From Variovorax guangxiensis (GTDB lineage: Bacteria > Pseudomonadota > Gammaproteobacteria > Burkholderiales > Burkholderiaceae_C), in NCBI RefSeq assembly GCF_003952165.1, contig NZ_RXFT01000002.1:434001-498000 (forward strand): a DNA stretch of 64,000 bases, written 5' to 3'. Of this stretch, positions 1-64,000 are shown piece after piece. The notes beneath the pieces were generated by a model. That model ran no database searches, was not told where the DNA came from, and saw only the letters and a list, made by a program, of their open reading frames with translations. The position numbers were made by a program, and so were the translations under genes. The first letter of the stretch is position 1. Each line of letters begins with the position of its first letter.

Positions 1-206
1 GCGCGGCCGGCACGCCGATCCGCGCCGTGATGCTCACGCGCCTGGGTCCCAACGTGTGGCACGACACACCGGGTGCCGCCATGGCCGTGCTCGAGGAACT
101 CGAGGAAACCGCCAGGCTCCAGCAGCTCGCGCAGGCCGCAAGGCCCCAGCCGCTGGATGCCCGACAGATCGATGAACTGCGCCGCACTTTCGGCGCGCGC
201 TGGTAG
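1..206 (+). CDS. otnC: OtnC-like class II aldolase/adducin protein, C-terminal fragment
   Basis: The frame is open from the window edge to the TAG at 204-206 and gives the last 67 residues. The tail contains LGPNVWHD and a helical AAMAVLEELEETARL segment, as in class II aldolase/adducin sugar-phosphate decarboxylases. The next gene, 12 bases downstream, is an OtnI-type isomerase. OtnC (3-oxo-tetronate 4-phosphate decarboxylase) and OtnI are usual operon partners in tetronate breakdown, and this context carries much of the assignment. The metal-binding histidines lie outside the window, so catalytic competence cannot be judged. Confidence 0.7.
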   Translation, partial: AAGTPIRAVMLTRLGPNVWHDTPGAAMAVLEELEETARLQQLAQAARPQPLDARQIDELRRTFGARW

Positions 207-218
207 TAAAAACACCCC

Positions 219-1040
219 ATGCCCCAATTCGCAGCCAACCTCTCGATGCTCTACCCGGAGCTCGCCTTCCTCGACCGCTTCGACGCCGCCGCGAAGGACG
301 GCTTCAAGGCCGTGGAGTACCTCTTCCCCTACGACTTCGCCAAGGAAGAAATCGTCGCCCGGCTGAAGCACAATGGCCTGCAGCAGGTGCTGTTCAACGG
401 GCCGCCGGGCGACTGGAACGGCGGCGAGCGCGGCCTGGCCTGCCTGCCGGGGCGCGAGGCCGAGTTCCGCGAAGGCATCGCCAAGGCCATCGACTACGCT
501 GTGGCGCTCGACTGCCCGCGCATCCACGTCATGGCAGGCCTCGTGCCCGCAGGCCAGCAGCGCGATGCGCTGCAGCCGGTGTACGTCGACAACCTGCGCT
601 GGGCCGCCGCCGAGGCCGCCAAGGCGGGCCGCGACGTGCTGATCGAGCCGATCAACACGCGCGACATCCCGGGCTTCTTCATCAACCGGCAGGACCATGC
701 GCACGAGATCGTCGAGACCGTGGGCGCGCCCAACCTCAAGGTGCAGATGGACCTGTACCACTGCCAGATCGTCGAGGGCGACGTGGCGATGAAGATCCGC
801 AAGTACCTGCCGACCGGCCGCGTCGGCCACATCCAGATCGCCGGCGTGCCCGACCGCAACGAGCCCGACATCGGCGAGCAGAACTACCCGTACCTCTTCG
901 ACGTGCTCGACGAGGTGTCGGCGCAGTGCGGCTGGCAGGGCTGGGTCGGCTGCGAGTACCGGCCGAAGCGCGGCACGGAGCCCGGCGGCACCTCGGCCGG
1001 GCTGGGCTGGCTGCGCGAGTGGCGGCAGCGGCACGCATGA
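219..1040 (+). CDS. otnI: 2-oxo-tetronate isomerase OtnI / hydroxypyruvate isomerase family
   Basis: A 273-residue TIM-barrel protein of the hydroxypyruvate isomerase family. It opens with the typical [11 protein letters not shown] and [18 protein letters not shown] segments and carries [12 protein letters not shown] and [12 protein letters not shown], which supply the acidic and histidine metal ligands of this fold. Family knowledge gives isomerisation of 2-oxo-tetronates or hydroxypyruvate in the cytoplasm. It follows the OtnC fragment by 12 bases, and its stop overlaps the start of the next gene in an ATGA, so the three are probably translated as one operon. Substrate choice between tetronate and hydroxypyruvate cannot be settled from sequence. 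Confidence 0.85.
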
Positions 1041-2233
1041 AGCTCGAAGCGCTGCGCATTCCGGCGCCGCTGCGTGGCTTCGCGGCGGGCGAGGCGCAGC
1101 TGTTCGACGTCACCATCGAGGGCGACAAGGTCGCCTCCATCACGCCCAGTGCGCAGCAGCAAGCCAAGGGCACGCTGCTGAGCGCACTGGTCGAGGCGCA
1201 TGCGCACATCGACAAGAACTACACCGTGCAGGACGTGGGCGCCGCGCAGGGCAACCTGTTCGTCGCCATCGAGCGCATGAACCGCCACCGCGAGAGCTGG
1301 ACCGGCGAGTCGCTGCGCCTGCGCATGGAGCGCGCGCTGCACGACGCCTGGCTGTCGGGCACGCGCGCGCTGCGCACGCACCTCGACTGGGTGCAGCCCG
1401 AGCCGCCGGCCGCGCTGGCGGTGTTCGAGGCGCTGCGCGAGGAATGGCGCGGGCGCATCGAGCTGCAGTTCGTCTCGCTCACGCCGCTGGACCTGTTCGC
1501 CGACATGGCGGCGGGCGAGCGCATCGCGCGCGAGGTGAGGCGCGCGGGGGGCGTGCTCGGCGCCTTCGTCTATCGCAACGAGGGCATCGTCCACAAGCTG
1601 GGCCGCGTGTTCGACCTCGCGCAGCAGCACGGACTGGCGCTGGACTTCCACGTCGACGAAGGCCTGGACGTCGAGGCCACCGGCCTGCGCAGCATCGCCC
1701 AGCTGGTGCGTGCGCGCGACTTCAGGCAGGGCGTTGTCTGCGGTCATGCCTGCTCGCTCTCGGTGCAGGAAGACGCCGTGGCCGCCGAAACGCTGGCGCT
1801 GTGCGCGGGCGCGGGCATCCACATCGTCGCGCTGCCCACCACCAACCTCTACCTGCAGGGCGCGTGGGACCGCACGCCGGTGCAGCGCGGCATCACGCGC
1901 ATCCGCGAGGCGGCGGCACGGGGCTTGCGTGCGAGCCTGGCGACCGACAACGTGCAGGACGCCTTCTATCCCTACGGCAGCTACGACCTGCTGGAGACCT
2001 TCGGCCTCGGCGTGCAGGCGGCGCATCTTGCGCCGGCCGACGACTGGCTCGACACCATCACCGTGAGCCCCGCGAAGGCGCTGGGGCTCGCGTGGGACGG
2101 ACGCATCGCGCCGGGCTGCCCGGCCGACCTGCTGGTGCTGTCGGCCACCGGGGAACACGAACTGATCGGCCCGCGCGGACGGCAACGCACCGTCATCCGC
2201 GCCGGCCAGCCACTGGAGAGCAACGAACGATGA
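1037..2233 (+). CDS. Cytosine-deaminase-like metal-dependent amidohydrolase
   Basis: A 398-residue amidohydrolase. The ATG at 1037 was chosen because it forms an ATGA overlap with otnI, although the frame stays open further upstream. The metal-site motifs appear in order: HAHIDK near residue 55, HVDE near 205, GHACSL near 235, and [10 protein letters not shown] near 300. This pattern matches the CodA/atrazine-hydrolase branch that deaminates or opens N-heterocycles. It is joined by ATGA overlap to a RidA gene, which fits detoxification of an enamine/imine product. Cytosine itself is only one possible substrate. A creatininase-family hydrolase on the opposite strand suggests a wider nitrogen-heterocycle theme. 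Confidence 0.8.
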
Positions 2234-2715
2234 GCATGGGCAAGCCGATGGCCAACTACGCGGCCGCCAAGCGCGTGGGCGATTTCGTCTTCATGAGCGG
2301 CGTGGTCGCCGTCGACCCGGCCACGCGCCGCGCGGTCGCCGGCTACGACGCCATTCCCGAAGAGGCGCGCACCGCGCTGCAGAGCGTGGGCTACGCCACC
2401 GGCCAGATGTCGGTGGACGTGTTCGAGGCGCCCATCGTCGCGCAGAGCTGGTTCGTGCTGGAGCGCATCCGCCAGATCGCGGCCGAGCACGGCGGCACGA
2501 TGGAAGACGTGGTGAAGCTGGTGCAGTACTTCCGCCACCTGCCGCACTACGCCTTCTACAACCGCGTGCGCGGCCTGTTCTATCCGGGCGAGCCGCCGGT
2601 GAGCACGGTGGTGGAGGTGTCGCGCTTCCTGCCGGGCGACGAGGTGCTGGTGGAAGTCGAGGCGACGATGTACCTGCCCCGGACCTCCTTCTCGTCGTCT
2701 TCCTCGTCTACCTGA
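2230..2715 (+). CDS. RidA family (YjgF/YER057c/UK114) protein
   Basis: A 161-residue RidA-type protein that starts at an ATGA overlap with the amidohydrolase. The family pattern is visible: FVFMSGVVAVDP near the N-terminus, GGTMEDVVKLVQYF in the middle, and PVSTVVEVSRF with VLVEVEA towards the end. RidA enzymes hydrolyse reactive enamines/imines, and members inside catabolic operons often act as dedicated deaminases. The extreme C-terminus is a serine-rich run (SFSSSSSST) that is not part of the fold. The gene ends tail-to-tail with the TetR gene, overlapping it by 8 bases. Confidence 0.85.
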   Translation: MSMGKPMANYAAAKRVGDFVFMSGVVAVDPATRRAVAGYDAIPEEARTALQSVGYATGQMSVDVFEAPIVAQSWFVLERIRQIAAEHGGTMEDVVKLVQYFRHLPHYAFYNRVRGLFYPGEPPVSTVVEVSRFLPGDEVLVEVEATMYLPRTSFSSSSSST

Positions 2716-3373
2716 CGCCCGCGCCCTTGAGCAGGAACTCGGTCACCTGCTCGATCAGGTAGCGCCGGTCCTTGTCCTCACCCTGCTGGGCGGTGTCGCG
2801 GAAGTAGGCGGCCTGCGTCGCGTGGTCGGCGTAGAACTGGGTCACGGCCCAGATGTGGAACAGCACCAGCATCGGGTCGGCCTCGTCCATCAGGCCCTGG
2901 CTCATCCAGTTGCGGATCACGGCGGCGGCCTGCTCGGTGCGCTGTTTGCTCGTCTCCATCATGTCGTTGATGACGGGCGCGCCGCGCAGCATCTCGGCGG
3001 TGAAGATGCGCGAGCGCAGCGGATGCTCGAACGAGAACATCATCTTGCGGCGGATCAGGTCGCCCAGCACCTTGCGCGGGCCGAAGGCCTCGTCGCTGAA
3101 GCCGAACACCACGATCCAGTCGTTGAGGATGTCCTGCAGCACCTGGCGGTACAGCGCCTCCTTGCTGTCGATGTAGTAGTGCAGCTGCGCCTTCGAGAGT
3201 CCCGCCTTGTCGGCGATGGCCTGGGTCGACGCGCCGGCCAGCCCCTCGCTCGCGAACACCTCGATGGCGGCCTGGTTGATGAGGCCGAGCACCTGCGTGT
3301 ACTTGCGCGAGCGGCCGCGCGTGGCGGGGGCTTCGCTTTCGCTCTCTTCCGTGATCGCGGCGCGTGCGTTCAC
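2708..3373 (-). CDS. TetR/AcrR family transcriptional regulator
   Basis: A 221-residue regulator. The start is a GTG at 3371-3373 that overlaps the stop of the upstream reductase gene in a GTGA. The N-terminal helix-turn-helix spans about residues 25-70 (EVFASEGLAGASTQAIADKA, then LSKAQLHYYIDSKEALY). The remainder is the helical ligand domain, with a RutR/YcdC-like layout. RutR-type proteins sense pyrimidine-related ligands, which would fit a heterocycle catabolic locus, but the ligand is inferred only from context. It is the last gene of the reverse operon and probably controls it. Confidence 0.85.
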   Translation of the reverse strand: MNARAAITEESESEAPATRGRSRKYTQVLGLINQAAIEVFASEGLAGASTQAIADKAGLSKAQLHYYIDSKEALYRQVLQDILNDWIVVFGFSDEAFGPRKVLGDLIRRKMMFSFEHPLRSRIFTAEMLRGAPVINDMMETSKQRTEQAAAVIRNWMSQGLMDEADPMLVLFHIWAVTQFYADHATQAAYFRDTAQQGEDKDRRYLIEQVTEFLLKGAGVR

Positions 3374-4338
3374 AGCTGCAGTTCCAGTTCCAGCCCCTTG
3401 GCGCGCGAGCAGCACAGCGCCACCTTGTGGCGGCGCTCGCTGCCCGTGAGGCAGAAGTCGCGGTGCTCGGCGCCCTCGCCGTCGCCCTCGACCACGCAGG
3501 TGCCGCACAGCCCCTGCTGGCACGACACCGGAATGTCGATGCCGACCTCGTGCAGCGCGTCGACGGCGGTCTGGTCGGCCGCCACCGGCACCGTGATGCC
3601 GCGCCGCGCGAGCTTCAGCGTGAAGGGCAGGCCGGTGACGGCGCCCGCGTCGGCTGGCGCGGCGAAGTACTCGGCGTGCAGCGCATCCTCGGGCCAGTGC
3701 GCGGCGGCGTCGCGCACCGCCTGCATGAAGCCGCCGGGGCCGCACACGTACAGGTGCGTGCCGGGCGCGCGCTCGGCCAGCAGCGAGCGCAGGTCGATGC
3801 GCTGCGAAGAGGCATCGCCCTGGTCCAGGTGCAGCCGCAGGTGCGGCGCCAGCGCCGGCGCGCGCAGCGCATCGGCAAAGGCCAGGTGCTCCTCGCTGCG
3901 CGCGAACACGCAAAGCGTGAAGGCGGCGCCGCGCGCGGCCAGCGCCTGCGCCATCGCCAGCAGCGGCGTCATGCCGATGCCGCCGGCCAGCAGCAGGTGG
4001 TGAGCGGCCTCCTCGCGCAGCGGGAAGGTGTTGCGCGGCGCGCTGATCGGCAGCAGGTCGCCCTCGCGCACGCGCTCGTGCATCGAGGCCGAGCCGCCGC
4101 GGCTCGCGAGCTCGCGCTTCACGCCGATCACGTAGCGCCCCGCGCCGGCGGCCGATGGCGCGCGCGCCAGCGAGTACTGGCGCGAGAAGCCGCCCGGCAT
4201 GTGCACGTCGATGTGCGCGCCGGCCTCGTAGGAAGGCAGCGGCCGGCCCCACGGGTGGGCCAGTTCGAAGGCCAGGATTTCCGGCGTCTGGCGCGAGATG
4301 CGTTCGACGCGGACGGTGAGCGTGCGTTCGAGGCTCAT
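3370..4338 (-). CDS. VanB-type phthalate-dioxygenase-reductase family oxidoreductase
   Basis: A 322-residue electron-transfer reductase. An FMN/FAD-binding barrel comes first (SRQYSLARAP near residue 55), followed by an NAD-binding half (LLLAGGIGMTPLLAMA near 120 and YVCGPGGFM near 200). A C-terminal plant-type [2Fe-2S] domain has cysteines in SCQQGLCGTC near 275 and a further Cys near 305. Family members pass electrons from NAD(P)H to Rieske oxygenases such as VanA. No Rieske oxygenase gene is present in this window, so the partner must be elsewhere or is one of the unusual redox proteins beside it. It is followed by the overlapping TetR gene. Confidence 0.88.
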   Translation of the reverse strand: MSLERTLTVRVERISRQTPEILAFELAHPWGRPLPSYEAGAHIDVHMPGGFSRQYSLARAPSAAGAGRYVIGVKRELASRGGSASMHERVREGDLLPISAPRNTFPLREEAAHHLLLAGGIGMTPLLAMAQALAARGAAFTLCVFARSEEHLAFADALRAPALAPHLRLHLDQGDASSQRIDLRSLLAERAPGTHLYVCGPGGFMQAVRDAAAHWPEDALHAEYFAAPADAGAVTGLPFTLKLARRGITVPVAADQTAVDALHEVGIDIPVSCQQGLCGTCVVEGDGEGAEHRDFCLTGSERRHKVALCCSRAKGLELELQL

Positions 4339-4369
4339 GGATGTGTCTCCCTGCGGTCGTTTCTGCCGC

Positions 4370-4960
4370 CTAGATGCTGCCCAGCTTGCGCGAGACGCGT
4401 TCGATGAAATGGGTGCGGTCGCTCGCGGTGACGGCGTTCATGTCGTGCAGCTGCAGCCACGTCACCTTGCAGCGCCACGCGAACAGCGCGCGCAGCGCCC
4501 GCGTGAAGAGCCGCCTGCCCGGGTCGCCGATGACCATCACGAACCAGCGCGGCGAGCCGCCGGTGGTCACCACCGTGAGCCGCCTGATGTGCCGCATGCC
4601 CGACCTTGCGAGCTGTCCCTTGCGTTGCGCGGGCAGGAAAGCCACGCCCGGCAGCCACACCCGTTCGAGCCAGCCCTTGAGCATCGACGGCGGCCCGTGG
4701 AACCAGGTGGGAAACACGAACACCAGGTGCTCGGCCCACAGCAGTGCTTCGACGTGGGGTTTCACACGTTCGCGTATCAGGTCGGGGTTGTCGAGGTAGG
4801 CGATGCGCTCTTCGCATGTCAGCGTGGGGTCGAAGCCCTCGGCGTACAGGTCGATGGCCTTGACGGGATGTCGCGGCTGGAGCGCCTCGAGGGCGGTGCG
4901 GTAGAGCGCGTGGTTGAAGCTGTCAGGATTCGGATGGCAATGGACGACGAGCGTTTTCAT
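4370..4960 (-). CDS. Flavodoxin-fold NAD(P)H oxidoreductase (MdaB/KefF-like)
   Basis: A 196-residue flavodoxin-fold protein. It begins MKTLVVHCHPNPDSFNHAL, the phosphate-binding loop of NAD(P)H quinone reductases. It continues with HLVFVFPTWFHGPPSMLKGW, the second FMN contact region, and VVTTGGSP. Known relatives reduce quinones or nitro compounds with two electrons in the cytoplasm. It lies 31 bases upstream of the VanB-type reductase in the same operon, separated from the binding-protein gene by 156 bases containing an inverted repeat. The substrate is unknown. Confidence 0.8.
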   Translation of the reverse strand: MKTLVVHCHPNPDSFNHALYRTALEALQPRHPVKAIDLYAEGFDPTLTCEERIAYLDNPDLIRERVKPHVEALLWAEHLVFVFPTWFHGPPSMLKGWLERVWLPGVAFLPAQRKGQLARSGMRHIRRLTVVTTGGSPRWFVMVIGDPGRRLFTRALRALFAWRCKVTWLQLHDMNAVTASDRTHFIERVSRKLGSI

Positions 4961-5000
4961 GGTTGAGGGCCGGTTCGCCCGGCGGTTGTTGGCCGCCGGC

Positions 5001-5080
5001 GAGACGGGGTCAGAGCCCAGGGGGTGAAAGGCCGCGCGGTGCCTTATGGCAACCCAGGCGCCGGCATCTGACCCCGGCGC
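5001..5080. repeat. Intergenic inverted repeat with GGGGTCAGA arms
   Basis: GGGGTCAGA at 5006-5014 is matched by TCTGACCCC at 5067-5075, in the gap between the binding-protein and flavodoxin-fold genes. The intervening sequence is GC-rich and self-complementary. This resembles intergenic REP-type elements of related bacteria. It could also act as an mRNA stabiliser or attenuator below the highly expressed binding-protein gene. Only one copy was noticed here. Confidence 0.4.
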
Positions 5081-5116
5081 AAGCCCCGCGCGACCCGCGG
5101 GAAAAAACCGGTGTGC

Positions 5117-6145
5117 CTACTTGCCCGTGAGCTTCTTGCGCACGTCGATGCCGACGCCCTTGTTCACGAACTGCGTGGTGACCACCTTCGACAGGTCGAC
5201 CTCGCCGGGCTTGTACAGGCCGGCCTTGACCATCTTGTCGTAGAAGTCCTTCACGCGGGCCTCGTCCATCGCGCCGATGCCCTTGGTGAGCGACTCGCCG
5301 CTGTCGACGATGCCCATCTTCTTCATCAGCTCGATGGAGCCCTGCGAGGAGGCCACGGGCGAGTCGGGGTTGATCCTGGCGATCATCTCGTTGGCGGCCT
5401 TGTTGTCGCCGTAGAGGTAGTTGTTCCAGCCGATGATCGATGCCTCGATGAACTTGCGCACCGTCTCGGGCTTGGTCTTCACCAGGTCGGCGCGCGTCTC
5501 GATGGTGGTGGAGTAGGTCGAGAAGCCGTTGTCGGCCAGCAGCTGCACCACCGGGTCGAAACCGGCCTGCGCCTTGATAGACAGCGGTTCCGAGATGGCG
5601 TAGCCCTGTTGAATGGACTTCTTGTCGGCCAGGAAGGGGCCCACGTTGAAGGTGTAGGGCTTGAGCTGCGAGTCCTTGAAGCCGTGCTCCGACTTCATCC
5701 ACTGCCAGAAGCTGAACTGGCCGTCCTTGCCGATGAAGGCCACCGGCGCCTTGGTCATGTCCTTGAAGGTGTCGAAGCCCTGGCCGGGGTGCGCGAACAT
5801 GGCCTGCGGGTCTTTCTGGAAGAAGGCCGCAACCACCACGGTGGGCACGCCGTTCTTCACGTTGTCGAAGGACTGCAGCAGGTTGCCGGTCATCAGGAAG
5901 TCGACCTTGCCGGCCGGCAGCATCGGCCGGTTGTTGACCATCGGGCCGCCCTGCTGGATGTCGACGTCGAGGCCGTACTTCTTGTAGGTGCCGTCCACCA
6001 GCGCCTGGTAGAAGCCGCCGTGGCCGGCCTGCGCCTTCCAGTTGGTGGCGAACACCACTTTTTCCTGCGCCTGCGCGGCGAAGGCGGCGCCCGCGAGGGC
6101 GAGGCCGAGAACGAGCGGACGGAGGGCGAAGGCGGGAATGCGCAT
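5117..6145 (-). CDS. ABC transporter substrate-binding protein, NMT1/THI5-like
   Basis: A 342-residue periplasmic binding protein. The ATG at 6143-6145 precedes a clear Sec signal peptide ending near AAQAQ at residue 31; the frame itself extends further upstream. The mature part starts KVVFATNWKAQAGHGGFYQA, the usual opening of NMT1/THI5-like binding proteins that carry pyrimidine precursors, nitrate/sulfonates or aromatic ligands. The permease and ATPase lie upstream in the same operon with the FAD oxidase between them, so this is a complete importer. The ligand is presumably the compound processed by the neighbouring hydrolase and oxidase. Confidence 0.88.
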   Translation of the reverse strand: MRIPAFALRPLVLGLALAGAAFAAQAQEKVVFATNWKAQAGHGGFYQALVDGTYKKYGLDVDIQQGGPMVNNRPMLPAGKVDFLMTGNLLQSFDNVKNGVPTVVVAAFFQKDPQAMFAHPGQGFDTFKDMTKAPVAFIGKDGQFSFWQWMKSEHGFKDSQLKPYTFNVGPFLADKKSIQQGYAISEPLSIKAQAGFDPVVQLLADNGFSTYSTTIETRADLVKTKPETVRKFIEASIIGWNNYLYGDNKAANEMIARINPDSPVASSQGSIELMKKMGIVDSGESLTKGIGAMDEARVKDFYDKMVKAGLYKPGEVDLSKVVTTQFVNKGVGIDVRKKLTGK

Positions 6146-6204
6146 GGGAACGTGCTCCTGTGGAGGTTTCGTTGAAAAGTACGGGATGCGGAGACTAAGG
6201 CTTT

Positions 6205-7590
6205 TCAGCGCCCGACGGCCATGTCGGCACGCCATCCGCGTGTTTTTCCGGGGTTCATCAGGCCCATGGGGTCGCTGCGCTTCTTGAACTCGATCTGCTG
6301 CGTGTCGATGGTCTTCATGCCGCCGTCCTCGATGGTGACGACGTGCGGGTTGAAGATCACGCAGCCGCCCTGCGACTCGATCTCGCGGATCACCTCGTAC
6401 TGGTGCGCCTCGCCCTTCCAGCGCACCAGCAGGATGCCGAAGGTGCCGCACTCGCCGTTGGCGCGCGCGAAGTCCTGGTGCTGCAGCACGTCGTCGCCGA
6501 AGATTTGAAGGTGCCGCTCGACCACCGACGGATCGAAGGGCTGCGCGTAGGCCACCTGCAGGTAGGTCCAGCCGCGGTCGGCCTTCAGCGCCTGCAGCGT
6601 GGTGTGGTTGAAGGCGCACTCGTAGGCCGGCGGCAGTCCTTCGGCGAGCAGCTCGGCCTCGGTGCCAGCCACCGAGATGGTGCCGCCCTGCGCCGCGGCG
6701 AGCGCGCGGAAGTCGGCCATCGACTCGGGCGAGACCATCGCGAACACCGCGTGCCGGTCGGCGGGGAAGCGGTCGCGCATGGCGGTGTAGTAGGGCGAGA
6801 AGCGCGCCTCCACCGTCGAGAGCAGGAAGATGTCGAGCGAGGGCGCCTGCGCGGCGATGCCGAAGTCGAGCGCGCCGCGGTAGCTTTCGAAGAGCACCGT
6901 GCAGTGCACCCAGTCGACGGCCGGGCTCAGCGCCACTTCCACGTCGAGGATCACGCCGTTGGTGCCGTAGGCATGGTGCACCTGCTGGATCTCGTCGCCG
7001 TGCAGCTCGATGACGCGCGGCTCGCGCTCCACCGTCATCACGCGCGCGCGCAGCAGGTTGCCGGGGTCGCGCAGGATGCCGTGGCGGAACGAGCCGATGC
7101 CGCCGAAGCCGCCCGCGATGAAGCCGCCGATGGAGGCCACGTGCCAGGTCGAGGGCCACATGCGCAGCGCCTGCCCGGTCTCGCGCGCGGCGAGGTCGAT
7201 GTCGTGCATGCGCGCGCCGGCCTCCACGCGGATGCTGCCGGGCTGGATGTCGAGCACGCGGCACATCTGCGTCACGTCGAGCACGATGCCGCCTTCCAGC
7301 GGCACGCACTGGCCGTAGTTGCCGGTGCCGCCCGCGCGCACGGTGAGCGGCAGCTTCCACTTCGCGGCCACGCCCGCGGCCTGGCGCACGTCGTCCTCGG
7401 TGCCGACCTTCACCACCAGGTCGGCCACGCAGCCCGCGAGCTGCGCGGTGAGGATGGGGCTGTACCAGTAGAAGTCCTTCGACAGCTGCTTGCGCTGGCC
7501 CGGCGCGGTGATCACGTTGAGGCCGCGCAGGTCCGCGCGCACGGCGTCCCAGTCGACTGCCGGCGCAGGGGTGGGCGTCCTAGCGTTCAC
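6205..7590 (-). CDS. FAD-binding (PCMH/GlcD-type) oxidoreductase
   Basis: A 461-residue flavoprotein. The PCMH FAD-binding domain is visible near residues 65-165 (TVRAGGTGNYGQCVPLEGG, then VEAGARMHDID and SIGGFIAGGFGGIGSFRHG). The C-terminal half is the substrate cap. The start is a GTG at 7588-7590 overlapping the permease stop by 11 bases, so it is translationally coupled to the importer. Relatives include glycolate, lactate and nicotine-type oxidases. The genes on both sides belong to the importer, which suggests that it oxidises the imported substrate. The substrate is not identifiable. Confidence 0.8.
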   Translation of the reverse strand: MNARTPTPAPAVDWDAVRADLRGLNVITAPGQRKQLSKDFYWYSPILTAQLAGCVADLVVKVGTEDDVRQAAGVAAKWKLPLTVRAGGTGNYGQCVPLEGGIVLDVTQMCRVLDIQPGSIRVEAGARMHDIDLAARETGQALRMWPSTWHVASIGGFIAGGFGGIGSFRHGILRDPGNLLRARVMTVEREPRVIELHGDEIQQVHHAYGTNGVILDVEVALSPAVDWVHCTVLFESYRGALDFGIAAQAPSLDIFLLSTVEARFSPYYTAMRDRFPADRHAVFAMVSPESMADFRALAAAQGGTISVAGTEAELLAEGLPPAYECAFNHTTLQALKADRGWTYLQVAYAQPFDPSVVERHLQIFGDDVLQHQDFARANGECGTFGILLVRWKGEAHQYEVIREIESQGGCVIFNPHVVTIEDGGMKTIDTQQIEFKKRSDPMGLMNPGKTRGWRADMAVGR

Positions 7591-8470
7591 GGCGCATCTC
7601 GCTTTCGTGCCAGTGGCCCAACACCAGGCGCGACAGTGCCGCGAACACGATGAAGATCACGATGCCCAGCAGGGACACCAGCAGCAGCGCCGCGAACATC
7701 ATCGGGATCTCGGTGCGGAAGCTCGATTCGAGGATGCGCGAGGCCAGCCCCGTCTCCTTGCCCGCCGTGCCGGCGGTGAACTCGGCCACCACCGCGCCGA
7801 TCAGGCTCAGCCCGCCCGCGATCTTCAGGCCCGCCATGAAGTAGGGCAGCGCGCTCGGCGCGAGCAGGTAGCGGAAGGTCTGCCAGGGCGAGGCCTTGTA
7901 GAGCTGGAACAGGTCGCGCAGGTTGCTGTCGGCGCTCTTCAGGCCGATGACCGTGTTCGACAAGATCGGGAAGAAGGCCACGATCCATGCGCACAGCAAG
8001 AGCGCGGCCGTGGTGCTCGACACGTAGATCAGGATCAGCGGCGCGATCGCGATGATCGGCGTCACCTGCAGGATCACCGCGATGGGGAACAGGCCGATCT
8101 CCACCCACTTGAACAGCGCGAAGGCAATGGCCAGCAGCACGCCGCCCACGATGGCCGCGACCAGCGCCAGCAGCGTGAGCTTGACGGTGAACCACAGCGC
8201 GCTGGAGAGCGACTCCCAGTTGTCGAACAGCGTGCGGATGATGAGCGAGGGCGCGGGCAGGATGTAGTGCGGGATGTTGTTGGCGCGAACCGTCCATTCC
8301 CACGCCAGCAGCAGCAGCGCGACGATGGCCGCGGGCACCACGATGCGCAGCATCGACTCGCGCCGGCGCAGCCGGTCCTCGTGCGCGCGCAGCGCGGCCT
8401 CGGAAGGCGCGGCGTCCGCTTCGGAAGCGGGTACGGCGACGGCGGGCTCAGTGATCGATGTCGACGCCAT
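7580..8470 (-). CDS. ABC transporter permease (TauC/SsuC/ThiX type)
   Basis: A 296-residue integral membrane protein, taking the ATG at 8468-8470; an in-frame ATG four codons upstream (8482) is also possible. A charged N-terminal segment of about 45 residues precedes roughly six membrane helices. The conserved cytoplasmic loop is near residues 190-220 (LRDLFQLYKASPWQTFRYLL), followed by GGLSLIGAVVAEF, the EAA-type contact to the ATPase. It belongs to the family that pairs with NMT1-type binding proteins. It overlaps the ATPase gene upstream by about 23 bases. Confidence 0.9.
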   Translation of the reverse strand: MASTSITEPAVAVPASEADAAPSEAALRAHEDRLRRRESMLRIVVPAAIVALLLLAWEWTVRANNIPHYILPAPSLIIRTLFDNWESLSSALWFTVKLTLLALVAAIVGGVLLAIAFALFKWVEIGLFPIAVILQVTPIIAIAPLILIYVSSTTAALLLCAWIVAFFPILSNTVIGLKSADSNLRDLFQLYKASPWQTFRYLLAPSALPYFMAGLKIAGGLSLIGAVVAEFTAGTAGKETGLASRILESSFRTEIPMMFAALLLVSLLGIVIFIVFAALSRLVLGHWHESEMRRER

Positions 8471-9263
8471 GCAGGGCTCCATGCAGGGATTGCGACACGG
8501 CGGTGCAGTGCGCGTTGTAACGGCTGGATGTGCGGAAGTCTTCGCCGCGCGGATAGGGCTCGTCGATGCGGATCTCGTCGATCACGCGGCCGGGCCGCGC
8601 GGCCATCACCACGATGCGGTTCGAGAGATACACCGACTCGTACACGCTGTGCGTGACGAACACCACCGAGAAGCGGTGCTCGCGCCAGATGGCCAGCAGG
8701 TCGTTGTTGAGCTTGATGCGCGTCATCTCGTCGAGCGCGGCGAAGGGCTCGTCCATCAGCAGGAGGCGCGGGTGCGTGACCAGCGCGCGCGCGATCGACA
8801 CGCGCATCTTCATGCCGCCGGAAAGCTCGCGCGGATACACGTCGGCGAAGCGCGAGAGGCCAACCATCTCCAGCGCCTGCTTCACCACCGGCGCGGCGGC
8901 GTCTCGGCTGGTGCCGGCGAGCTTCAGCGGCAGCCAGACGTTGTCGAACACCTTGGCCCAGGGCATGAGCGTGGGCTCCTGGAACACGAAGCCCAGGTCG
9001 CGGTCGGTCTTGCCGCCCTTCGTTGTGCCGGCGGCGGCGCCGCTCCAGTGCATATCGCCCGAACTCAGGCGCGTGAGCCCCGCGATGAGGCGCAGCGCCG
9101 TGCTCTTGCCGCAGCCCGAGGGGCCGAGGAAGCTGATGAAGTCGTGCTCGCCGATGTCCAGCGACATGCCCTGCAGCGCGAGCGTGCCGTTGGCGAAACG
9201 CTTGCTGACGTTGCGCAGGCCGACCAGCGGCGTGCCGGCGGCGGTGGTGGCGTCGGCGCTCAT
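8448..9263 (-). CDS. ABC transporter ATP-binding protein (SsuB/TauB type)
   Basis: A 271-residue ATPase. The Walker A motif is GPSGCGKST at about residues 47-55. Further on are the signature LSGGM and the Walker B LLLMDEPFAALDE, followed by FVTHSVYESVYLSNR with the switch histidine. It energises the importer formed with the permease and NMT1-type binding protein. Its ATG at 9261-9263 overlaps the stop of the creatininase gene in an ATGA, making the hydrolase the first gene of this operon. Confidence 0.92.
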   Translation of the reverse strand: MSADATTAAGTPLVGLRNVSKRFANGTLALQGMSLDIGEHDFISFLGPSGCGKSTALRLIAGLTRLSSGDMHWSGAAAGTTKGGKTDRDLGFVFQEPTLMPWAKVFDNVWLPLKLAGTSRDAAAPVVKQALEMVGLSRFADVYPRELSGGMKMRVSIARALVTHPRLLLMDEPFAALDEMTRIKLNNDLLAIWREHRFSVVFVTHSVYESVYLSNRIVVMAARPGRVIDEIRIDEPYPRGEDFRTSSRYNAHCTAVSQSLHGALHGVDIDH

Positions 9264-10081
9264 TTCCAGGCGGGCTGGTTGGCCAGGCGCGAGAGCGGGA
9301 AGCGGTCGACCTCCTGCAGCAGCTCGACGAAGCGGCGGCCCACGTGGTCGAGCACGGCGGCGCCCTTCTCGGCGGTGGCGCGCGTTGCGTCGCCGGCGGC
9401 GCCCGCGGGGTTGATGTCGTGCATCTGCCAGCCGAGCTTGCCGCTGGGCGTGATCGAGAGAAACTTGTTCTCCTCGGCCAGCCGCTCGGTCATGGAACTG
9501 AAGTTCTGGAACTGGTCTTTGCGCACGTAGTCGGGCGTGAGGTGCAGCATCACCGAGCTTTCGAGGTCGCCGGCATGGATGCCGTGCCTGCCTTCATGCG
9601 CCGTGAACAGGCCCTCGGGCAGGCCCAGCGTGTACCAGTTGGCGGCCACGACCATCATGTCGTGCTCCTCGCGCAGGTCGCGCGCGACGATGTCCATCAC
9701 GCTCATCTGGCCGCCGTGGCTGTTGTAGAGCACCAGCTTGCGCACGCCGGCCTTCGCGACACAGGCGCCGATGTCCTTCCACATCGAGATCAGCGTGTTC
9801 GCCGACACGGTGAGCGTGCCGGGGTAGCGCGAGTGCTCGTTGCTCTTGCCGTAGGGCACGGTGGGCAGGAACAGCACCGGCAGGTCGGCGGGCAGGTGCG
9901 GCAGCGTGGCGCGCACCATGCCGTCGATGGTGGCGGTGTCGGTCGACATCGGCAGATGTGGGCCGTGCTGCTCGGTGGCGCCCACCGGCAGCACGGCGAT
10001 GAGCCGTTCGCGGTCGAGGCGGGAGAACTCTTCGCTGGTCAGGTCGGACCAGAAGCGGCTGCGCAGGGGCGGCGGATTCAT
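9260..10081 (-). CDS. Creatininase family protein (creatinine amidohydrolase-like)
   Basis: A 273-residue creatininase-fold hydrolase. The metal-binding motif GATEQHGPHLPMSTD is at residues 34-48, with LYNSHGGQMS near 120 and HAGDLESSVML near 168. The family contains creatinine amidohydrolase and mycofactocin/formamide hydrolases and acts on cyclic or linear amides using two metals. As first gene of the reverse operon it sits upstream of its own importer and redox enzymes. Its substrate is therefore probably an imported cyclic amide or degradation product. True creatininase activity is only one option. Confidence 0.85.
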   Translation of the reverse strand: MNPPPLRSRFWSDLTSEEFSRLDRERLIAVLPVGATEQHGPHLPMSTDTATIDGMVRATLPHLPADLPVLFLPTVPYGKSNEHSRYPGTLTVSANTLISMWKDIGACVAKAGVRKLVLYNSHGGQMSVMDIVARDLREEHDMMVVAANWYTLGLPEGLFTAHEGRHGIHAGDLESSVMLHLTPDYVRKDQFQNFSSMTERLAEENKFLSITPSGKLGWQMHDINPAGAAGDATRATAEKGAAVLDHVGRRFVELLQEVDRFPLSRLANQPAWK

Positions 10082-10099
10082 CGTGGGTGTACCTCGTGC

Positions 10100-10150
10100 C
10101 GCCGGGCGTGGCGGTGGCTTAAATTATCCATACGGTCAAAAAAGGAGGGC
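10100..10150 (-). promoter_or_regulatory. Probable promoter region of the creatininase-ABC operon
   Basis: The 178-base gap upstream of the reverse operon is GC-rich except for an AT-rich patch at about 10119-10147. On the minus strand it contains TTGACC (near 10133-10138) followed closely by TATGGATAATTTA. This is the only promoter-like stretch ahead of the first gene. The -35/-10 spacing is not ideal, so exact boxes are not assigned. Confidence 0.35.
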
Positions 10151-10259
10151 TATCGGTGGATACCCGGCAAATTTCGCCATGCAAGCGTCGTGCCATCAAA
10201 TTTGCCCAGATGGTATGAAATAGCTGTCCGCACGGCTCCGCCCACCCTGCGGCGCCGGC

Positions 10260-11885
10260 TCAGCGCCGCACGATGTAGCGCGTGACGACCGGCCCCGACT
10301 CGCCGATGTGGAAGGCGAGCCTGCGTTCGCGCAGCGCCATGTCGCTGGCCGTCGCACGGTTGAAGCGGCGCAGGTGGTCGGTCCACGATTCGTCGACGAT
10401 CTGCTCCACGTAGCGCTCGGGCTGCGCGATGTCGTGCAGCAGCTCCCAGCCGACGGCGCCCTGGCTCAGGCGCGCGCGGCGCGTCTGCTGCATCACGAGG
10501 TGGAAGGCGGCGGCGCGCGCCGGATCGATCAGGTACTCGACGGTGATCACCACGCGGCCGCTTTCCTCGGGCGCTTCCGCGGGCGGACCGACGGCCCAGC
10601 CGGCCTGCGCGGGGCTGGTGTCGTCCTCGCCGCTTAGGTCGGTCACCCAGCGCAGCGCCGCGAGCATCAGCAGCGTGCCGCTCGCGGCCGCCACGCACAG
10701 GCTCGCGACCAGCGAGCTGACGGTGGCCACCTGCCCCCAGATGGCCGCGCCGATCGCGCTCGCGCCCATGATCGCCATCTGGTACATCGACATGCCGCGC
10801 GCGCGCACCCAGTCGGGCAGCGCGAGCTGGGCCGATACCGACAGCGAGTTGGCCACCGTGATCCACGCCATGCCGCCGAAGAACATCGCCGGCACCGCGA
10901 CCCATGCGTTGGGCGCGAAGGCCATCACCGCCGTGGCGCCCGACTGCAGCAGCGTGCCGCGCAGCACCAGCTGGTCGCGTCCCATCGCCTGGCGCAGCCG
11001 CGGCAAAAACAGCACCGCGACGATCGCGCCCGCGCCCATGGCCGCCAGCAGCAGCGTGAAAGTGCCCGCGCCGCCGCCCTGGAGGTTGCGCGCCAGCAGC
11101 GGCAGCAGCGCCAGCAGCGCGGTCGAGTGGAAGAAGAAGATCGAGATGCGCGTGAGCACCGCGCGCATGCGCTGCGACTGCCGCACGAACTGCACGCCCA
11201 CGCGCATCGCGCTGACGAGCTTCTCGCGGCCCAGCGGGTTGGGCGTGTGCTCGCGCCGCCAGCGCAGCACCACGAAGCCCGAGGCCACAGACAGCACCGC
11301 GTTCAGCGCGAACACCCAGATGCTGCCCGCGCTCGCGATCAGCATGCCGGCGGTGAGCGGGCCCACGATGCGCGAAGCGTTCATGGCGATGCCGTTCAGC
11401 CCCAGCGCGGCCGGCAGCTGCGTGCGCGGCACCAGCTCGGGCACGATGGCCGCGAACACCGGCCAGCGCAGCGCCAGCCCGATGCCGTTGGCGAAAGTCA
11501 GCGCCAGCAGCAGCGGCGCGGTCATCAGGTCGAGCGCCAGCGCGGCGCACAGCACGATGGCGGTGCCGGCCAGCCAGAACTGCGTGGCGACCAGCCAGCG
11601 CCTGCGGTCGAGGATGTCTGCCAGCGCGCCGCTGGGCAGGCCCAGCAGGAACACCGGCAGCGTGGAGGCCGACTGCACCAGCGCCACCCAGATCGGCGAG
11701 GAAGTGAGCGTGGTCATCATCCACGCTGCCGCCACGTCGTTCATCCACATGCAGATGTTGGCGACGAGCCAGGTGCTCCACAGCATGCGGAACACGGGGA
11801 GCTGGAGGGGCACGAGGGCCGCGAACTTCGTCGGCTGCGGCCTCGCGGGCGGGATGGGCGTCTCTTCGGGGGATATGGGCGGCAT
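10260..11885 (-). CDS. MFS transporter with C-terminal ABM-like domain (MFS_3/EntS type)
   Basis: A 541-residue protein. Residues about 25-415 form a twelve-helix MFS exporter of the MFS_3/EntS class, with the loop motif GALADILDRRRW near residue 90. After a low-complexity linker comes about 95 residues (VVITVEYLIDPARAAAFHLV onwards, ending VTRYIVRR). This segment looks like a ferredoxin-like ABM or heme-oxygenase-like dimeric alpha-beta barrel. Similar fusions occur in proteobacterial MFS genes annotated as enterobactin-exporter-like. The transported compound is unknown. It stands alone, with no operon partner nearby. Confidence 0.85.
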   Translation of the reverse strand: MPPISPEETPIPPARPQPTKFAALVPLQLPVFRMLWSTWLVANICMWMNDVAAAWMMTTLTSSPIWVALVQSASTLPVFLLGLPSGALADILDRRRWLVATQFWLAGTAIVLCAALALDLMTAPLLLALTFANGIGLALRWPVFAAIVPELVPRTQLPAALGLNGIAMNASRIVGPLTAGMLIASAGSIWVFALNAVLSVASGFVVLRWRREHTPNPLGREKLVSAMRVGVQFVRQSQRMRAVLTRISIFFFHSTALLALLPLLARNLQGGGAGTFTLLLAAMGAGAIVAVLFLPRLRQAMGRDQLVLRGTLLQSGATAVMAFAPNAWVAVPAMFFGGMAWITVANSLSVSAQLALPDWVRARGMSMYQMAIMGASAIGAAIWGQVATVSSLVASLCVAAASGTLLMLAALRWVTDLSGEDDTSPAQAGWAVGPPAEAPEESGRVVITVEYLIDPARAAAFHLVMQQTRRARLSQGAVGWELLHDIAQPERYVEQIVDESWTDHLRRFNRATASDMALRERRLAFHIGESGPVVTRYIVRR

Positions 11886-11914
11886 GTGGCGCTATTTTGG
11901 CGCGGCCGCCGTCG

Positions 11915-12685
11915 TCAGCCCCTGTCGCTTCGGGCCAGGCGGTGCTCGAGGCGGCGCAGCAGGGTGGTGAGGATCAGCGTCATCACCCAGTAGATGACCG
12001 AGATCGCGAGGTAAGGCTCCCAGTAGCGCGCATACGCACCGGCCACGGTGCGCGCGGCATACGCCAGTTCGGCCAGGCCGATGGCGGAGACCAGCGACGT
12101 ATCTTTCAGCAGCGCGATCGCGTTGTTGCCCAGCGGCGGCAGCATGCGGCGGAAGGCCTGCGGCAGCACCACGTAGCGCATCACCTGCGCGGGCGAGAAG
12201 CCCAGCGAACGGCCCGCGTCGAACTGGCCGCGCGAGATCGACTGGATGCCGGCGCGGAACACTTCCGAGATGTAGGCGGCCGAGTTGAGCGTGAGCGCCA
12301 CCACGCCCGAGATGAGGGCGCCGTGCTCCTGCTTGAGCGTGCGCGCGAGCTCGCCGTCGATCAGGATGCCCGAGGTCGGGTGGATGAACACCGGCATCAC
12401 CGCAAAGTGGATCAGCAGGATCTGAACGAACAGCGGCGTGCCCCGGAAGAAGCTCACGTACACCGTGGCCGGCCAGCGCAGGAAGAAGCGCGCCACCCAG
12501 GTCCACGGCGCGTGGCGCGGGTGCGCCAGCCGCGCGAGCGCGAGGCACAGCCCCCAGCTCGCGCCCAGCAGCACGCAGACCACCGTCATGCGCAGCGTCA
12601 TCCATGCGCCCTGCCAGAACAGGTCCTTGTATTCCACGAGGATGTCCCATCGGAACCATCCAAAAAGCAGCACTGGTTGTTCCAT
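11915..12685 (-). CDS. Polar amino-acid ABC transporter permease (HisM/GlnP type)
   Basis: A 256-residue permease. It contains several membrane helices and the typical FFRGTPLFVQILLIHF segment near residue 80, which marks the HisMQ/GlnP class. The cytoplasmic loop GRSLGFSPAQVMRYVVLPQA near 180 contacts the ATPase. It lies 80 bases downstream of the matching binding-protein gene, separated from it by a hairpin that could lower its expression. No ATPase gene follows, so the transporter must share an ATPase encoded elsewhere. Confidence 0.9.
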   Translation of the reverse strand: MEQPVLLFGWFRWDILVEYKDLFWQGAWMTLRMTVVCVLLGASWGLCLALARLAHPRHAPWTWVARFFLRWPATVYVSFFRGTPLFVQILLIHFAVMPVFIHPTSGILIDGELARTLKQEHGALISGVVALTLNSAAYISEVFRAGIQSISRGQFDAGRSLGFSPAQVMRYVVLPQAFRRMLPPLGNNAIALLKDTSLVSAIGLAELAYAARTVAGAYARYWEPYLAISVIYWVMTLILTTLLRRLEHRLARSDRG

Positions 12686-12712
12686 GCCTGCGTCCTCAAC
12701 TCTCGGTCAACT

Positions 12713-12743
12713 GAAAACGAAACGGCCGCTGGAGGGCGGCCGT
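12713..12743 (-). terminator. Hairpin between binding-protein and permease genes (attenuating terminator)
   Basis: On the minus strand ACGGCCG pairs with CGGCCGT (12722-12728 with 12737-12743) around an 8-base loop and is followed by TTTCGTTTTC. This resembles a leaky intrinsic terminator. Its position suits the common need for more binding protein than permease. Confidence 0.55.
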
Positions 12744-12765
12744 ATTCAATGAAATGCCGTGCGGC

Positions 12766-13530
12766 TCAGCGCACGTTCGGGTCCTTGTTGAACCACTTCT
12801 TGTAGATCGCCACGTAGCTGCCGTCGGCGCGGATGGCGGCGAGGCCGGCCGTGAGCTTGTCGAGCAGGGCCTTGTCGCCCTTCTTCACGACGATGCCGAA
12901 GCCTTCTTCGGGAAAGGACTTGTCGTCCAGCGTCTTCAGCTCGGGGTTCTGCGCCACGCGGTAGGCGATCACGCCGTTGTCGCCCATGGCGGCATCGACG
13001 CCGCCGCCGGCCAGCTCGGAAATGATGAGCGGCGTGCTCTCGAAGCGGCGGATGTCGGGGCTGGTCTTGCCGAACTCGCGCGAGGCGATGTCGTCGGCCG
13101 TGGAGGCGCTGACCACGGCGATCTTCTTGCCGGCCAGGTCCTTCAGCGAGGCGACCTTGCTGTTCTTCGGCAGCGCGATCAGCTGGCGGGCCGCGAAGTA
13201 CGGCGGCGTGAAGTCGTAGCTCTGCTTGCGCTTCTCGTTGATGGTCACGCCCGAGATCACGAGGTCGACGTCGCCGTTGTTCAGCGCGCCGAAGATGCCG
13301 GTGAAGGGCGTGTTGACGATCTTGATCTTCAGGCCCTGCTGCTTGGCGATGGCGTTGATGATGTCGATGTCGAAGCCGACGATCTGCTTGTCCTTGTTCT
13401 CGAAGGCGAAGGGCGCGTAGGTGGCGCTGGAGGCCACGATCAGCTCGCGGTTCTGGGCCTGGGCGCCCAGCGAGAAGGCCGCGCTGGCGGAAAGAAGAAC
13501 GAGCGACAGGGCGCGCCGGATGCGGTTCAT
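12766..13530 (-). CDS. Polar amino-acid ABC transporter substrate-binding protein
   Basis: A 254-residue periplasmic protein. The ATG at 13528-13530 begins a Sec signal peptide that ends near GAQAQ at residue 26. The frame continues upstream, but that stretch has no signal character. The mature protein shows the SBP_bac_3 pattern: ATYAPFAFENKDKQIVGFDI, then FTGIFGALNNGDVDLVISGV and GKKIAVVSAST. Such proteins bind glutamine, histidine, arginine or related amino acids. The permease follows. The exact ligand cannot be told from sequence. Confidence 0.9.
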   Translation of the reverse strand: MNRIRRALSLVLLSASAAFSLGAQAQNRELIVASSATYAPFAFENKDKQIVGFDIDIINAIAKQQGLKIKIVNTPFTGIFGALNNGDVDLVISGVTINEKRKQSYDFTPPYFAARQLIALPKNSKVASLKDLAGKKIAVVSASTADDIASREFGKTSPDIRRFESTPLIISELAGGGVDAAMGDNGVIAYRVAQNPELKTLDDKSFPEEGFGIVVKKGDKALLDKLTAGLAAIRADGSYVAIYKKWFNKDPNVR

Positions 13531-13811
13531 GGGGTATCTCCGGGGAAATGAGGCTTTGGGGAGGCTTTGGGCGGCCATGGCCGTCCAAAAGGGCAAAGGT
13601 GCGGGATTTTAGGCCCCCGGCTGCGGGGCCCCCCGCCGCGTTCCGCCCTGCATGGGTGTGGCACCGAAGCCTTCGCTGGTAACAAATGCTGTGGATTTCT
13701 TCTCGATGCATGCCCCAATTTCGGGAAACGGCCCGTTTTTGAATACGCCAATAGTTAACAACACCAACAATGGCGAAGCTTTGAAAACAAGTAATCAGGG
13801 AAGAAGAAGGT

Positions 13812-14462
13812 ATGTCTCTCGTACTGGGCGTCATGGGGCTCCCTCAGGTTGAGGTCGAGCTCCTGAGAATCATCGTGCGCCTCAGCTCCAATCTCCGTTC
13901 GCGCTGGACCGTCAGCGAATCGCGCTCGTGCGACCTGCTGCTGATGGACGGCGATTTCCCCGCTTCCGAATGGCAGGCGCTCAGGGCGCGCTTCGTCGTG
14001 CCCATGGTGACCCGCGGCGATACCACCGCCAGGAGCGCGAGCCGCGCGCTCGCACGGCCCATCTACGCCGAGGAACTGGTGGAGCTGCTCAACGAAGTCG
14101 CTCCGGGCAACGCGCCCGCCGAAGCCGCGCGTGCCGCTGTGCGCTCGCCCGGCATGCGTGCCTCGCTGGTGCGCTGGCCCTCGCAGGCGACGCTGCGGCG
14201 CCATCCGGCCTTCGTGCGGCTCGCCGCCGCGCTTGCCAGGAGCATGCAATCTGCGGAGAGCCTCAGCGTGCTCGGCCGTGTCGATGTCGAGGTGTGCAGC
14301 ACATTTCTCGGCCTGCTCGACGGCGAAGGCGCCCTGGCCTGGGCCGAGCAGGCACCAGCGCCTTCCGCATCTTCCGCGTCCCGTGCGCACGCCGGCGGCG
14401 AGGCCGCGCGGCGCAAGCAGGGCCTGCTCTCGCGCATCCGGCAGCGCCTCGGGCTGGCCTGA
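13812..14462 (+). CDS. Unknown protein with a degenerate receiver-like N-terminal domain
   Basis: A 216-residue protein that I do not recognise as a named family. Residues 1-100 read like a response-regulator receiver fold: LLLMDGD supplies an acidic residue after a beta strand, VPMVTRGDT a hydroxyl residue, and ALARPIYAEELVELLNE looks like the last helix. The usual catalytic lysine before the proline is replaced by arginine and the first acidic pair is missing, so phosphotransfer is doubtful. Residues 110-200 are helical, and the tail is basic. It starts the module with the GTPase and roadblock genes 13 bases downstream and may act as their adaptor or output partner. Confidence 0.6.
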   Translation: MSLVLGVMGLPQVEVELLRIIVRLSSNLRSRWTVSESRSCDLLLMDGDFPASEWQALRARFVVPMVTRGDTTARSASRALARPIYAEELVELLNEVAPGNAPAEAARAAVRSPGMRASLVRWPSQATLRRHPAFVRLAAALARSMQSAESLSVLGRVDVEVCSTFLGLLDGEGALAWAEQAPAPSASSASRAHAGGEAARRKQGLLSRIRQRLGLA

Positions 14463-14475
14463 GCGGAGCGCCGCC

Positions 14476-15018
14476 ATGAGGGACTACAAGCTCGTCTTCA
14501 CGGGCCCGATGGGCGTGGGCAAGACCACGGCCATCGCCGCCATCAGCGAAACACCGCCGGTCAGCACCGAGGTCGCCAATGCCGACGCCTCGATCGCCAA
14601 GGCCACCACCACCGTCGGGCTCGACTTCGGCCAGGTCACGCTGGACAACGGCGACCGCCTGCGCCTGTACGGCACGCCGGGGCAGGCCCGCTTCGACTTC
14701 ATGTGGAAGATCCTGGTGCGCGACGCGCTGGGCTTCGCCATCCTCATCGACAACAGCCGGCCCGACCCGCTCGCCGACCTCGCTGCCTACCTCGACGGCT
14801 TCGCGGGCGCGCTCCAGCAGATGCCCTGCGCGATCGGCGTGAGCCGGCTGCCCAGCCATCCCTTTCCCACGCTCGACGACTACGCGCGCGGCCTGGCGGG
14901 GCGTGGCCTGGTGCTGCCGGTGATGGCGACCGATCCGCGCAACAGGGACGACGTGGTCGCGCTGATCGAGACGCTGCTGATGCAGATCGAGGCGCTCGAC
15001 GAAAAGATCGCGCCATGA
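14476..15018 (+). CDS. MglA/Srprb-like small GTPase (COG2229 type)
   Basis: A 180-residue small GTPase. The P-loop GPMGVGKTT is at residues 10-18, with a threonine-rich switch I (KATTTVGLDFG). Switch II is YGTPGQARF near 58, like the prokaryotic MglA/Srprb class and without the Ras-type DxxG. The G4 NKxD motif is not evident: the equivalent strand reads CAIGVSRLPSHPF, so guanine specificity needs proof. Its stop overlaps the roadblock gene in an ATGA. GTPase-plus-roadblock pairs set cell polarity in Myxococcus (MglA/MglB) and form conservons in actinobacteria. A similar switch is plausible here. Confidence 0.85.
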   Translation: MRDYKLVFTGPMGVGKTTAIAAISETPPVSTEVANADASIAKATTTVGLDFGQVTLDNGDRLRLYGTPGQARFDFMWKILVRDALGFAILIDNSRPDPLADLAAYLDGFAGALQQMPCAIGVSRLPSHPFPTLDDYARGLAGRGLVLPVMATDPRNRDDVVALIETLLMQIEALDEKIAP

Positions 15019-15398
15019 GGATTCCCCACGAGATCAAGCTGCGCGCCGCGGCCGAGGTGCTGCGCGTGCTGGAAGACGTGAACGGCATCGCCTCCGTGGT
15101 GATCGCCACGCCCGACGGCTTCGAGATCGCCAGCGCCAGCCAGCGCCACTTCGAGCCCGCGCGCATCGCCGCGATGGCGAGCTCCATCTCCGCCATCGGC
15201 GCCGTCGTGTCGCAGGAGGCGCGGCTGGGCCGCTGCACCTGCATCACGGTGGCCACCGACAAGGGCTTCGCGCTCGTCAGCCCGGTGCGCAACGGCGAGA
15301 CCGAACTGGTGGTGAACGTCATCGCCGACGCCAATGCGGTGCTGGCGCAGGTGATGTACCGGAGCGCCGCCTGCGTGCGGCTGCTCGAGGCGCCCTGA
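15015..15398 (+). CDS. Roadblock/LC7 domain protein (MglB-like)
   Basis: A 127-residue protein covering one roadblock/LC7 domain. It has a helical start, the strand pair GIASVVIATPDGFEIAS, a long helix (RIAAMASSISAIGAVVSQEA), then CTCITVATDKGFALVSPV and a final helix. Roadblock proteins dimerise and act as activators or scaffolds for MglA-like GTPases. Translation is coupled to the GTPase through the ATGA at 15015-15018. A direct GTPase-activator pairing is an inference. Confidence 0.88.
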   Translation: MRIPHEIKLRAAAEVLRVLEDVNGIASVVIATPDGFEIASASQRHFEPARIAAMASSISAIGAVVSQEARLGRCTCITVATDKGFALVSPVRNGETELVVNVIADANAVLAQVMYRSAACVRLLEAP

Positions 15399-15505
15399 GC
15401 AGCCTGCAGAAAGAAAAAACATCGGGCGGGGACGGGTTGCATGCGACGCCCCCGCTTCATCCCTTCATTCGCATGACTTGAACCGATCCACAGGAAAACA
15501 CTGAA

Positions 15506-15865
15506 ATGGCCTCGATCCAGAACAGCCTCGAAAACCTCCTGACCGCCGACGGCGCCCTGTGCGCAGCCGTGGTCGACTCCGGCAGCGGCATGATGCTGGG
15601 CGCCATCGGCACCGGCGTCGACCTCGAAGTGGCGGCCGCCGGCAACACCGAGGTGGTGCGCGCCAAGCTCAAGACGATGCGCGCGCTCGGCCTGAACGAC
15701 AGCATCGAGGACATCCTGATCACCCTCGGCAAGCAGTACCACCTGCTGCGCCCGATGGCGCAGAAGGAAGGCGTGTTCATCTACTTCGTGCTGGACAAGG
15801 CCAGGTCGAACCTCGCGCTGGCCCGCCGCAAGCTGCAGGACGTCGAGAAGGAAATGAGCTTCTGA
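15506..15865 (+). CDS. Second roadblock/LC7-like protein
   Basis: A 119-residue protein with a roadblock-like plan: helix (MASIQNSLENLLTADGA), strands AAVVDSGSGMMLGAIG, a helix (EVVRAKLKTMRAL), then strands around DILITLGKQYHLLRPM and a C-terminal charged helix. The sequence is distinct from the roadblock protein encoded 107 bases upstream and is less typical. A strong terminator follows it and closes the module. It could form a heterodimer with the first roadblock protein or bind the receiver-like protein. Confidence 0.75.
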   Translation: MASIQNSLENLLTADGALCAAVVDSGSGMMLGAIGTGVDLEVAAAGNTEVVRAKLKTMRALGLNDSIEDILITLGKQYHLLRPMAQKEGVFIYFVLDKARSNLALARRKLQDVEKEMSF

Positions 15866-15900
15866 GCAGGCACTGTTCGCCCGACCGCGGGCGCAGCGCC

Positions 15901-15931
15901 AGGCCGGCTTCCTCACGGAGCCGGCCTTTTT
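15901..15931 (+). terminator. Intrinsic terminator after the GTPase/roadblock module
   Basis: AGGCCGGCT at 15901-15909 pairs with AGCCGGCCT at 15919-15927, with a nine-base loop, followed by a run of T to 15931. It lies 35 bases after the last roadblock gene. Confidence 0.85.
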
Positions 15932-16055
15932 CATTCCACCCGGCTTGTCGCGCGGCGACGGGACAACCAAGGTTCTCGGCGCAGGACGAAGGACATCGGC
16001 GAAGGGGCGCGGCCCGCTGGCTAGCATCCGGGGCTTTGCGGTTCAGGAGCCTTGC

Positions 16056-17747
16056 ATGACGACGATCCAGCGGCTTGCTTCCCATCTTCTCTGCGGCATC
16101 GGCCTTGCGTCGAGCGCCGCGGTCGCGCTGGCGGCCGATCCCGCAACGCCGCCCTTCGATCCGCAGCGCCTCTCGCAGATCGTGAAGGCGGTCTCGGGCG
16201 ACGATTTCGAGGGCCGCGCCCCCGCCACGCCGGCGGAAGCGAAGACGCTCGACTACCTCGTCGCGCAGTTCAAGGCCGCCGGCCTCGCGCCCGGCGGCGA
16301 TCTCGAAGGCGGCCGGCGCACATGGACCCAATTGGTGCCGCTGGTGAAGACCGAGTTTCGCGGCACGCCGCAGATCACGCTGCAGGTGGGCGCGCAGCGC
16401 GACGCGCTGGCGCAGGGCGAGCAGATCGCGGTGCGCGCGGCGCTCGACGGCTCGACCGCGGTGTCGATCCAGCAGGCGCCGCTGGTCTTCGTGGGCTACG
16501 GCGTGAGCGCGCCCGAGCGGCGCTGGGACGACTACAAGGGCGTCGACCTGAAGGGCAAGATCGCGGTGGTGCTGGTGAACGACCCCGACTTCGAAGCGAG
16601 TGGAAGCGGCAGCGGCGATTTCGGCGGCAAGGCCATGACCTACTACGGCCGCTGGACCTACAAGTTCGAGGAGGCCGCGCGCCGCGGCGCGCTGGGGGTG
16701 CTGATCGTCCACGAGACCGCGCCGGCCTCGTACGGCTGGGCCACGGTCAGGAATTCCAACACCGCGACCATGCTCGACATCGAGCGCGAACAGCCCGCGT
16801 CGGTGCACCCGAAGCTGGAGGGCTGGATACAGCGCGACGTGGCGGTCGAGCTGCTGCGCCGCGCGGGCCTGGACTTCGAGGCGCAGAAGAAGCTCGCGCA
16901 GACGCGCGAGTTCCAGCCGCAGCTGCTGAACGGCGCGAGCATGTCGGCGGAGTACGCGATCGACCGGCAGGTGATCGTCTCGAAGAACTTGGTCGGCCGC
17001 ATCGAAGGCCGCAAGCGACCGGACGAGACGGTGATCTACAGCGCCCACTGGGACCACCTCGGCGTGGGCGCGCCCGACGCCAAGGGCGACCGCATCTACA
17101 ACGGCGCCGTCGACAACGGCACCGGCCTGGCCGCGCTCATCGAGATGGGCCGCGCCTTCGCGAGCGCGCGCCACAGGCCCGAGCGTTCGGTCGTGTTCCT
17201 CGCGGTGACGGCGGAGGAGCGCGGCCTGCTCGGCTCGGAGTTCTATGCCGCGAAGCCGCTGTACCCGCTGGCGAAGACGGTGGCCGTCATCAACATGGAC
17301 GCGCTCAGCCCCGAAGGCCCGGCGCGCAACTTCAGCACCTCGGGCAGCGCGGTCTCGCAGCTGCAGGATCTGCTGGTGGAGCAGGCGCGGGGCTTCGGCC
17401 TGGCTTACGCGCCCGATCCGCATCCCGAGGCCGGCTACTTCTTTCGCTCCGACCACTTCTCCTTCGCCAAGCGCGGCGTGCCGGCGCTTTCGTTCGCCTC
17501 GGGCAACGACCTGGTGGATGGCGGCCTTGCGGCCGGCGAGGCGGCGAGCAAGGCCTACAACGCTGAGCGCTACCACCAGCCGGCCGACGAATGGCGCGCC
17601 GACTGGTCCTTCACCGGCATGGCGCATGACCTGCCGCTGCTCTACCGCGTTGGCGAGACGCTGGCCAACAGCCGGCGCTGGCCGGAGTGGGGGCAGTCTT
17701 CGGAATTCCGCGCGGTGCGCGAGGCGAGCAGGTCCGAGCGGCGCTGA
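16056..17747 (+). CDS. Secreted M28 family metallopeptidase with PA domain
   Basis: A 563-residue exported enzyme. The ATG at 16056 begins a signal peptide ending near VALAAD (residue 26), which is why it is preferred over upstream in-frame codons. A protease-associated insert lies at about 140-260 (FVGYGVSAPERRWDDYKGVD). The M28 zinc site follows: SAHWDHLGVG near 335, GAVDNGTGLAAL near 355, TAEERGLLGSEFY near 390, and FFRSDHFSFAKRGVPAL near 470. Such enzymes are periplasmic aminopeptidases of broad specificity. It ends 7 bases from the convergent Lrp gene. Confidence 0.9.
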   Translation: MTTIQRLASHLLCGIGLASSAAVALAADPATPPFDPQRLSQIVKAVSGDDFEGRAPATPAEAKTLDYLVAQFKAAGLAPGGDLEGGRRTWTQLVPLVKTEFRGTPQITLQVGAQRDALAQGEQIAVRAALDGSTAVSIQQAPLVFVGYGVSAPERRWDDYKGVDLKGKIAVVLVNDPDFEASGSGSGDFGGKAMTYYGRWTYKFEEAARRGALGVLIVHETAPASYGWATVRNSNTATMLDIEREQPASVHPKLEGWIQRDVAVELLRRAGLDFEAQKKLAQTREFQPQLLNGASMSAEYAIDRQVIVSKNLVGRIEGRKRPDETVIYSAHWDHLGVGAPDAKGDRIYNGAVDNGTGLAALIEMGRAFASARHRPERSVVFLAVTAEERGLLGSEFYAAKPLYPLAKTVAVINMDALSPEGPARNFSTSGSAVSQLQDLLVEQARGFGLAYAPDPHPEAGYFFRSDHFSFAKRGVPALSFASGNDLVDGGLAAGEAASKAYNAERYHQPADEWRADWSFTGMAHDLPLLYRVGETLANSRRWPEWGQSSEFRAVREASRSERR

Positions 17748-17754
17748 TCCTGTA

Positions 17755-18252
17755 TCAGGTCGCGCGCGCCCGACTTGTCGCGCCCAGGTGCGCCAGCGGC
17801 AGCGCGCTGCTGGCCTTCACCTCGCCCAGCGAGAAGCTGGTGTGCAGGTCCTTCACGTTGGGGAGGTTCATCAGGTGCTGGCGCGCGAAGGCCGAGAAGC
17901 TGTCGAGGTCCTGCGCCACCACCTGCAGCTCGAAGGTGCCGGTGCCGCTGATGTAGTGGCAGGCGATCACGTCGGGCAGCTTGCGGATCGCGTCCTCCAG
18001 GCGGCGCGTGGCCTCGTGGGTGACGCGCTCCGTGTCGACCCGCACGAAGGCGAGCACGCCCAGGCCGATCTTGTGGCGGTCGATCTCGGCGTGGTAGCCC
18101 TTGATGAAGCCGGCTTCCTCCAGCGCGCGCACCCGGCGCCAGCAGGGCGCGGCCGACAGGCCCACGCGCTGCGCAAGCTCGGCGTTGGTAAGGCGTCCGT
18201 CGGCCTGCAGTTCTTGCAGGATTGCGAGGTCGAACTTGTCGATGCTTTCCAT
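17755..18252 (-). CDS. Lrp/AsnC family transcriptional regulator
   Basis: A 165-residue regulator. The start at 18252 gives the standard Lrp opening DKFDLAILQELQADGRLTN, followed by the helix-turn-helix ELAQRVGLSAAPCWRRVRAL. The C-terminal RAM (AsnC) ligand domain runs from about residue 65 (VLAFVRVDTE, then ACHYISGTGTFELQVVA). It is divergent from the indolepyruvate oxidoreductase gene, with 175 bases between starts. Control of that gene in response to an amino acid is likely, as for Lrp-type regulators beside amino-acid catabolic enzymes. Confidence 0.9.
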   Translation of the reverse strand: MESIDKFDLAILQELQADGRLTNAELAQRVGLSAAPCWRRVRALEEAGFIKGYHAEIDRHKIGLGVLAFVRVDTERVTHEATRRLEDAIRKLPDVIACHYISGTGTFELQVVAQDLDSFSAFARQHLMNLPNVKDLHTSFSLGEVKASSALPLAHLGATSRARAT

Positions 18253-18427
18253 GGATGCCGATGTTAAGCAAGATTCTTTCTGGAAGCTCGTTTTTTCGGG
18301 CAAAGAACGCAAACACCTGTCGCGGACCCCGGCATACACTTTGCGTGATCATGGGCTCGTGCCCTACCCGGGCACAGACCCAGAAACAGCCAGGCCCACG
18401 AGGCCCTGCCAAACGGAGACAGACGAC

Positions 18428-21400
18428 ATGAATGCACCGCTACCCGCGCACATTCGCAAGGCCCTAGAAACCGTCACGCTCGACGACAAATACTCCCTCG
18501 ACTACGGCCGCGCATTCATGAGCGGCGTGCAGGCCCTGGTGAAGCTGCCCATGCTGCAGCGGCTGCGCGACCAGCAGGCCGGCAAGAACACCGCCGGCTT
18601 CATCAGCGGCTACCGCGGCTCCCCGCTCGGCGGCTACGACCAGGCGCTGTGGAAGGCCAGCAAGTTCCTCAAGGAACAGAACATCGTCTTCCAGCCCGGC
18701 GTCAATGAAGAGCTCGCCGCCACCGCGCTCTGGGGCACCCAGCAGCTGGGCTTCTCCCCGCAGGGCACCAACAAGTTCGACGGCGTCTTCGGCATCTGGT
18801 ACGGCAAGGGCCCGGGCGTGGACCGCTGCTCCGACGTCTTCAAGCACGCCAACATGGCCGGCACCACCGAGTACGGCGGCGTGATCGCGGTGGCGGGCGA
18901 CGACCACATCTCCAAGAGCTCCACCGCCGCGCACCAGAGCGACCACATCTTCAAGGCCTGCGGCACGCCGGTGTTCTTCCCGGCGAACGTGCAGGAAATC
19001 CTGGACCTGGGCATCCACGCCTTCGCCATGAGCCGTTTCGCGGGCGTGTGGTCGGGCATGAAGACGATCCAGGAGATCGTCGAGTCGAGCGCCACGGCGA
19101 TGATCGACCCCGACCGCGTCGAGATCGTCATTCCCACCGACTTCGAGATGCCGCCCGGCGGCCTGCACATTCGCTGGCCCGACCACGCGCTGGAGCAGGA
19201 AGCCCGGCTCATGCACTACAAGTGGTACGCCGCGCTGGCCTACATCCGCGCCAACCGGCTCAACCACAACGTGATCGAGGGCCCCAACGACCGCTTCGGC
19301 ATCATGGCCAGCGGCAAGGCCTACAACGACACCCGCCAGGCGCTCATCGACCTGGGCCTGGACGACGCGGCCTGCCGTCAGCTCGGCATCCGCCTGCACA
19401 AGGTGGGCGTGGTGTGGCCGCTGGAGGCGCAGCTCACGCGCCAGTTCGCCACCGGCCTGCAGGAGATCCTGGTGGTGGAAGAGAAGCGCCAGGTCATCGA
19501 ATACCAGCTCAAGGAAGAGCTCTACAACTGGCGCCCCGACGTCCGGCCGAACGTGGTCGGCAAGTTCGACGAGGGCGAGGTGCATGCGGCCGAGGGCTAC
19601 TCGGGCGGCGAATGGTCGATGCCCAACCCGACCTCGCACACGCTGCTGCGCGCCAACGCCGACCTGAACCCGGCGCTCATCGCCAAGGCCATCGCCTCGC
19701 GCCTGAAGAAGACCGGCCTCCTGGCCGCGGCCGGAGCCGACATGGCCGCGCGCATCGACGCGCAGCTCGCCATCCTGGAAGCCAAGGAGCGCTCGATGGC
19801 GCTGCAGCAGGCTTCCACCGGCGTGGCCGACGCCACGCGCCAGCCGTGGTTCTGCTCGGGCTGCCCGCACAACACCAGCACCGTGGTGCCCGAGGGCTCG
19901 CGCGCAATGGGCGGCATCGGCTGCCACTTCATGGCGACCTGGATGGACCGCTCCACCATCGGCTTCACGCAGATGGGCGGCGAGGGCGTGCCGTGGGTGG
20001 GCCAGCAGCCCTTCACCACCGACCAGCACATCTTCGCGAATCTGGGCGACGGCACCTACTTCCACAGCGGCCTGCTGGCCATCCGCCAGAGCATCGCGGC
20101 GGGCGTGAACATCACCTACAAGATCCTCTACAACGACGCGGTCGCCATGACCGGCGGCCAGCAGGTCGGCGAACGGCCCGAGGGCCACTCGGTGCTGCAG
20201 ATCGCCGAGAGCCTGCATGCCGAGGGCGCGAAGAAGGTGGTGATCGTCACCGACGAGCCCGAGAAGTACGAGGGCGTGAGCATCCCCGGCGACCACGTGC
20301 AGGTGAAGCACCGCGACCTGCTCGATGACGTGCAGCGCGAGTTCCGCGCCATCCCCGGCACCACGGCCATCATCTACGACCAGACCTGCGCCACCGAGAA
20401 GCGCCGCCGCCGCAAGCGCGGCACGGCGGTCGATCCGGCCAAGCGCGTGGTCATCAACGAACTGGTCTGCGAAGGCTGCGGCGACTGCAGCGTGCAGAGC
20501 AACTGCCTGAGCGTGGAGCCGCTGGAGACCGAGTTCGGCCGCAAGCGCACCATCAACCAGAGCAGCTGCAACAAGGACATGAGCTGCCTGAAGGGCTTCT
20601 GCCCGAGCTTCGTGACCGTAGAGGGCGGCCAGCTGAAGAAGAAGGGCAAGAACAAGGCGGCCACACCGGCCGAGTTCGGCCTGCTGCCCGAACCCTCGAT
20701 TCCGTCGCTGGCCGGCGGCAGGGTCTGGGGCGTGGTGGTGGCGGGCGTGGGCGGCACCGGCGTCATCACCATCGGCCAGCTGCTGGGCATGGCGGCGCAC
20801 ATCGAAGCCAAGGGCATCGTCACGCAAGATGCCGCCGGCCTCGCGCAGAAGGGCGGCGCCACCTGGAGCCACGTGCTCATCGGCGACACGCAGGACGACA
20901 TCCGCACCACCCGCGTGGGTACGGCGGCGGCCGACCTGATCCTGGCCTGCGACCCGCTGGTCACGGTGAACGCCGAGACCATGGCGCGCATGCGCGAAGG
21001 GCGCACGCACGTCGCGCTCAACAGCCACAGCTCGCCGACGGCCGCCTTCGTGCACAATGCCAACTGGAAGAACCCCGAGGAAGCCTGCGCCGCCGAGATC
21101 GCGCGTGCCGTGGGCGTGGACGGCGTAGGCAGCTTCGACGCCGACGCCACCGCGACCGCGCTGATGGGCGACACCATCTACGTCAACCCGATGATCCTGG
21201 GCTACGCCTGGCAGAAGGGCTGGATCCCGCTGGCGCACGAGTCGCTGATGCGCGCCATCGAGCTGAACGCCGTGGCCGTCGAGAACAACAAGGCGGCTTT
21301 CGAATGGGGCCGCCAGGCAGCCGTGCGGCCGGAAGAGCTGGTCAAGCGCGTGCGCCCGGGGCAGGTCATCGAGTTCAAGAAGCGCGAGTCGGTGGAGAGC

Positions 21401-22039
21401 ATCGTCGAGCGCCGCGCGGAGTTCCTCACCGGCTACCAGAACGCCGCCTATGCCGAGGAATACAAGCGCTTCGTGGGCAAGGTGCGCCAGGCCGAGTCGG
21501 CCGTGGGCAAGAGCACCGCGCTGACCGAGGCGGTGGCGCGCTATCTGTTCAAGCTGATGGCGTACAAGGACGAGTACGAAGTCGCCCGCCTGCATACCGA
21601 CCGCACTTTCCTCGATCGCATCGAGGGCATGTTCGAAGGCGACTACAAGCTCAACTACCACCTGGCGCCGCCGATCATCGCGAAGAAGAACTCCAAGGGG
21701 CAGCTGCAGAAGCAGAAGTTCGGCCCCTGGATGCTGACGGGCTTCAGGCTGCTGGCCAGGCTCAAGGGCCTGCGCGGCACGGGGCTCGACATCTTCGGCC
21801 GCACGGAAGAGCGCAAGACCGAGCGCGCACTGATCGGCGAATACCGCGCCGCCATCGAGGAAGTCATCGGCGCCCTGCGTGCCGACAACCACGCGCTGGC
21901 GCTGGAGATCGCGAGCCTGCCGGAGCAGATCCGCGGCTACGGCCACGTGAAGGACCGCAACCTGGCGGCCGCCCGCACCCGCTGGAGCGAGCTGATGGCC
22001 AAGTGGCGCAACCCGCAGGGGCAGCGCGCGGCGGCCTGA
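18428..22039 (+). CDS. Indolepyruvate ferredoxin oxidoreductase family protein (fused subunits)
   Basis: A 1203-residue fused enzyme of the IOR family, oxidising aryl- or branched-chain 2-oxo acids to acyl-CoA with ferredoxin. The start at 18428 gives MNAPLPAHIRKALETVTLDD. The N-terminal POR-like half contains GFISGYRGSPLGGYD. A central TPP-binding half has WFCSGCPHNTS and GIGCHFMATWMD. Cysteine clusters for [4Fe-4S] centres follow (CEGCGDCSVQSNC and CLKGFCPSF). The C-terminal gamma part starts VAGVGGTGVITIGQLLG. The divergent Lrp gene probably regulates it. Downstream of its stop the native context is lost to an insertion element. Confidence 0.92.
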   Translation: MNAPLPAHIRKALETVTLDDKYSLDYGRAFMSGVQALVKLPMLQRLRDQQAGKNTAGFISGYRGSPLGGYDQALWKASKFLKEQNIVFQPGVNEELAATALWGTQQLGFSPQGTNKFDGVFGIWYGKGPGVDRCSDVFKHANMAGTTEYGGVIAVAGDDHISKSSTAAHQSDHIFKACGTPVFFPANVQEILDLGIHAFAMSRFAGVWSGMKTIQEIVESSATAMIDPDRVEIVIPTDFEMPPGGLHIRWPDHALEQEARLMHYKWYAALAYIRANRLNHNVIEGPNDRFGIMASGKAYNDTRQALIDLGLDDAACRQLGIRLHKVGVVWPLEAQLTRQFATGLQEILVVEEKRQVIEYQLKEELYNWRPDVRPNVVGKFDEGEVHAAEGYSGGEWSMPNPTSHTLLRANADLNPALIAKAIASRLKKTGLLAAAGADMAARIDAQLAILEAKERSMALQQASTGVADATRQPWFCSGCPHNTSTVVPEGSRAMGGIGCHFMATWMDRSTIGFTQMGGEGVPWVGQQPFTTDQHIFANLGDGTYFHSGLLAIRQSIAAGVNITYKILYNDAVAMTGGQQVGERPEGHSVLQIAESLHAEGAKKVVIVTDEPEKYEGVSIPGDHVQVKHRDLLDDVQREFRAIPGTTAIIYDQTCATEKRRRRKRGTAVDPAKRVVINELVCEGCGDCSVQSNCLSVEPLETEFGRKRTINQSSCNKDMSCLKGFCPSFVTVEGGQLKKKGKNKAATPAEFGLLPEPSIPSLAGGRVWGVVVAGVGGTGVITIGQLLGMAAHIEAKGIVTQDAAGLAQKGGATWSHVLIGDTQDDIRTTRVGTAAADLILACDPLVTVNAETMARMREGRTHVALNSHSSPTAAFVHNANWKNPEEACAAEIARAVGVDGVGSFDADATATALMGDTIYVNPMILGYAWQKGWIPLAHESLMRAIELNAVAVENNKAAFEWGRQAAVRPEELVKRVRPGQVIEFKKRESVESIVERRAEFLTGYQNAAYAEEYKRFVGKVRQAESAVGKSTALTEAVARYLFKLMAYKDEYEVARLHTDRTFLDRIEGMFEGDYKLNYHLAPPIIAKKNSKGQLQKQKFGPWMLTGFRLLARLKGLRGTGLDIFGRTEERKTERALIGEYRAAIEEVIGALRADNHALALEIASLPEQIRGYGHVKDRNLAAARTRWSELMAKWRNPQGQRAAA

Positions 22040-22061
22040 GCCAGGATCGCAGGAGGCCGGC

Positions 22062-22185
22062 TCAGTCGGACTGGTTGTCGGCGAGCCGGCCGTCCAGCCG
22101 GGCGCGTGCGGCCACCAGGGCGCCGTGGATCTTCTGTTCGAACACTTCGCGAGGCGGCAGGACGGTGAGGTATTCCGCCACGTGA
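22062..22185 (-). pseudogene. C-terminal remnant of an unidentified host gene cut by the IS481 element
   Basis: A reverse-strand frame ends in TGA at 22062-22064 and encodes a plausible C-terminus (HVAEYLTVLPPREVFEQKIH, then ALVAARARLDGRLADNQSD) in normal host codon style. Reading upstream it runs directly into the decayed IS481 sequence at about 22186, so the 5' part of the gene is gone. It converges on the oxidoreductase gene. I do not recognise the family from this short fragment. Confidence 0.5.
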
Positions 22186-23094
22186 ACCAAGACCGGCTAT
22201 TCGCTGCTCAAGCGCCATGCGCTGCAAGGCATGGCGCAAGCATGCACACCGCGCAGCACGCGACCGCTGAACTCTCCTACGCGCAGCACCGATGCGCTGG
22301 AGCAGGCCGTGGTCCAGCTGCGGCGCGAGCACCCCAGTTGGGGTGGACGCAAGATCGCCCGCCGGCTGGCCGACCAGGGCCTGGGCGAGGTTCCTGCGCC
22401 CAGCACCGTCACCAACATCCTGCATCGCCATGGGCTGATCACTCCAGAGTCCAGCAAGGCAAGCGAACACTGGTGCCGTTTCGAGCACGAGCAGCCCAAT
22501 GCCCTGTGGCAGATCGACTTCAAGGGCGACTTCGCCATGGCTGCGGCGCGCTGCTATCCGCGGACCGTGCTGGACGACCATTCGCGCTTCAATCTCGCGC
22601 TGAGGGCTTGTCCCAGCGTGGGCACCGACAGTGTGCGACCGCACCTGGAGCAGGTCTTTGCCCGCTATGGGCTGCCGGTGCGCATCAACACGGACAACGG
22701 CGCTCCCTGGGGCGCTCCGCGTCAACCGGCGCATGGACTGTCCGAGCTGGGCGTGTGGCTCATCAGGCTGGGGATTCGGCTGAGCCACAGCGCGCCGTAC
22801 CACCCTCAGACCAACGGCAAGATCGAACGCTTCCACCGCTCGCTGAACACGGAGGTGCTCGCCGGGCGCAGCTTCGCCGATCTGGGCCAGGCCCAGGCGG
22901 CCTTCGAGCGCTGGCGCGGCATCTACAACCACGAGCGTCCACACGACGCGCTGGACCTTCTCACGCCCGCCAAGCGCTACGCGATCAGCCCCAGGCCCTA
23001 TCCGCGGGCGTTGGCTCCCATCGAGTACCAGCAGGGGGACACATCAGCCGTTCATGCGGCTGGACTTGAAATCCCCCTGACGGCAAGGCGATAA
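22186..23094 (+). pseudogene. IS481-family transposase, N-terminus missing
   Basis: The frame runs from a stop at 22183-22185 into TKTGYSLLKRHALQGMAQ, which matches the middle of the helix-turn-helix region of IS481 transposases. The first 35-40 residues (including the usual CRRFGIS segment) are absent. The catalytic core is intact: WQIDFKGDF with the first Asp, INTDNGAPWG with the second, and NGKIERFHRSLNTE with the Glu. The tail WRGIYNHERPHDAL is typical. A start codon at 22231 lies too far in to restore the DNA-binding part. Confidence 0.8.
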
Positions 23095-23137
23095 CCTGCC
23101 AGAGTGTTTCCTATGTCTGCGCACACCTGTCCATACA
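22186..23137 (+). mobile_element. IS481-family insertion sequence, 5'-truncated
   Basis: The element keeps most of an IS481 transposase but lacks its left end. The right end is tentatively at 23137, where the sequence reads ...TCCATACA, giving the ACA end expected for the family. The left boundary is the junction with the remnant gene near 22186. No matching left terminal repeat was found, so the copy cannot move on its own. Confidence 0.7.
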
Positions 23138-23425
23138 GAGCATCAAAAGATCGAGATCACAGCCCGAATGGCTGCGGTCAGCTGTTTGCAAGTCACTATC
23201 TCGATGCTCTTCGAACTCATCAGCGGCAAAAATCTCCAGTGGTCATCTGGTAGTGAAGGCAGGAGCTCCAAGCCAGTTGATACTCTTGCCTCTGCGCAGC
23301 GGGGCAAGCCTGCTGCAGCCCAGTCGGAGGTCGCGGACACTCGACTGATCTACGTCATCGGCGTAAAGCTTGAACTGGTTATGCAGAGATCCGGAGGGCC
23401 CTGCCTCAAGGGGGTACTCCAAAGT
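23138..23425. other. Gap between the IS481 end and the peptide exporter gene; no supported gene
   Basis: A 288-base stretch of mixed composition. A 65-codon GTG frame on the reverse strand (23143-23340) has no ribosome-binding site and no recognisable product. No clear terminator was seen after the exporter gene. The stretch may be scar DNA from the arrival of the island. Confidence 0.4.
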
Positions 23426-25555
23426 TCAGGTGGATGGCGCTTCGACTGCTTTGCTCTCGACCAAGCGGCCATTCACGAAGTGGACAACTCTGTCGGCCGA
23501 AGCGATCGTTTCTGGCCTGTGAGCAACGATGATCCGAGTGATATGCAACGACCTGATCGCTGCGTTCACCTGCTTCTCCAACTCGACGTCTAGATGGCTG
23601 GTGGCTTCATCCAGAATCAAGATTTTCGGCTTCTTGAAAATGCTCCGGGCAAGCAAGATTCGCTGTTTTTGTCCTCCTGAAAGCGTGCTGCCCATGTCTC
23701 CCACCAAGGTCTCGTATCCCATCGGAAACATCATGATGTCGGTGTGAATTGCGGCCAGCTTGGCGCACTGCTCTATGTCCTCGCGGGACGCAGATTCGGT
23801 AAAGAAGGAAATGTTGTCCGCGATGGACCCAGCGAACAATGAATCGTCTTGCATGACTACACCCACCAAATCGCGGTACTTCTTCTTTCCGATATTCACG
23901 ATGTCGACGCCTCCCACCATAATCTTTCCGCTAGTTGGAGGAAGGGCCCCGATCAGCAGGTTCAACAGACTGCTCTTGCCGCTGCCCGATGGCCCTACTA
24001 TGGCGAGCGACTCCCCTTCCTCGACCTGCAGGCTTACCTTCTCCAAAATCAGCCGGTCGAACCTCGAATAACGGAATGAGACGTCATGTACTTCCAAGTT
24101 GAAGTGATGCAATTCACCAAGGTCAAAGTCCGCAGCATCATCGCTTTCCTCCTGCTCGGTGTAGACAATGTCGGCGAGACGCTCGCCTTGTAGTCGAAGC
24201 ATCCGGACTTCGAAATAGTTGTCGATCAGCGCTTGGACCCGGCCGGAGAACTGCTCCCTGTAGGCAAGAAAGCCCATCAGCACACCGATGGTAATCGAGC
24301 CTTCCAGCGAGAGAGTTGCAGCCCACCACACGGTGACGATCCGCTCTACGCCGAAGATGCATGGTGCCGCGTTTTTTACGATGAGCGTCGCTCTTTCAGT
24401 CCTTAATCCGGCATTCAGCTGATTGACTAGCATGCCCAGCCATGTCGCTCGTCGCTCTTCCCGCTTGCCGAAGAGACTGATTGCCTGAATCCCGCGTATG
24501 GTTTCCAGAAAGAACGAGTTTTGCTTCGCCGCATGCACGATCGCTTCGGTGTTGGCAGCCCAAGAGTAGCTGTACACGATCGATCGCACTAGGACGTATA
24601 AGCTCACCGAAAGCGCGACCGGTATGAAAAGAGTCCCGCCATAAAGCAGCATCGCGATGCCTGTGGCAATCGCCATAAAGCCATCGAGAATCGCATCAAG
24701 GAACGAGGTCGTGAGAGTCTTCTGGATCGAGTCGACTGCGGACGTCCTGGAAACCACGTCGCCCAGGTGGCGCTTCTGAAAGAAGTCCAGCGGCAGGTTT
24801 AACAGGTGGGCGAACACGCCGTTCTTCCATTGGAAGCCTAGAGATGTGTTTAGGTGGATCATCATCCAACCTCTGGCCGCAGTGATGCCGTTCTGCAGCA
24901 AGCACATACCGACGAAACACAGGGCGAGCATCCCGATCAGCGACTTGTCATCCGCCGGGATGCCGCGATCGACGATCCACTGGACATAGAAGGGCATCAG
25001 CAGCGAGAACATCTCCGCCGCCAGTGCCAGGAATGCGATCTGCCCCAGGGAGCGACGCAACCCGATGGTCCTGCCCATTAGGTCACGAATGCGAACGCGA
25101 GGCGCGGGCGCCTTTTTGACGAAGCCTGTGTCCGGATAGAGCTCGAGCGCTGCGCCCGTAAAGCATCGGGACAACTCCGCGATCGAAATCTGTCGTTGAC
25201 CGACGGCGGGATCGCAAATTACCGCGCTGTCGCCGCGGTACTCGACTAGCACCACGAAGTGCTGAAAGTTCCAATGAAGAACGCATGGAAGCGTGAGGTG
25301 CTCGACGCCATCCATGTCCAATTTCAGAGGTCGGCTCACCATCTTCAGCCGCGTCGCCAAATGCATGAGTTGACTGAAATTTAGCCCCTTGAGCGAGATC
25401 GGGAATCTACGTCGTAGTGTTCGCAGGTCAACGGAGTGGCCATAGAAGGAGGCGACCATTGCAAGGCAAGCCAATCCACACTCGGAGCTCTCACTCTGAA
25501 GAATTGTAGGAAAGGTGCGACGCCAGCCCGACGATAGTTGATTCAGTACCTTCAT
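23426..25555 (-). CDS. Peptidase-containing ABC transporter (C39 peptidase, bacteriocin-type exporter)
   Basis: A 709-residue PCAT protein. The ATG at 25553-25555 overlaps the HlyD stop (ATGA). Residues 1-135 are a C39 double-glycine peptidase: Gln20, Cys26 in SECGLACL, His99 in NFQHFVVL and Asp115 in CDPAVG. A six-helix membrane domain follows at about 160-430. The ATPase domain has GPSGSGKSS, LSGGQKQR and ILILDEATSHLD with a late His (VAHRPE). It should cut the leader of the small precursor after its Gly-Gly site and export the core. It is the last gene of the reverse operon. Confidence 0.93.
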   Translation of the reverse strand: MKVLNQLSSGWRRTFPTILQSESSECGLACLAMVASFYGHSVDLRTLRRRFPISLKGLNFSQLMHLATRLKMVSRPLKLDMDGVEHLTLPCVLHWNFQHFVVLVEYRGDSAVICDPAVGQRQISIAELSRCFTGAALELYPDTGFVKKAPAPRVRIRDLMGRTIGLRRSLGQIAFLALAAEMFSLLMPFYVQWIVDRGIPADDKSLIGMLALCFVGMCLLQNGITAARGWMMIHLNTSLGFQWKNGVFAHLLNLPLDFFQKRHLGDVVSRTSAVDSIQKTLTTSFLDAILDGFMAIATGIAMLLYGGTLFIPVALSVSLYVLVRSIVYSYSWAANTEAIVHAAKQNSFFLETIRGIQAISLFGKREERRATWLGMLVNQLNAGLRTERATLIVKNAAPCIFGVERIVTVWWAATLSLEGSITIGVLMGFLAYREQFSGRVQALIDNYFEVRMLRLQGERLADIVYTEQEESDDAADFDLGELHHFNLEVHDVSFRYSRFDRLILEKVSLQVEEGESLAIVGPSGSGKSSLLNLLIGALPPTSGKIMVGGVDIVNIGKKKYRDLVGVVMQDDSLFAGSIADNISFFTESASREDIEQCAKLAAIHTDIMMFPMGYETLVGDMGSTLSGGQKQRILLARSIFKKPKILILDEATSHLDVELEKQVNAAIRSLHITRIIVAHRPETIASADRVVHFVNGRLVESKAVEAPST

Positions 25556-26841
25556 TGGATGTGCGCGCCTCGGTTCCTCAAGCCGAGAAGCGGTTCGAGC
25601 ATCCACTCGTAAAGTCGTCTGGTCTCCAAGAATACGTCGCCGTCTACCAGCAAACCGACACGCAGTGGCTCGGGCCGGTCTGCCACTTGGATGGATTGGG
25701 AGCGCAGTTTGACGGTGACCCTGTACAGGCCTTCATCAGTCAATCGCCTGCCGTTGACCATGGGCGCAAACCCAAGGCCTAGATCGACTGTCGAGATGGG
25801 GGCATCGGAGATATCGCGAACCGTACCGATCACCGTCCCAAACTTTTGGTACGGATAGGCTTGCAGCCGTAGTGATACTGTCGCGCCAGGGCGCATGAAG
25901 CCCATGGCCCGACTGTTGGCAAAAAGTTCCGCCTGCAATGGCGAATCGAGCGGAATTAGGCTCGCCAAAGCGCGCTGGCCTGTCACAGTGTCACCGCGTC
26001 GCGCAGTGACACCGACCAGTCGGCCATCGTCCGGCGCATTGATCGTTAATTCATATCTGTTGGAGTTCTCAAGAGACTCTTGCTGCAGATCGGCGATTTC
26101 CCTGTCAAACTGCAGCAATTGATTGTCGAGTCTGAAAGTATTGAGATTTTGTTCGGATCGATTGCTACGGAGTAGGCTCTGCTTTTCGATTTCATCTCGC
26201 TCCAATGCAGTCAGCAATTCCTGTTGCTCTAGTCCGTCACGCATTTTATCCGCTAGCATCTCGTTGGATATGAATCCCTGCTGCGTCAGCGATTCATAAC
26301 GGGAGGCATTTTGCTGCGTGAGTGACAATCGTTGTCTTTTAAGGAGTACTTGCTTTTTTAGGTTCGTGATTGCAGCCGTTAGTTGGGCTTCCGTTTCCTT
26401 CAATGCCTTTTTTTGGCTGGACGCGATTTCGACCGCTCGTTCGCGTTGCTCGGCCAATATCCTGAGTTTCTTTTTGTTCAGATTGCTGAGCGACGCCTGC
26501 GTACTCTCTTTCGCATTTGCATGCTTGTCGTTCGAGATGGTGAACAAAGGTTGCCCCTTGCGAACGAAAGATCCATCCTCGACCTTGATTTCCGACAGCG
26601 TTCCAGCCTGGTGCGTGTAGATCTTCACTAGTCCTGCACTTGGCAAGATGATGCCTCCGACCGTCGTGCGAGAGGTGTACTCCAGGAACACCAACATCAA
26701 GATCAATGTCGCAACAGCCAGACCGACGATCGTCACCATCAAGCTGAAGGTTTTGGGCCGAGAAAGCAGCGCAGCACCTATCTGGTTCGCGCTGCGCGAA
26801 GCAATAGCATCCGCGCGGAACGGTCCGGGACTCTTGGACAT
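25552..26841 (-). CDS. HlyD family secretion periplasmic adaptor
   Basis: A 429-residue adaptor. One membrane helix at about residues 33-53 follows a short cytoplasmic tail. A biotinyl-lipoyl half (GTLSEIKVEDGSFVRKGQPL) comes next, then a long coiled coil (about 105-255) rich in Lys, Gln and Glu, and the second lipoyl half (INAPDDGRLVGVTARRGDTV) with a beta-barrel. It bridges the C39 exporter to an outer-membrane TolC-type channel, which is not encoded here. The gene starts immediately after the small DUF6176-like gene with no gap, and its own stop overlaps the exporter start. Confidence 0.9.
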   Translation of the reverse strand: MSKSPGPFRADAIASRSANQIGAALLSRPKTFSLMVTIVGLAVATLILMLVFLEYTSRTTVGGIILPSAGLVKIYTHQAGTLSEIKVEDGSFVRKGQPLFTISNDKHANAKESTQASLSNLNKKKLRILAEQRERAVEIASSQKKALKETEAQLTAAITNLKKQVLLKRQRLSLTQQNASRYESLTQQGFISNEMLADKMRDGLEQQELLTALERDEIEKQSLLRSNRSEQNLNTFRLDNQLLQFDREIADLQQESLENSNRYELTINAPDDGRLVGVTARRGDTVTGQRALASLIPLDSPLQAELFANSRAMGFMRPGATVSLRLQAYPYQKFGTVIGTVRDISDAPISTVDLGLGFAPMVNGRRLTDEGLYRVTVKLRSQSIQVADRPEPLRVGLLVDGDVFLETRRLYEWMLEPLLGLRNRGAHIQ

Positions 26842-27408
26842 CTAATCTTGAATCTGCGTGTGTGTCATCAGCGGCCGGCAAGTAATACGCAGCGCTCGAT
26901 CCCAGGAAGCCTTGAAAGCTCGGTGGCGACGATCGATTTCCAAGTCCAGTATCAGTTCCTTTTTTTTGACGCTAATTCCGATCGGCCGCAACATGACTGC
27001 GAAAAGAAAGGCCTCATCCTCGATATAAAAAGAAAACCAGCTTTCGCACAAGACGCCTTCTTGCCTGATGGACTCGATCGCTTGTGCATGAAGGCTAGAC
27101 ATCGAAGAGCGCCAAACCGCCAAGGCAGATTCGCTGCGGGGCAACAACCTAATTACCGCCGTCGACGCGTTGACTTCTGACAATTCGAAAACCATGGTCT
27201 GCTGGCAGACGACATCAGCCAGCAACCTTGTCTCCAGCATGTGACAGGATGCCGGTGACGTGCGGCTTCGTGGGGCTCTCGAATAAGTCGCTAGGAACGA
27301 CGAGCCGCCCACCTCAAAAAACACTCGGATAGAGGATCTATCGCATCGCTCGGGTTCATTGCCAGCGTCGATACGTAGGATTTGAAGTTGTGCGTCAGTG
27401 ATATTCAT
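26842..27408 (-). CDS. Small protein with DUF6176-like C-terminal half, peptide-cluster component
   Basis: A 188-residue protein of unknown role. The N-terminal 70 residues match nothing I recognise. Residues about 85-175 resemble the ferredoxin-like DUF6176 fold: AVIRLLPRSES, a helix ending ESIRQEGVLCESWFSFYIED, a strand EAFLFAVMLRP, and HRAFKASWDRALR. It overlaps the YcaO-like gene by 14 bases and abuts hlyD, so it belongs to the operon. It could bind the precursor leader, partner the YcaO or give immunity; none of these is shown by sequence. No transmembrane segment is seen. Confidence 0.65.
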   Translation of the reverse strand: MNITDAQLQILRIDAGNEPERCDRSSIRVFFEVGGSSFLATYSRAPRSRTSPASCHMLETRLLADVVCQQTMVFELSEVNASTAVIRLLPRSESALAVWRSSMSSLHAQAIESIRQEGVLCESWFSFYIEDEAFLFAVMLRPIGISVKKKELILDLEIDRRHRAFKASWDRALRITCRPLMTHTQIQD

Positions 27409-28381
27409 AGCATGGGATTGGTGGAATCCCGCTCCTGCCGGGATCTTTATAGTGACGCAATGAGTTGGAGTGCGACTTTACGCAGTATCCGCTCGGACAG
27501 GGAAGCGTTGCCGTCCAGATTTCCTGAGCCTGTCCGCGTAAGCGCGCCGCTAGGGCGTCAAATTCGATTGACATAGTCAAATCAGGTTCGTCCTGACTGG
27601 CCGGAAGTTTCTTGACATGGTCGAGCACTTGAATCCGACATCGTGCATCGCGCATCGCTAGCACCGTCTCTCGATGCCGAACTGCGGCGCGAAAATTCAA
27701 CTGTGAATAGTCATCATGAATCATGATCGCCTCAGCGATGGCACCATTCAGTGCGGATTCGAGGCTAGTCGACAATTTGGCACCAATCCCAACAAAACTG
27801 TCAGTTGCGCATATGGCAAGGCAAAATGGTAGCCCTTCGGCGACCAGGCAATGTACGGAGTCGGGAATCAGTTGCCATTCTTGACATGTGATCGTGTGAA
27901 CTTTGAGGTCTTCCTGCCACAGGCGCCAGATCAAATGACGCTCCAATAACTCTAGCACCGAATGCTCCAGGCAGCGCTCCAATTGAAAATGAAACGCCGC
28001 CCCAGTTGCATCTTCGTTGCGTCCAACTTTTCGCTGATAAAGATCAGGAGCAGCAATTTTTTTTTGTGTCCTCGAATAAAATTCTTGAATTGAGAGAAGC
28101 GTCGCGGGATCCAATACCGTCGGGTGTGACCATAAGTGCTCATGCACTTCTCCCAATGCGGAAACTTGTGCCTGAAGCGCATTTCTGGAACACCCGAAGC
28201 CTCGGATCGTTATATGAGGAAGCCCCTGGCAGGCGACAACAGTTGCGGCCCTCGCGACATAGAAATCTCTGTGCGTTGCAGCGGGAATGCAGGAAAATTT
28301 GATAGGAACGGCCTGAAGCATCAGATCCAGGCAGTTTTGAAGATACAACTTAAATCCCCGCACAGGGGGCAAAAGTTTCAA
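27395..28381 (-). CDS. YcaO-like peptide-modifying enzyme
   Basis: A 328-residue YcaO-family protein, a little short for the family. The ATP/Mg motifs can be traced: GFGCSRNALQAQVSALGEVH at 61-80, TGAAFHFQLERCLEHSVLEL with LERH at 126-149, and SLESALNGAIAEAI at about 206-219. The C-terminus ends GIPPIPCYEYH, short of a clean PxPxP. YcaO enzymes activate backbone amides with ATP to make azolines, thioamides or amidines. No ThiF/Ocin-type partner or TfuA is encoded beside it. It overlaps the hydroxylase gene by 32 bases; a second possible start at 28321 would remove the overlap. Confidence 0.82.
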   Translation of the reverse strand: MKLLPPVRGFKLYLQNCLDLMLQAVPIKFSCIPAATHRDFYVARAATVVACQGLPHITIRGFGCSRNALQAQVSALGEVHEHLWSHPTVLDPATLLSIQEFYSRTQKKIAAPDLYQRKVGRNEDATGAAFHFQLERCLEHSVLELLERHLIWRLWQEDLKVHTITCQEWQLIPDSVHCLVAEGLPFCLAICATDSFVGIGAKLSTSLESALNGAIAEAIMIHDDYSQLNFRAAVRHRETVLAMRDARCRIQVLDHVKKLPASQDEPDLTMSIEFDALAARLRGQAQEIWTATLPCPSGYCVKSHSNSLRHYKDPGRSGIPPIPCYEYH

Positions 28382-29387
28382 ACATCTGCTTGCCCGAAGC
28401 AGTCAAATTCCCGTGTTTGGCCAAAATTTCGAGCCCATTTTTCAGGCGAGGTTCGAAATGACTGATTAACCTTTCGTATTGGTTTCCTCCGCCAGCCTTC
28501 ATCAATCTGAAAATTCTCAGCATTCTTGAAATAACAAAAGACGCATGAAAAATGCCATACATCGGGCGTAAATCGGTACGCAGCGGTGCACTGTAGCGTT
28601 CTGTGATTGGATTCAAAACCATGGGGTCCACCAGCATAAGGCCAAAAAGAACGTTGTGCGATGTCTCGTGTACGACATGTTCCATGAAATATGGAACACC
28701 TCGGATGTTGAAGTGCTCTCCAAATTTCTTGCGAATTGGGTCATGATCTGGAGATCCAATGTAAATGGCGCCAAAAGTTCGAATGAGTGAACCACCCATC
28801 AACGCCTGCGCACGAAATACGGTTGCCTCCGAGACTGAGGCGAGCATTTCGTCATACATCAATGGGTCTAGAATCTTGATTGTGTCCAAGACCTGCTTGA
28901 TATCAGCCCTGTATTCGACCAGCTCTTCCTCACTTGTTTTGTAGATTTCGGCTCTGCGGCCATGCACATCCCTTGTTGGATCGTTATGCATATGCTGTAT
29001 GGCTTCAGCGGAGGCTGGACTATTGTTTGGCGCCTGCACCAAAATTCCAGGATGCCCTACCACGGCTTGTTCTTCGTCAATCCATTTCAACGCCCTGTAG
29101 CAACCCAGTGCATCGCCAGTCCGCATCGCAACCCCGGCTTGGTGTACCACGGAATGAAGTGAGGGCTTCAGACGTTGCATTGGGTCCACAGCTTCGATCT
29201 TTTTCTTGATTTCCTCGAGGTCGTGTCCACTTCCCTTTTCGAAGGCGATGCAGATGGCTTTGTAGGTCTTTAAGGTTTCCTCATTCTTCAGTCTTCGAAC
29301 GTATTCGATTCGACTGACATCTTGAGGGATGCATGTAAAAATCTCGCAAGATTTTTTGCTTTCCGGAATTTTGGCTTGTGTGCTCAT
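28350..29387 (-). CDS. alpha-KG-HExxH-type peptide beta-hydroxylase
   Basis: A 345-residue protein. The key signature is FMEHVVHETSHNVLFGLML with HETSH at residues 240-244, then YSAPLRTDLRPMYGIFHASF with Arg270 and the RPMYG...H block at 274-281. This arrangement marks the HExxH-motif family of peptide-modifying enzymes, recently recognised as Fe(II)/2-oxoglutarate-dependent beta-hydroxylases of Asp and other residues in RiPP precursors, not as proteases. The N-terminal 200 residues are helical and may read the leader. It is 47 bases downstream of the precursor gene, with AAAGGGAA before the ATG. Confidence 0.85.
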   Translation of the reverse strand: MSTQAKIPESKKSCEIFTCIPQDVSRIEYVRRLKNEETLKTYKAICIAFEKGSGHDLEEIKKKIEAVDPMQRLKPSLHSVVHQAGVAMRTGDALGCYRALKWIDEEQAVVGHPGILVQAPNNSPASAEAIQHMHNDPTRDVHGRRAEIYKTSEEELVEYRADIKQVLDTIKILDPLMYDEMLASVSEATVFRAQALMGGSLIRTFGAIYIGSPDHDPIRKKFGEHFNIRGVPYFMEHVVHETSHNVLFGLMLVDPMVLNPITERYSAPLRTDLRPMYGIFHASFVISRMLRIFRLMKAGGGNQYERLISHFEPRLKNGLEILAKHGNLTASGKQMFETFAPCAGI

Positions 29388-29407
29388 CGCGTTCCCTTTT
29401 TTTGAAA

Positions 29408-29423
29408 GGCACCCGAAGGTGCC
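29408..29423 (-). terminator. UUCG-capped hairpin between precursor and hydroxylase genes
   Basis: On the minus strand GGCACC, a TTCG loop and GGTGCC form a perfect six-pair stem with a very stable tetraloop, 11 bases after the precursor stop. Only TTTC follows, so full termination is unlikely. It probably protects the 3' end of precursor mRNA or lowers read-through into the enzymes. Confidence 0.6.
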
Positions 29424-29434
29424 GGTTTTAATAA

Positions 29435-29614
29435 TTACGCGTAGCCCTCTGGGAAATCATACGCAAATTGAAGGACAACACCCCCGCCAATCATTTCCAA
29501 CTCCTCTGGCAGCATGAAACTGATTCTTCGTGAAGCAAGATCTTTGGCGACCACGTCGGAGGCAGAAGGAAGATTGCTTACGGGCTCGAAGCGCACGTTT
29601 TCCGATTGATTCAT
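29435..29614 (-). CDS. RiPP precursor peptide with double-glycine leader
   Basis: A 59-codon gene with a perfect GAGGAG ribosome-binding site nine bases before its ATG (29612-29614). The leader runs from MNQSENVRFEPVSN to FMLPEELEMIGGG. It fits the EL-x2-I-x-GG consensus if cleavage follows Gly45, with Glu38, Leu39, Ile42 and Met34 at -8, -7, -4 and -12. That leaves a 14-residue core, VVLQFAYDFPEGYA. It is the first gene of the operon, as expected for a substrate made in excess. The core has no Cys, Ser or Thr; its oxidisable residues are Asp, Gln, aromatic and aliphatic ones. Confidence 0.85.
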   Translation of the reverse strand: MNQSENVRFEPVSNLPSASDVVAKDLASRRISFMLPEELEMIGGGVVLQFAYDFPEGYA

Positions 29615-30002
29615 TGTTTAAAACTCCTCAAATTGGCAAGATTTTCTCTTGCACCCTCCGGACATCGGAGAGTCCTGTTGTACGAGCGGCGCCCGTCTCT
29701 GACCTCAAAGGCGTTCCTCGAATTCTTATGAACGAGCATCTCCTTTTTTTGAATTTTATTGTCGAAATTTTCATTTTTTCATTAGTGAATTAGTTCTAAT
29801 CGAGGGATGATTTTGTGAATTTGTGAAAAATTGCCCAAAAAACATGGCTTGGTCGGATTTTTGACAATTGTTGAGTTTTATTAATTGAAATGTATGCTAC
29901 GAAGGTGGCTCTTCGATTGTTTGCTGGCGGTTATGTTTTTGTGATCGTTTGAATTTATTGCGGTAACTTAACTTCGCGCTCTTGTAGATCAGGCGTGATG
30001 TA
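29615..30002. other. AT-rich upstream region of the peptide operon
   Basis: A 388-base non-coding stretch, the most AT-rich part of the window. It should hold the reverse-strand operon promoter, but no convincing -35/-10 pair was identified. It contains a CTCCG/CGGAG hairpin at 29656-29670 in the likely 5' leader and an ATTAG-type repeat cluster at 29781-29800. A 42-codon frame (29611-29739) overlaps the precursor start but has badly spaced initiation signals. Confidence 0.5.
29781..29800. promoter_or_regulatory. ATTAG repeat cluster, possible operator of the peptide operon
   Basis: Two direct copies of ATTAG (29781-29785 and 29789-29793) are followed after TT by the inverted copy CTAAT (29796-29800), so the last two form a perfect inverted repeat. 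It lies about 170 bases ahead of the precursor gene. A regulator-binding role is inferred from position alone. Confidence 0.35.
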
Positions 30003-30029
30003 TGGGCTGCTGCCGGTTTCAAAGACACC
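30003..30029 (+). repeat. IS3-family left terminal inverted repeat
   Basis: The sequence begins TGGGCTGCTGCCGGTTTC and ends AAGACACC. It mirrors the right end at 31177-31203, with mismatches only in the central part. Confidence 0.85.
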
Positions 30030-30063
30030 TTGTTAAGGTGGAAGATGAAACCGGAGGTGGTTC

Positions 30064-30357
30064 ATGGGAACGAGAAGGCAATTCAGCCGAGAGTTCAAGC
30101 TTGAGGCAGTCAAGCTGGTGAAGGAACGAGGCGTGTCGGTGGCACAGGCTGCACGCGACCTCGATGTACACGAGAACGTGTTGCGCAAGTGGGTGCGCGA
30201 GGCTGCGGTCGACCCGCAGCAGGCGTTTCCTGGTCAGGGCGTGATGAAGCCCGAACAGACTGAGCTGGAGCGCTTGAGGAAGGAGAACGCCAAGCTGCGC
30301 ATGGAGCGTGACCTGTTGAAAAAAGCGGCGGCCTACTTCGCCAAGGAGTCGATGTGA
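30064..30357 (+). CDS. IS3-family transposase OrfA
   Basis: A 97-residue protein with a helix-turn-helix (QFSREFKLEAVKLVKERG, then VAQAARDLDVHENVLRKWV) and a leucine-zipper-like C-terminal helix (ELERLRKENAKLRMERDLL). Near its end the mRNA carries AAAAAAG at 30319-30325, the classical -1 slippery heptamer that lets IS3 elements make an OrfAB fusion. The frame entered by such a shift reads GVDVKFGFV, the expected start of OrfB. Confidence 0.92.
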   Translation: MGTRRQFSREFKLEAVKLVKERGVSVAQAARDLDVHENVLRKWVREAAVDPQQAFPGQGVMKPEQTELERLRKENAKLRMERDLLKKAAAYFAKESM

Positions 30358-31173
30358 AGTTCGGCTTCGTTGGAGGCGCTCGGTGTCTCGCGAAGCGGCT
30401 TCTATGCGTGGCTCAGCAGGCCCCGAAGCCAACGCAGTCTGGAAGACGAGGTGCTCGCCAGCCAGGTGCGTCAGAGCTTCCTGGGCAGCGACCGCACCTA
30501 TGGTGCTCGGCGCGTGTGGCATGACGTGCTGGCACTGGGTCAGCGATGCGGATTGCACCGCATCGAACGGCTCATGCGTGAGCAGGCCCTGCGCGCGAGG
30601 CCGCGACGCCGAGGCTTGCCGCAGGACCGAGGCCAGCGCAGCGCTATCGCAGACAACGTGTTGGACCGCCAGTTCCGAGCTGATGCGCCCAACCAGAAGT
30701 GGGTGGCCGACTTCACGTACATCTGGACGGCCGAGGGCTGGCTATATGCCGCTGCGGTGCTCGACCTGTACTCGCGTCGCATCGTCGGCTGGTCGATGCA
30801 GGACAGCATGACCTCGCAACTCGTGGCCGATGCGTTGATGATGGCAGTGTGGCGCCGGGGCAAGCCGGTCGCGTTGCTGCATCACCCCGACCAAGGAAGC
30901 CAATACACCAGCGAGCACTTCCAAGAGCTGCTCAAGGAGCAAGGCATCACCTGCAGCATGAGCCGCGCGGGCGAGGTCTGGGACAACTCGGCCATGGAGA
31001 GCTTCTTCAGTTCACTGAAGACTGAGCGCACAGCCAGAAAGGTGTACCGGTCCAGGGAACAGGCCCGCGCCGATGTGTTCGACTACATCGAGCGGTTCTA
31101 CAACCCGACGCGCCGTCATTCGACGCTCGGCTACGTCAGTCCGATAGAGTTCGAGAAAGCTCAAAAAGCTTAG
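30358..31173 (+). pseudogene. IS3-family transposase OrfB, damaged at the 5' end
   Basis: The catalytic part is complete: WVADFTYIWTAEG with the first Asp, LHHPDQGSQYTS with the second, and MESFFSSLKTE with the Glu, ending HSTLGYVSPIEFE. However, the body (from EALGVSRSGFYAW) is in the same frame as OrfA, directly after its stop. The -1 frame, which carries the expected KFGFV start, runs into different sequence within a few codons. The simplest reading is a small deletion between KFGFV and EALGVSR. The open frame has only a TTG (30370) as possible start, so the OrfAB fusion cannot be made. Confidence 0.7.
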
Positions 31174-31176
31174 GTC

Positions 31177-31203
31177 GGTGTCTATGAGACCGGCAGCAGC
31201 CCA
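31177..31203 (-). repeat. IS3-family right terminal inverted repeat
   Basis: It reads inward as TGGGCTGCTGCCGGT followed by CTCATAGACACC, matching the left end except at a few central bases. The TG...CA ends are typical of the family. Confidence 0.85.
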
Positions 31204-31527
31204 CTGTTCGGACGGGAACACCTCGGCGAACTGCACCATGCGCAGGAGGCTCTTCTCCTCGAAGCCGCGTCCGTAGTCGCTCGCCAATTGTCGTGACAGC
31301 GTCGCGACAATTTCTTCTCCGTAGCCGGCACGCCGGCCCCCCAGCACTTCGGTGCGGATGCGCTGGCCGATGCGCCAGTACATGAGCGTCATCCCCGCGT
31401 TCACGGAGGCGATGGCCGCTAGCCGGGCTTGCTCGATCAATCGCCGCAGGTCCGCAAGGAGGTCGGCCGGCTCCTTGTGAAGCGCCAGCGTGGCGTTGGC
31501 TATCGTCAAGCTGTTGCGCTTGCTCAT
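31204..31527 (-). pseudogene. DUF1016/YhcG-type PDDEXK nuclease, N-terminal fragment
   Basis: About 108 codons remain from the ATG at 31525-31527. The sequence has the conserved DUF1016 N-terminal domain: LRRLIEQARLAAIASVNAGM, LMYWRIGQRI, YGEEIVATLSRQLASDYGRG and FEEKSLLRMVQFAEVFPSEQ. The gene then runs straight into the right end of the IS3 element, so the PDDEXK nuclease half is missing. The intact family is about three times longer and is often linked to defence or DNA processing. Confidence 0.82.
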
Positions 31528-31890
31528 GGATGCTCCTTGCTGTGCGGGTGGTGCGGCGGGAATTGTCTGGCACTGCAGACCCGGGCTTCCTCGCGCGATA
31601 CGGCGGAGTCCGGAAAAGATACGAAAGCCGGTGATATTCTCATCATTTGCTATCAAATACGTAGCGAATGCGGCGCCCGGAAGCTGACCGAAAGCCCTCC
31701 CCACCTCGCCGGATAAGCGCTCCGGGCGGCCATCCGCGCCGAATACAATGCCCGGTGCTGTGCGCGGCCAGGCCCCGCCGCGCTTTGACTTGGCGCACCC
31801 GCATCCCGCGTGGCCGCGAACCCCAAGGAACCGCGGGCGTGGCCCGCGCTCCCACACGTTTTCTTTCTCTTCCCTCTGCTGGAGACTCTC
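31528..31890 (+). promoter_or_regulatory. Region upstream of yajC with candidate -10 TACAAT
   Basis: A 363-base gap between the divergent nuclease remnant and yajC. A TACAAT at 31744-31749, in the context CGAATACAATGCCCGG, is a good -10 box without a clear -35. It would give a leader of about 135 bases for yajC-secD-secF. GGAG at 31881-31884 precedes the TTG start of yajC. Nothing else was recognised. Confidence 0.45.
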
Positions 31891-32220
31891 TTGTTCATTT
31901 CCTCTGCTTTCGCCCAGACCGCGCCCGCTGCAGGCGGCGGCGACATGATGTCCTCGCTCGGCAGCATGCTGCCGCTGGTGCTGATGTTCGTGGTGCTGTA
32001 CTTCGTCATGATCCGGCCCCAGATGAAGCGCCAGAAGGAAGCCCGCGCCATGATCGAGGCGCTCGCCAAGGGCGACGAAGTCGCCACCGCCGGCGGCCTG
32101 CTCGGCAAGATCACCTCGCTGAACGACCAGTACCTGGGCCTCGAGATCGCCAACGGCGTCGAGATCAAGATCCAGCGCAGCGCCGTGGTGCAGGTCCTGC
32201 CCAAGGGCACCGTCAAATAA
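31891..32220 (+). CDS. yajC: Sec translocon accessory protein YajC
   Basis: A 109-residue protein. The TTG at 31891-31893 is taken as start because it yields MFISSAFAQTAPAAG followed directly by the single membrane helix (LPLVLMFVVLYFVMIRP), and GGAG lies seven bases upstream. No ATG gives a sensible N-terminus. The cytoplasmic tail has the family signature KRQKEARAMIEALAKGDEVA and GGLLGKI. YajC forms the SecDF-YajC subcomplex that assists protein export, consistent with secD and secF downstream. Confidence 0.93.
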   Translation: MFISSAFAQTAPAAGGGDMMSSLGSMLPLVLMFVVLYFVMIRPQMKRQKEARAMIEALAKGDEVATAGGLLGKITSLNDQYLGLEIANGVEIKIQRSAVVQVLPKGTVK

Positions 32221-32298
32221 AGGCGTGAGCTGACCTTGCGCCTTCGGGCGCGGGGCCCCAATTCACGCCGTGTTCCGTTTCAGAAAAAGCGCTTTCTC

Positions 32299-34182
32299 AT
32301 GAACCGTTACCCGGTCTGGAAGTACGCGATCATCGTGGTCGTGCTGCTCGTGGGGCTCATCTACGCCCTCCCCAATTTCTTCGGTGAGGCGCCTGCGGTG
32401 CAGGTGTCGGCAGCCAAGTCGACCGTCAAGATCGACGCGTCGACCCAGGCCAAGGTGGAGGGGCTGCTCAAGACGGCGGGCCTCACGCCCGACCTGCTGA
32501 CCCTCGAACCCACCGCGGTGCGCGCCCGCTTCGCGACCACCGACGACCAGATCAAGGCGCGCGACACGCTCCAGCAGGCGCTGGTGCCCGACGCCGACGA
32601 CGCTTCATACACGGTGGCGCTCAACCTCGTGTCGCGCTCGCCCTCGTGGCTGACGGCGCTGCACGCCTTCCCGATGTACCTGGGCCTCGACCTGCGCGGC
32701 GGCGTCGACTTCCTGCTGCAGGTCGACATGCGCGGCGTGCTCGACAAGAAGGCCGAGTCCTTCGCCGGCGACATCCGCATGGGCCTGCGCGAGAAGAAGG
32801 TGCGCGGCAGCGCCGTGAACCGCAACGGCCAGACCGTCGAGATCACCCTGCGCGACGCCGACAGCGTCGAGATCGCCCGGCGCCTGATCCAGGACCAGAT
32901 GCCAGACCTGAGCACCGTCGAGACCCAGCAGGGCAGCGAATGGCGCATCGTGGCCAGCATCAAGCCCGAGGCCGCCCGCCGCTTCCAGGACGCGGCGCTC
33001 AAGCAGAACGTGACCACCCTGCACAACCGGATCAACGAACTCGGCGTGGCCGAACCCGTGATCCAGCAGCAGGGCATCGACCGCATCGTCGTGCAACTGC
33101 CCGGCATGCAGGACCCGGCCCAGGCCAAGCGCATCATCGGCCGCACCGCCACGCTCGAGATGCGCCTGGTGGACGAAAGCGCCGAAGGCCGCGCCGCCGA
33201 ACTGAGCGGCGGCCCGGTGCCCTTCGGCTCCGAGAAGTTCCTCGACCGCTCGGGTCGCCCCGTGATCGTGAAGAAGCAGGTGCTGGTCACCGGCGAGAAC
33301 CTCACCGACGCGCAGCCCGGCTTCGACCAGCAGAGCAACCAGCCCAAGGTCGACCTGACCATGGACTCCAAGGGCGGCACCATCATGCGTGACGTCAGCC
33401 GTGAGAACTACAAGAAGCGCATGGCCATGCTGATCTTCGAGAAGGGCAAGGGCGAAGTGCTCACGGCTCCCTCGATCAACGGCGAACTGGGCAACCGCTT
33501 CCAGGTCTCGGGCTCGATGAGCGTGGCCGAGGCCAACGACCTCGCGCTGCTGCTGCGCGCCGGCTCGCTGGCCGCGCCCATGGAAATCATCCAGGAACGC
33601 ACCATCGGCCCGACGCAGGGTGCCGAGAACATCAAGAAGGGCTTCGACAGCGTGATGTACGGCTTCGCCGCGATCATGGTGTTCATGTGCATCTACTACG
33701 CGCTGTTCGGCCTGTTCTCGTCGATCGCGCTGGCCGTCAACCTGCTGCTGCTGGTGGCCATCCTCTCGATCCTGCAGGCCACGCTCACGCTGCCGGGCAT
33801 CGCGGCCATGGCGCTGGCCATCGGCGTGGCGATCGACTCCAACGTGCTGATCAACGAGCGCGTGCGCGAGGAACTGCGCAACGGGGCGTCGCCGCAGGCG
33901 GCGATCCACGCGGGCTACGAACGCGCCTGGGGCACCATCCTGGACTCCAACGTGACCACGCTGATCGCGGGCATCGCGCTGCTGGCCTTCGGCTCGGGCC
34001 CGGTGCGCGGCTTCGCAGTGGTGCACTGCATCGGCATCGTCACCTCGATGTTCTCGGCCGTGTTCTTCTCGCGCGGCCTCGTGAACTTCTGGTACGGCCA
34101 GAAGAAGAAGCTCAAGTCGGTGTCCATCGGTACGGTGTGGCGCCCCTCGACCGACGGCACGGCCGCGGCCGAAACCAAGTAA
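32299..34182 (+). CDS. secD: Protein translocase subunit SecD
   Basis: A 627-residue inner-membrane protein. The ATG at 32299 gives MNRYPVWKYAII and the first helix; the frame is open further upstream. A large periplasmic domain follows, with LGLDLRGGVDFLLQVD near 130. Five C-terminal helices follow the loop TIGPTQGAENIKKGFDS, with IGVAIDSNVLINERVREE and the RND-like fold. SecD with SecF uses the proton gradient to pull exported proteins through SecYEG. It lies 78 bases after yajC and 24 before secF. Confidence 0.96.
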   Translation: MNRYPVWKYAIIVVVLLVGLIYALPNFFGEAPAVQVSAAKSTVKIDASTQAKVEGLLKTAGLTPDLLTLEPTAVRARFATTDDQIKARDTLQQALVPDADDASYTVALNLVSRSPSWLTALHAFPMYLGLDLRGGVDFLLQVDMRGVLDKKAESFAGDIRMGLREKKVRGSAVNRNGQTVEITLRDADSVEIARRLIQDQMPDLSTVETQQGSEWRIVASIKPEAARRFQDAALKQNVTTLHNRINELGVAEPVIQQQGIDRIVVQLPGMQDPAQAKRIIGRTATLEMRLVDESAEGRAAELSGGPVPFGSEKFLDRSGRPVIVKKQVLVTGENLTDAQPGFDQQSNQPKVDLTMDSKGGTIMRDVSRENYKKRMAMLIFEKGKGEVLTAPSINGELGNRFQVSGSMSVAEANDLALLLRAGSLAAPMEIIQERTIGPTQGAENIKKGFDSVMYGFAAIMVFMCIYYALFGLFSSIALAVNLLLLVAILSILQATLTLPGIAAMALAIGVAIDSNVLINERVREELRNGASPQAAIHAGYERAWGTILDSNVTTLIAGIALLAFGSGPVRGFAVVHCIGIVTSMFSAVFFSRGLVNFWYGQKKKLKSVSIGTVWRPSTDGTAAAETK

Positions 34183-34206
34183 GCGGCAGAAGAAGGACGC
34201 ACAGCC

Positions 34207-35160
34207 ATGGAATTCTTCCGCATCCACAAGACCATTCCGTTCATGCGCCACGCGCTGGTGCTGAACATCGTCTCCGTCGTCACGTTCGCGCTGGCGGTGT
34301 TCTTCCTGTTCCACCGCGGGCTGCATCTGTCGGTGGAGTTCACCGGCGGCACGGTGATGGAAGTCGCCTACAACCAGTCGGCCGACGTCGGCAAGGTACG
34401 CGACATCGTCGGCAAGCTGGGCTACACCGAAGTGCAGGTGCAGAGCTTCGGCAAGTCGGTGCAGATCCGCCTGCCGGTGAAGAAGGGCGTGACCTCCGCC
34501 CAGCAGAGCGCCGAGGTGATGGACTCGCTGAAGGCGGCCGACCCATCGGTGGAGCTGCGCAGCAACGAATTCGTCGGCCCGCAGGTCGGCGACGAACTCA
34601 CCACCAACGGCCTGAAGGCGCTGGGCATGGTGGTCGTCGGCATCATGATCTACCTGGCGTTCCGCTTCGAGTGGAAGTTCGCGCTGGCTACCGTGCTGGC
34701 CAATCTGCACGACGTGGTGATCATCCTGGGCTTCTTCGCCTTCTTCCAGTGGGAGTTCTCGCTGGCGGTGCTGGCGGCGGTACTGGCGGTGCTGGGCTAC
34801 TCGGTGAACGAGTCGGTGGTGATCTTCGACCGCATCCGCGAGAACTTCCGCCGCTATCGCAAGATGTCGACCACAGAGATCATCGACAACGCGATCACCT
34901 CGACCATCAGCCGGACCATCATCACCCACGGCTCCACGCAGCTGGTGGTGCTGTCGATGTTCTTCTTCGGCGGCCCGACGCTGCACTACTTCGCCCTGGC
35001 GCTGACCATCGGCATCTGCTTCGGCATCTACTCGTCGGCCTTCGTGGCGGCGGCCATCGCCATGTGGCTCGGCGTGAAGCGCGAGGACCTGGTCAAGGGC
35101 GGCCCGACCAAGCGCGACGGCGGCTCCGAGGACGACCCGAACGCCGGCGCCGTCGTCTGA
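34207..35160 (+). CDS. secF: Protein translocase subunit SecF
   Basis: A 317-residue inner-membrane protein with the SecF pattern: a first helix after MEFFRIHKTIPFMRHAL, the periplasmic FTGGTVMEV, and five C-terminal helices. These include GYSVNESVVIFDRIRENFR and SRTIITHGSTQLVVLSMF. It partners SecD in proton-driven protein export. A hairpin follows 32 bases after the stop. Confidence 0.96.
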   Translation: MEFFRIHKTIPFMRHALVLNIVSVVTFALAVFFLFHRGLHLSVEFTGGTVMEVAYNQSADVGKVRDIVGKLGYTEVQVQSFGKSVQIRLPVKKGVTSAQQSAEVMDSLKAADPSVELRSNEFVGPQVGDELTTNGLKALGMVVVGIMIYLAFRFEWKFALATVLANLHDVVIILGFFAFFQWEFSLAVLAAVLAVLGYSVNESVVIFDRIRENFRRYRKMSTTEIIDNAITSTISRTIITHGSTQLVVLSMFFFGGPTLHYFALALTIGICFGIYSSAFVAAAIAMWLGVKREDLVKGGPTKRDGGSEDDPNAGAVV

Positions 35161-35192
35161 CGGATACTCCAGGGTTCGACAACCCAGGGCGA

Positions 35193-35213
35193 CCGCGGCG
35201 GCAACCGCCGCGG
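35193..35213 (+). terminator. GC-rich hairpin after secF
   Basis: CCGCGGCGG at 35193-35201 pairs with CCGCCGCGG at 35205-35213 around a CAA loop. Only TTCG follows, so it is a weak or factor-assisted terminator. Confidence 0.45.
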
Positions 35214-35319
35214 TTCGCATGCAACGCCGGGCAATCTCCACACTTGTGCGGCGGCCCGTCCCGATGCAAGCTCCGGTTGTCGCCAACGAATCGACTACCC
35301 TGGCCCTTCCGACCTTTCA

Positions 35320-37752
35320 ATGAGCATTGCGCGGTCCGCTTCTTCCCTGCAGCTCGCACGCGAGACGCGTGAGCGTTTCGTCTCGGCCACGGAAGGCGCC
35401 ATCGCCCCCCTGGCGCGCGCGATTCGGGACCGGCTGACCACGCTATCCACCGAGGCCGGCACCGCCCGCTCCATGCAGGAGAACCGCGACGACTTCGTCG
35501 CCTTCCAGGGGCAGGCCACCCAGTGGGTGACCCTCAGCCAGGCTGGCTGGCGCAAGGCGCTGGCCGCCAGCTCCGGCGGCACGGGCACCCTGCCCTCGGC
35601 GCTGCGCCTGGAGCTGATCGGCGACGAGGTGGTGGAAAGCAACATCCTCTCCTCGCGCCTCGCGCAACTCATCCACGACAAGGCCAGCTTCGAGCTCAGC
35701 GACCTGCGCCTGCGCATCCAGCACCTCGAAGGCACCACCGAGCTCGACTCCAAGGACGTGCTCAAGCCCGAGACGCTGGCCAAGCTGCTGGTCGAGCAAT
35801 GGCTCGCGGCCGGCCTGAGCCGGGGCCTCTGGACTCGCGTGCAGGACACGGTGCAGCAGGGCCTGGTCGACGTGATCGTCAAGGCCTACGAGAGCGCCAA
35901 CGCCTATCTGATCGCCAACGGCGTGATGCCGGAGATCGACCTCAAGAGCTTTGTCCGGCGCACCGGCAATGCCGCGGGCACGGGCGGCACCGGCGGCGGA
36001 TCGGGTGCCGCACCGATGGACGGCGGCGTGCCGGCCGCACACCAGGCCCAACCCCAGGCCGTGCAGCGGCCCGGCTTCGGATTCGAAGGCCAGCAGCAAC
36101 AGTTCTCCGTGCCGGGCGGGGCTCCCACTACCACCACCACGACAACCACCGGCGGTTCGCCTTTGATGATCGCGCGGCAGCGTGCGCAGACCGCGCTGCT
36201 GAGCCTCAAGCGTTTCGTCACCGCCCGCATCGGCGGCGACCCGGGCGCCGCCGGTGGCGCGTTCCAGGCCGTCGGCGCGGAAGGCCGCACCATGAGTCCC
36301 GGCAGCCAGCCGGGCAACCAGGTCGGCGGCGGCGTCAGCCCGGCGCCGCGTGCCTTCTCCCGGACATTCGCCGGCGCCATCGCCGAGGCCGAAGCCGCCT
36401 ACCGGATGGCCGCCACGCAGTACATGGAAGGCGCGGCCGAGCAGGCCACGCTGATGCAGCAGACGGCCGTCGACCTTCGCCGGCGCACGGCGGAGCTCAA
36501 GAAGCGCGCGCCGACCACAGCCGACAAGGCCACTGTCGAGATCGTCGCGCTGATGTTCCAGGCCATCCTGGCCGAGGAGCGCATTCCGTTCTCGGCGCGC
36601 GTGTGGTTCGCGCGCCTGCAGATGCCGGTGCTGCGCGTGGCCATCGCCGAGCCCGAGTTCTTCGGCACCCTGCAGCACCCCGCGCGCATGCTGATCGACC
36701 GCATGGGCTCGTGCGTCATGGGCTTCGATGCGGCCGCCATCACCGGCAGTGCGCTCGAAGGCGAGATCCGCCGCGTGGTGCAGGTCATCGAGCAGTACCC
36801 CGAGACCGGCCAGCGCGTGTTCAAGCTGGTGTTCGACGAATTCGTCGCCTTCCTCAACCGCTACCTCACGCAGAGTGACACCACGCAGCGCGTGATGAGC
36901 GTGGCGCAGCAGGTCGAGCAGAAGGAGACGATGGCGATCCAGTACACCATCGAGCTGCGCAAGATGCTGAACGACATGCCGGTGCGCGACGAGATCCGGG
37001 AGTTTCTCTTCAAGATCTGGGCCGAGGTGCTGGCCATCGCCGCGCTGCGCTACGGCGCGCAGGGCGAGCAGACCGTGATGCTCAAGCGCGTGGCCTCCGA
37101 GCTGGTGTGGGCCGCGAGCGCCAAGCCCAACCGCACCGACCGCGCCCGCGTGATCCAGGACCTGCCGCAGCTGCTGCAGCGCCTGCGCCAGGGCATGGCG
37201 CTGCTGGGCATCGTCGACGAGCCGCAGGAAGCGCACATCAAGACCATCGGCGCCACGCTGTCGGATGCCTTCATGTCGAAGACCGAGGCGATCCCGCAGG
37301 CCAAGATCGAGGCCATGGCCGAGCGGCTGGCGCACCTGGAAGACTTCGTGAGCGACGTCGGCGGCACCGCCGACCTGCCGCTGGACGCGCACAGCATCGA
37401 GCTGCTGCTGGGCGTGGATGCCGCGTCCATCGAGGTCATTCCCGACACCGCAGGCGCCAAGGTGCCCGAGGACATGATCGCCTGGGCGCACGAGCTGCAG
37501 GTGGGCAACTGGTTCATGCTCGACCACAACGATCGCGTGAGCCAGGTGCAGTTCGTCTGGCGCAGCGACCGCAAGCAGTTGCACCTGTTCGCTTCGGGCG
37601 ACGGCCGCAGCTTCCTGATCCAGGCCGGGCGTCTTGCGGCCTATCTGCAGGCCGGCCTGCTGGTGCCGGCGGAAGAAGAAACGCTCACGGTGCGCGCCAC
37701 GCGCGAAGCGCTGGCGAAGCTCGATGCAAATCCGGAGCGCCTTCTGAACTAA
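35320..37752 (+). CDS. DUF1631 family protein
   Basis: An 810-residue cytoplasmic protein of the DUF1631 family, found in beta- and gammaproteobacteria. The N-terminal DUF1631 block is helical (about 1-215). A low-complexity Gly/Ala/Pro/Gln/Thr linker (about 220-300) contains a run of nine Thr codons around 36127. The long helical remainder has VWFARLQMPVLRVAIAEPEF near 430, a family hallmark. The C-terminus (NWFMLDHNDRVSQVQFVWRS near 725) looks like a PilZ-type beta-barrel fragment. The molecular function is not established for the family. Confidence 0.85.
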   Translation: MSIARSASSLQLARETRERFVSATEGAIAPLARAIRDRLTTLSTEAGTARSMQENRDDFVAFQGQATQWVTLSQAGWRKALAASSGGTGTLPSALRLELIGDEVVESNILSSRLAQLIHDKASFELSDLRLRIQHLEGTTELDSKDVLKPETLAKLLVEQWLAAGLSRGLWTRVQDTVQQGLVDVIVKAYESANAYLIANGVMPEIDLKSFVRRTGNAAGTGGTGGGSGAAPMDGGVPAAHQAQPQAVQRPGFGFEGQQQQFSVPGGAPTTTTTTTTGGSPLMIARQRAQTALLSLKRFVTARIGGDPGAAGGAFQAVGAEGRTMSPGSQPGNQVGGGVSPAPRAFSRTFAGAIAEAEAAYRMAATQYMEGAAEQATLMQQTAVDLRRRTAELKKRAPTTADKATVEIVALMFQAILAEERIPFSARVWFARLQMPVLRVAIAEPEFFGTLQHPARMLIDRMGSCVMGFDAAAITGSALEGEIRRVVQVIEQYPETGQRVFKLVFDEFVAFLNRYLTQSDTTQRVMSVAQQVEQKETMAIQYTIELRKMLNDMPVRDEIREFLFKIWAEVLAIAALRYGAQGEQTVMLKRVASELVWAASAKPNRTDRARVIQDLPQLLQRLRQGMALLGIVDEPQEAHIKTIGATLSDAFMSKTEAIPQAKIEAMAERLAHLEDFVSDVGGTADLPLDAHSIELLLGVDAASIEVIPDTAGAKVPEDMIAWAHELQVGNWFMLDHNDRVSQVQFVWRSDRKQLHLFASGDGRSFLIQAGRLAAYLQAGLLVPAEEETLTVRATREALAKLDANPERLLN

Positions 37753-37769
37753 CTGCTGCGCGGCTGTTT

Positions 37770-37866
37770 TCGCGGAACACCGAGGAACCGGCTCTGCCGG
37801 GCCTCAGGTATTGCCCCGGGTAGGGGGGGCGTAGCGGACACGAAGTGCCGCGCAGCCTGGGGGCGA
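37770..37866 (-). repeat. Interspersed intergenic repeat, copy A
   Basis: Read on the minus strand this block runs CAGGCTGCGCGGCACTTCGT, through a C-rich stem, to AGCCGGTTCCTCGGTGTTCC. It is clearly related to the block at 53455-53550 in the opposite orientation. Both lie between genes. It occupies most of the space between the DUF1631 and smg genes. Confidence 0.7.
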
Positions 37867-37868
37867 GC

Positions 37869-38387
37869 CTAATGCGCGGTGCGGCCTTCGCGGCTTTCGC
37901 ACAGCTCGTCGAGCACCAGCGCATCGGGCTCGATGCCGGTGCTCCAGTGCACCATCAGCACGATGATCTTCAGCTCGTCGAGCGCGACCGGATCGCCCGG
38001 CGCGGCCATCGCGCGCTCGACGACGATCTCGCGCAGCCCGCAGGGCAGCACGTCCGACGATTCGAGAAAGCGGATGAAGCCGAGGCACTCGGCGCCGAGG
38101 TGGTCCTGCTCGGCCTGGGAGTAGATGCGCATCGCGTTGCCCGATTGCGGCAGCGCCGCTTCGGGCCTGCCCCCGATCACGACGGTGGCGATGGCCTCGT
38201 CGTCGGGGCTGCGTTCGATCTGCAGGCCTTGCGTCGCAAGGCTGAGGCCGTCGAGCCAGTGAAGGGCTTCGCGGATCTCTTCTGCCTCGAATCCATGGGC
38301 GCTGAGCTTGCGGCCCAGTTGCTCGGGTTCGGGGCAGGCGTCGCCGCGCCAGTAGTTTTCGTAGACAAAAACAAGCACTTCGAACAT
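37869..38387 (-). CDS. smg: Smg family protein (DUF494)
   Basis: A 172-residue protein with start at 38387, giving MFEVLVFVYENYWRGDACPE, the conserved Smg opening. Further family features are LSAHGFEAEEIREALHWLDG near 35 and AECLGFIRFLESSDVL near 100, ending with a LDELKIIVLMVHWS segment. The smg gene sits beside dprA and def/fmt in many gamma- and betaproteobacteria, as here. Its function is not firmly defined. Confidence 0.9.
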   Translation of the reverse strand: MFEVLVFVYENYWRGDACPEPEQLGRKLSAHGFEAEEIREALHWLDGLSLATQGLQIERSPDDEAIATVVIGGRPEAALPQSGNAMRIYSQAEQDHLGAECLGFIRFLESSDVLPCGLREIVVERAMAAPGDPVALDELKIIVLMVHWSTGIEPDALVLDELCESREGRTAH

Positions 38388-38421
38388 GGGCCCAATATAG
38401 CCGACGTTCATGCAATGCCAA

Positions 38422-39582
38422 CTAGGTGGAAGCCACGCGCTGGAAGAGACCGCCGGGCAACCGGGACACATGCCCGTCCAGTTCGAGCTCGAGCATCTTC
38501 GCCTGCAGCTCGGCGGCGCCCCAGCCGGTGCGTGCGCTGAGCGCGTCGAGGCTCGCCGGTTCGAAACCGAGGACCTCCAGCAGCGGGTCTTCCGGCGATG
38601 AAGAAGATGCAGCGGCCACGCCCGTCGCGTTGCCGTAGAGGGGCGAGGCCGAGGCAGTGCGAGGTGCGTGGAGCGGCGGCAGCTCTTCGAGGATGTCGTT
38701 CACCGATTCCACGAGCTTCGCGCCCTGGCGGATCAGCGCATGGCAGCCGCGCGATTGCGGAGAGTGGATCGAGCCGGGGATCGCGAACACTTCCTTGCCC
38801 TGCTCCGAGGTGAGCCGCGCAGTGATCAGCGAGCCCGACTGCAGCGCGGCCTCGACCACCAGCGTGCCGCGCGCCAGCCCGGCGATCAGGCGGTTGCGCT
38901 TCGGAAAATTCTGCGTGAGCGGCGGCGTGCCCAGCGGCAACTCGCTCACGATCAGTCCCTGCAGCGTGATGCGGTGCGCAAGGTCGCGATGCCGTGCGGG
39001 GTAGACGCGATCGAGCCCGGTGCCCACCACGGCCACTGTCGCGAGCACGGGCGCGTCGCCTGCCGCATCGAGCGCACCCTGGTGCGCCGCGCCGTCCACG
39101 CCCAGCGCCAGCCCCGACACCACGGGAAGCCCCGCTTCGCCGAGCGCGCGCCCGAAGCTGCGCGCATTGGTCGCGCCCTGCGGCGTCGGGTTGCGGCTGC
39201 CCACGACGGCGATGCTGTGGCCGAGCTGCGTGAGATCGAAGCCGGTGGCGCCGAGCACGTAGAGCATCAGCGGCGGGTCGGCCATTTCGAGCAGGGAGGC
39301 CGGGTAGCCGGCGTCGCCGAGCGTGACGACGCGGCGCGAGACCTTGTCGTCGCCCGCCTGCAGCCATTGCCAAGTGAGATCGACCTGCGCCTGCAGGCCG
39401 TTGGGCGGCTGCGCGAGCGCCTCGGCCTGTGCGTGCGAGACGACCTCGCGCAAGGCGGCGTCTGGCTGGCTGAAGATTCGCTCGGGCAGCCCGAAGGCCG
39501 CGAGCAGGCGGCGCGCGGCACCATCGCCGATGCCGGGCGTCAGCGAAAGCCGCAGCCAGCCTGCGAGTTCTGCGCGTTCCAA
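38422..39582 (-). CDS. dprA: DNA-processing protein DprA
   Basis: A 386-residue protein. An N-terminal SAM-like helical region (LSLTPGIGDGAARRLLAAFG) precedes the Rossmann-like core (AVVGSRNPTPQGATNARSFG, then SGLALGVDGAAHQGALDAAG, and NFPKRNRLIAGLARGTLVVE). A C-terminal winged-helix part is near residues 325-386. DprA loads RecA on incoming single-stranded DNA during natural transformation. It lies 34 bases upstream of smg and follows the LysM gene in the same reverse operon. Confidence 0.95.
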   Translation of the reverse strand: MERAELAGWLRLSLTPGIGDGAARRLLAAFGLPERIFSQPDAALREVVSHAQAEALAQPPNGLQAQVDLTWQWLQAGDDKVSRRVVTLGDAGYPASLLEMADPPLMLYVLGATGFDLTQLGHSIAVVGSRNPTPQGATNARSFGRALGEAGLPVVSGLALGVDGAAHQGALDAAGDAPVLATVAVVGTGLDRVYPARHRDLAHRITLQGLIVSELPLGTPPLTQNFPKRNRLIAGLARGTLVVEAALQSGSLITARLTSEQGKEVFAIPGSIHSPQSRGCHALIRQGAKLVESVNDILEELPPLHAPRTASASPLYGNATGVAAASSSSPEDPLLEVLGFEPASLDALSARTGWGAAELQAKMLELELDGHVSRLPGGLFQRVAST

Positions 39583-39616
39583 TCGAGTGTGAGAGAAGAA
39601 AGGCCGGAGTCGCGGG

Positions 39617-40834
39617 TCAGGGATTGACGAGGAAGTCGCCGGCGCGCGGAGTGTCGTTGATTTCGAGCACCAGCGCGTAGGAGACCTTCTCGAAGGTGCG
39701 GAAGACCATCAGCAGGCCGATTCGCTCGTTGGGCAGCTTGATGGTTTCCTTGCGCGCGCCGGTGCGGTCGAGGATGGTCTCGCCGTTCTTCAGGATGGCG
39801 AGCACGTGGCCGTTGTCGACGCCGTCGCGCGTGCCCTTGTTGATGGCCACCACCTGGTTCTGCGCCGCGAACTGCACCGCGTTGCCGTAGACCGAGATGA
39901 TGCGTCCCTCGACCTGCGTGGAGGGCGCGCGTGGCACGTAGCTCAGCAACTGGCGCGGGGGTTCGGGCAGCAGGCGGTCGCCGGCGCGCATTTCCTCGCG
40001 CGAGGCGATGATGTCGATGCTGGCGGGCACGACGGTGATGACGTCCTTGTCCTCGACCGTCTCGACGGTGGTCGATTCGCCGCGCTGCAGGCGGGCCTTG
40101 CCCAGGTACTGCGCCTCGTAGCCGAGGATCTCGCCCGTGCCCGGGTCCTTCAGCGGCGTGGCATTGCGGAAGATGCGGAAGTTCTGCACCGGGCCCGGCA
40201 CCTCGACCAGCGGCGCCTCGGCGGTTCCGCGGGCATAGGCCCGGTCGCCGCGCGACAGCAGCACGCGGCTGTCGTTGCCGGCCACGATGCGCGGTGCGGC
40301 CTCGAGCGTGCCGGCGTCCACCACGATGGGCTCGCTCAGGAAGGGCTCGATGATGCTCGGGTTGAGCGTGGGCAGCGCCATGCCGGCCAGCGAGTCGAAA
40401 CGGGTGCGGGGTGACAGCTTGATGGTTCCGCCGTCGCCGCTGACGCCGCCGCGGCGGGTGGTCAGGCGGGCGCGGCCGCCGCTCTTGTCCAGGTAGAGCA
40501 CCTGGCCGGGGTAGATCCGGTGCGGATTGGCGATTTCATTGATGTTCATGCCCCACAGTTCCGGCCAGCGCCAGGGGCGCAGCAGGTAGAGGCGGGAGAT
40601 GGCCCAGAGCGTGTCGCCCGACTTCACGGTGTATTCGTCGGGCGCCTTGGGCGACAGTTCGCTCAGCGGCACGCCGGCCTGGGCGGTCTGCTGGGCGGTG
40701 GCGCGTTGCTGCGGCGTGATGGGGTAGTTCTGAGCCCAGGCCGTCGTGGCGCCGCAACTGCCGATCACCGCCAGGGTTGTCAGCGTGGCAAGGAAGGAGG
40801 GGCGCTGGCGGTCGGTGAGTCTGAGCTTTTTCAT
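39617..40834 (-). CDS. LysM domain-containing exported protein
   Basis: A 405-residue protein starting at 40834, where MKKLRLTDRQRPSFL leads into a signal peptide ending near TAWAQ (residue 35). A single LysM repeat lies at about 68-118 (YTVKSGDTLWAISRLY, then YPGQVLYLD). The rest is beta-rich with repeated motifs (GYEAQYLGKARLQRGE, then GRIISVYGN) and resembles proteobacterial cell-envelope proteins of this operon. LysM binds peptidoglycan. It is divergent from def and precedes dprA, a layout common in Burkholderiales. Confidence 0.88.
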   Translation of the reverse strand: MKKLRLTDRQRPSFLATLTTLAVIGSCGATTAWAQNYPITPQQRATAQQTAQAGVPLSELSPKAPDEYTVKSGDTLWAISRLYLLRPWRWPELWGMNINEIANPHRIYPGQVLYLDKSGGRARLTTRRGGVSGDGGTIKLSPRTRFDSLAGMALPTLNPSIIEPFLSEPIVVDAGTLEAAPRIVAGNDSRVLLSRGDRAYARGTAEAPLVEVPGPVQNFRIFRNATPLKDPGTGEILGYEAQYLGKARLQRGESTTVETVEDKDVITVVPASIDIIASREEMRAGDRLLPEPPRQLLSYVPRAPSTQVEGRIISVYGNAVQFAAQNQVVAINKGTRDGVDNGHVLAILKNGETILDRTGARKETIKLPNERIGLLMVFRTFEKVSYALVLEINDTPRAGDFLVNP

Positions 40835-40992
40835 GTCTGATGGGTGAGCGCGCGACGTATCGCTGCGCATACGAATCTCACAATTTGCTACGAATTCTGC
40901 GCTGAAGCCCTTGGGAGGGCAACGTTTTCGGGCTCCGGAGCCGCGTGTCGTCGCGGAATTGGCGAAAATAGCCACAACTTTCCCCCGATTTC

Positions 40993-41511
40993 ATGGCCAA
41001 ACGAAACATTCTGAGTTACCCGGACAAGCGCCTGCACACCGTGGCCAAGCCGGTGCAGGGCGTCGACGCGCGCATCAAAACGCTGGTCGCCGACATGCTG
41101 GAGACCATGTACGACGCCAACGGCATCGGCCTTGCCGCGACCCAGATCGACGTGCACGAGCGCCTCGTCGTCATCGACGTGTCCGAGGAGCGTAACCAGC
41201 CCATCGTGCTGATCAACCCCGAAATCACCTGGGCCAGCGAAGAGAAGGTCGTGAACGAGGAGGGCTGCCTCTCGGTGCCCGGCATCTACGACGGCGTGCT
41301 GCGCTCCACCTCGGTGAAGGTGCAGGCGCTCGACGAGAACGGCGAGACGCGCACCATCGAAGCCGAAGGCCTGCTGGCCGTGTGCATCCAACACGAACTC
41401 GACCACCTGCTGGGCAAGGTGTTCGTCGAATACCTCTCCCCCCTGAAGCGCAACCGCATCAAGAGCAAGCTGCTGAAGCAGCAGCGCGAAGAAATGCGGG
41501 AGCGGGCTTGA
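40993..41511 (+). CDS. def: Peptide deformylase
   Basis: A 172-residue metalloenzyme that removes the formyl group from new proteins. The three motifs are GIGLAATQ near residue 44, EEGCLSVPG near 90 with the metal Cys, and [12 protein letters not shown] near 132 with both His ligands and the catalytic Glu. It is first in a forward operon with a BamE-like lipoprotein and fmt, the paired formyltransferase. Confidence 0.96.
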
Positions 41512-41516
41512 ACCCC

Positions 41517-42032
41517 ATGAACCCAGGCCGGCGCTCCGGCTCCCTCGCGGCGCTGGCACTTCTCGCGGCCGCGAGCCTGGGGTTTCTTGCCGGCTGCGCC
41601 AGCGAACCCACCCGCATCCAGCCCGGCACCACCGCCGCCGACACCCTTCAGCGACTGGGCGCGCCCACTGGCCGCTATCCGCTCACGGGCGGCGGCGAGC
41701 GGCTGCAGTACTCGCGCATGCCGGCCGGCTTCGAGGTGGTCGACATCGACGTCGATTCTTCGGGCAAGGTGGTCTCGGTGACGCAGGTGCTCAGCGAGGC
41801 GCGCTTCGGCCAGGACATCAAGGTCAACCAGTGGCGCCAGAACGACGTGATGGCCTTCTACGGCCGGCCCTATGAGATCACCCGCGTCAGCTCCTTCGAT
41901 GGCGCCGTCTGGACCTGGCGCTACAAGGCCGTGAACGAGCGCCGCATGCTGTACATCTACATCGACCCGACCGGCGTGGTCCGGCGCTACCACACGGGGG
42001 ACGATCTCGAGTTCGATCGGATCCGGGATTGA
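41517..42032 (+). CDS. BamE/SmpA-like outer-membrane lipoprotein
   Basis: A 171-residue lipoprotein. The ATG at 41517 precedes a signal peptide with lipobox LGFLAGC at about 20-26. The mature part has [21 protein letters not shown], like the SmpA/OmlA helix-strand start of BamE, and a later repeat of the same theme ([18 protein letters not shown]). BamE stabilises the outer-membrane beta-barrel assembly machine. It sits between def and fmt, which is unusual compared with the direct def-fmt pair of many bacteria. The assignment to BamE proper is uncertain. Confidence 0.7.
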
Positions 42033-42994
42033 GCCGCCTCAGAGTCGTCTTCGCGGGCACGCCCGAGTTCGCGCGCGTCGCGCTCGAAGCCATCGCCACC
42101 GCCGGCCATGAGGTCGTGCTGGTGATGAGCCAGCCCGACCGCCCCGCCGGCCGCGGCATGAAGCTGCAGGCTTCTCCCGTCAAGCAGTGCGCAGTCGCGA
42201 ATGGCTGGCCGGTGGCCCAGCCGCGCAGCCTGCGCCTGGACGGCAAGTACCCCGACGAAGCCTCCGCCGCGCGCGACACCCTGCTCGCGCTGAAGCCCGA
42301 CGTGATGGTGGTCGCCGCCTACGGCCTGATCCTGCCGCAGTGGGTGCTCGACCTGCCGGCGCACGGCTGCCTGAACATCCATGCGAGCCTGCTGCCGCGC
42401 TGGCGCGGCGCGGCGCCGATCCACCGCGCCATCGAGGCGGGCGACGCACAGACCGGCATCACCATCATGCAGATGGACGCCGGCCTTGACACTGGCGACA
42501 TGCTGCTGCGCGAGGCCGTCGACATCGGCACGGGCGACAACACCGCCCGCCTGCACGATCGCCTGGCCGAGCTCGGCGGAAAGATGATCGTCGAGGCGCT
42601 CGCGCGCATCGGCACGCTCACCCGTACGCCGCAGCCGGCCGAAGGCGTCACCTACGCCAGCAAGGTCGAGAAGCACGAGGCGCAGGTCGACTGGGCCCAG
42701 CCCGCCGACGCCATCGTGCGCCGCGTGCTGGCCTTCGACCCGTTCCCGGGCGCCAACAGCCCGCTGGACGGCGAAACCGTCAAGCTCTGGGCCGCCCGTG
42801 CCGAGAAGTCTTCCGCAGCCTCTACGGCCGCGCCGGGCACCGTCCTGGCCGTGGACGACACCGGCGTGACGGTGGCCGCGGCAGCCGGCTCGGCCGTCGT
42901 CCTCACCGAACTGCAGCGCCCCGGGGGCAAGCGTCTGTCCGTGGCCGCCTTCCTGCACGGCTTCGACCTGAAGCCCGGGCAGGCGTTCGGCTGA
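42029..42994 (+). CDS. fmt: Methionyl-tRNA formyltransferase
   Basis: A 321-residue enzyme. The start is a TTG at 42029-42031 overlapping the TGA of the lipoprotein gene; it gives [20 protein letters not shown], the standard opening, and no ATG is available. The catalytic segment [20 protein letters not shown] is near residue 110 and [12 protein letters not shown] near 148. A C-terminal OB-fold domain starts near 210. It formylates initiator Met-tRNA and pairs functionally with def upstream. Confidence 0.96.
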
Positions 42995-43734
42995 TGTTCT
43001 TCTCGCAAAGCATTCGCGGCCGCCCCGAATTCCGCGTCGGCGTGCGCGACATGACCCCCGTGGCGCTGGGCATCGGCGCCTGGGGGCTCATGACCGGGGT
43101 GGCCATGGTCAAGTCGAACATGAGCCTGATCGAGGCGGTGGCGATGACGCTCTTGGTCTACGCGGGCAGTTCGCAGCTGGCGGCCATTCCGCTGCTCTTC
43201 GCCGGGGCGCCGGCCTGGGTGATCCTGGCCACCGGCTTCTGCGTCAACCTGCGCTTCGTGGTGTTCAGCCTGCACCTGCGGCCCTACCTCATGCACATGC
43301 CGCGCTGGCGCCGCATGGTGCACGGCTACCTCACGGCCGACATGAGCTACGCGCTCTTCACCAAGAAGTACCCCAAACCGCCGCTGACCGTGGCCGAGCA
43401 GCAGGCGCAGGAGGCCTACCTCACGGGCAACTACTTCGTCACCTGGTGCGCCTGGATGGGCATGAGCCTGGTGGGCATCGCGCTGGCCAACTTCATTCCC
43501 CAGACGTGGGGCCTGAGCTTCGCGGGCGTGCTGAGCCTGGTCGCCATCGTGTGCTCGATGGCCACGACGCGCCTGCGCGTGCTGGCCGCGCTGATCGCGG
43601 GCGCCACGGCGGTCGCTACCTACGCGCTGCCGCTCAAGCTCAACATCGTGGTCGCCATCGGCGTGGCGGTGCTGCTGTGCTTCTGGCTCGAGAAGCAGCT
43701 CGGGCTCGACCCGAACGCGGAGGACGACAAGTGA
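42994..43734 (+). CDS. azlC: AzlC family branched-chain amino-acid exporter, large subunit
   Basis: A 246-residue membrane protein. The ATG shares its first base with the last base of the fmt stop. AzlC features include RDMTPVALGIGAWGLMTGVA near residue 15, LLVYAGSSQLAAIPLLFAGA near 50, and NLRFVVFSLHLRPYL near 80. It forms a two-component exporter with AzlD, whose GTG start overlaps its stop. The family exports branched-chain amino acids or analogues. Confidence 0.92.
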   Translation: MFFSQSIRGRPEFRVGVRDMTPVALGIGAWGLMTGVAMVKSNMSLIEAVAMTLLVYAGSSQLAAIPLLFAGAPAWVILATGFCVNLRFVVFSLHLRPYLMHMPRWRRMVHGYLTADMSYALFTKKYPKPPLTVAEQQAQEAYLTGNYFVTWCAWMGMSLVGIALANFIPQTWGLSFAGVLSLVAIVCSMATTRLRVLAALIAGATAVATYALPLKLNIVVAIGVAVLLCFWLEKQLGLDPNAEDDK

Positions 43735-44078
43735 GCGCCGCGGCCGCAACCACCGACTGGTGGACCATGGCCGTGATCGTCGGCCTGGCGCTGGTCACCG
43801 TGCTCACGCGCTGCTTCTTCTTCATCCTCGACCGGCCCTGGGGCCTGCCCGAGTGGGCGCACCGCGCGCTGCACTACGCGCCGGCCGCCGCGCTCGCGGG
43901 CGTGATCGCGCCCGAGATCGTCATGACGCAGGGCCACCTCATCACCACGCTGCACGACGCGCGCCTGTACGCGGCGGTGGTCGGCGCCGCGTACTTCTAC
44001 TGGCGGCGCGGCGTGCTGGGCACGATGCTCGCGGGCATGGCGGTGTACCTGCCGCTGCACCTGGGGCTGGGCTGGTAG
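43731..44078 (+). CDS. azlD: AzlD family branched-chain amino-acid exporter, small subunit
   Basis: A 115-residue membrane protein with about four helices. It begins at a GTG that overlaps the azlC stop (GTGA). The TRCFFFILDRPWGLPEWAHR segment and ALHYAPAAALAGVIAPEI are typical of AzlD. The C-terminus meets the convergent Bug gene after four bases. Confidence 0.92.
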   Translation: MSAAAATTDWWTMAVIVGLALVTVLTRCFFFILDRPWGLPEWAHRALHYAPAAALAGVIAPEIVMTQGHLITTLHDARLYAAVVGAAYFYWRRGVLGTMLAGMAVYLPLHLGLGW

Positions 44079-44082
44079 GCGG

Positions 44083-45060
44083 TCAATCGAGTTTGACGCC
44101 GGCCGTCTTGATGATGTTGCCCCAGCGTTCGCTCTCGGCCCGCGAGAGCTTGTAGAAGTCCTGCGGCGTTCCCGGCAGCGCCTCGAAGCCGAAGTCCGCG
44201 AACAGCTTGACCACCTTCGGCGCCTTCATCGCCTTGTGCAGTTCGGCGTTGAGCCGCGCCACCGCTTCCGGCGGCATGCCGGCCGGGCCGATCAGGCCGT
44301 GGAAGGCGTAGGCGTTGACGTCGGGGAAGCCGGCCTCGACGAAGGTCGGCACCTCGGGCAGGGCGCCCGCGCGCTGCGGCAGCGCAATGGCCAGCACCCG
44401 CACCTTGCCCGACTTGATGATCGGCAGGCCCGAGGCAAGGTCCAGCATCATCGTCGGCACCTGGCCGCCCATCACGTCGGTCATGGCCGGCGCCGCGCCC
44501 TTGTACGGCACGTGCGTGATCGTCAGGCCGGCCTTCTGCTTGAAGAGCTCCATCGCCATGTGGTGCGGCGATCCGTTGCCGGGCGAGGCGTAGCTCACCT
44601 TGTCGGGGTTGGCCTTCACGTAGCGCACGAACTCCGCCACGTTCTTCGCGGGAAAGTCGGGGTGCACCACCAGCGCCACCGGAAAGCGGCCGATGGTGCC
44701 GATGTAGGTGAAGTCGCTCGCGGGCTTGTAGGGCAGCCTGGCGAACATGTGCTCGTTGAAGAGCAGCGCGGCGTTCTCCGCCTGCATGATGGTGTAGCCG
44801 TCGGGCTTGGCCTGCATCATCACGCCCACGCCGATGTTGGTGGAGGCGCCCGGCCGGTTGTCGATGATGAGCGGCTGCCCCAGCGACGGCTGCATCGCCT
44901 CGGCCAGCGTGCGCGCGAGGTTGTCGGTGCCGCCGCCGGCCACGTAGGGCACGATCCACTTGATCGGCTGGGTGGGGTAGGCCGCCGGCTGCGCCGATGC
45001 GGGGCCGGTGGCGATCAGCGCGAAGGCCGAGGCCAGCAGGGGAAGAAGGAATCGCTTCAT
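44083..45060 (-). CDS. Bug-family tripartite tricarboxylate transporter binding protein
   Basis: A 325-residue periplasmic protein. The ATG at 45058-45060 opens a signal peptide ending near GPASAQ (residue 24). The Bug hallmarks are YPTQPIKWIVPYVAGGGTDN near 30, IIDNRPGASTNIG near 66, and YKGAAPAMTDVMGGQV near 170. Such proteins bind carboxylates and are greatly expanded in Burkholderiales; most lack adjacent membrane subunits, as here. It is the last gene of the catabolic reverse operon and probably captures its substrate. Confidence 0.92.
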   Translation of the reverse strand: MKRFLLPLLASAFALIATGPASAQPAAYPTQPIKWIVPYVAGGGTDNLARTLAEAMQPSLGQPLIIDNRPGASTNIGVGVMMQAKPDGYTIMQAENAALLFNEHMFARLPYKPASDFTYIGTIGRFPVALVVHPDFPAKNVAEFVRYVKANPDKVSYASPGNGSPHHMAMELFKQKAGLTITHVPYKGAAPAMTDVMGGQVPTMMLDLASGLPIIKSGKVRVLAIALPQRAGALPEVPTFVEAGFPDVNAYAFHGLIGPAGMPPEAVARLNAELHKAMKAPKVVKLFADFGFEALPGTPQDFYKLSRAESERWGNIIKTAGVKLD

Positions 45061-45100
45061 CGTCTCTTGTCTCCGTTGCTTGTTTTGAAATAGCTTCAGC

Positions 45101-46066
45101 TCACTCGCCGCGCAGGACCTGCCACAGCTCGCGGTCGCGCTCGGCGGTCCACACCACCGGGTGCTCGATGCCGCGCAGCTCGTCGTAGGCGCGCGAGACA
45201 TCGAATGGCAGCACGTGCTGGAACACGGGCCAGTCGCCGAAGCGCGGCGTCATCGCCGCCTCGGCGCGCGCGAAGCAGCCCTTGAGCGTTTCGCCGGCTG
45301 CGATGCCGGCCTTCACGCTCTCCAGCAGCGTCGAGAGGAAGGCCTTGGTCAGGCCGATGGCGTCCGCGCAGGCGGCTTCGTCCTGCAGCACCGCGCCGCG
45401 GCCGGGCACCAGCACGCGCGGCTTGAGTGCCGCCACTGCATCGAGCGTGCCGGCCCAGTCGCCGATGTAGGCGTCGCCCGCATACACGCCGCAGCGGTTC
45501 TCGACCACGTCGCCCGAGAAGAGCACGCCGCAGTCGGGCAGCCACGCGACCGCGTCGCCGCCCGAATGGCCGCGGCCCAGCGACATCAGCCGCAGCTCGC
45601 GGCCGCCGCCCAGCGGCAGCGTCATCTCGCGGTCGAAGACCTTGGTGGGCATGGTCAGGCCCGGTATCTCTTCCACGCCCGCGAACAGGCGCGGGAAGCG
45701 GCCGACCTCCGAGTCGAAGTCGGCCTGCCCGCGCGTGCGGATCCAGTAGAGCGTGCCGCTGCTGGCGACGATGTCGCGCACCTCGGCGAACGCGCTCGCG
45801 CCCATCACGCGCACCGCGTGATAGTGCGTGAGCACGATGGTGCGGATGGGCTTGTCGGTCACCGTGCGGATGGCGGCCAGGAAGTCGCGCGCCATGCGTG
45901 GCGTGGGGCGGGTGTCGATCAGCACCACGTGGTCGTCGCCGACGACGAAGCCGCAGTTGGGATCGAAGTCGCTGATGTAGCCGTAGGCGCCGGGGCCCAA
46001 CTCCTGCAGCCGGGGCTTCTGCTCGCGGGTGTCGGAGGCGGATGCGAAGGAAACGCTCGTGGTCAT
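45101..46066 (-). CDS. Metallo-beta-lactamase-fold hydrolase with altered metal motif
   Basis: A 321-residue MBL-fold protein. Where HxHxDH is expected it reads HYHAVR at residues 81-86, so the Asp and last His are replaced by Val and Arg. The later LGRGHSGGD and LFSGDVVE (third His, bridging Asp) are kept. Loss of the second-metal ligands suggests a one-metal or modified site. Its ATG overlaps the DUF2783 stop. It may hydrolyse an ester or thioester product of the monooxygenase pathway upstream. Confidence 0.82.
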   Translation of the reverse strand: MTTSVSFASASDTREQKPRLQELGPGAYGYISDFDPNCGFVVGDDHVVLIDTRPTPRMARDFLAAIRTVTDKPIRTIVLTHYHAVRVMGASAFAEVRDIVASSGTLYWIRTRGQADFDSEVGRFPRLFAGVEEIPGLTMPTKVFDREMTLPLGGGRELRLMSLGRGHSGGDAVAWLPDCGVLFSGDVVENRCGVYAGDAYIGDWAGTLDAVAALKPRVLVPGRGAVLQDEAACADAIGLTKAFLSTLLESVKAGIAAGETLKGCFARAEAAMTPRFGDWPVFQHVLPFDVSRAYDELRGIEHPVVWTAERDRELWQVLRGE

Positions 46067-46275
46067 GGGGTGTCTTGCTCCGTCGTCGTGGGTTCTTCTT
46101 CGGCCGCCGCGCGAATGCAGGCGAGCAGCACGTCCTGGTCGGCGCACTGGTTGGCCAGCAGCAGCACGAGGCGGGCGTTGAGGTCGGCGCTCTGCGCCTC
46201 GCTGCGGCCCTCGTGGGCGGCGAGCAGTGCGGCGTAGAAGCCGTCGGGGTCGGGGATGCGGGGCTCGGTGATCAT
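46063..46275 (-). CDS. DUF2783 domain-containing small protein
   Basis: A 70-residue protein too small to be found by domain length alone. It carries the DUF2783 pattern (DPDGFYAALLAAHEGRSEAQ, then DLNARLVLLLANQCADQDVL). Its ATG overlaps the monooxygenase stop and its stop overlaps the MBL start, both as ATGA, so all three are translationally coupled. The family occurs beside FAD aromatic hydroxylases in Burkholderiales. Its role is unknown; a chaperone or regulator of the hydroxylase is a guess. Confidence 0.85.
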   Translation of the reverse strand: MITEPRIPDPDGFYAALLAAHEGRSEAQSADLNARLVLLLANQCADQDVLLACIRAAAEEEPTTTEQDTP

Positions 46276-47924
46276 GGGTTGCGCTCGCTGGCGGCCAGTG
46301 CGGTGCGCACGGCACTGGCGATGGCTTCGGGCGTGGCGTCCGACAGCACGGCGGCCCGGTAGGCGTCGGGGCGCACGAGGACGAGGCTGCCTGCATCGCC
46401 TGCGCCGAGATGGTTCGCGAGCCTTTCGTCGGCCTGCAGCGTGGGCAGGCCGCTGTCGCCACCTACCGCCAGCAAGCGCAGCGGCAGCGACGCGATGGCA
46501 TCGAGCGCCGCTCCTGCCTGCTCGCGTGTCGGCGCGAACCACAGGCCGATGCATTCGGTGCCTTCGGCCAGCAGCTGCATCAGCGTGGTCTCGCAGCCAT
46601 CGGCCCAGCGCAGTGGCAGGTTCTGCACCGAGCGCGCGCCCTCTGGCAGCAGCGGTGCGGGCGGATAGTCGTTGGCGACCGACATGCGGCCGGTGTTCAC
46701 CAGCGCCCGCGCGAACGGGTGGCGCGCCGCCAGCGCCACCACCGCGCGGCGCAGCGTGTGCTCGGCCGGCGAGCGCGGCGCGAGAAAGCGCGCCGAGCGG
46801 CTGGTCACCTGCAGGTTCTGCTTCGCGGCGGGCTGGCGCTCGGCGTCGTAGCTGTCGAGCAGCGCATCGCCGGCCCTGCCCTGCGCGACCAGCGCGAGCT
46901 TCCAGCCGAGGTTGGCCGCGTCCTGGATGCCGCTGTTGCCGCCGCGCGCGCCGAAGGGGCTCACCACGTGCGCCGCGTCGCCGATGAAGAACACGCGGCC
47001 GTGGCGGAAGCTGTCGAGCAGGTGGTCTCGGTAGCCATAGGGGCCGATCCAGACGAACTCGAACTCCACGTCCGGACCGAGCTGCTCGCGCAGCCGCGCG
47101 CCCGCCACTTCGGGCTTGCTGATGTAGCCGGTGTCGCAGTCCTCGGGCATCTGGTAGTCGATGCGCCACACGCCGTCGGCCATCAGGTGCTGCCACACGC
47201 CGCGGCCTTCGTTGAAGGGCGCGTCCACCCAGGTCCAGCGCTCGGTGGGCAGCGGCTTCCTGAAGCGCACGTCGCTGATGCACCAGCGGTCGGTGCTGCG
47301 CGAGGAATGCGCGTCGATGCCGAGCTGCGTGCGGATCGCGCTGTTGGCGCCGGTGGCGTCGATCAGCCGGTCGGCCTCGATGGTGTAGCTGCCGGCGGGC
47401 GTCTCGACTTCCAGGCGCACGCCGTCGGCGAACTGCTCCACGCGCGTGACGCGGTTCTTCCAGCGCAGGTCGGTCAGCCCCAGCTCGAGGATGCGATCGA
47501 CCAGGAACCACTCGACGTAGAACTGCTGCAGGTTGATGAAGGGCGGCTGCCGCGAGACGCTGTTGGCCTGCAGGTTGAAGTTGTAGACCTCCTGCTCGCC
47601 CGAGAAGGTGCGCCCGAACGACCAGGTGATGCCCCTGGCTGCGATGCGCTCGTAGATGCCCAGGCGCTCGAAGATCTCCAGGCTCTTCTGCGCGTAGCAG
47701 ATGCCGCGCGACGACGCGCCGCGCACGCCGACGGTGTCGTCCTCGTCGAGCAGCATGGCGCGCACCCCGCGCTGCGCGAGGTCGCAGGCCAGCGTGAGGC
47801 CCGAGGGGCCGGCGCCGACGATCACGATGGGGTGCCGCGCGGGCTTCGTGCTGCCCAGCTCGGGCGGTGGCGTGAAGGGCCAGACCGGCAGCTCGTAGGC
47901 CGGGGCGAAAGCGAAGTTTTCCAT
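46272..47924 (-). CDS. FAD-dependent aromatic hydroxylase (MhpA/PheA-like)
   Basis: A 550-residue class A flavin monooxygenase. The FAD-binding GxGxxG is in IVIVGAGPSGLTLACDLAQR near residue 34. The DG-type middle motif is near 190 (ADRLIDATGANSAIRTQLG). FIGDAAHVVSPFGARGGNSG near 316 is the GD motif binding the ribityl chain. A C-terminal thioredoxin-like region ends the protein. Relatives hydroxylate phenolic acids with NADH and O2. It shares an operon with a VOC enzyme and hydrolases, as expected for ring hydroxylation, cleavage and hydrolysis. Confidence 0.88.
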   Translation of the reverse strand: MENFAFAPAYELPVWPFTPPPELGSTKPARHPIVIVGAGPSGLTLACDLAQRGVRAMLLDEDDTVGVRGASSRGICYAQKSLEIFERLGIYERIAARGITWSFGRTFSGEQEVYNFNLQANSVSRQPPFINLQQFYVEWFLVDRILELGLTDLRWKNRVTRVEQFADGVRLEVETPAGSYTIEADRLIDATGANSAIRTQLGIDAHSSRSTDRWCISDVRFRKPLPTERWTWVDAPFNEGRGVWQHLMADGVWRIDYQMPEDCDTGYISKPEVAGARLREQLGPDVEFEFVWIGPYGYRDHLLDSFRHGRVFFIGDAAHVVSPFGARGGNSGIQDAANLGWKLALVAQGRAGDALLDSYDAERQPAAKQNLQVTSRSARFLAPRSPAEHTLRRAVVALAARHPFARALVNTGRMSVANDYPPAPLLPEGARSVQNLPLRWADGCETTLMQLLAEGTECIGLWFAPTREQAGAALDAIASLPLRLLAVGGDSGLPTLQADERLANHLGAGDAGSLVLVRPDAYRAAVLSDATPEAIASAVRTALAASERNP

Positions 47925-47937
47925 GGTGGCTCTGCGG

Positions 47938-49059
47938 CTACAGCGCGTGCGCGAACTCGGCGATGGCGTCCGCCGCCTTCGGGATCAGCTCCGGCTGCCC
48001 CGCCAGATAGTGGTTGCCGCCGACGATGTCGACGTTGCGGATGCGCGATCCGCCCGCCGCCATCCACGCATCGCGCGTGCTCGGGAAGGTCGACTGGTCG
48101 CCGGTGTAGGTCAGCAGCAGCTTCGGCACCGTGGTGCGCGCGAGGTTGGTCGGACCGTCGGCCTGCGAGCGCGACGACCACTGCGAGAGAAAGGCCGTGA
48201 GCGAGGTGGTGCGCCCCATCGCGTTGGCCGAGTAGTTCACCTGCCGCGCGTCGCCCCACACGCTGCCGGGCAGGCGGTCGTTGGGGTCGAGCGAGAGGTC
48301 GACGCAGCGCGGATCGGCATGCGTGCGGTAGACGATGAAGGTCTGGTCGCGCGGCGCGCCGGGTGTGCCGCGCAGCAGCGCGAGTCGGTCGAGGCACCAC
48401 TGCTCGATGCGATCCAGCCGCGCCTTCTGCGCGGCGCCGAAGCGCGCGAGGAAGTCGCGGTCGTAGGGCACGCGGTGGCGCGCGTCGTACATGTCGAGTT
48501 CGGGGTCGACCGAGAGCGGGTCGTGCTCGTCGGTGACCGAGGGGTCGATCCAGTCGCGCATCAGCCGCGTGCGGCCCAGGTGCGCGGCGCACAGCGCGAT
48601 GCCGTTCACGGGCGGCAGGTCGTCGGGGTGCAGGTGCGTGGGGTCGCCGTCGGGCAGGTGCGTGGCGGTGAGCTGCTCGGCCTGCGCCTGGTAGAAGGCC
48701 GAAAGTGCCGCGCCGCCGGAGTTGCCGACGAGAAACACCTTTTCGTAGCCGGCGGCGCGCAGGTACTGCACGCCCGCGCCCAGGTCTTGAATCGCGCGCT
48801 CCATCAGCAGCACCGTGTCGTTGCCCACGAAGCGCGAGTTCAGGCCCATGCAGCAGATGCCGCGCTCGGCCAGCGGGCCGATCAGGTAGTGGCCCATGAA
48901 GTTGCTCGTGGGGTGCATCACGATGGCGGCGATCTTCTTCGGGCCCTGCGGCGCGCGGTAGGCACCATAGATGCGCGGGCGCAGCAGCTGCAGGCCCGAC
49001 TGGCTCTCCATGGCCGCGCCGGGCTTCACGTCGATGACGGCGAGTTGGAGCTCAGGCAT
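47938..49059 (-). CDS. Alpha/beta hydrolase of the catabolic operon
   Basis: A 373-residue hydrolase, with the ATG at 49057-49059 chosen over one three codons upstream because it trims the overlap with the VOC gene. The nucleophile elbow is LVGNSGGAALSAF near residue 115. The strand before it carries IVMHPTSNFMGHYL with an oxyanion-type region, and the catalytic His is probably in VGGNHYLAGQ near 350. The family of large secreted-type lipases is similar, but no signal peptide is seen. It may open the lactone or hydrolyse the ring-cleavage product. Confidence 0.75.
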   Translation of the reverse strand: MPELQLAVIDVKPGAAMESQSGLQLLRPRIYGAYRAPQGPKKIAAIVMHPTSNFMGHYLIGPLAERGICCMGLNSRFVGNDTVLLMERAIQDLGAGVQYLRAAGYEKVFLVGNSGGAALSAFYQAQAEQLTATHLPDGDPTHLHPDDLPPVNGIALCAAHLGRTRLMRDWIDPSVTDEHDPLSVDPELDMYDARHRVPYDRDFLARFGAAQKARLDRIEQWCLDRLALLRGTPGAPRDQTFIVYRTHADPRCVDLSLDPNDRLPGSVWGDARQVNYSANAMGRTTSLTAFLSQWSSRSQADGPTNLARTTVPKLLLTYTGDQSTFPSTRDAWMAAGGSRIRNVDIVGGNHYLAGQPELIPKAADAIAEFAHAL

Positions 49060-49597
49060 TCGACGCATCCTTCGCGGCGGCGGCGCGCAGGCCGGCCTTG
49101 CGCGCGGTCCATGCGTCGAGCTCGGCGCGCGCGCGCAGTGCGTGCTCGTCCATCTCCGACTGCGGCACGGTCGGCGTGGTCAGCTCCACGCGGATGCCGT
49201 TGGGGTCGAAGAAGTAGATCGATTCGATGATGTGGTGGTCGGTCACGCCCAGCACCTCGACGCCCGCGCCTTCGAGCCGCGCCTTGGCGGCCAGCAGGTC
49301 GGCCACCGAATCCACGCGCAGCGCGATGTGGTTCACCCACGAGGGCGTGTTGGGCGAGGGCAGCGCGGCGACGTCATCGCCGAGGTCGAAGAAGGCGATG
49401 TACGAGCCGTCGCGCATCTGGAAGAAGATGTGCACGTAGGGGCAGTACTCGCCGGTGCTCGGCACGTGGTCGCTCTTGATGACGTGGGCCAGCGGCAGGC
49501 CCAGCAGGTCTTCGTAGAAACGGCGGGTTTCCTCGCTGTCGCGGCAGCGCCAGGCGAAGTGGTGCAGACCGCGCACGGGCGGCGGTGGGGTAGGCAT
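49052..49597 (-). CDS. VOC (glyoxalase/extradiol dioxygenase-like) family protein
   Basis: A 181-residue VOC protein with two beta-alpha-beta-beta-beta modules: GLHHFAWRCRDSEETRRFYE near 10 and WVNHIALRVDSVADLLAAKA near 87, then IYFFDPNGIRVELT. The His and Glu positions fit a metal site. It could be a ring-cleaving dioxygenase or an isomerase. It is the first gene of the reverse operon and faces a divergent LysR gene 93 bases away. Confidence 0.85.
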   Translation of the reverse strand: MPTPPPPVRGLHHFAWRCRDSEETRRFYEDLLGLPLAHVIKSDHVPSTGEYCPYVHIFFQMRDGSYIAFFDLGDDVAALPSPNTPSWVNHIALRVDSVADLLAAKARLEGAGVEVLGVTDHHIIESIYFFDPNGIRVELTTPTVPQSEMDEHALRARAELDAWTARKAGLRAAAAKDASNA

Positions 49598-49662
49598 GGC
49601 TCGTGTGTCTCCGGTGAGCCGGTATTGGGCGATGCCGCGTCTTATGATGCAATCGAAATTAA

Positions 49663-49678
49663 TTCATCGATTGATGAA
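49663..49678. promoter_or_regulatory. Inverted repeat TTCATC-GATT-GATGAA in the divergent promoter
   Basis: A perfect six-base inverted repeat in the 93-base gap between the VOC operon and lysR, within AT-rich DNA. LysR-type regulators bind T-N11-A type dyads in exactly this position. A binding role is inferred. Confidence 0.55.
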
Positions 49679-49690
49679 GCATTCATATAT

Positions 49691-50599
49691 ATGAACCTTA
49701 CCCTGCGCCAGCTGCGCGCCTTCGCCGCCGTGGCCGAGACCGGCAGCTTCACCGCCGCGGCGCAGCAGCTGCACCTCACGCAGTCGGCGCTCAGCGTGCT
49801 GGTGCGCGAGCTGGAGCGCGAGATGGGCGTGCAGCTGCTCGACCGCAACACGCGACGCGTTCAGCTGTCGGAGGCGGGGCGCGAGTTCCTGCCCTCGGTG
49901 CACCGGCTGCTGGGCGACCTGGCCGGTGCGGTGGCCGGCGTCACCGATTTGCGTGACAAGAAGAAAGGCTTGCTACGGCTTGCCGCGCCGCAGCTCATGG
50001 CCTGCACCTTGATGCCGCGCGTGATCGCCCTCTACCGCGAGCAGTACCCCGACGTGGACGTGCGCCTGGCCGACACCCTGCCCGAGCACCTGCTCGCGGG
50101 CGTGACGGCCGGCGACGTGGAACTGGCCGTGGGGCAGGACGTGGCGGTCGACGACGCCATCGAGCGCCGCACGCTGCTGCGCGACCGGCACTGGCTGATC
50201 TGCCTGCCCGGCCACGCCTTCGCCGGCCGTCGCAAGGTGCGCTGGCACGAGCTCGAGCCCTACACCTTCATCGCGCCCACGCGCGACTTCCGCCAGCGCG
50301 TGCTGCCCGAGCTGGCCCCCGCCGAGCGCGAGTACATGCTGCGCCCCGGCACGCAGGAGGTGTCGTACATGACCACCGCGCTGGGCATGGTCGCCTCGGG
50401 GCTGGGGCTGACCGTGTGCCCCACCTACTCGGCGCCGCTGGTGCGCGCCCACGGGCTGCAGATGGTGCGGCTGGAGTCGCCCGACTTCCATCGCGAGGTG
50501 TGCGTCTACAGCGCGGCGCGGCGGTCGCTGTCGCCTGCGGCCGCGAGCTTCGTGGCGGTTCTGGAAAGTTTCGCGCGCGAACAGCAGCAGAAAGACTGA
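49691..50599 (+). CDS. LysR family transcriptional regulator
   Basis: A 302-residue regulator, starting at the ATG at 49691. The winged helix-turn-helix is at about 1-60 (LRQLRAFAAVAETGSFTAAA, then LHLTQSALSVLVRELEREMG). The periplasmic-binding-like inducer domain follows (RLAAPQLMACTLMPRVIALY onwards). It diverges from the VOC-hydrolase-monooxygenase operon and is its likely activator, with an aromatic pathway intermediate as inducer. Confidence 0.92.
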   Translation: MNLTLRQLRAFAAVAETGSFTAAAQQLHLTQSALSVLVRELEREMGVQLLDRNTRRVQLSEAGREFLPSVHRLLGDLAGAVAGVTDLRDKKKGLLRLAAPQLMACTLMPRVIALYREQYPDVDVRLADTLPEHLLAGVTAGDVELAVGQDVAVDDAIERRTLLRDRHWLICLPGHAFAGRRKVRWHELEPYTFIAPTRDFRQRVLPELAPAEREYMLRPGTQEVSYMTTALGMVASGLGLTVCPTYSAPLVRAHGLQMVRLESPDFHREVCVYSAARRSLSPAAASFVAVLESFAREQQQKD

Positions 50600-50654
50600 G
50601 GAAAAGCATCAGCGCGCGGCAAGAGGCGCGTAGAGCCGGCGATGGGGCCAAAAC

Positions 50655-50660
50655 TACAAT
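50655..50660 (+). promoter_or_regulatory. Candidate -10 box TACAAT of pgk
   Basis: TACAAT lies 41 bases before the pgk ATG in the context AAAACTACAATGCAGCC. No clear -35 is seen in the GC-rich sequence before it. The same style of box is present upstream of yajC. Confidence 0.45.
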
Positions 50661-50701
50661 GCAGCCGATCCCCGTCTTCCAATCTTCTCCAGGTTTTCCC
50701 A

Positions 50702-51895
50702 ATGAACGTCATTCGATTCACCGACCTCTGCGCGCAGGGCAAGGCCGCCGGCCAGCGCGTCTTCATCCGTGCCGACCTCAACGTGCCGCAGGACGACGCC
50801 GGCAACATCACCGAAGACACCCGCATCCGCGCCTCGGTGCCCTGCATCAAGCTGGCGCTGGACGCCGGCGCGGCCGTGATGGTCACCTCGCACCTGGGCC
50901 GCCCGACCGAGGGCGAGTTCAAGCCGGAAGACTCGCTGGCGCCCGTCGCCAGGCGCCTGGGCGAGCTGCTCGGCCGCGAAGTGCCGCTCGTCTCCAACTG
51001 GGTCGACGGCGTCGACGTGAAGCCCGGCCAGGTGGTGCTGCTCGAGAACTGCCGCGTCAACAAGGGCGAGAAGAAGAACGACGAAGGCCTGGCCCGCAAG
51101 CTGGCCGCGCTCACCGACATCTACGTGAACGACGCCTTCGGCACCGCGCACCGCGCCGAGGCCACCACCTACGGCATCGCGCAGTTCGCCAAGGTGGCCG
51201 CGGCCGGCCCGCTGCTGGCGGCCGAGATCGACGCCATCACCAAGGCGCTGGCGCAGCCCAAGCGCCCGCTGGTGGCCATCGTGGCGGGCTCCAAGGTGAG
51301 CACCAAGCTGACCATCCTGAAGAGCCTGTCGGCCAACGTCGACCAGCTCATCGTGGGCGGCGGCATCGCCAACACCTTCATGCTGGCCGCGGGCCTGAAG
51401 ATCGGCAAGTCGCTGGCCGAGCCCGACCTGGTCGAAGAAGCCAAGGCGGTGATCGACGCCATGCGCGCGCGCGGCGCCGACGTGCCCATTCCGGTGGACG
51501 TGGTCACGGCCAAGACCTTCGCGGCCGACGCGGCCGCCACCGTCAAGGACGCGAGCGACGTGGCCGAGGACGACCTGATCCTCGACATCGGCCCGAAGAC
51601 GGCTGCCCAGCTCGCCGCGCAGCTGCGCGAGGCCGGCACCATCGTCTGGAATGGCCCGGTGGGCGTGTTCGAGTTCGACGCCTTCGCGGGCGGCACCAAG
51701 GCCATCGCGCAGGCCATCGCCGAGAGCAGCGCGTTCTCGATCGCCGGCGGCGGCGACACGCTGGCGGCCATCGCCAAGTACGGCATCGAGAAGCAGGTCG
51801 GCTACATCTCCACCGGGGGCGGTGCCTTCCTGGAAGTGCTGGAAGGCAAGACCCTGCCGGCCTTCGAGATCCTGTCGAAGCGGGCTGCCGGCTGA
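50702..51895 (+). CDS. pgk: Phosphoglycerate kinase
   Basis: A 397-residue glycolytic kinase. The ATG at 50702 gives [20 protein letters not shown]; the frame extends upstream without a better start. Typical motifs are [16 protein letters not shown] near 22, [15 protein letters not shown] near 57, [14 protein letters not shown] near 200, and the nucleotide-binding [13 protein letters not shown] near 350. It interconverts 1,3-bisphosphoglycerate and 3-phosphoglycerate with ADP/ATP. Pyruvate kinase follows after 107 bases. Confidence 0.97.
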
Positions 51896-51963
51896 ACCGG
51901 CTCGGGCCGGTGGCCGGAGCTCATCGAGGAAAAACCCATGGGTGACTTCCGTCCGACACACAA

Positions 51964-51975
51964 ACTGTATACAGT
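51964..51975. promoter_or_regulatory. Perfect palindrome ACTGTATACAGT ahead of pyk
   Basis: A twelve-base perfect palindrome lies 27 bases upstream of the pyk ATG, in an AT-rich promoter-like stretch. The half-sites are too close for a LexA box. It resembles operators of GntR-type regulators, but the bound factor is unknown. Confidence 0.5.
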
Positions 51976-52002
51976 AGCGAATACAAAACGGAGACTACCC
52001 TC

Positions 52003-53451
52003 ATGAGCACGGACCGCATTCCCCGCCACGCCACCAAGATCGTCGCCACCCTCGGTCCGGCGTCCAGTTCGCCCGATCTGCTGGAGAAGATGATCCAGGC
52101 CAAGGTCAGCGTGGTGCGGCTGAACTTCAGCCACGGTACGGCGCAGGACCACATCGACCGCGCCGCCATGGTGCGCGAAGCCGCCCGCAAGGCCGGCCGC
52201 GAGGTGGCCATCATGGCCGACCTGCAGGGCCCCAAGATCCGCGTGGGCAAGTTCGCGCAGGGCAAGGTCTGGCTCGAGCAGGGCGCCAAGTTCGTGCTCG
52301 ACGCCTCGCGTACCGAGCCCGGCGACGCCGATGCCGTGGGCCTCGACTACAAGGACCTGCCGCGCGACGTGAAGCCCGGCGACAGGCTGCTGCTGAACGA
52401 CGGCCTCATCGTGCTGACCGTCGACGCCGTCAAGGGCGAGGCGGTGCACACCACCGTGAAGCTCGGCGGCGAGCTCTCGAACAACAAGGGCATCAACAAG
52501 CAGGGCGGCGGCCTCACCGCGCCCGCGCTGACGGCCAAGGACATGGAAGACATCAAGACCGCGATGAGCTTCCAGGCCGACTACGTGGCGGTGAGCTTCC
52601 CCAAGAACGCCACCGACATGGAAATGGCCCGCCAGCTGTGCAACGTGGCCGCCGCCGAATACGGCCACAAGCCCGGCATGATCGCCAAGATCGAGCGCGC
52701 CGAGGCCATTCCGAAGCTCGAAGAGATCCTGCGCGCCAGCGACGGCATCATGGTCGCGCGCGGCGACCTCGCGGTCGAGGTGGGCAACGCGGCGGTGCCC
52801 GCGCTGCAGAAGAAGATGATCCGCATGGCGCGCGAGATGGACAAGGTGGTCATCACCGCGACCCAGATGATGGAGTCGATGATCACCAACCCAGTGCCCA
52901 CGCGCGCCGAGGTGAGCGACGTGGCCAACGCCGTGCTCGACGGCACCGATGCCGTCATGCTCTCGGCCGAGACTGCCTCGGGCCGCTATCCGCTCGAGAC
53001 CGTGCAGGAGATGAGCCGCATCTGCGAGGCCGCCGAAGCCGCCGAAGACAAGCAGCTCGACGCCGACTTCAGCGGCCAGAACTACAGCCGCATCGACCAG
53101 TCGATCGCCATGGGCGCGCTCTTCACCGCCCACCACCTGGGCGCCAAGGCCATCGTGGCGCTCACCGAGTCGGGCTCCACGCCGCTGTGGATGAGCCGCC
53201 ACCGCGCGCACATTCCCATGTACGCGCTGACCTCGCGCCTGGCCACGCAGCGCAAGATGGCGCTCTACCGCAACGTGCGCCCGCTGCTCATGGACTCGGA
53301 AAGCGACCGCGACACCGCGCTGCTGCAGGCCGAGAACCACCTGAAGAAGCGCGGCATCGTGCAAAGCGGCGACGTCTACGCCATCACCTGCGGCGAGCCG
53401 ATGGGTGCCCCCGGCGGCACCAACATGCTCAAGATCTGCCGAGCAAGTTAA
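52003..53451 (+). CDS. pyk: Pyruvate kinase
   Basis: A 482-residue enzyme converting phosphoenolpyruvate and ADP to pyruvate and ATP. The order of motifs is typical: ATKIVATLGPASSSPDLLEK near 5, VVRLNFSHGTAQDH near 37, MADLQGPKIRVGKF near 70, MVARGDLAVEVG near 248 and ITATQMMESMITNPVPTRAE near 285. The C-terminal allosteric domain is near 350-480. Cluster with pgk and fba suggests coordinated lower glycolysis or gluconeogenesis. Confidence 0.96.
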   Translation: MSTDRIPRHATKIVATLGPASSSPDLLEKMIQAKVSVVRLNFSHGTAQDHIDRAAMVREAARKAGREVAIMADLQGPKIRVGKFAQGKVWLEQGAKFVLDASRTEPGDADAVGLDYKDLPRDVKPGDRLLLNDGLIVLTVDAVKGEAVHTTVKLGGELSNNKGINKQGGGLTAPALTAKDMEDIKTAMSFQADYVAVSFPKNATDMEMARQLCNVAAAEYGHKPGMIAKIERAEAIPKLEEILRASDGIMVARGDLAVEVGNAAVPALQKKMIRMAREMDKVVITATQMMESMITNPVPTRAEVSDVANAVLDGTDAVMLSAETASGRYPLETVQEMSRICEAAEAAEDKQLDADFSGQNYSRIDQSIAMGALFTAHHLGAKAIVALTESGSTPLWMSRHRAHIPMYALTSRLATQRKMALYRNVRPLLMDSESDRDTALLQAENHLKKRGIVQSGDVYAITCGEPMGAPGGTNMLKICRAS

Positions 53452-53454
53452 GCA

Positions 53455-53550
53455 AACCCCCAGGCTTCGCGCACTTCGTGTCGCTGCGCCAACCCCCTTG
53501 CAGGGGGCAACACCTGCGGCCCGGCGAAGCCGGTTCCGCGGTGTTCCTGG
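53455..53550 (+). repeat. Interspersed intergenic repeat, copy B
   Basis: The block runs from CCCCCAGGCTTCGCGCACTT through an inner CCCCCTTGCAGGGGG stem to AGCCGGTTCCGCGGTGTTCC. It matches copy A at 37770-37866 in reverse orientation along most of its length. It fills the space between the convergent pyk and acdS genes and could terminate both. Confidence 0.72.
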
Positions 53551-53554
53551 AAAC

Positions 53555-54571
53555 TCAACCGTTGCGGAAGAGGAAGCTGTAGGCGTTCAGCGCCGGCACG
53601 CCGCCCAGGTGCGCATACAGCACCTTCGAGCCCGCCGGGAATTCGCCCAGGCGCACCTTCTCGATCATCCCGTGCATCGACTTGCCCTCGTACACGGGGT
53701 CGGTCAGCATGGCTTCGAAACGCGCGCTCAGGCGGATGGCTTCGAGCGTGCCCTCGTTGGGCAGGCCGTACTCGGGGCCGCCGAAGCGGCGGTCGAGCAC
53801 GATGTCCTTCTCGGTGATGTCGCGGCCCAGCTCCACCAGCTCGGCCGTGTTCTTCGCGATGCGCAGGATCTGGTCGAAGGTCTGCTGCGGCTTGGCCGAG
53901 GCGTCGATGCCGATCACGCGGTCGGCGCGGCCGTCGGCCGCGAAGCCCACCACCATACCGGCCTGCGTGCTGCCCGTCACCGAGCAGACCACGATGTAGT
54001 CGAACTTGAAGCCCAGCTCGGCCTCCTGCTGGCGCACTTCCTCGGCGAAGCCGACGAAGCCCAGGCCGCCGCGCGGATGCTCGGAGCAGCCCGCCGGGAT
54101 CGGAAACGGCTTGCCGCCAGCCTTGCGAACGCTCTCCATGGCGTCCTCCCAGCTCTTGCGGATGCCGATGTCGAAGCCCGCTGCGTCCAGGCGCACGTCG
54201 GCGCCCATGATGCGTGACATCTCGATGTTGCCGACCCGGTCATACACCGCGTCGGAATAGTTGACCCAGTTCTCCTGCACCAGCACGCACTTCATGCCGA
54301 GGTGTGCCGCCACCGCCGCGACCTGCCGCGTCTGGTTCGACTGGATGCCGCCGATGGACACCAGCGTGTCGTAGCCGCCCTCGATCGCTTCGGGAATCAG
54401 GTACTCGAGCTTGCGCGTCTTGTTGCCGCCGAAGGCCAGGCCGCTGTTGCAGTCCTCGCGCTTGGCATAGAGATCGACCTTGCCGCCCAGGTGCGCGCTC
54501 AGCCGCTTCAGCGGCTGGATCGGCGTGGGGCCGAAGGTCAGCGGGTGACGGGGAAACTTCTTGAGGTTCAT
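53555..54571 (-). CDS. acdS: 1-aminocyclopropane-1-carboxylate deaminase
   Basis: A 338-residue PLP enzyme, the same length as well-studied ACC deaminases. The ATG at 54569-54571 gives [20 protein letters not shown]. The PLP lysine is in [17 protein letters not shown] near residue 51. The residues that separate ACC deaminase from D-cysteine desulfhydrase are present: Glu295 (in VYEGK) and Leu322 (in AHLGGVPAL). It splits ACC, the plant ethylene precursor, to 2-oxobutyrate and ammonia. A divergent Lrp gene (acdR) stands 152 bases away, the classical regulatory layout. Confidence 0.96.
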
Positions 54572-54723
54572 CGCAGCGGTTCCAGGAAGGAGGTGGTGGG
54601 AGGTGGTGAAGGCCCTCATCGTAGAAACAATGCCGCGCAACGTGCTTGCGAAGTTTTCTGGATTCGTCAGTGAAAAAGATGCACCATCGAAAGAAGAAAA
54701 ACTTTCATTCCGGCAGAAATCCG
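54572..54723. promoter_or_regulatory. acdS-acdR divergent promoter region
   Basis: A 152-base gap, AT-rich in its acdR half (54640-54715), between the two divergent starts. It includes a short inverted repeat GAAAG...CTTTC at 54689-54706. In related bacteria AcdR binds such a region and acdS is further tuned by oxygen and nitrogen signals. No box is assigned with certainty. Confidence 0.5.
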
Positions 54724-55209
54724 ATGAGCACAACAAAATTGCGTGACACGCCGGAGCTCGATCGCACCGACCGCGCCATCCTGCGCACCATGCAGCGCGA
54801 CGCCTCGCTGTCGAACGTGGCGCTGGCCGCCAAGGTCAACCTGAGCCCGGCCGCCTGCCTGCGCCGCGTGGAGCGGCTCAAGGCGGCGGGCCTCATCAAG
54901 GGCATCGTCGCGCTGCTCGACCCCGACGCGCTCGATGCCAGCATGCTGGTGATGATCGGCGTGGTGCTCGACCGCTCCACGCCCGATTCCTTCTCCGACT
55001 TCGAGAAGGCCGCCCAGAAGGTCTCGGGCTGCCTCGAATGCCACGTGGTCTCGGGCGAGTTCGACTACTTCATGCTCGTGCGCACCCGCGACAACGACAG
55101 CTTCAACCGCCTGCACGCCGAGCAGCTGCTGTACCTTCCGGGGGTGCGGCAGATCCGCACCTTCGTCGTGCTCAAGCAGGTGCTGTCGACCACGCAGCTT
55201 CCTGTCTGA
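54724..55209 (+). CDS. acdR: Lrp-type regulator AcdR of the ACC deaminase gene
   Basis: A 161-residue Lrp/AsnC regulator. The start at 54724 gives [20 protein letters not shown]. The helix-turn-helix is [20 protein letters not shown], and the RAM domain follows ([20 protein letters not shown] near 100). It is divergent from acdS, as acdR is in plant-associated proteobacteria, where it activates acdS when ACC is present. Confidence 0.92.
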
Positions 55210-55253
55210 CGCAACCGGCGAAACCGCCGTCCGGCTGTCTGCGTACAGAACGG

Positions 55254-56168
55254 ATGATTCTTCCCTCCCCCGCGTCATTCCTCCGGCGCCGCGGCGCCTT
55301 CGCCCTCGCCGCCGCAGTGCTTTCGGCCTGCTCGCCGGTCAAGGTGCTCAACGGCCTGGTGCCCACCGACACCTACCGGTTCGAGGGTGGCGTCCCCTAC
55401 GGACCGGCGCCGCACCAGCTGCTCGACGCGTACCGGCCGCTGCCGTCCACCCCGCCGGAGCGCGGCGCGCGGCCGTTGGTCGTGTTCTTCTACGGCGGCA
55501 CCTGGACGACCGGCGACCGCGCCAGCTACAGGTTCATGGGCGAGGCCCTGGCCGCCCAGGGCGCCGTGGTGCTGGTGCCCGACTACGGGCTGTCGCCGGC
55601 CTTCACCTATCCGGCCTTCGTGCGCGACAGCGCGCTGGCCGTCAAGTGGGCGCTGGACAACGCGGCGCGGCTGGGTGCCGACCCGAGGCAGGTGTACGTG
55701 ATGGGGCACAGCTCGGGCGCCTACAACGCCGCGATGGTGGCGCTCGATGCGCGCTGGCTCGGCGAGCTGGGCGCCAGCCCGAGGCAGCTTGCGGGCTGGA
55801 TCGGCCTGGCGGGACCCTACGACTTCCTGCCCATCGGCGATCCGCAGGTGAAGGTCGCCTTCAACTGGCCCGGCACGCCGCGCGACTCGCAGCCGCTGGC
55901 GCACGTCACGCCTGCTTCGCCGCGAGCCCTGCTCATGGCGGCCTCGAAGGACGACCTGGTCTACCCCGACCGCAACACCCTGCGGATGGCCGCGGCGCTG
56001 CGCGAGGCGGGCGTGCCGGTCCAGGTCAGGCTCTTCGACGATCTGAACCATGCGACGCTGGTCGGCGCCTTCGCCAGGCCGGTGCGGTGGCTGGGCGGGC
56101 CGGTGCTGCCGCCTGTCATGGATTTCCTCGGGCTGGCGTCGGTCCTGTCCCACAAGGGGGCTCGGTAG
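55254..56168 (+). CDS. Lipoprotein alpha/beta hydrolase (esterase/BD-FAE-like)
   Basis: A 304-residue secreted hydrolase. The ATG at 55254 begins a signal peptide with lipobox VLSAC at about 22-26. The oxyanion segment is [17 protein letters not shown] near 75, the nucleophile elbow [14 protein letters not shown] near 155, and Asp/His follow in [10 protein letters not shown] near 237 and [11 protein letters not shown] near 262. The family of carbohydrate or feruloyl esterases fits. It is 44 bases after acdR but probably separately expressed. Confidence 0.8.
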
Positions 56169-56171
56169 AAT
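56166..56171 (+). promoter_or_regulatory. Candidate -10 box TAGAAT of fba
   Basis: TAGAAT lies 61 bases before the fba ATG and overlaps the end of the esterase gene. It is the only promoter-like hexamer in the AT-richer leader. No -35 is obvious. Confidence 0.35.
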
Positions 56172-56232
56172 TAGGGCAGTTTTTCTCGTCTTTCCGTCTT
56201 CTTCTTTTCCTAATTCCCGCGAGGTATTTCCC

Positions 56233-57297
56233 ATGGCACTCGTCTCGATGCGCGAACTGCTCGACCATGCCGCAGCCAATGGCTACGGCATTCCGGCCTT
56301 CAACGTCAACAACCTCGAACAGGTCCAGGCCGTCATGGAGGCCGCCAAGGAAACCGGCGCTCCCGTCATCCTGCAGGCCAGCGCAGGCGCCCGCAAGTAC
56401 GCCGGCGAAGCCTTCATCAAGCACCTGATCCAGGCCGCCATCGAGCAGTACCCGAACATCCCGCTGGTCATGCACCAGGACCACGGCCAGAGCCCGGCCA
56501 TCTGCCAGGGCGCCATCGACCTCGGCTTCTCCTCCGTCATGATGGACGGCTCGCTGCATGAAGACGGCAAGACGCCCGCCTCCTTCGACTACAACGTCGA
56601 CGTGACCCGCAAGGTCGTGCAACTGGCGCACAAGGTCGGCGTGACCGTCGAAGGCGAGCTGGGCTGCCTGGGCTCGCTCGAGACCGGCATGGCCGGCGAG
56701 GAAGACGGCATCGGCGCCGAAGGCGTGCTCGACCACTCCGCCCTGCTGACCGACCCCGAGGAAGCCGCCCAGTTCGTCAAGGCCACGCAGCTCGACGCGC
56801 TGGCCATCGCCATCGGCACCAGCCACGGCGCCTACAAGTTCACCCGCAAGCCCACCGGCGACATCCTGTCGATCAAGCGCGTGAAGGAAATCCACGCCCG
56901 CCTGCCCAACACCCACCTGGTGATGCACGGCTCGTCGTCGGTGCCGCAGGACCTGCTCGAAATCATCCGCAAGTACGGCGGCAACATGAAGGAAACCTAC
57001 GGCGTGCCCGTCGAGGAAATCCAGGAAGCCATCAAGTACGGCGTGCGCAAGATCAACATCGACACCGACATCCGCCTGGCGATGACCGGCGCCGTGCGCA
57101 AGTTCATGGCCGAGAACCCCGAGAAGTTCGACGCCCGCGAGTGGCTCAAGCCCGCGCGCGAAGCCGCCAAGCAGATCTGCAAGCAGCGCTACATCGAATT
57201 CGGCTGCGAGGGGCAGGGCGCGAAGATCAAGGGCGACAGCCTGCAGGTCGTTGCCGGCAAGTACGCCAAGGGCGAACTGGCCCAGGAAGTCATCTAG
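56233..57297 (+). CDS. fba: Fructose-bisphosphate aldolase, class II (CbbA type)
   Basis: A 354-residue zinc aldolase. The ATG at 56233 gives [20 protein letters not shown], the usual start of this subclass. The zinc-binding [18 protein letters not shown] is near 82, VEGELGCLG near 140, and [10 protein letters not shown] near 232 with a late His ligand. It cleaves or forms fructose-1,6-bisphosphate; CbbA-type relatives also serve the Calvin cycle. A strong terminator follows. Confidence 0.96.
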
Positions 57298-57317
57298 GCA
57301 CTTCCCCGCGATCAGAC

Positions 57318-57342
57318 GGCCACCGTTCGCGGTGGCTTTTTT
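57318..57342 (+). terminator. Intrinsic terminator of fba
   Basis: GCCACC at 57319-57324 pairs with GGTGGC at 57331-57336 around GTTCGC, followed by six T. It lies 21 bases after the fba stop. Confidence 0.92.
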
Positions 57343-57399
57343 CTGCGCGCACAATCCGCTTTTCCCGTCAGCCATCCGTTTCCCTACCGCACCAGCCCC

Positions 57400-58305
57400 A
57401 TGACCACCGTCCACACCTCCTCCATCCAGAGCCTGCCCCTTCTTGCGCGCGGCAAGGTGCGCGACAACTACGCCGTCGGCGAAGACCGCATCCTGATGGT
57501 CGCGAGCGACCGGCTCAGCGCCTTCGACGTGATCATGGGCGAGCCCATTCCGGGCAAGGGCGAGATCCTCACCAAGATGGCGCTGTGGTGGTTCGACCGC
57601 CTCGGCCAGATCTGCCCCAACCACCTGACCGGCGACGCGCCCGAGAGCGCCGTCACGGCCGACGAGGTGCCGCAGGTCACGGGCCGATCGATGCTGGTCA
57701 AGCGCCTGAAGCCGATCCCGGTCGAGGCCGTGGTGCGCGGCTACCTGGCCGGCAGCGGCTGGAAGGAATACCAGGAAAGCCGCTCGGTCTGCGGCGTGCC
57801 GCTGCCCGAGGGCCTGACCAACGCGAGCAAGCTGCCGCGCCCCATCTTCACGCCTGCCGCCAAGGCCGCCGCCGGCGAGCATGACGAGAACATCAGCTAC
57901 GAGCGCGTGGTCGAGATCGTCGGCCCCAAGCTGGCCCAGCAGATCCGCGACACCAGCATCGCCATCTACGAAACCGCCGCGCAGATCGCCCTGGCCAAGG
58001 GAATGATCATCGCCGACACCAAGTTCGAGTTCGGCCTCGACGAGAACGGCACGCTGGTGCTGATGGACGAGGTGCTCACGCCCGACAGCTCGCGCTACTG
58101 GCCGGTCGAGGGCTACCAGGCCGCGCTGGCCGCCGGCGCCAACCCACCGAGCTACGACAAGCAGTTCGTGCGCGACTGGCTCGAAGGCACCAAGATCAAC
58201 GGCAAGCCCTGGGACAAGACGCCCCCGGCGCCGCGCCTGCCGGCCGAGGTCATCGAGAAGACGGCGGCCAAGTACCGCGAGGCGCTGGAGCGCCTCACGG
58301 GCTGA
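57400..58305 (+). CDS. purC: Phosphoribosylaminoimidazole-succinocarboxamide synthase
   Basis: A 301-residue SAICAR synthetase, the long form common in Burkholderiales. Motifs are [20 protein letters not shown] near 13, [20 protein letters not shown] near 33, and [17 protein letters not shown] near 108. Later motifs are [14 protein letters not shown] and [14 protein letters not shown] near 205-230. It condenses CAIR with aspartate using ATP in purine synthesis. purE and purK lie 3 kb further on, separated by unrelated genes. Confidence 0.97.
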
Positions 58306-58416
58306 CAGGCTGGCTGAGTAGTCCATCCCGGGCGCCTTGTCGCCACGGGAACAGGGGATGTCCGGACGTCCCCACCCCGCCATCATGTGCGTACAGAACA
58401 TGAGGGAGTGGGGAAG

Positions 58417-59889
58417 ATGGAAACCGGAAGAAGCGTTCGTGGGTGGCAGCGCTGCGTGGCGGCGGGGCTCATCGTGGCCATTGCGGGCTGCAGCAGCATC
58501 GATCCGTACCAGCGCAGCAAGCGCGCCGACATACCGATCAACCAGCTCGGTTACGAGGAAGTCACTCTCGCCAACGCCAGGCCCCTGGCCGGGAATCTGC
58601 AGGGCGCGTTGGGTGCCCTCAAAGACCAGCGCCGTGAGTGGTTCGATTCGCTGTCGGCGCAGGCGCGCGTTCGCACGATGACGCAACTCGGCTTGCTGGG
58701 CGTGACAGCCGCCGCGCTGTATGGGGGCCTGAAATCCGGCGTAACCAGCGATCGAGAGAAGACCCGGCTCGCCATGGCCGGCGCGGTCGGCTTCACCGCC
58801 TATTCGGCCAGCAACTGGTTCGTCAATCCCAATCAGGAGAAGGCCTACGTCGAAGGCGTTCTCGGACTGACCTGCGCCATGCTGACGATTGAGCCACTGC
58901 GGCTGGAGGTCGAGAGCTTCGACAGGATGTGGGCCGAGCAATACCGCCTGACGCAGGCCATCAACAGGCTCGACGCGCAGTTGCTCCGGGCTCAGGCTGT
59001 CTTGCGCTATGCCCGTGACAGCGAACTGCCGCAGGCCCATGTGCGCCGCGAGGCGGCTTCGGCCTTGTGGCGAGCGCGCAAGACCCTGGCCTCCAGCGAG
59101 CAGCTTTATTCCCAGCTCGGGAACAGCGGGGTCATCCTGATGCGGGAGGGCGATCTGGTCTTTGCCCGCGTGGCTGCACATATCAACGCGGCCAACAAGA
59201 CGGTATCCAGCCCTGATGAGTTGGTCACGCAAGCCACAGGAATCATCGGCAAGTTCCGGGCGGTCAAGATTGATGCGGCCAACGAAAGTGACAAGGAGCG
59301 ATCCGAAGCGGGCAAATCTCCAGCCGGCGGAGCGGATGGAGCGCGCAAGACCGGCGATGTTTCGGCGCAGGGGCGCAAGACACAGCGGGCGCTGGAAGGC
59401 AAGCTTGAAAAGGCCAGAGCAATGAGCAAGGCGGATGTCGACACGTGCAGGACCGCTGGTCGCAGCAGTTGCGATCTCTTGAGCGTCGATGATGTCGCGC
59501 TTACCTTGGCCAGTCTCACGGCGGAGGTTTATGCCGCTCGCCGTCCGTTGAGTAATCGACTGCTCGTCTTCGGTGACGCGCGCAAGGCGGCGGCAAAAAA
59601 TCCTGGCTGTGTCGCTGGCGGCAGTGCCATGACTGTGTCACCAGCCGAGGATGCCAAGGTCAAGCCGGGCGAGAGTTACCAGATCGCCGTGAACGGCACT
59701 ACCAAGCCGCCGATGGCGTCGGTCAAGGGACCGGCAACTCTGGAGGTTCTTGTCTCCGGTCCGAACCAGTACACGGTGCGCGTCATGGTGAAAGCCGACG
59801 CCAAGGGCACGATAGACGTCAGCATCTCCGACCAGGGGATGGCCACCGAAGAGATCCAGTTGACGGTCGACGCGTCGGCGGCCAAGTAG
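58417..59889 (+). CDS. Uncharacterised lipoprotein with coiled-coil body
   Basis: A 490-residue protein that I do not recognise. The ATG at 58417 follows GGGGAAG; a GTG at 58387 is an alternative. A signal peptide with lipobox IAGC (about 25-28) makes it a lipoprotein. A hydrophobic patch at 90-150 (LGLLGVTAAALYGGLKSGV) and a long helical, Glu/Lys/Ala-rich middle follow. The last 90 residues are beta-rich (VKPGESYQIAVNGTTKPP, then QYTVRVMVKADAKGTIDV), like an Ig-type or pilus-associated fold. Its codon use is slightly less GC-biased than its neighbours. It interrupts the usual purC-purE spacing. Confidence 0.65.
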   Translation: METGRSVRGWQRCVAAGLIVAIAGCSSIDPYQRSKRADIPINQLGYEEVTLANARPLAGNLQGALGALKDQRREWFDSLSAQARVRTMTQLGLLGVTAAALYGGLKSGVTSDREKTRLAMAGAVGFTAYSASNWFVNPNQEKAYVEGVLGLTCAMLTIEPLRLEVESFDRMWAEQYRLTQAINRLDAQLLRAQAVLRYARDSELPQAHVRREAASALWRARKTLASSEQLYSQLGNSGVILMREGDLVFARVAAHINAANKTVSSPDELVTQATGIIGKFRAVKIDAANESDKERSEAGKSPAGGADGARKTGDVSAQGRKTQRALEGKLEKARAMSKADVDTCRTAGRSSCDLLSVDDVALTLASLTAEVYAARRPLSNRLLVFGDARKAAAKNPGCVAGGSAMTVSPAEDAKVKPGESYQIAVNGTTKPPMASVKGPATLEVLVSGPNQYTVRVMVKADAKGTIDVSISDQGMATEEIQLTVDASAAK

Positions 59890-59898
59890 CCGCAGCTC

Positions 59899-60348
59899 TC
59901 AGCGCCCCCCGCCGCTGCTCAGAAGCGCCGCCGTCCGCCCGCTCGCATCCAGCAGCGCCAGCCGGTTCGGCCCCGCCAGCCGGTAGCTCGTGGTGTTCTG
60001 CAGCGCCGAGATGAACTGCGCCTCGTTGGCGCCGCGCGTCGGATCGGTGCAGGCCATGCGGGTCGAGGCCATCTGGCCGATCCTCAGGGCGACGCCGGTG
60101 CGCGTGAAGGTGCCCGAGATGCGGTTGCAGCCGCCCGAGCCGCTGACGCGTCCGCTGCTGCGGTCGAACTGCACCTGGGCGCCGTTGCCCGGCGCGACCG
60201 GCTCCTCGCCCAGCTGCACCAGCTGCCAGGCCGGGCCCTCGATCGGCTCGTCGAGGCTGATGCCGCTGCCGCAACCGGCCAGCGTGGCCAGCAGGGCAGT
60301 GGCGGCAAGGGCGGGGAAGAGCGCGGTGCGGCGGGCGAAGGAGCGCAT
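59899..60348 (-). CDS. META domain (HslJ-like) lipoprotein
   Basis: A 149-residue lipoprotein. The ATG at 60346-60348 gives a signal peptide with lipobox LAGC near 25. The META domain follows: WQLVQLGEEPVAPGNGAQVQ, then RVSGSGGCNRISGTFTRTG and MASTRMACTD, with the conserved cysteine pair. META proteins such as HslJ are envelope stress proteins of unclear biochemical role. It converges on the preceding lipoprotein, with nine bases between stops. Confidence 0.85.
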   Translation of the reverse strand: MRSFARRTALFPALAATALLATLAGCGSGISLDEPIEGPAWQLVQLGEEPVAPGNGAQVQFDRSSGRVSGSGGCNRISGTFTRTGVALRIGQMASTRMACTDPTRGANEAQFISALQNTTSYRLAGPNRLALLDASGRTAALLSSGGGR

Positions 60349-60448
60349 GGCCAGTGTTCCTTTTTCGATCTGCAACAAGTTGAATCGGGCGTGATCGTAT
60401 GCGACGGCGCCTGGCCCGCCAATGCCGTGCCCCCTGCCGCCGGACCAT

Positions 60449-60472
60449 GAAAAAAGCGACCCGGAGGTCGCT
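60449..60472 (-). terminator. Intrinsic terminator of the thioredoxin co-chaperone gene
   Basis: On the minus strand AGCGACC and GGTCGCT (60466-60472 with 60455-60461) close a four-base loop and are followed by a T run (A's at 60450-60455 on the plus strand). It lies 21 bases after the gene. Confidence 0.85.
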
Positions 60473-60493
60473 TTCTTCCCGAGGGGAGAACGG

Positions 60494-61414
60494 TCAGCTC
60501 AGCACGATGCTGCTGAGCCGGCGGCGGTACGAGGCCACCACCGGGTCGTCCGGCGGGATCTGCCCGTCGGCCACCTTTACCTTCGGCGGCTCGATGATGT
60601 CGAGGATGGCGATGTACGTCTTGCGGGCGAGGTCCTCGCTCCAGGTCTTGTCGCGCATCAGGATGTCGAGCAGCTCGTCCATGGCGTCGGTCCAGCGCTG
60701 CGCGGCCATCAGCAGGCGGGCGCGGCCGAAGCGGGCATCGAAGTCGCGCTTGTTGGCAGCGATCTTCACGTCGAAATCGGCGATGGAAGGCGCGGCCCCA
60801 GAAGGCGGTGCTGCGAAATCGATAGCGTCCATCCAGCGCTGCAGCGCGTCGAAGCGGCGCACCAGCGATGTCTTGGCGATCACCGGGGCGAAGGCGACCT
60901 TGGCGTCGTCGGTGCGGCCCTCCTGCAGCAGCAGCTTCACGTAGTCGAAGCGGGCGTCGTCGTTGGCCGGGTCGGTGGCCACCGCGTGCTGCAGCTTCTC
61001 GAGCGCGCCCTGGGTGTCGCCACCGGCCAGCGCTTCCTGAGCAGCCGCTTCCTCGGAGGCGGCTTCGGCTTCGTCGGCGCCGGGCACGTGCTTGTCGAGG
61101 AATTCGCGGATCTTCTCGGCCGGAATGGCGCCGACGAAGCCGTCCACCGGCTGGCCGTCCTTGAACATCACGCAGAAGGGGATGCTGCGCACGCCGAACA
61201 TCTCGGACAGCTGCGAGGAAATCTGCGGCACCTTGTCGGCGTCGAGCTTGGCCAGCGTGAAGCGACCGCCGTACTCGACTTCGAGCTTTTCGAGCACCGG
61301 GCCGAGCTGCTTGCAGGGGCCGCACCATTCGGCCCAGATGTCCAGCAGCACCGGCGTGGCGACCGAGGCTTCGATCAGTTCGGCCTGGAAATTTTCGAGA
61401 GTGATGTCGATCAT
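60494..61414 (-). CDS. Thioredoxin-domain co-chaperone CnoX/YbbN-like
   Basis: A 306-residue protein starting at 61414. The thioredoxin domain is at 1-110, with [15 protein letters not shown] near 28 and [19 protein letters not shown] near 75, the cis-Pro loop. A TPR-like helical tail follows ([20 protein letters not shown], then [20 protein letters not shown]). This is the CnoX/YbbN plan: holdase and redox protection of chaperone clients. It is divergent from purE with 36 bases between starts. Confidence 0.9.
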
Positions 61415-61450
61415 CGGAACCAGCTGGGGGTGAAACGTAAAATTGAAACC

Positions 61451-62002
61451 ATGAACGAAACCATTCAGGTCGGTGTAGTGATGGGCTCGAACTCCGATTG
61501 GGAGACGATGCGCAACGCGGTCGAGATTCTCCAGCAATTCGGAATCGGGCACGAAGCCAGGGTGGTCTCGGCCCACCGGATGCCCGACACGCTCTTCGAA
61601 TATGCCGAAAGCGCCGCCGGGCGCGGCCTTGCCGCGATCATCGCCGGCGCGGGTGGCGCGGCCCACCTGCCGGGCATGCTGGCGTCGAAAACCACGGTGC
61701 CGGTGCTCGGCGTGCCGGTGGCCAGCCGCCACCTGCAGGGCGTCGATTCGCTCTACAGCATCGTGCAGATGCCCAAGGGCGTGCCGGTCGCCACCTTCGC
61801 CATCGGCAATGCCGGCGCGGCCAACGCGGCGCTGTTCGCCGTGTCGATGCTGGCGGTGAACAACCCCGCGCTGCGCGCGAAGCTCGACGCCTTCCGCGCC
61901 GCGCAGACGGCGGCCGCCGAGGCCATGACCCTGCCCCCGCCGCCCGCCGGCGAGGCAGCGCCCGTATCCCCCTTCTCGCCGCAAGGCGGAGGTGCCCTGT
62001 GA
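61451..62002 (+). CDS. purE: N5-carboxyaminoimidazole ribonucleotide mutase
   Basis: A 183-residue PurE. The start at 61451 gives [20 protein letters not shown]. Substrate motifs are [22 protein letters not shown] near 44, [17 protein letters not shown] near 70 and [19 protein letters not shown] near 95. The C-terminus has an extra Pro/Ala-rich tail of about 20 residues. It rearranges N5-CAIR to CAIR. purK starts in the stop codon (GTGA). Confidence 0.96.
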
Positions 62003-63207
62003 GCGGCAAGAACGGCGAGCTGCCCATCCTCCCGGGCGCCACGCTCGGCGTGCTCGGCGGCGGGCAACTGGGGCGCATGTTCGCCCACGCCGCCCAGCGC
62101 ATGGGCTACTTCACCGCGGTGCTCGATCCCGACACCGACAGCCCCGCCGGCCGCGTGAGCCACCACCACATCCACACCGACTACGACGACGTCGACGGCC
62201 TTGCCCGCCTGGCCGGCCTGGCCGACGCGGTGACCACCGAGTTCGAGAACGTGCCCGCGCCCTCGCTGGAGCATCTCGCGGTGGCGCGCCCGGTGTCGCC
62301 GGCCGCCCCGGCCATCGCCATCGCGCAGGACCGCATCGCCGAGAAGGCGCACTTCACCCGCTGCGGCGTGCCCTGCGCGCCCTACGCCGTCATCGAAACC
62401 GCCGCGCAGCTCGCCGCCATCGACGACAACCTGCTGCCCGGCATCCTCAAGACCGCGCGACTGGGCTACGACGGCAAGGGTCAGCAGCGCGTGAAGACGC
62501 GCGACGAGCTGGTCGACGCCTGGCAGGCCGCGGGCTGCGTGCCCTGCGTGCTCGAAAAAATGCTGCCGCTCGAGTTCGAGTGCTCGGTCATCCTCGCGCG
62601 CGGACGCGACGGGCAGATCGTGCACTTCCCGCCGCAGCGAAACCTGCACCGCGACGGCATCCTGGCCGTGACCGAGGTGCATGCCCAGAACATGCCCAAG
62701 ACGGTGGCGCAGGGCGCCATCAACTCGGCCAAGAGCATCGCCAACGGCCTCAACTACGTGGGCGTGTTGTGCGTCGAGTTCTTCGCGCTGGCCGACGGCT
62801 CGCTGGTGGTCAACGAAATGGCACCGCGCCCGCACAACAGCGGCCACTACACCATGGAAGCCTGCGACGTCTCGCAGTTCGAACTGCAGGTGCGCACCCT
62901 CGCGGGCCTGCCGCTGGCCGCGCCGCGCCAGCACAGCCCGGCCATCATGCTCAACCTGCTGGGCGACCTGTGGTTCCCCGGGGGCGCCGACAACAAGGCC
63001 GACAAGCCTGTCGCGCCACGCTGGAGCGAGGTGCTCGCGCTGCCCGGCGCGCATCTGCATCTCTACGGAAAGATCGAACCCCGCCGCGGCCGCAAGATGG
63101 GCCACCTCACGCTGACCGGCGCCACGCTCGAGGCGGTGCGCGCCACGGCTTCGCAGGCGGCGCTGCTGCTGGGCCTGCCGGCGGTGGCCACCGCCGATCT
63201 CGCATGA
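61999..63207 (+). CDS. purK: 5-(carboxyamino)imidazole ribonucleotide synthase
   Basis: A 402-residue ATP-grasp enzyme. Its GTG start overlaps the purE stop. It begins [20 protein letters not shown] and has [17 protein letters not shown] near 21. ATP-grasp motifs are [13 protein letters not shown] near 150, [10 protein letters not shown] near 193 and [19 protein letters not shown] near 272. It carboxylates AIR with bicarbonate and ATP, and PurE then acts on the product. It overlaps the Sua5 gene in an ATGA. Confidence 0.96.
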
Positions 63208-64000
63208 TCCTCGACGGCCGCTCTCCCGAAGCCATCGCCGAGGCCGCGCGCGTGCTGCGCGCCGGCGGGCTGGTGGCCTTCCCGACCGAGACCGTCTACG
63301 GCCTGGGCGCGGACGCGAGCAGCGACACCGCCGTCGCCGGCATCTTCGAGGCCAAGGGCCGGCCGTCGGACCATCCGCTGATCGTCCACGTGGCGGCCGG
63401 CACCAAGGGCACGGAGTCGCTCTCGCGCTTCGCGCAGCCGCTGCCGCCCTTCGCGCAGAAGCTGGTGCAGGCCTTCTGGCCGGGGCCGCTCACGCTGATC
63501 GTCACGCGCCAGCCCGGCGTGGGTGCCGCTGCCGCCGGCGGGCAGGACACCATCGGCCTGCGCTGCCCCTCGCATCCGGTGGCGCAGGCGCTGCTCGAAG
63601 CCTGCGCCGAGCAGGGCGTGCCCGGCCTCGCGGGGCCGAGTGCCAACCGCTTCGGCCGCGTCAGCCCGACCACCGCCCAGCACGTGCACGACGAGTTCGG
63701 CGACGAACTGCTGGTGATCGACGGCGGCCCCTGCGACGTGGGCATCGAGTCGACCATCGTCGACTGCAGTCGTGGCGCGCCCGTGCTGCTGCGCCCCGGC
63801 CTCATCACGCGTGCCCAGATCGAGGCCGCCTGCGGCGAGAAGCTCGCCGACCGCGAGGTGCTCGAGACGCCCGATCCGCGCGCATCGGGCACGCTCGAAG
63901 CGCACTACGCCCCGAACGCCAAGGTGCGGCTGATGGACGCCAAGTCGATCCAGACCGGCCTCGACGTGCTCGGCGCGAACGCCGCCCACATCGCAGTGTG
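63204..64000 (+). CDS. L-threonylcarbamoyladenylate synthase (Sua5 type), truncated by window end
   Basis: At least 265 residues. The ATG at 63204 overlaps the purK stop. The YrdC domain has GLVAFPTETVYGLGADASSD near 23, KGRPSDHPLIVHV near 51, FWPGPLTLIV near 91 and GLRCPSHPVAQAL near 115. A Sua5-specific linker (RASGTLEAHYAPNAKVRLM) begins near 232, so this is the longer Sua5 form and not the short TsaC. It makes threonylcarbamoyl-AMP for tRNA t6A. The end is outside the window. Confidence 0.93.
   Translation, partial: MILDGRSPEAIAEAARVLRAGGLVAFPTETVYGLGADASSDTAVAGIFEAKGRPSDHPLIVHVAAGTKGTESLSRFAQPLPPFAQKLVQAFWPGPLTLIVTRQPGVGAAAAGGQDTIGLRCPSHPVAQALLEACAEQGVPGLAGPSANRFGRVSPTTAQHVHDEFGDELLVIDGGPCDVGIESTIVDCSRGAPVLLRPGLITRAQIEAACGEKLADREVLETPDPRASGTLEAHYAPNAKVRLMDAKSIQTGLDVLGANAAHIAV

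What the first reader, a model, noticed from the sequence alone, without database searches (positions are those of the whole stretch)
23426..29614. Complete, apparently undescribed RiPP operon: precursor, HExxH hydroxylase, YcaO, DUF6176-like protein and C39 export
Six tightly packed reverse genes pair a double-glycine precursor peptide with an HExxH-type peptide beta-hydroxylase and a YcaO-like enzyme, followed by HlyD and a C39 peptidase ABC exporter. Directly seen: gene order, overlaps and catalytic motifs. From family knowledge: each class acts on ribosomal peptides. I do not recall this exact combination being characterised; that novelty is an inference needing a search.
Basis: partly seen in the sequence, partly recalled or inferred. 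Interest (0 to 1): 0.95.

Follow-up and report, generated by a model that had tools for sequence, protein, structure and literature searches.

The report
Hydroxylase-plus-YcaO peptide operon in Variovorax
A six-gene operon in a Variovorax bacterium encodes a small peptide, two enzymes predicted to modify it (an iron hydroxylase and a YcaO enzyme that would alter its backbone) and a predicted exporter; because the peptide's conserved end has no cysteine, serine or threonine, the YcaO would have to do something other than its usual ring-making reaction.

Summary
They recur as one sharply bounded 6.3 kb block (85.6% DNA identity, same order) in Variovorax paradoxus MEDvA23; the set is in 2 of 101 genomes of the genus. 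In 3 of 3 precursors found, the last 12 residues, LQFAYDFPEGYA, are identical and hold no Cys, Ser, Thr or Lys, which excludes classic azoline formation there. The hydroxylase is an aKG-HExxH enzyme alignable with ChlH; the YcaO is a rare divergent type; no TfuA was found in the genome.

Most likely mechanism (inferred): beta-hydroxylation of Gln or Asp, then ATP-dependent backbone activation by YcaO, probably giving a thioamide, then leader removal and export by the C39 transporter as a 13-14-residue product. The boldest open reading: the installed hydroxyl is itself the YcaO nucleophile, giving a new oxazoline.

Cautions: ycaO carries frame changes in both genomes, both AlphaFold models were poor, and most close hydroxylase relatives seem to lack this YcaO. 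No paper that I saw parts of in the library describes the set. New variant of a known kind.

The parts
29435..29614 (-). Precursor peptide, 59 aa: leader ending ...MLPEELEMIGGG, predicted core VVLQFAYDFPEGYA
   Evidence: three homologues, last 12 residues identical in 3 of 3; dN/dS 0.12 against L003. The cut after GGG/GGA is inferred from the recalled double-glycine leader consensus (E-8, L-7, I/V-4, G-2, G/A-1).
28350..29387 (-). aKG-HExxH-type peptide beta-hydroxylase, 345 aa
   Evidence: TIGR04267 E=2.1e-18; profile of 11 relatives aligns to ChlH 8s5f, E=5.3e-10, with HExxH, the PLRxDLRP-like stretch and the HA motif
27395..28321 (-). Stand-alone, divergent YcaO, 308 aa; C-terminus IPCYEYH where both relatives end IPML
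   Evidence: PF02624 30.5 bits (frame from 28381); Glu58, Glu61, Glu124, Glu127, Arg128, Glu197 invariant in the 5-row alignment; weak PDB sequence matches MJ1094 6pe3 (E=0.013) and McbD 6gos (E=0.025)
26842..27408 (-). DUF6176-like protein, 188 aa: N-terminal ~85 aa without a match plus C-terminal DUF6176 domain; candidate YcaO partner (inferred)
   Evidence: PF19673 E=2.3e-7 over residues 86-187; full-length relative in L003; in 1 of 369 class genomes, the window's own
25552..26841 (-). HlyD-type periplasmic adaptor, 429 aa
   Evidence: PF13437 58.1 bits; 88% identical in L003
23426..25555 (-). C39 peptidase / ABC exporter, 709 aa (Cys26 in ECG at 25-27, His99 in HFVVL, Asp115 in DPAVG, Walker A at 521, LSGGQ at 625, Walker B at 645)
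   Evidence: PF03412, PF00664, PF00005; motif positions, their roles recalled
29615..29721 (-). Conserved 5' leader RNA with two predicted stem-loops; upstream limit of the conserved block
   Evidence: Alignment with L003 ends at 29721; fold z -1.86; motif in 2 of 101 genus genomes, both at this operon; only sub-threshold, chance-like Rfam matches
29408..29423 (-). Stem-loop between precursor and hydroxylase genes (GGCACC-UUCG-GGUGCC)
   Evidence: Fold -12 kcal/mol, z -1.99; conserved in L003. Not listed as a terminator on this strand: no T run follows
30003..31203 (+). Intact-looking IS3-family element with 27-bp terminal inverted repeats, upstream flank of the operon
   Evidence: Inverted repeat 30003-30029 / 31177-31203, 93%; NF033516 332.4 bits for 30370-31173
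22231..23094 (+). IS481-family transposase, downstream flank
   Evidence: NF033577 243.7 bits, cut-off 224

Best explanation
This is a mobile-looking predicted RiPP operon whose aKG-HExxH enzyme is predicted to beta-hydroxylate the core peptide and whose stand-alone YcaO is predicted to phosphorylate a backbone amide of the same core, most likely turning it into a thioamide, before a C39 exporter would cut off the leader and secrete a 13-14-residue peptide. Shown by sequence: the genes and their order, the conserved block, the enzyme families, and an invariant core LQFAYDFPEGYA without Cys, Ser, Thr or Lys. Inferred: hydroxylation at Gln49 and/or Asp53, since known relatives hydroxylate Gln, Asp and His. 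Also inferred: sulfide as the YcaO nucleophile, because the conserved core offers no side-chain nucleophile of the classic kind and no lysine amine, and because a free N-terminus would arise only at export. The sulfur source is unknown; no TfuA was found. The DUF6176-like protein is the candidate partner or leader binder, which is a guess from position and co-occurrence.
For: - Block conserved end to end in L003, dN/dS 0.09-0.23; YcaO and 5' leader in 2 of 101 genus genomes.
- Core identical in 3 of 3 precursors while the residues next to the cut vary, VV/T/A; in the core, window and L003 DNA differ only synonymously, at Ala51 and Phe54 (positions 50 and 53 of the gap-free alignment).
- HExxH enzyme over its curated cut-off and aligned to ChlH.
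- YcaO metal/ATP-site glutamates kept (their roles are recalled).
- Top PDB sequence match and top Foldseek match is 6pe3, an archaeal YcaO; both are weak hints.
- Precedent: E. coli YcaO thioamidates uL16 Met82 directly beside RoxA-hydroxylated Arg81, and E. coli has no TfuA (PMC13063428, abstract and passages).
Against: - No TfuA in the genome, though RiPP thioamidation described in PMC8153245 and PMC13174530 (passages) uses it.
- The azoline-forming YcaO McbD is almost as good a PDB match (E=0.025) as 6pe3 (E=0.013), so the sequence does not settle the reaction.
- ycaO is frameshifted inside L003 and altered at its end in the window. YcaO and DUF6176-like evolve faster than the rest (0.20 and 0.23 against 0.09-0.12), so YcaO may be dispensable.
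- Of 10 HExxH relatives apart from the window's own, only P0002 shares a contig length with a YcaO hit (P0013), so most seem to work without this YcaO.
- Both structure models are low confidence (pLDDT 34 and 40).
- No chemistry has been tested.
Confidence: 0.42

Rival explanations
1. The YcaO uses the hydroxyl that HExxH installs as its nucleophile: beta-hydroxy-Gln or beta-hydroxy-Asp is cyclodehydrated onto the preceding carbonyl, giving a 5-substituted oxazoline (net -2.016 Da) that Ser/Thr-derived azolines cannot give.
For: The conserved core lacks every standard azoline residue, yet the YcaO keeps its metal/ATP-site glutamates. Both relatives end in a Pro-rich IPxIPML tail, loosely like the PxPxP of azoline-forming YcaOs; McbD is the second PDB match. 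The daptide YcaO uses a nucleophile made by earlier modifications (PMC12338566, passages). HExxH-YcaO adjacency recurs in L006 and L009.
Against: No YcaO in the passages I read uses an enzyme-installed beta-OH. PxPxP itself is not met. The window YcaO lacks the ML end. L006 and L009 have no match to the C39-ABC and I saw no double-glycine precursor within 700 bases upstream, so they do not show the same pathway.
Confidence: 0.18
2. Only the hydroxylase matters: YcaO (and perhaps the DUF6176-like protein) is decaying or accessory and the product is just beta-hydroxylated.
Against: dN/dS of the 3' part of ycaO is still 0.20, and YcaOs P0013 (5 member sequences) and P0014 run through both places without a break. 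The lesions may be assembly errors in draft genomes.
Confidence: 0.22
3. The HExxH enzyme mainly trims the C-terminus oxidatively, as PflC/PosC do at Ala of ARMD, turning ...EGY-Ala into ...EGY-amide (-72.02 Da, worked out by hand).
For: PflC/PosC, the same family, cleave before an Ala and leave an amide (PMC12636437, abstract and Discussion). The core ends in an invariant Ala.
Against: No ARMD-like tail follows the Ala; in PosA only the Ala of the motif was critical, but it was followed by three more residues.
Confidence: 0.07
4. YcaO makes an amidine ring with the freed N-terminus, as in streptamidine, klebsazolicin and bottromycin.
For: YcaOs of such clusters do this (PMC8442711, passages).
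Against: The leader is predicted to be removed by the exporter's C39 domain at export, after which a cytoplasmic YcaO could not act. No other protease gene lies among the six genes.
Confidence: 0.05

Closest known systems
pfl/pos clusters (PflC/PosC aKG-HEXXH, Pseudomonas; PMC12636437)
   Same: Precursor plus aKG-HEXXH enzyme acting on a leader-guided peptide; beta-hydroxylation of Gln
   Different: There the second enzyme is an MNIO-nitroreductase, with a GNAT and no protease encoded; here YcaO, a DUF6176-like protein, HlyD and C39-ABC
ChlH / rSAM-HExxH cyclophane pathways (8s5f; Morishita 2024, cited in PMC12452194, not held, not read)
   Same: Catalytic HExxH domain alignable by profile
   Different: No radical SAM enzyme in this operon; the hydroxylase is a separate 345-aa protein
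Thioamitides (TsaH YcaO, TsaI TfuA, TsaJ 2OG oxygenase; PMC8153245)
   Same: A YcaO and a 2OG-dependent beta-hydroxylase modify one core peptide
   Different: pfam05721 oxygenase acting on His, TfuA required, many more enzymes; here HExxH family, no TfuA, no His in the core
E. coli RoxA/YcaO pair on ribosomal protein uL16 (PMC13063428)
   Same: A beta-hydroxylase and a TfuA-free YcaO modify neighbouring residues of one substrate
   Different: Substrate is a folded ribosomal protein and no short peptide gene lies near; E. coli YcaO was not compared with this YcaO here
Streptamidine-type clusters around unfused YcaOs (PMC8442711)
   Same: RiPP cluster around a YcaO that is not fused to another domain
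   Different: Different precursor and enzymes (AmiB also needed); amidine ring at the N-terminus; no HExxH enzyme in the passages read
Daptide YcaO, DapY (PMC12338566)
   Same: YcaO whose nucleophile, in the novel reading, would be made by another enzyme of the pathway
   Different: Acts on a C-terminal amine made by DapBCD/M; has PxPxP

Membership tests
aKG-HExxH-type peptide beta-hydroxylase (TIGR04267) | Profile match above the curated cut-off, with HExxH | tested here: met
   66.9 bits, cut-off 40; HETSH at 240
aKG-HExxH-type peptide beta-hydroxylase (TIGR04267) | aKG-dependent hydroxylation of a precursor | not testable with these tools
   Needs enzyme assay
YcaO superfamily (PF02624) | Profile match and ATP/Mg-site acidic residues | tested here: met
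   30.5 bits, cut-off 25.7; E58, E61, E124, E127, R128, E197 invariant in 5 rows; residue roles recalled. The six-frame family search of the whole genome reported only another YcaO and missed this weak one.
Azol(in)e-forming RiPPs (TOMM/LAP) | Core with Cys, Ser or Thr | tested here: not met
   Invariant 12-residue core has none in 3 of 3; only L003 has one Thr, at a variable site next to the cut
Azol(in)e-forming RiPPs (TOMM/LAP) | SagD-type YcaO, and PxPxP C-terminus | tested here: not met
   TIGR03604 12.4 bits against 219.25; C-terminus IPPIPCYEYH, relatives IPxIPML
YcaO-TfuA thioamidated RiPPs | TfuA encoded | tested here: not met
   No PF07812 match in the whole genome; control genome M. 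acetivorans rings
YcaO-TfuA thioamidated RiPPs | Thioamide in the product | not testable with these tools
   Needs MS
Double-glycine peptides exported by C39-ABC transporters | GG/GA leader end plus C39-ABC with catalytic Cys, His, Asp | tested here: met
   EELEMIGGG / EELDMVGGA; PF03412 116.9 bits and ECG, HFVVL, DPAVG motifs; motif roles recalled
RRE-dependent RiPPs | RRE domain in operon | tested here: inconclusive
   No RRE-type match among the rows shown for the six proteins (the exporter's NCBIfam list was cut at 25 of 201); the DUF6176-like model is too poor to judge its N-terminal part

The most novel reading that the evidence does not exclude
The hydroxylase makes the YcaO's nucleophile. 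The aKG-HExxH enzyme installs a beta-hydroxyl on Gln49 and/or Asp53 of a core that has no Cys, Ser or Thr, and the YcaO then closes it onto the neighbouring amide. The result is an oxazoline with an amino-acid side chain on C5: a hydroxylate-then-cyclise RiPP logic that would free azoline chemistry from Cys/Ser/Thr.
Probability: 0.18. Interest if true: 0.85.

Novelty: new variant of a known kind. Interest (0 to 1): 0.55.

Why it matters
It would be a compact natural system in which a peptide hydroxylase and an amide-activating YcaO share a 13-14-residue substrate whose conserved part contains none of the residues that azoline-forming YcaO enzymes need. Either outcome is informative: a TfuA-free RiPP thioamide beside a beta-hydroxyl would be a peptide counterpart of the E. 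coli RoxA/YcaO pair, and an oxazoline built on an enzyme-installed hydroxyl would be a new way to make backbone heterocycles. It also gives DUF6176, a family named in no paper of the library searched, a testable role.

Tried and rejected
Structure of the DUF6176-like protein: AlphaFold with 2 rows gave pLDDT 34, not used. YcaO model: 5 rows, pLDDT 40; its Foldseek list is led by 6pe3 at E=1.8e-3, with no match at E<=0.001, taken as a hint only. Profile search of the DUF6176-like protein against PDB sequences: nothing.

DUF6176 hit on an Acinetobacter plasmid: its annotated surroundings, 8 kb on each side, show no RiPP genes, so rejected as a related cluster. Hydroxylase in viral contigs: no relative. 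YcaO on plasmids: none. Hydroxylase on plasmids: 4 records, all distant; the one looked at has an MFS transporter next to it and no YcaO is annotated. Rfam on 29300-30060: three sub-threshold, chance-like matches.

The tRNA-Arg that ARAGORN calls at 27400-27490 lies inside ycaO, has no Rfam match and is not called in L003: rejected as a false call.

A single origin of HExxH-YcaO pairing was considered. In a 39-row tree the four YcaO-linked rows need 3 changes, at least 2 forced by starred branches. L006 and L009 are long branches, so recurrent pairing is likely but not proven. Left out of the tree before building: own-genome and MEDvA23 duplicates (L001, L027, L034-L036, L040-L043), P0002, L014, L016 (hydroxylase frame in pieces) and L019 (split). 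L014 was intact and was left out needlessly.

Full report
WHAT IS THERE. Six reverse-strand genes fill 29614-23426. The precursor has 59 residues. The hydroxylase matches TIGR04267, aKG-HExxH-type peptide beta-hydroxylase (66.9 bits, cut-off 40). The YcaO matches PF02624 weakly but above cut-off (30.5 against 25.7), the 188-aa protein matches DUF6176 over its second half (31.2 against 27), and HlyD and C39-ABC matches are strong. Two corrections: the database entry for YcaO begins at ATG 28321 (308 aa), and the ABC gene best begins at ATG 25555, overlapping the HlyD stop. DUF6176-like and HlyD genes abut as TAG-ATG, HlyD and ABC overlap as ATGA, and the YcaO and DUF6176-like genes overlap by 14 bases, as expected of one operon (coordinates and sequence).

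SETTING. The genes are 48-55% GC, while the other 2-kb blocks of the window are mostly 64-72%. An intact-looking IS3-family element with 27-bp inverted repeats (30003-31203) lies upstream and an IS481-family transposase (22231-23094) downstream. The window's genome is a 7.18 Mb assembly. Its genus also holds G709, whose fetched loci lie letter for letter within L003 from V. paradoxus MEDvA23, so the genus is Variovorax.

CONSERVATION. L003 carries the same six genes in the same order. One blastn alignment covers window 23422-29721 at 85.6% identity and stops just past the ABC stop codon and about 107 bases upstream of the precursor start. It is the only alignment between the 21-kb locus and the window at E<=1e-5, so the surroundings differ. 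dN/dS: precursor 0.12, hydroxylase 0.10, DUF6176-like 0.225, HlyD 0.10, ABC 0.09; 3' part of ycaO 0.20. The operon is rare: this YcaO is found in 2 of 101 genomes of the genus and 1 of 398 of the phylum sample; the DUF6176-like protein in 1 of 369 of the class sample; the single genome is the window's own. A hydroxylase of this close type was likewise seen only in the window's own genome among 299 family and 399 order genomes; the other genomes' hits there are distant (E about 1e-21 to 1e-29). The conserved 5' leader motif is in 2 of 101 genus genomes, both at this operon. It folds into two stem-loops, and a further stem-loop lies after the precursor gene (z -1.9 and -2.0, modest). The latter is not a typical terminator on the coding strand.

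PRECURSOR. A profile search of the protein collection returned 3 proteins: the window's, L003's, and one of unnamed origin (P0017). Aligned, the leader ends EEL(E/D)M(I/V)GG(G/A) and the cores are VVLQFAYDFPEGYA, TLQFAYDFPEGYA and ALQFAYDFPEGYA if the cut follows GG(G/A). I place the cut there because it puts E, L and I/V at -8, -7 and -4 of the double-glycine consensus (recalled). The last 12 residues are identical in 3 of 3; the DNA of window and L003 differs there only synonymously, at Ala51 and Phe54 (positions 50 and 53 of the gap-free alignment). The invariant part has no Cys, Ser, Thr, Lys, Asn, His, Arg or Trp. The one Thr in L003 sits at a site that is Val or Ala in the others.

HYDROXYLASE. 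One search found 11 proteins, the window's own included, at E<=1e-3; the closest after the 87% relative P0002 are 52-60% identical (P0003 to P0007; P0004 from Cupriavidus, P0006 from Herbaspirillum). Their profile finds ChlH (8s5f) at E=5.3e-10 with the HExxH, PLRxDLRP-like and HA stretches aligned. Characterised relatives hydroxylate Asp and His (ChlH-type, as told in PMC12636437) and Gln (PflC/PosC, same paper; abstract, introduction, one result section and discussion read). The core offers Gln49 and Asp53.

YCAO. Only 3 proteins of this type, the window's own included, were found at E<=1e-3 among 4305 candidates. The metal/ATP-site glutamates are kept (roles recalled). The best PDB sequence match is archaeal MJ1094, 6pe3, at E=0.013, closely followed by the azoline-forming McbD at E=0.025, so this does not tell the reaction. 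The best Foldseek match of a poor model is 6pe3 too. It is not a SagD-type cyclodehydratase (12.4 bits against 219). A PF02624 search of the whole genome reported one other YcaO (274 bits) and missed the operon's weak one; that other YcaO does not appear when the profile of this type is run over its locus. No TfuA was found in the genome. Two results weigh against a working YcaO in these strains. In L003 the frame breaks near residue 70. In the window the last residues are IPCYEYH where the relatives P0013 and P0014 end IPML; next to that place the window DNA is one base shorter than L003. Whether these are mutations or assembly errors cannot be told here.

PAIRING ELSEWHERE. Among 20 loci that encode HExxH relatives in the species-genome collection, 3 have a YcaO of this type beside the hydroxylase gene: L003, L006 (Oligoflexia) and L009 (Legionellales) (PF02624 confirmed for L006, L009 and P0013). 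A YcaO too different for these profiles would have been missed, and several loci are short. In L006 the next gene is on the other strand with a weak MFS_1 match below cut-off, and in L009 the next frame has no Pfam match; neither locus has a match to the C39-ABC, and I saw no double-glycine precursor within 700 bases upstream. The tree puts the window's clade (support 100/98) apart from L006 and L009, which are long branches. So hydroxylase-YcaO pairing has probably arisen more than once.

MECHANISM. Shown: genes, order, conservation, families, core composition. Inferred: HExxH adds a beta-hydroxyl to Gln49 and/or Asp53; YcaO activates a backbone amide. With no classic side-chain nucleophile, no Lys, and a free N-terminus only at export, the likeliest nucleophile is sulfide. 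E. coli YcaO does just this on uL16 without TfuA, next to a beta-hydroxyarginine, and in vitro it needed sulfide, Mg and ATP (PMC13063428; abstract and passages). Thioamitides also combine a YcaO with a 2OG hydroxylase, but with TfuA (PMC8153245, passages). The bolder reading, that the new hydroxyl is the nucleophile, gains some plausibility from daptides, where earlier modifications make the nucleophile for the YcaO (PMC12338566, passages). I give the thioamide reading 0.42 and the oxazoline reading 0.18.

NOVELTY. HExxH with YcaO and RiPP gave 4 papers, 3 listed; five terms at a minimum of four gave 9, 8 listed; DUF6176 gave none. In what I read of the listed papers no such set is described; of the 8 listed I read parts of two (PMC12636437 and PMC13174530). 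The library lacks most subscription papers and I cannot exclude a description there or in a database of predicted clusters. The components are all of known kinds; the combination, the core without azoline residues and the DUF6176-like gene make it a new variant.

Noticed in passing
L002 67-1842 (own genome, G000 contig C9 about 127652): The same genome has a second HExxH domain, fused behind an FxsB-type radical SAM/SPASM domain (TIGR04269 308 bits, below its cut-off of 370; TIGR04267 132 bits), a likely cyclophane RiPP locus.
   Followed up: partly
window 30003-31203: IS3-family element with 27-bp terminal inverted repeats at 93% complementarity, just upstream of the operon.
   Followed up: partly
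window 27400-27490: ARAGORN calls a tRNA-Arg (CCT) inside ycaO on the other strand; no Rfam match and not called in L003, so probably a false call.
   Followed up: yes
window 29615-29721: Conserved 5' leader with two stem-loops, seen only at this operon in 101 genus genomes; possible regulatory RNA.
   Followed up: partly
L006 3003-3941: A second YcaO (PF02624 58 bits) on the opposite strand about 7 kb from the Oligoflexia hydroxylase-YcaO pair.
   Followed up: no
L013, L014, L015, L016, L019, L020 (about 9500-12200): A recurring cassette of HExxH protein, a 133-aa protein and (where complete) a roughly 380-430-aa protein (MFS-like by eye) in Moraxella, Salinivibrio, Acinetobacter, Histophilus and Vibrio; hydroxylase frames are in pieces in L016 and L019.
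   Followed up: no
L021 9362-12016 and L022 9413-11793: HExxH protein followed by a roughly 470-aa protein (adenylate-forming-like by eye) and, in L021, a 78-aa carrier-protein-like frame; HExxH enzymes may also act in carrier-protein chemistry.
   Followed up: no
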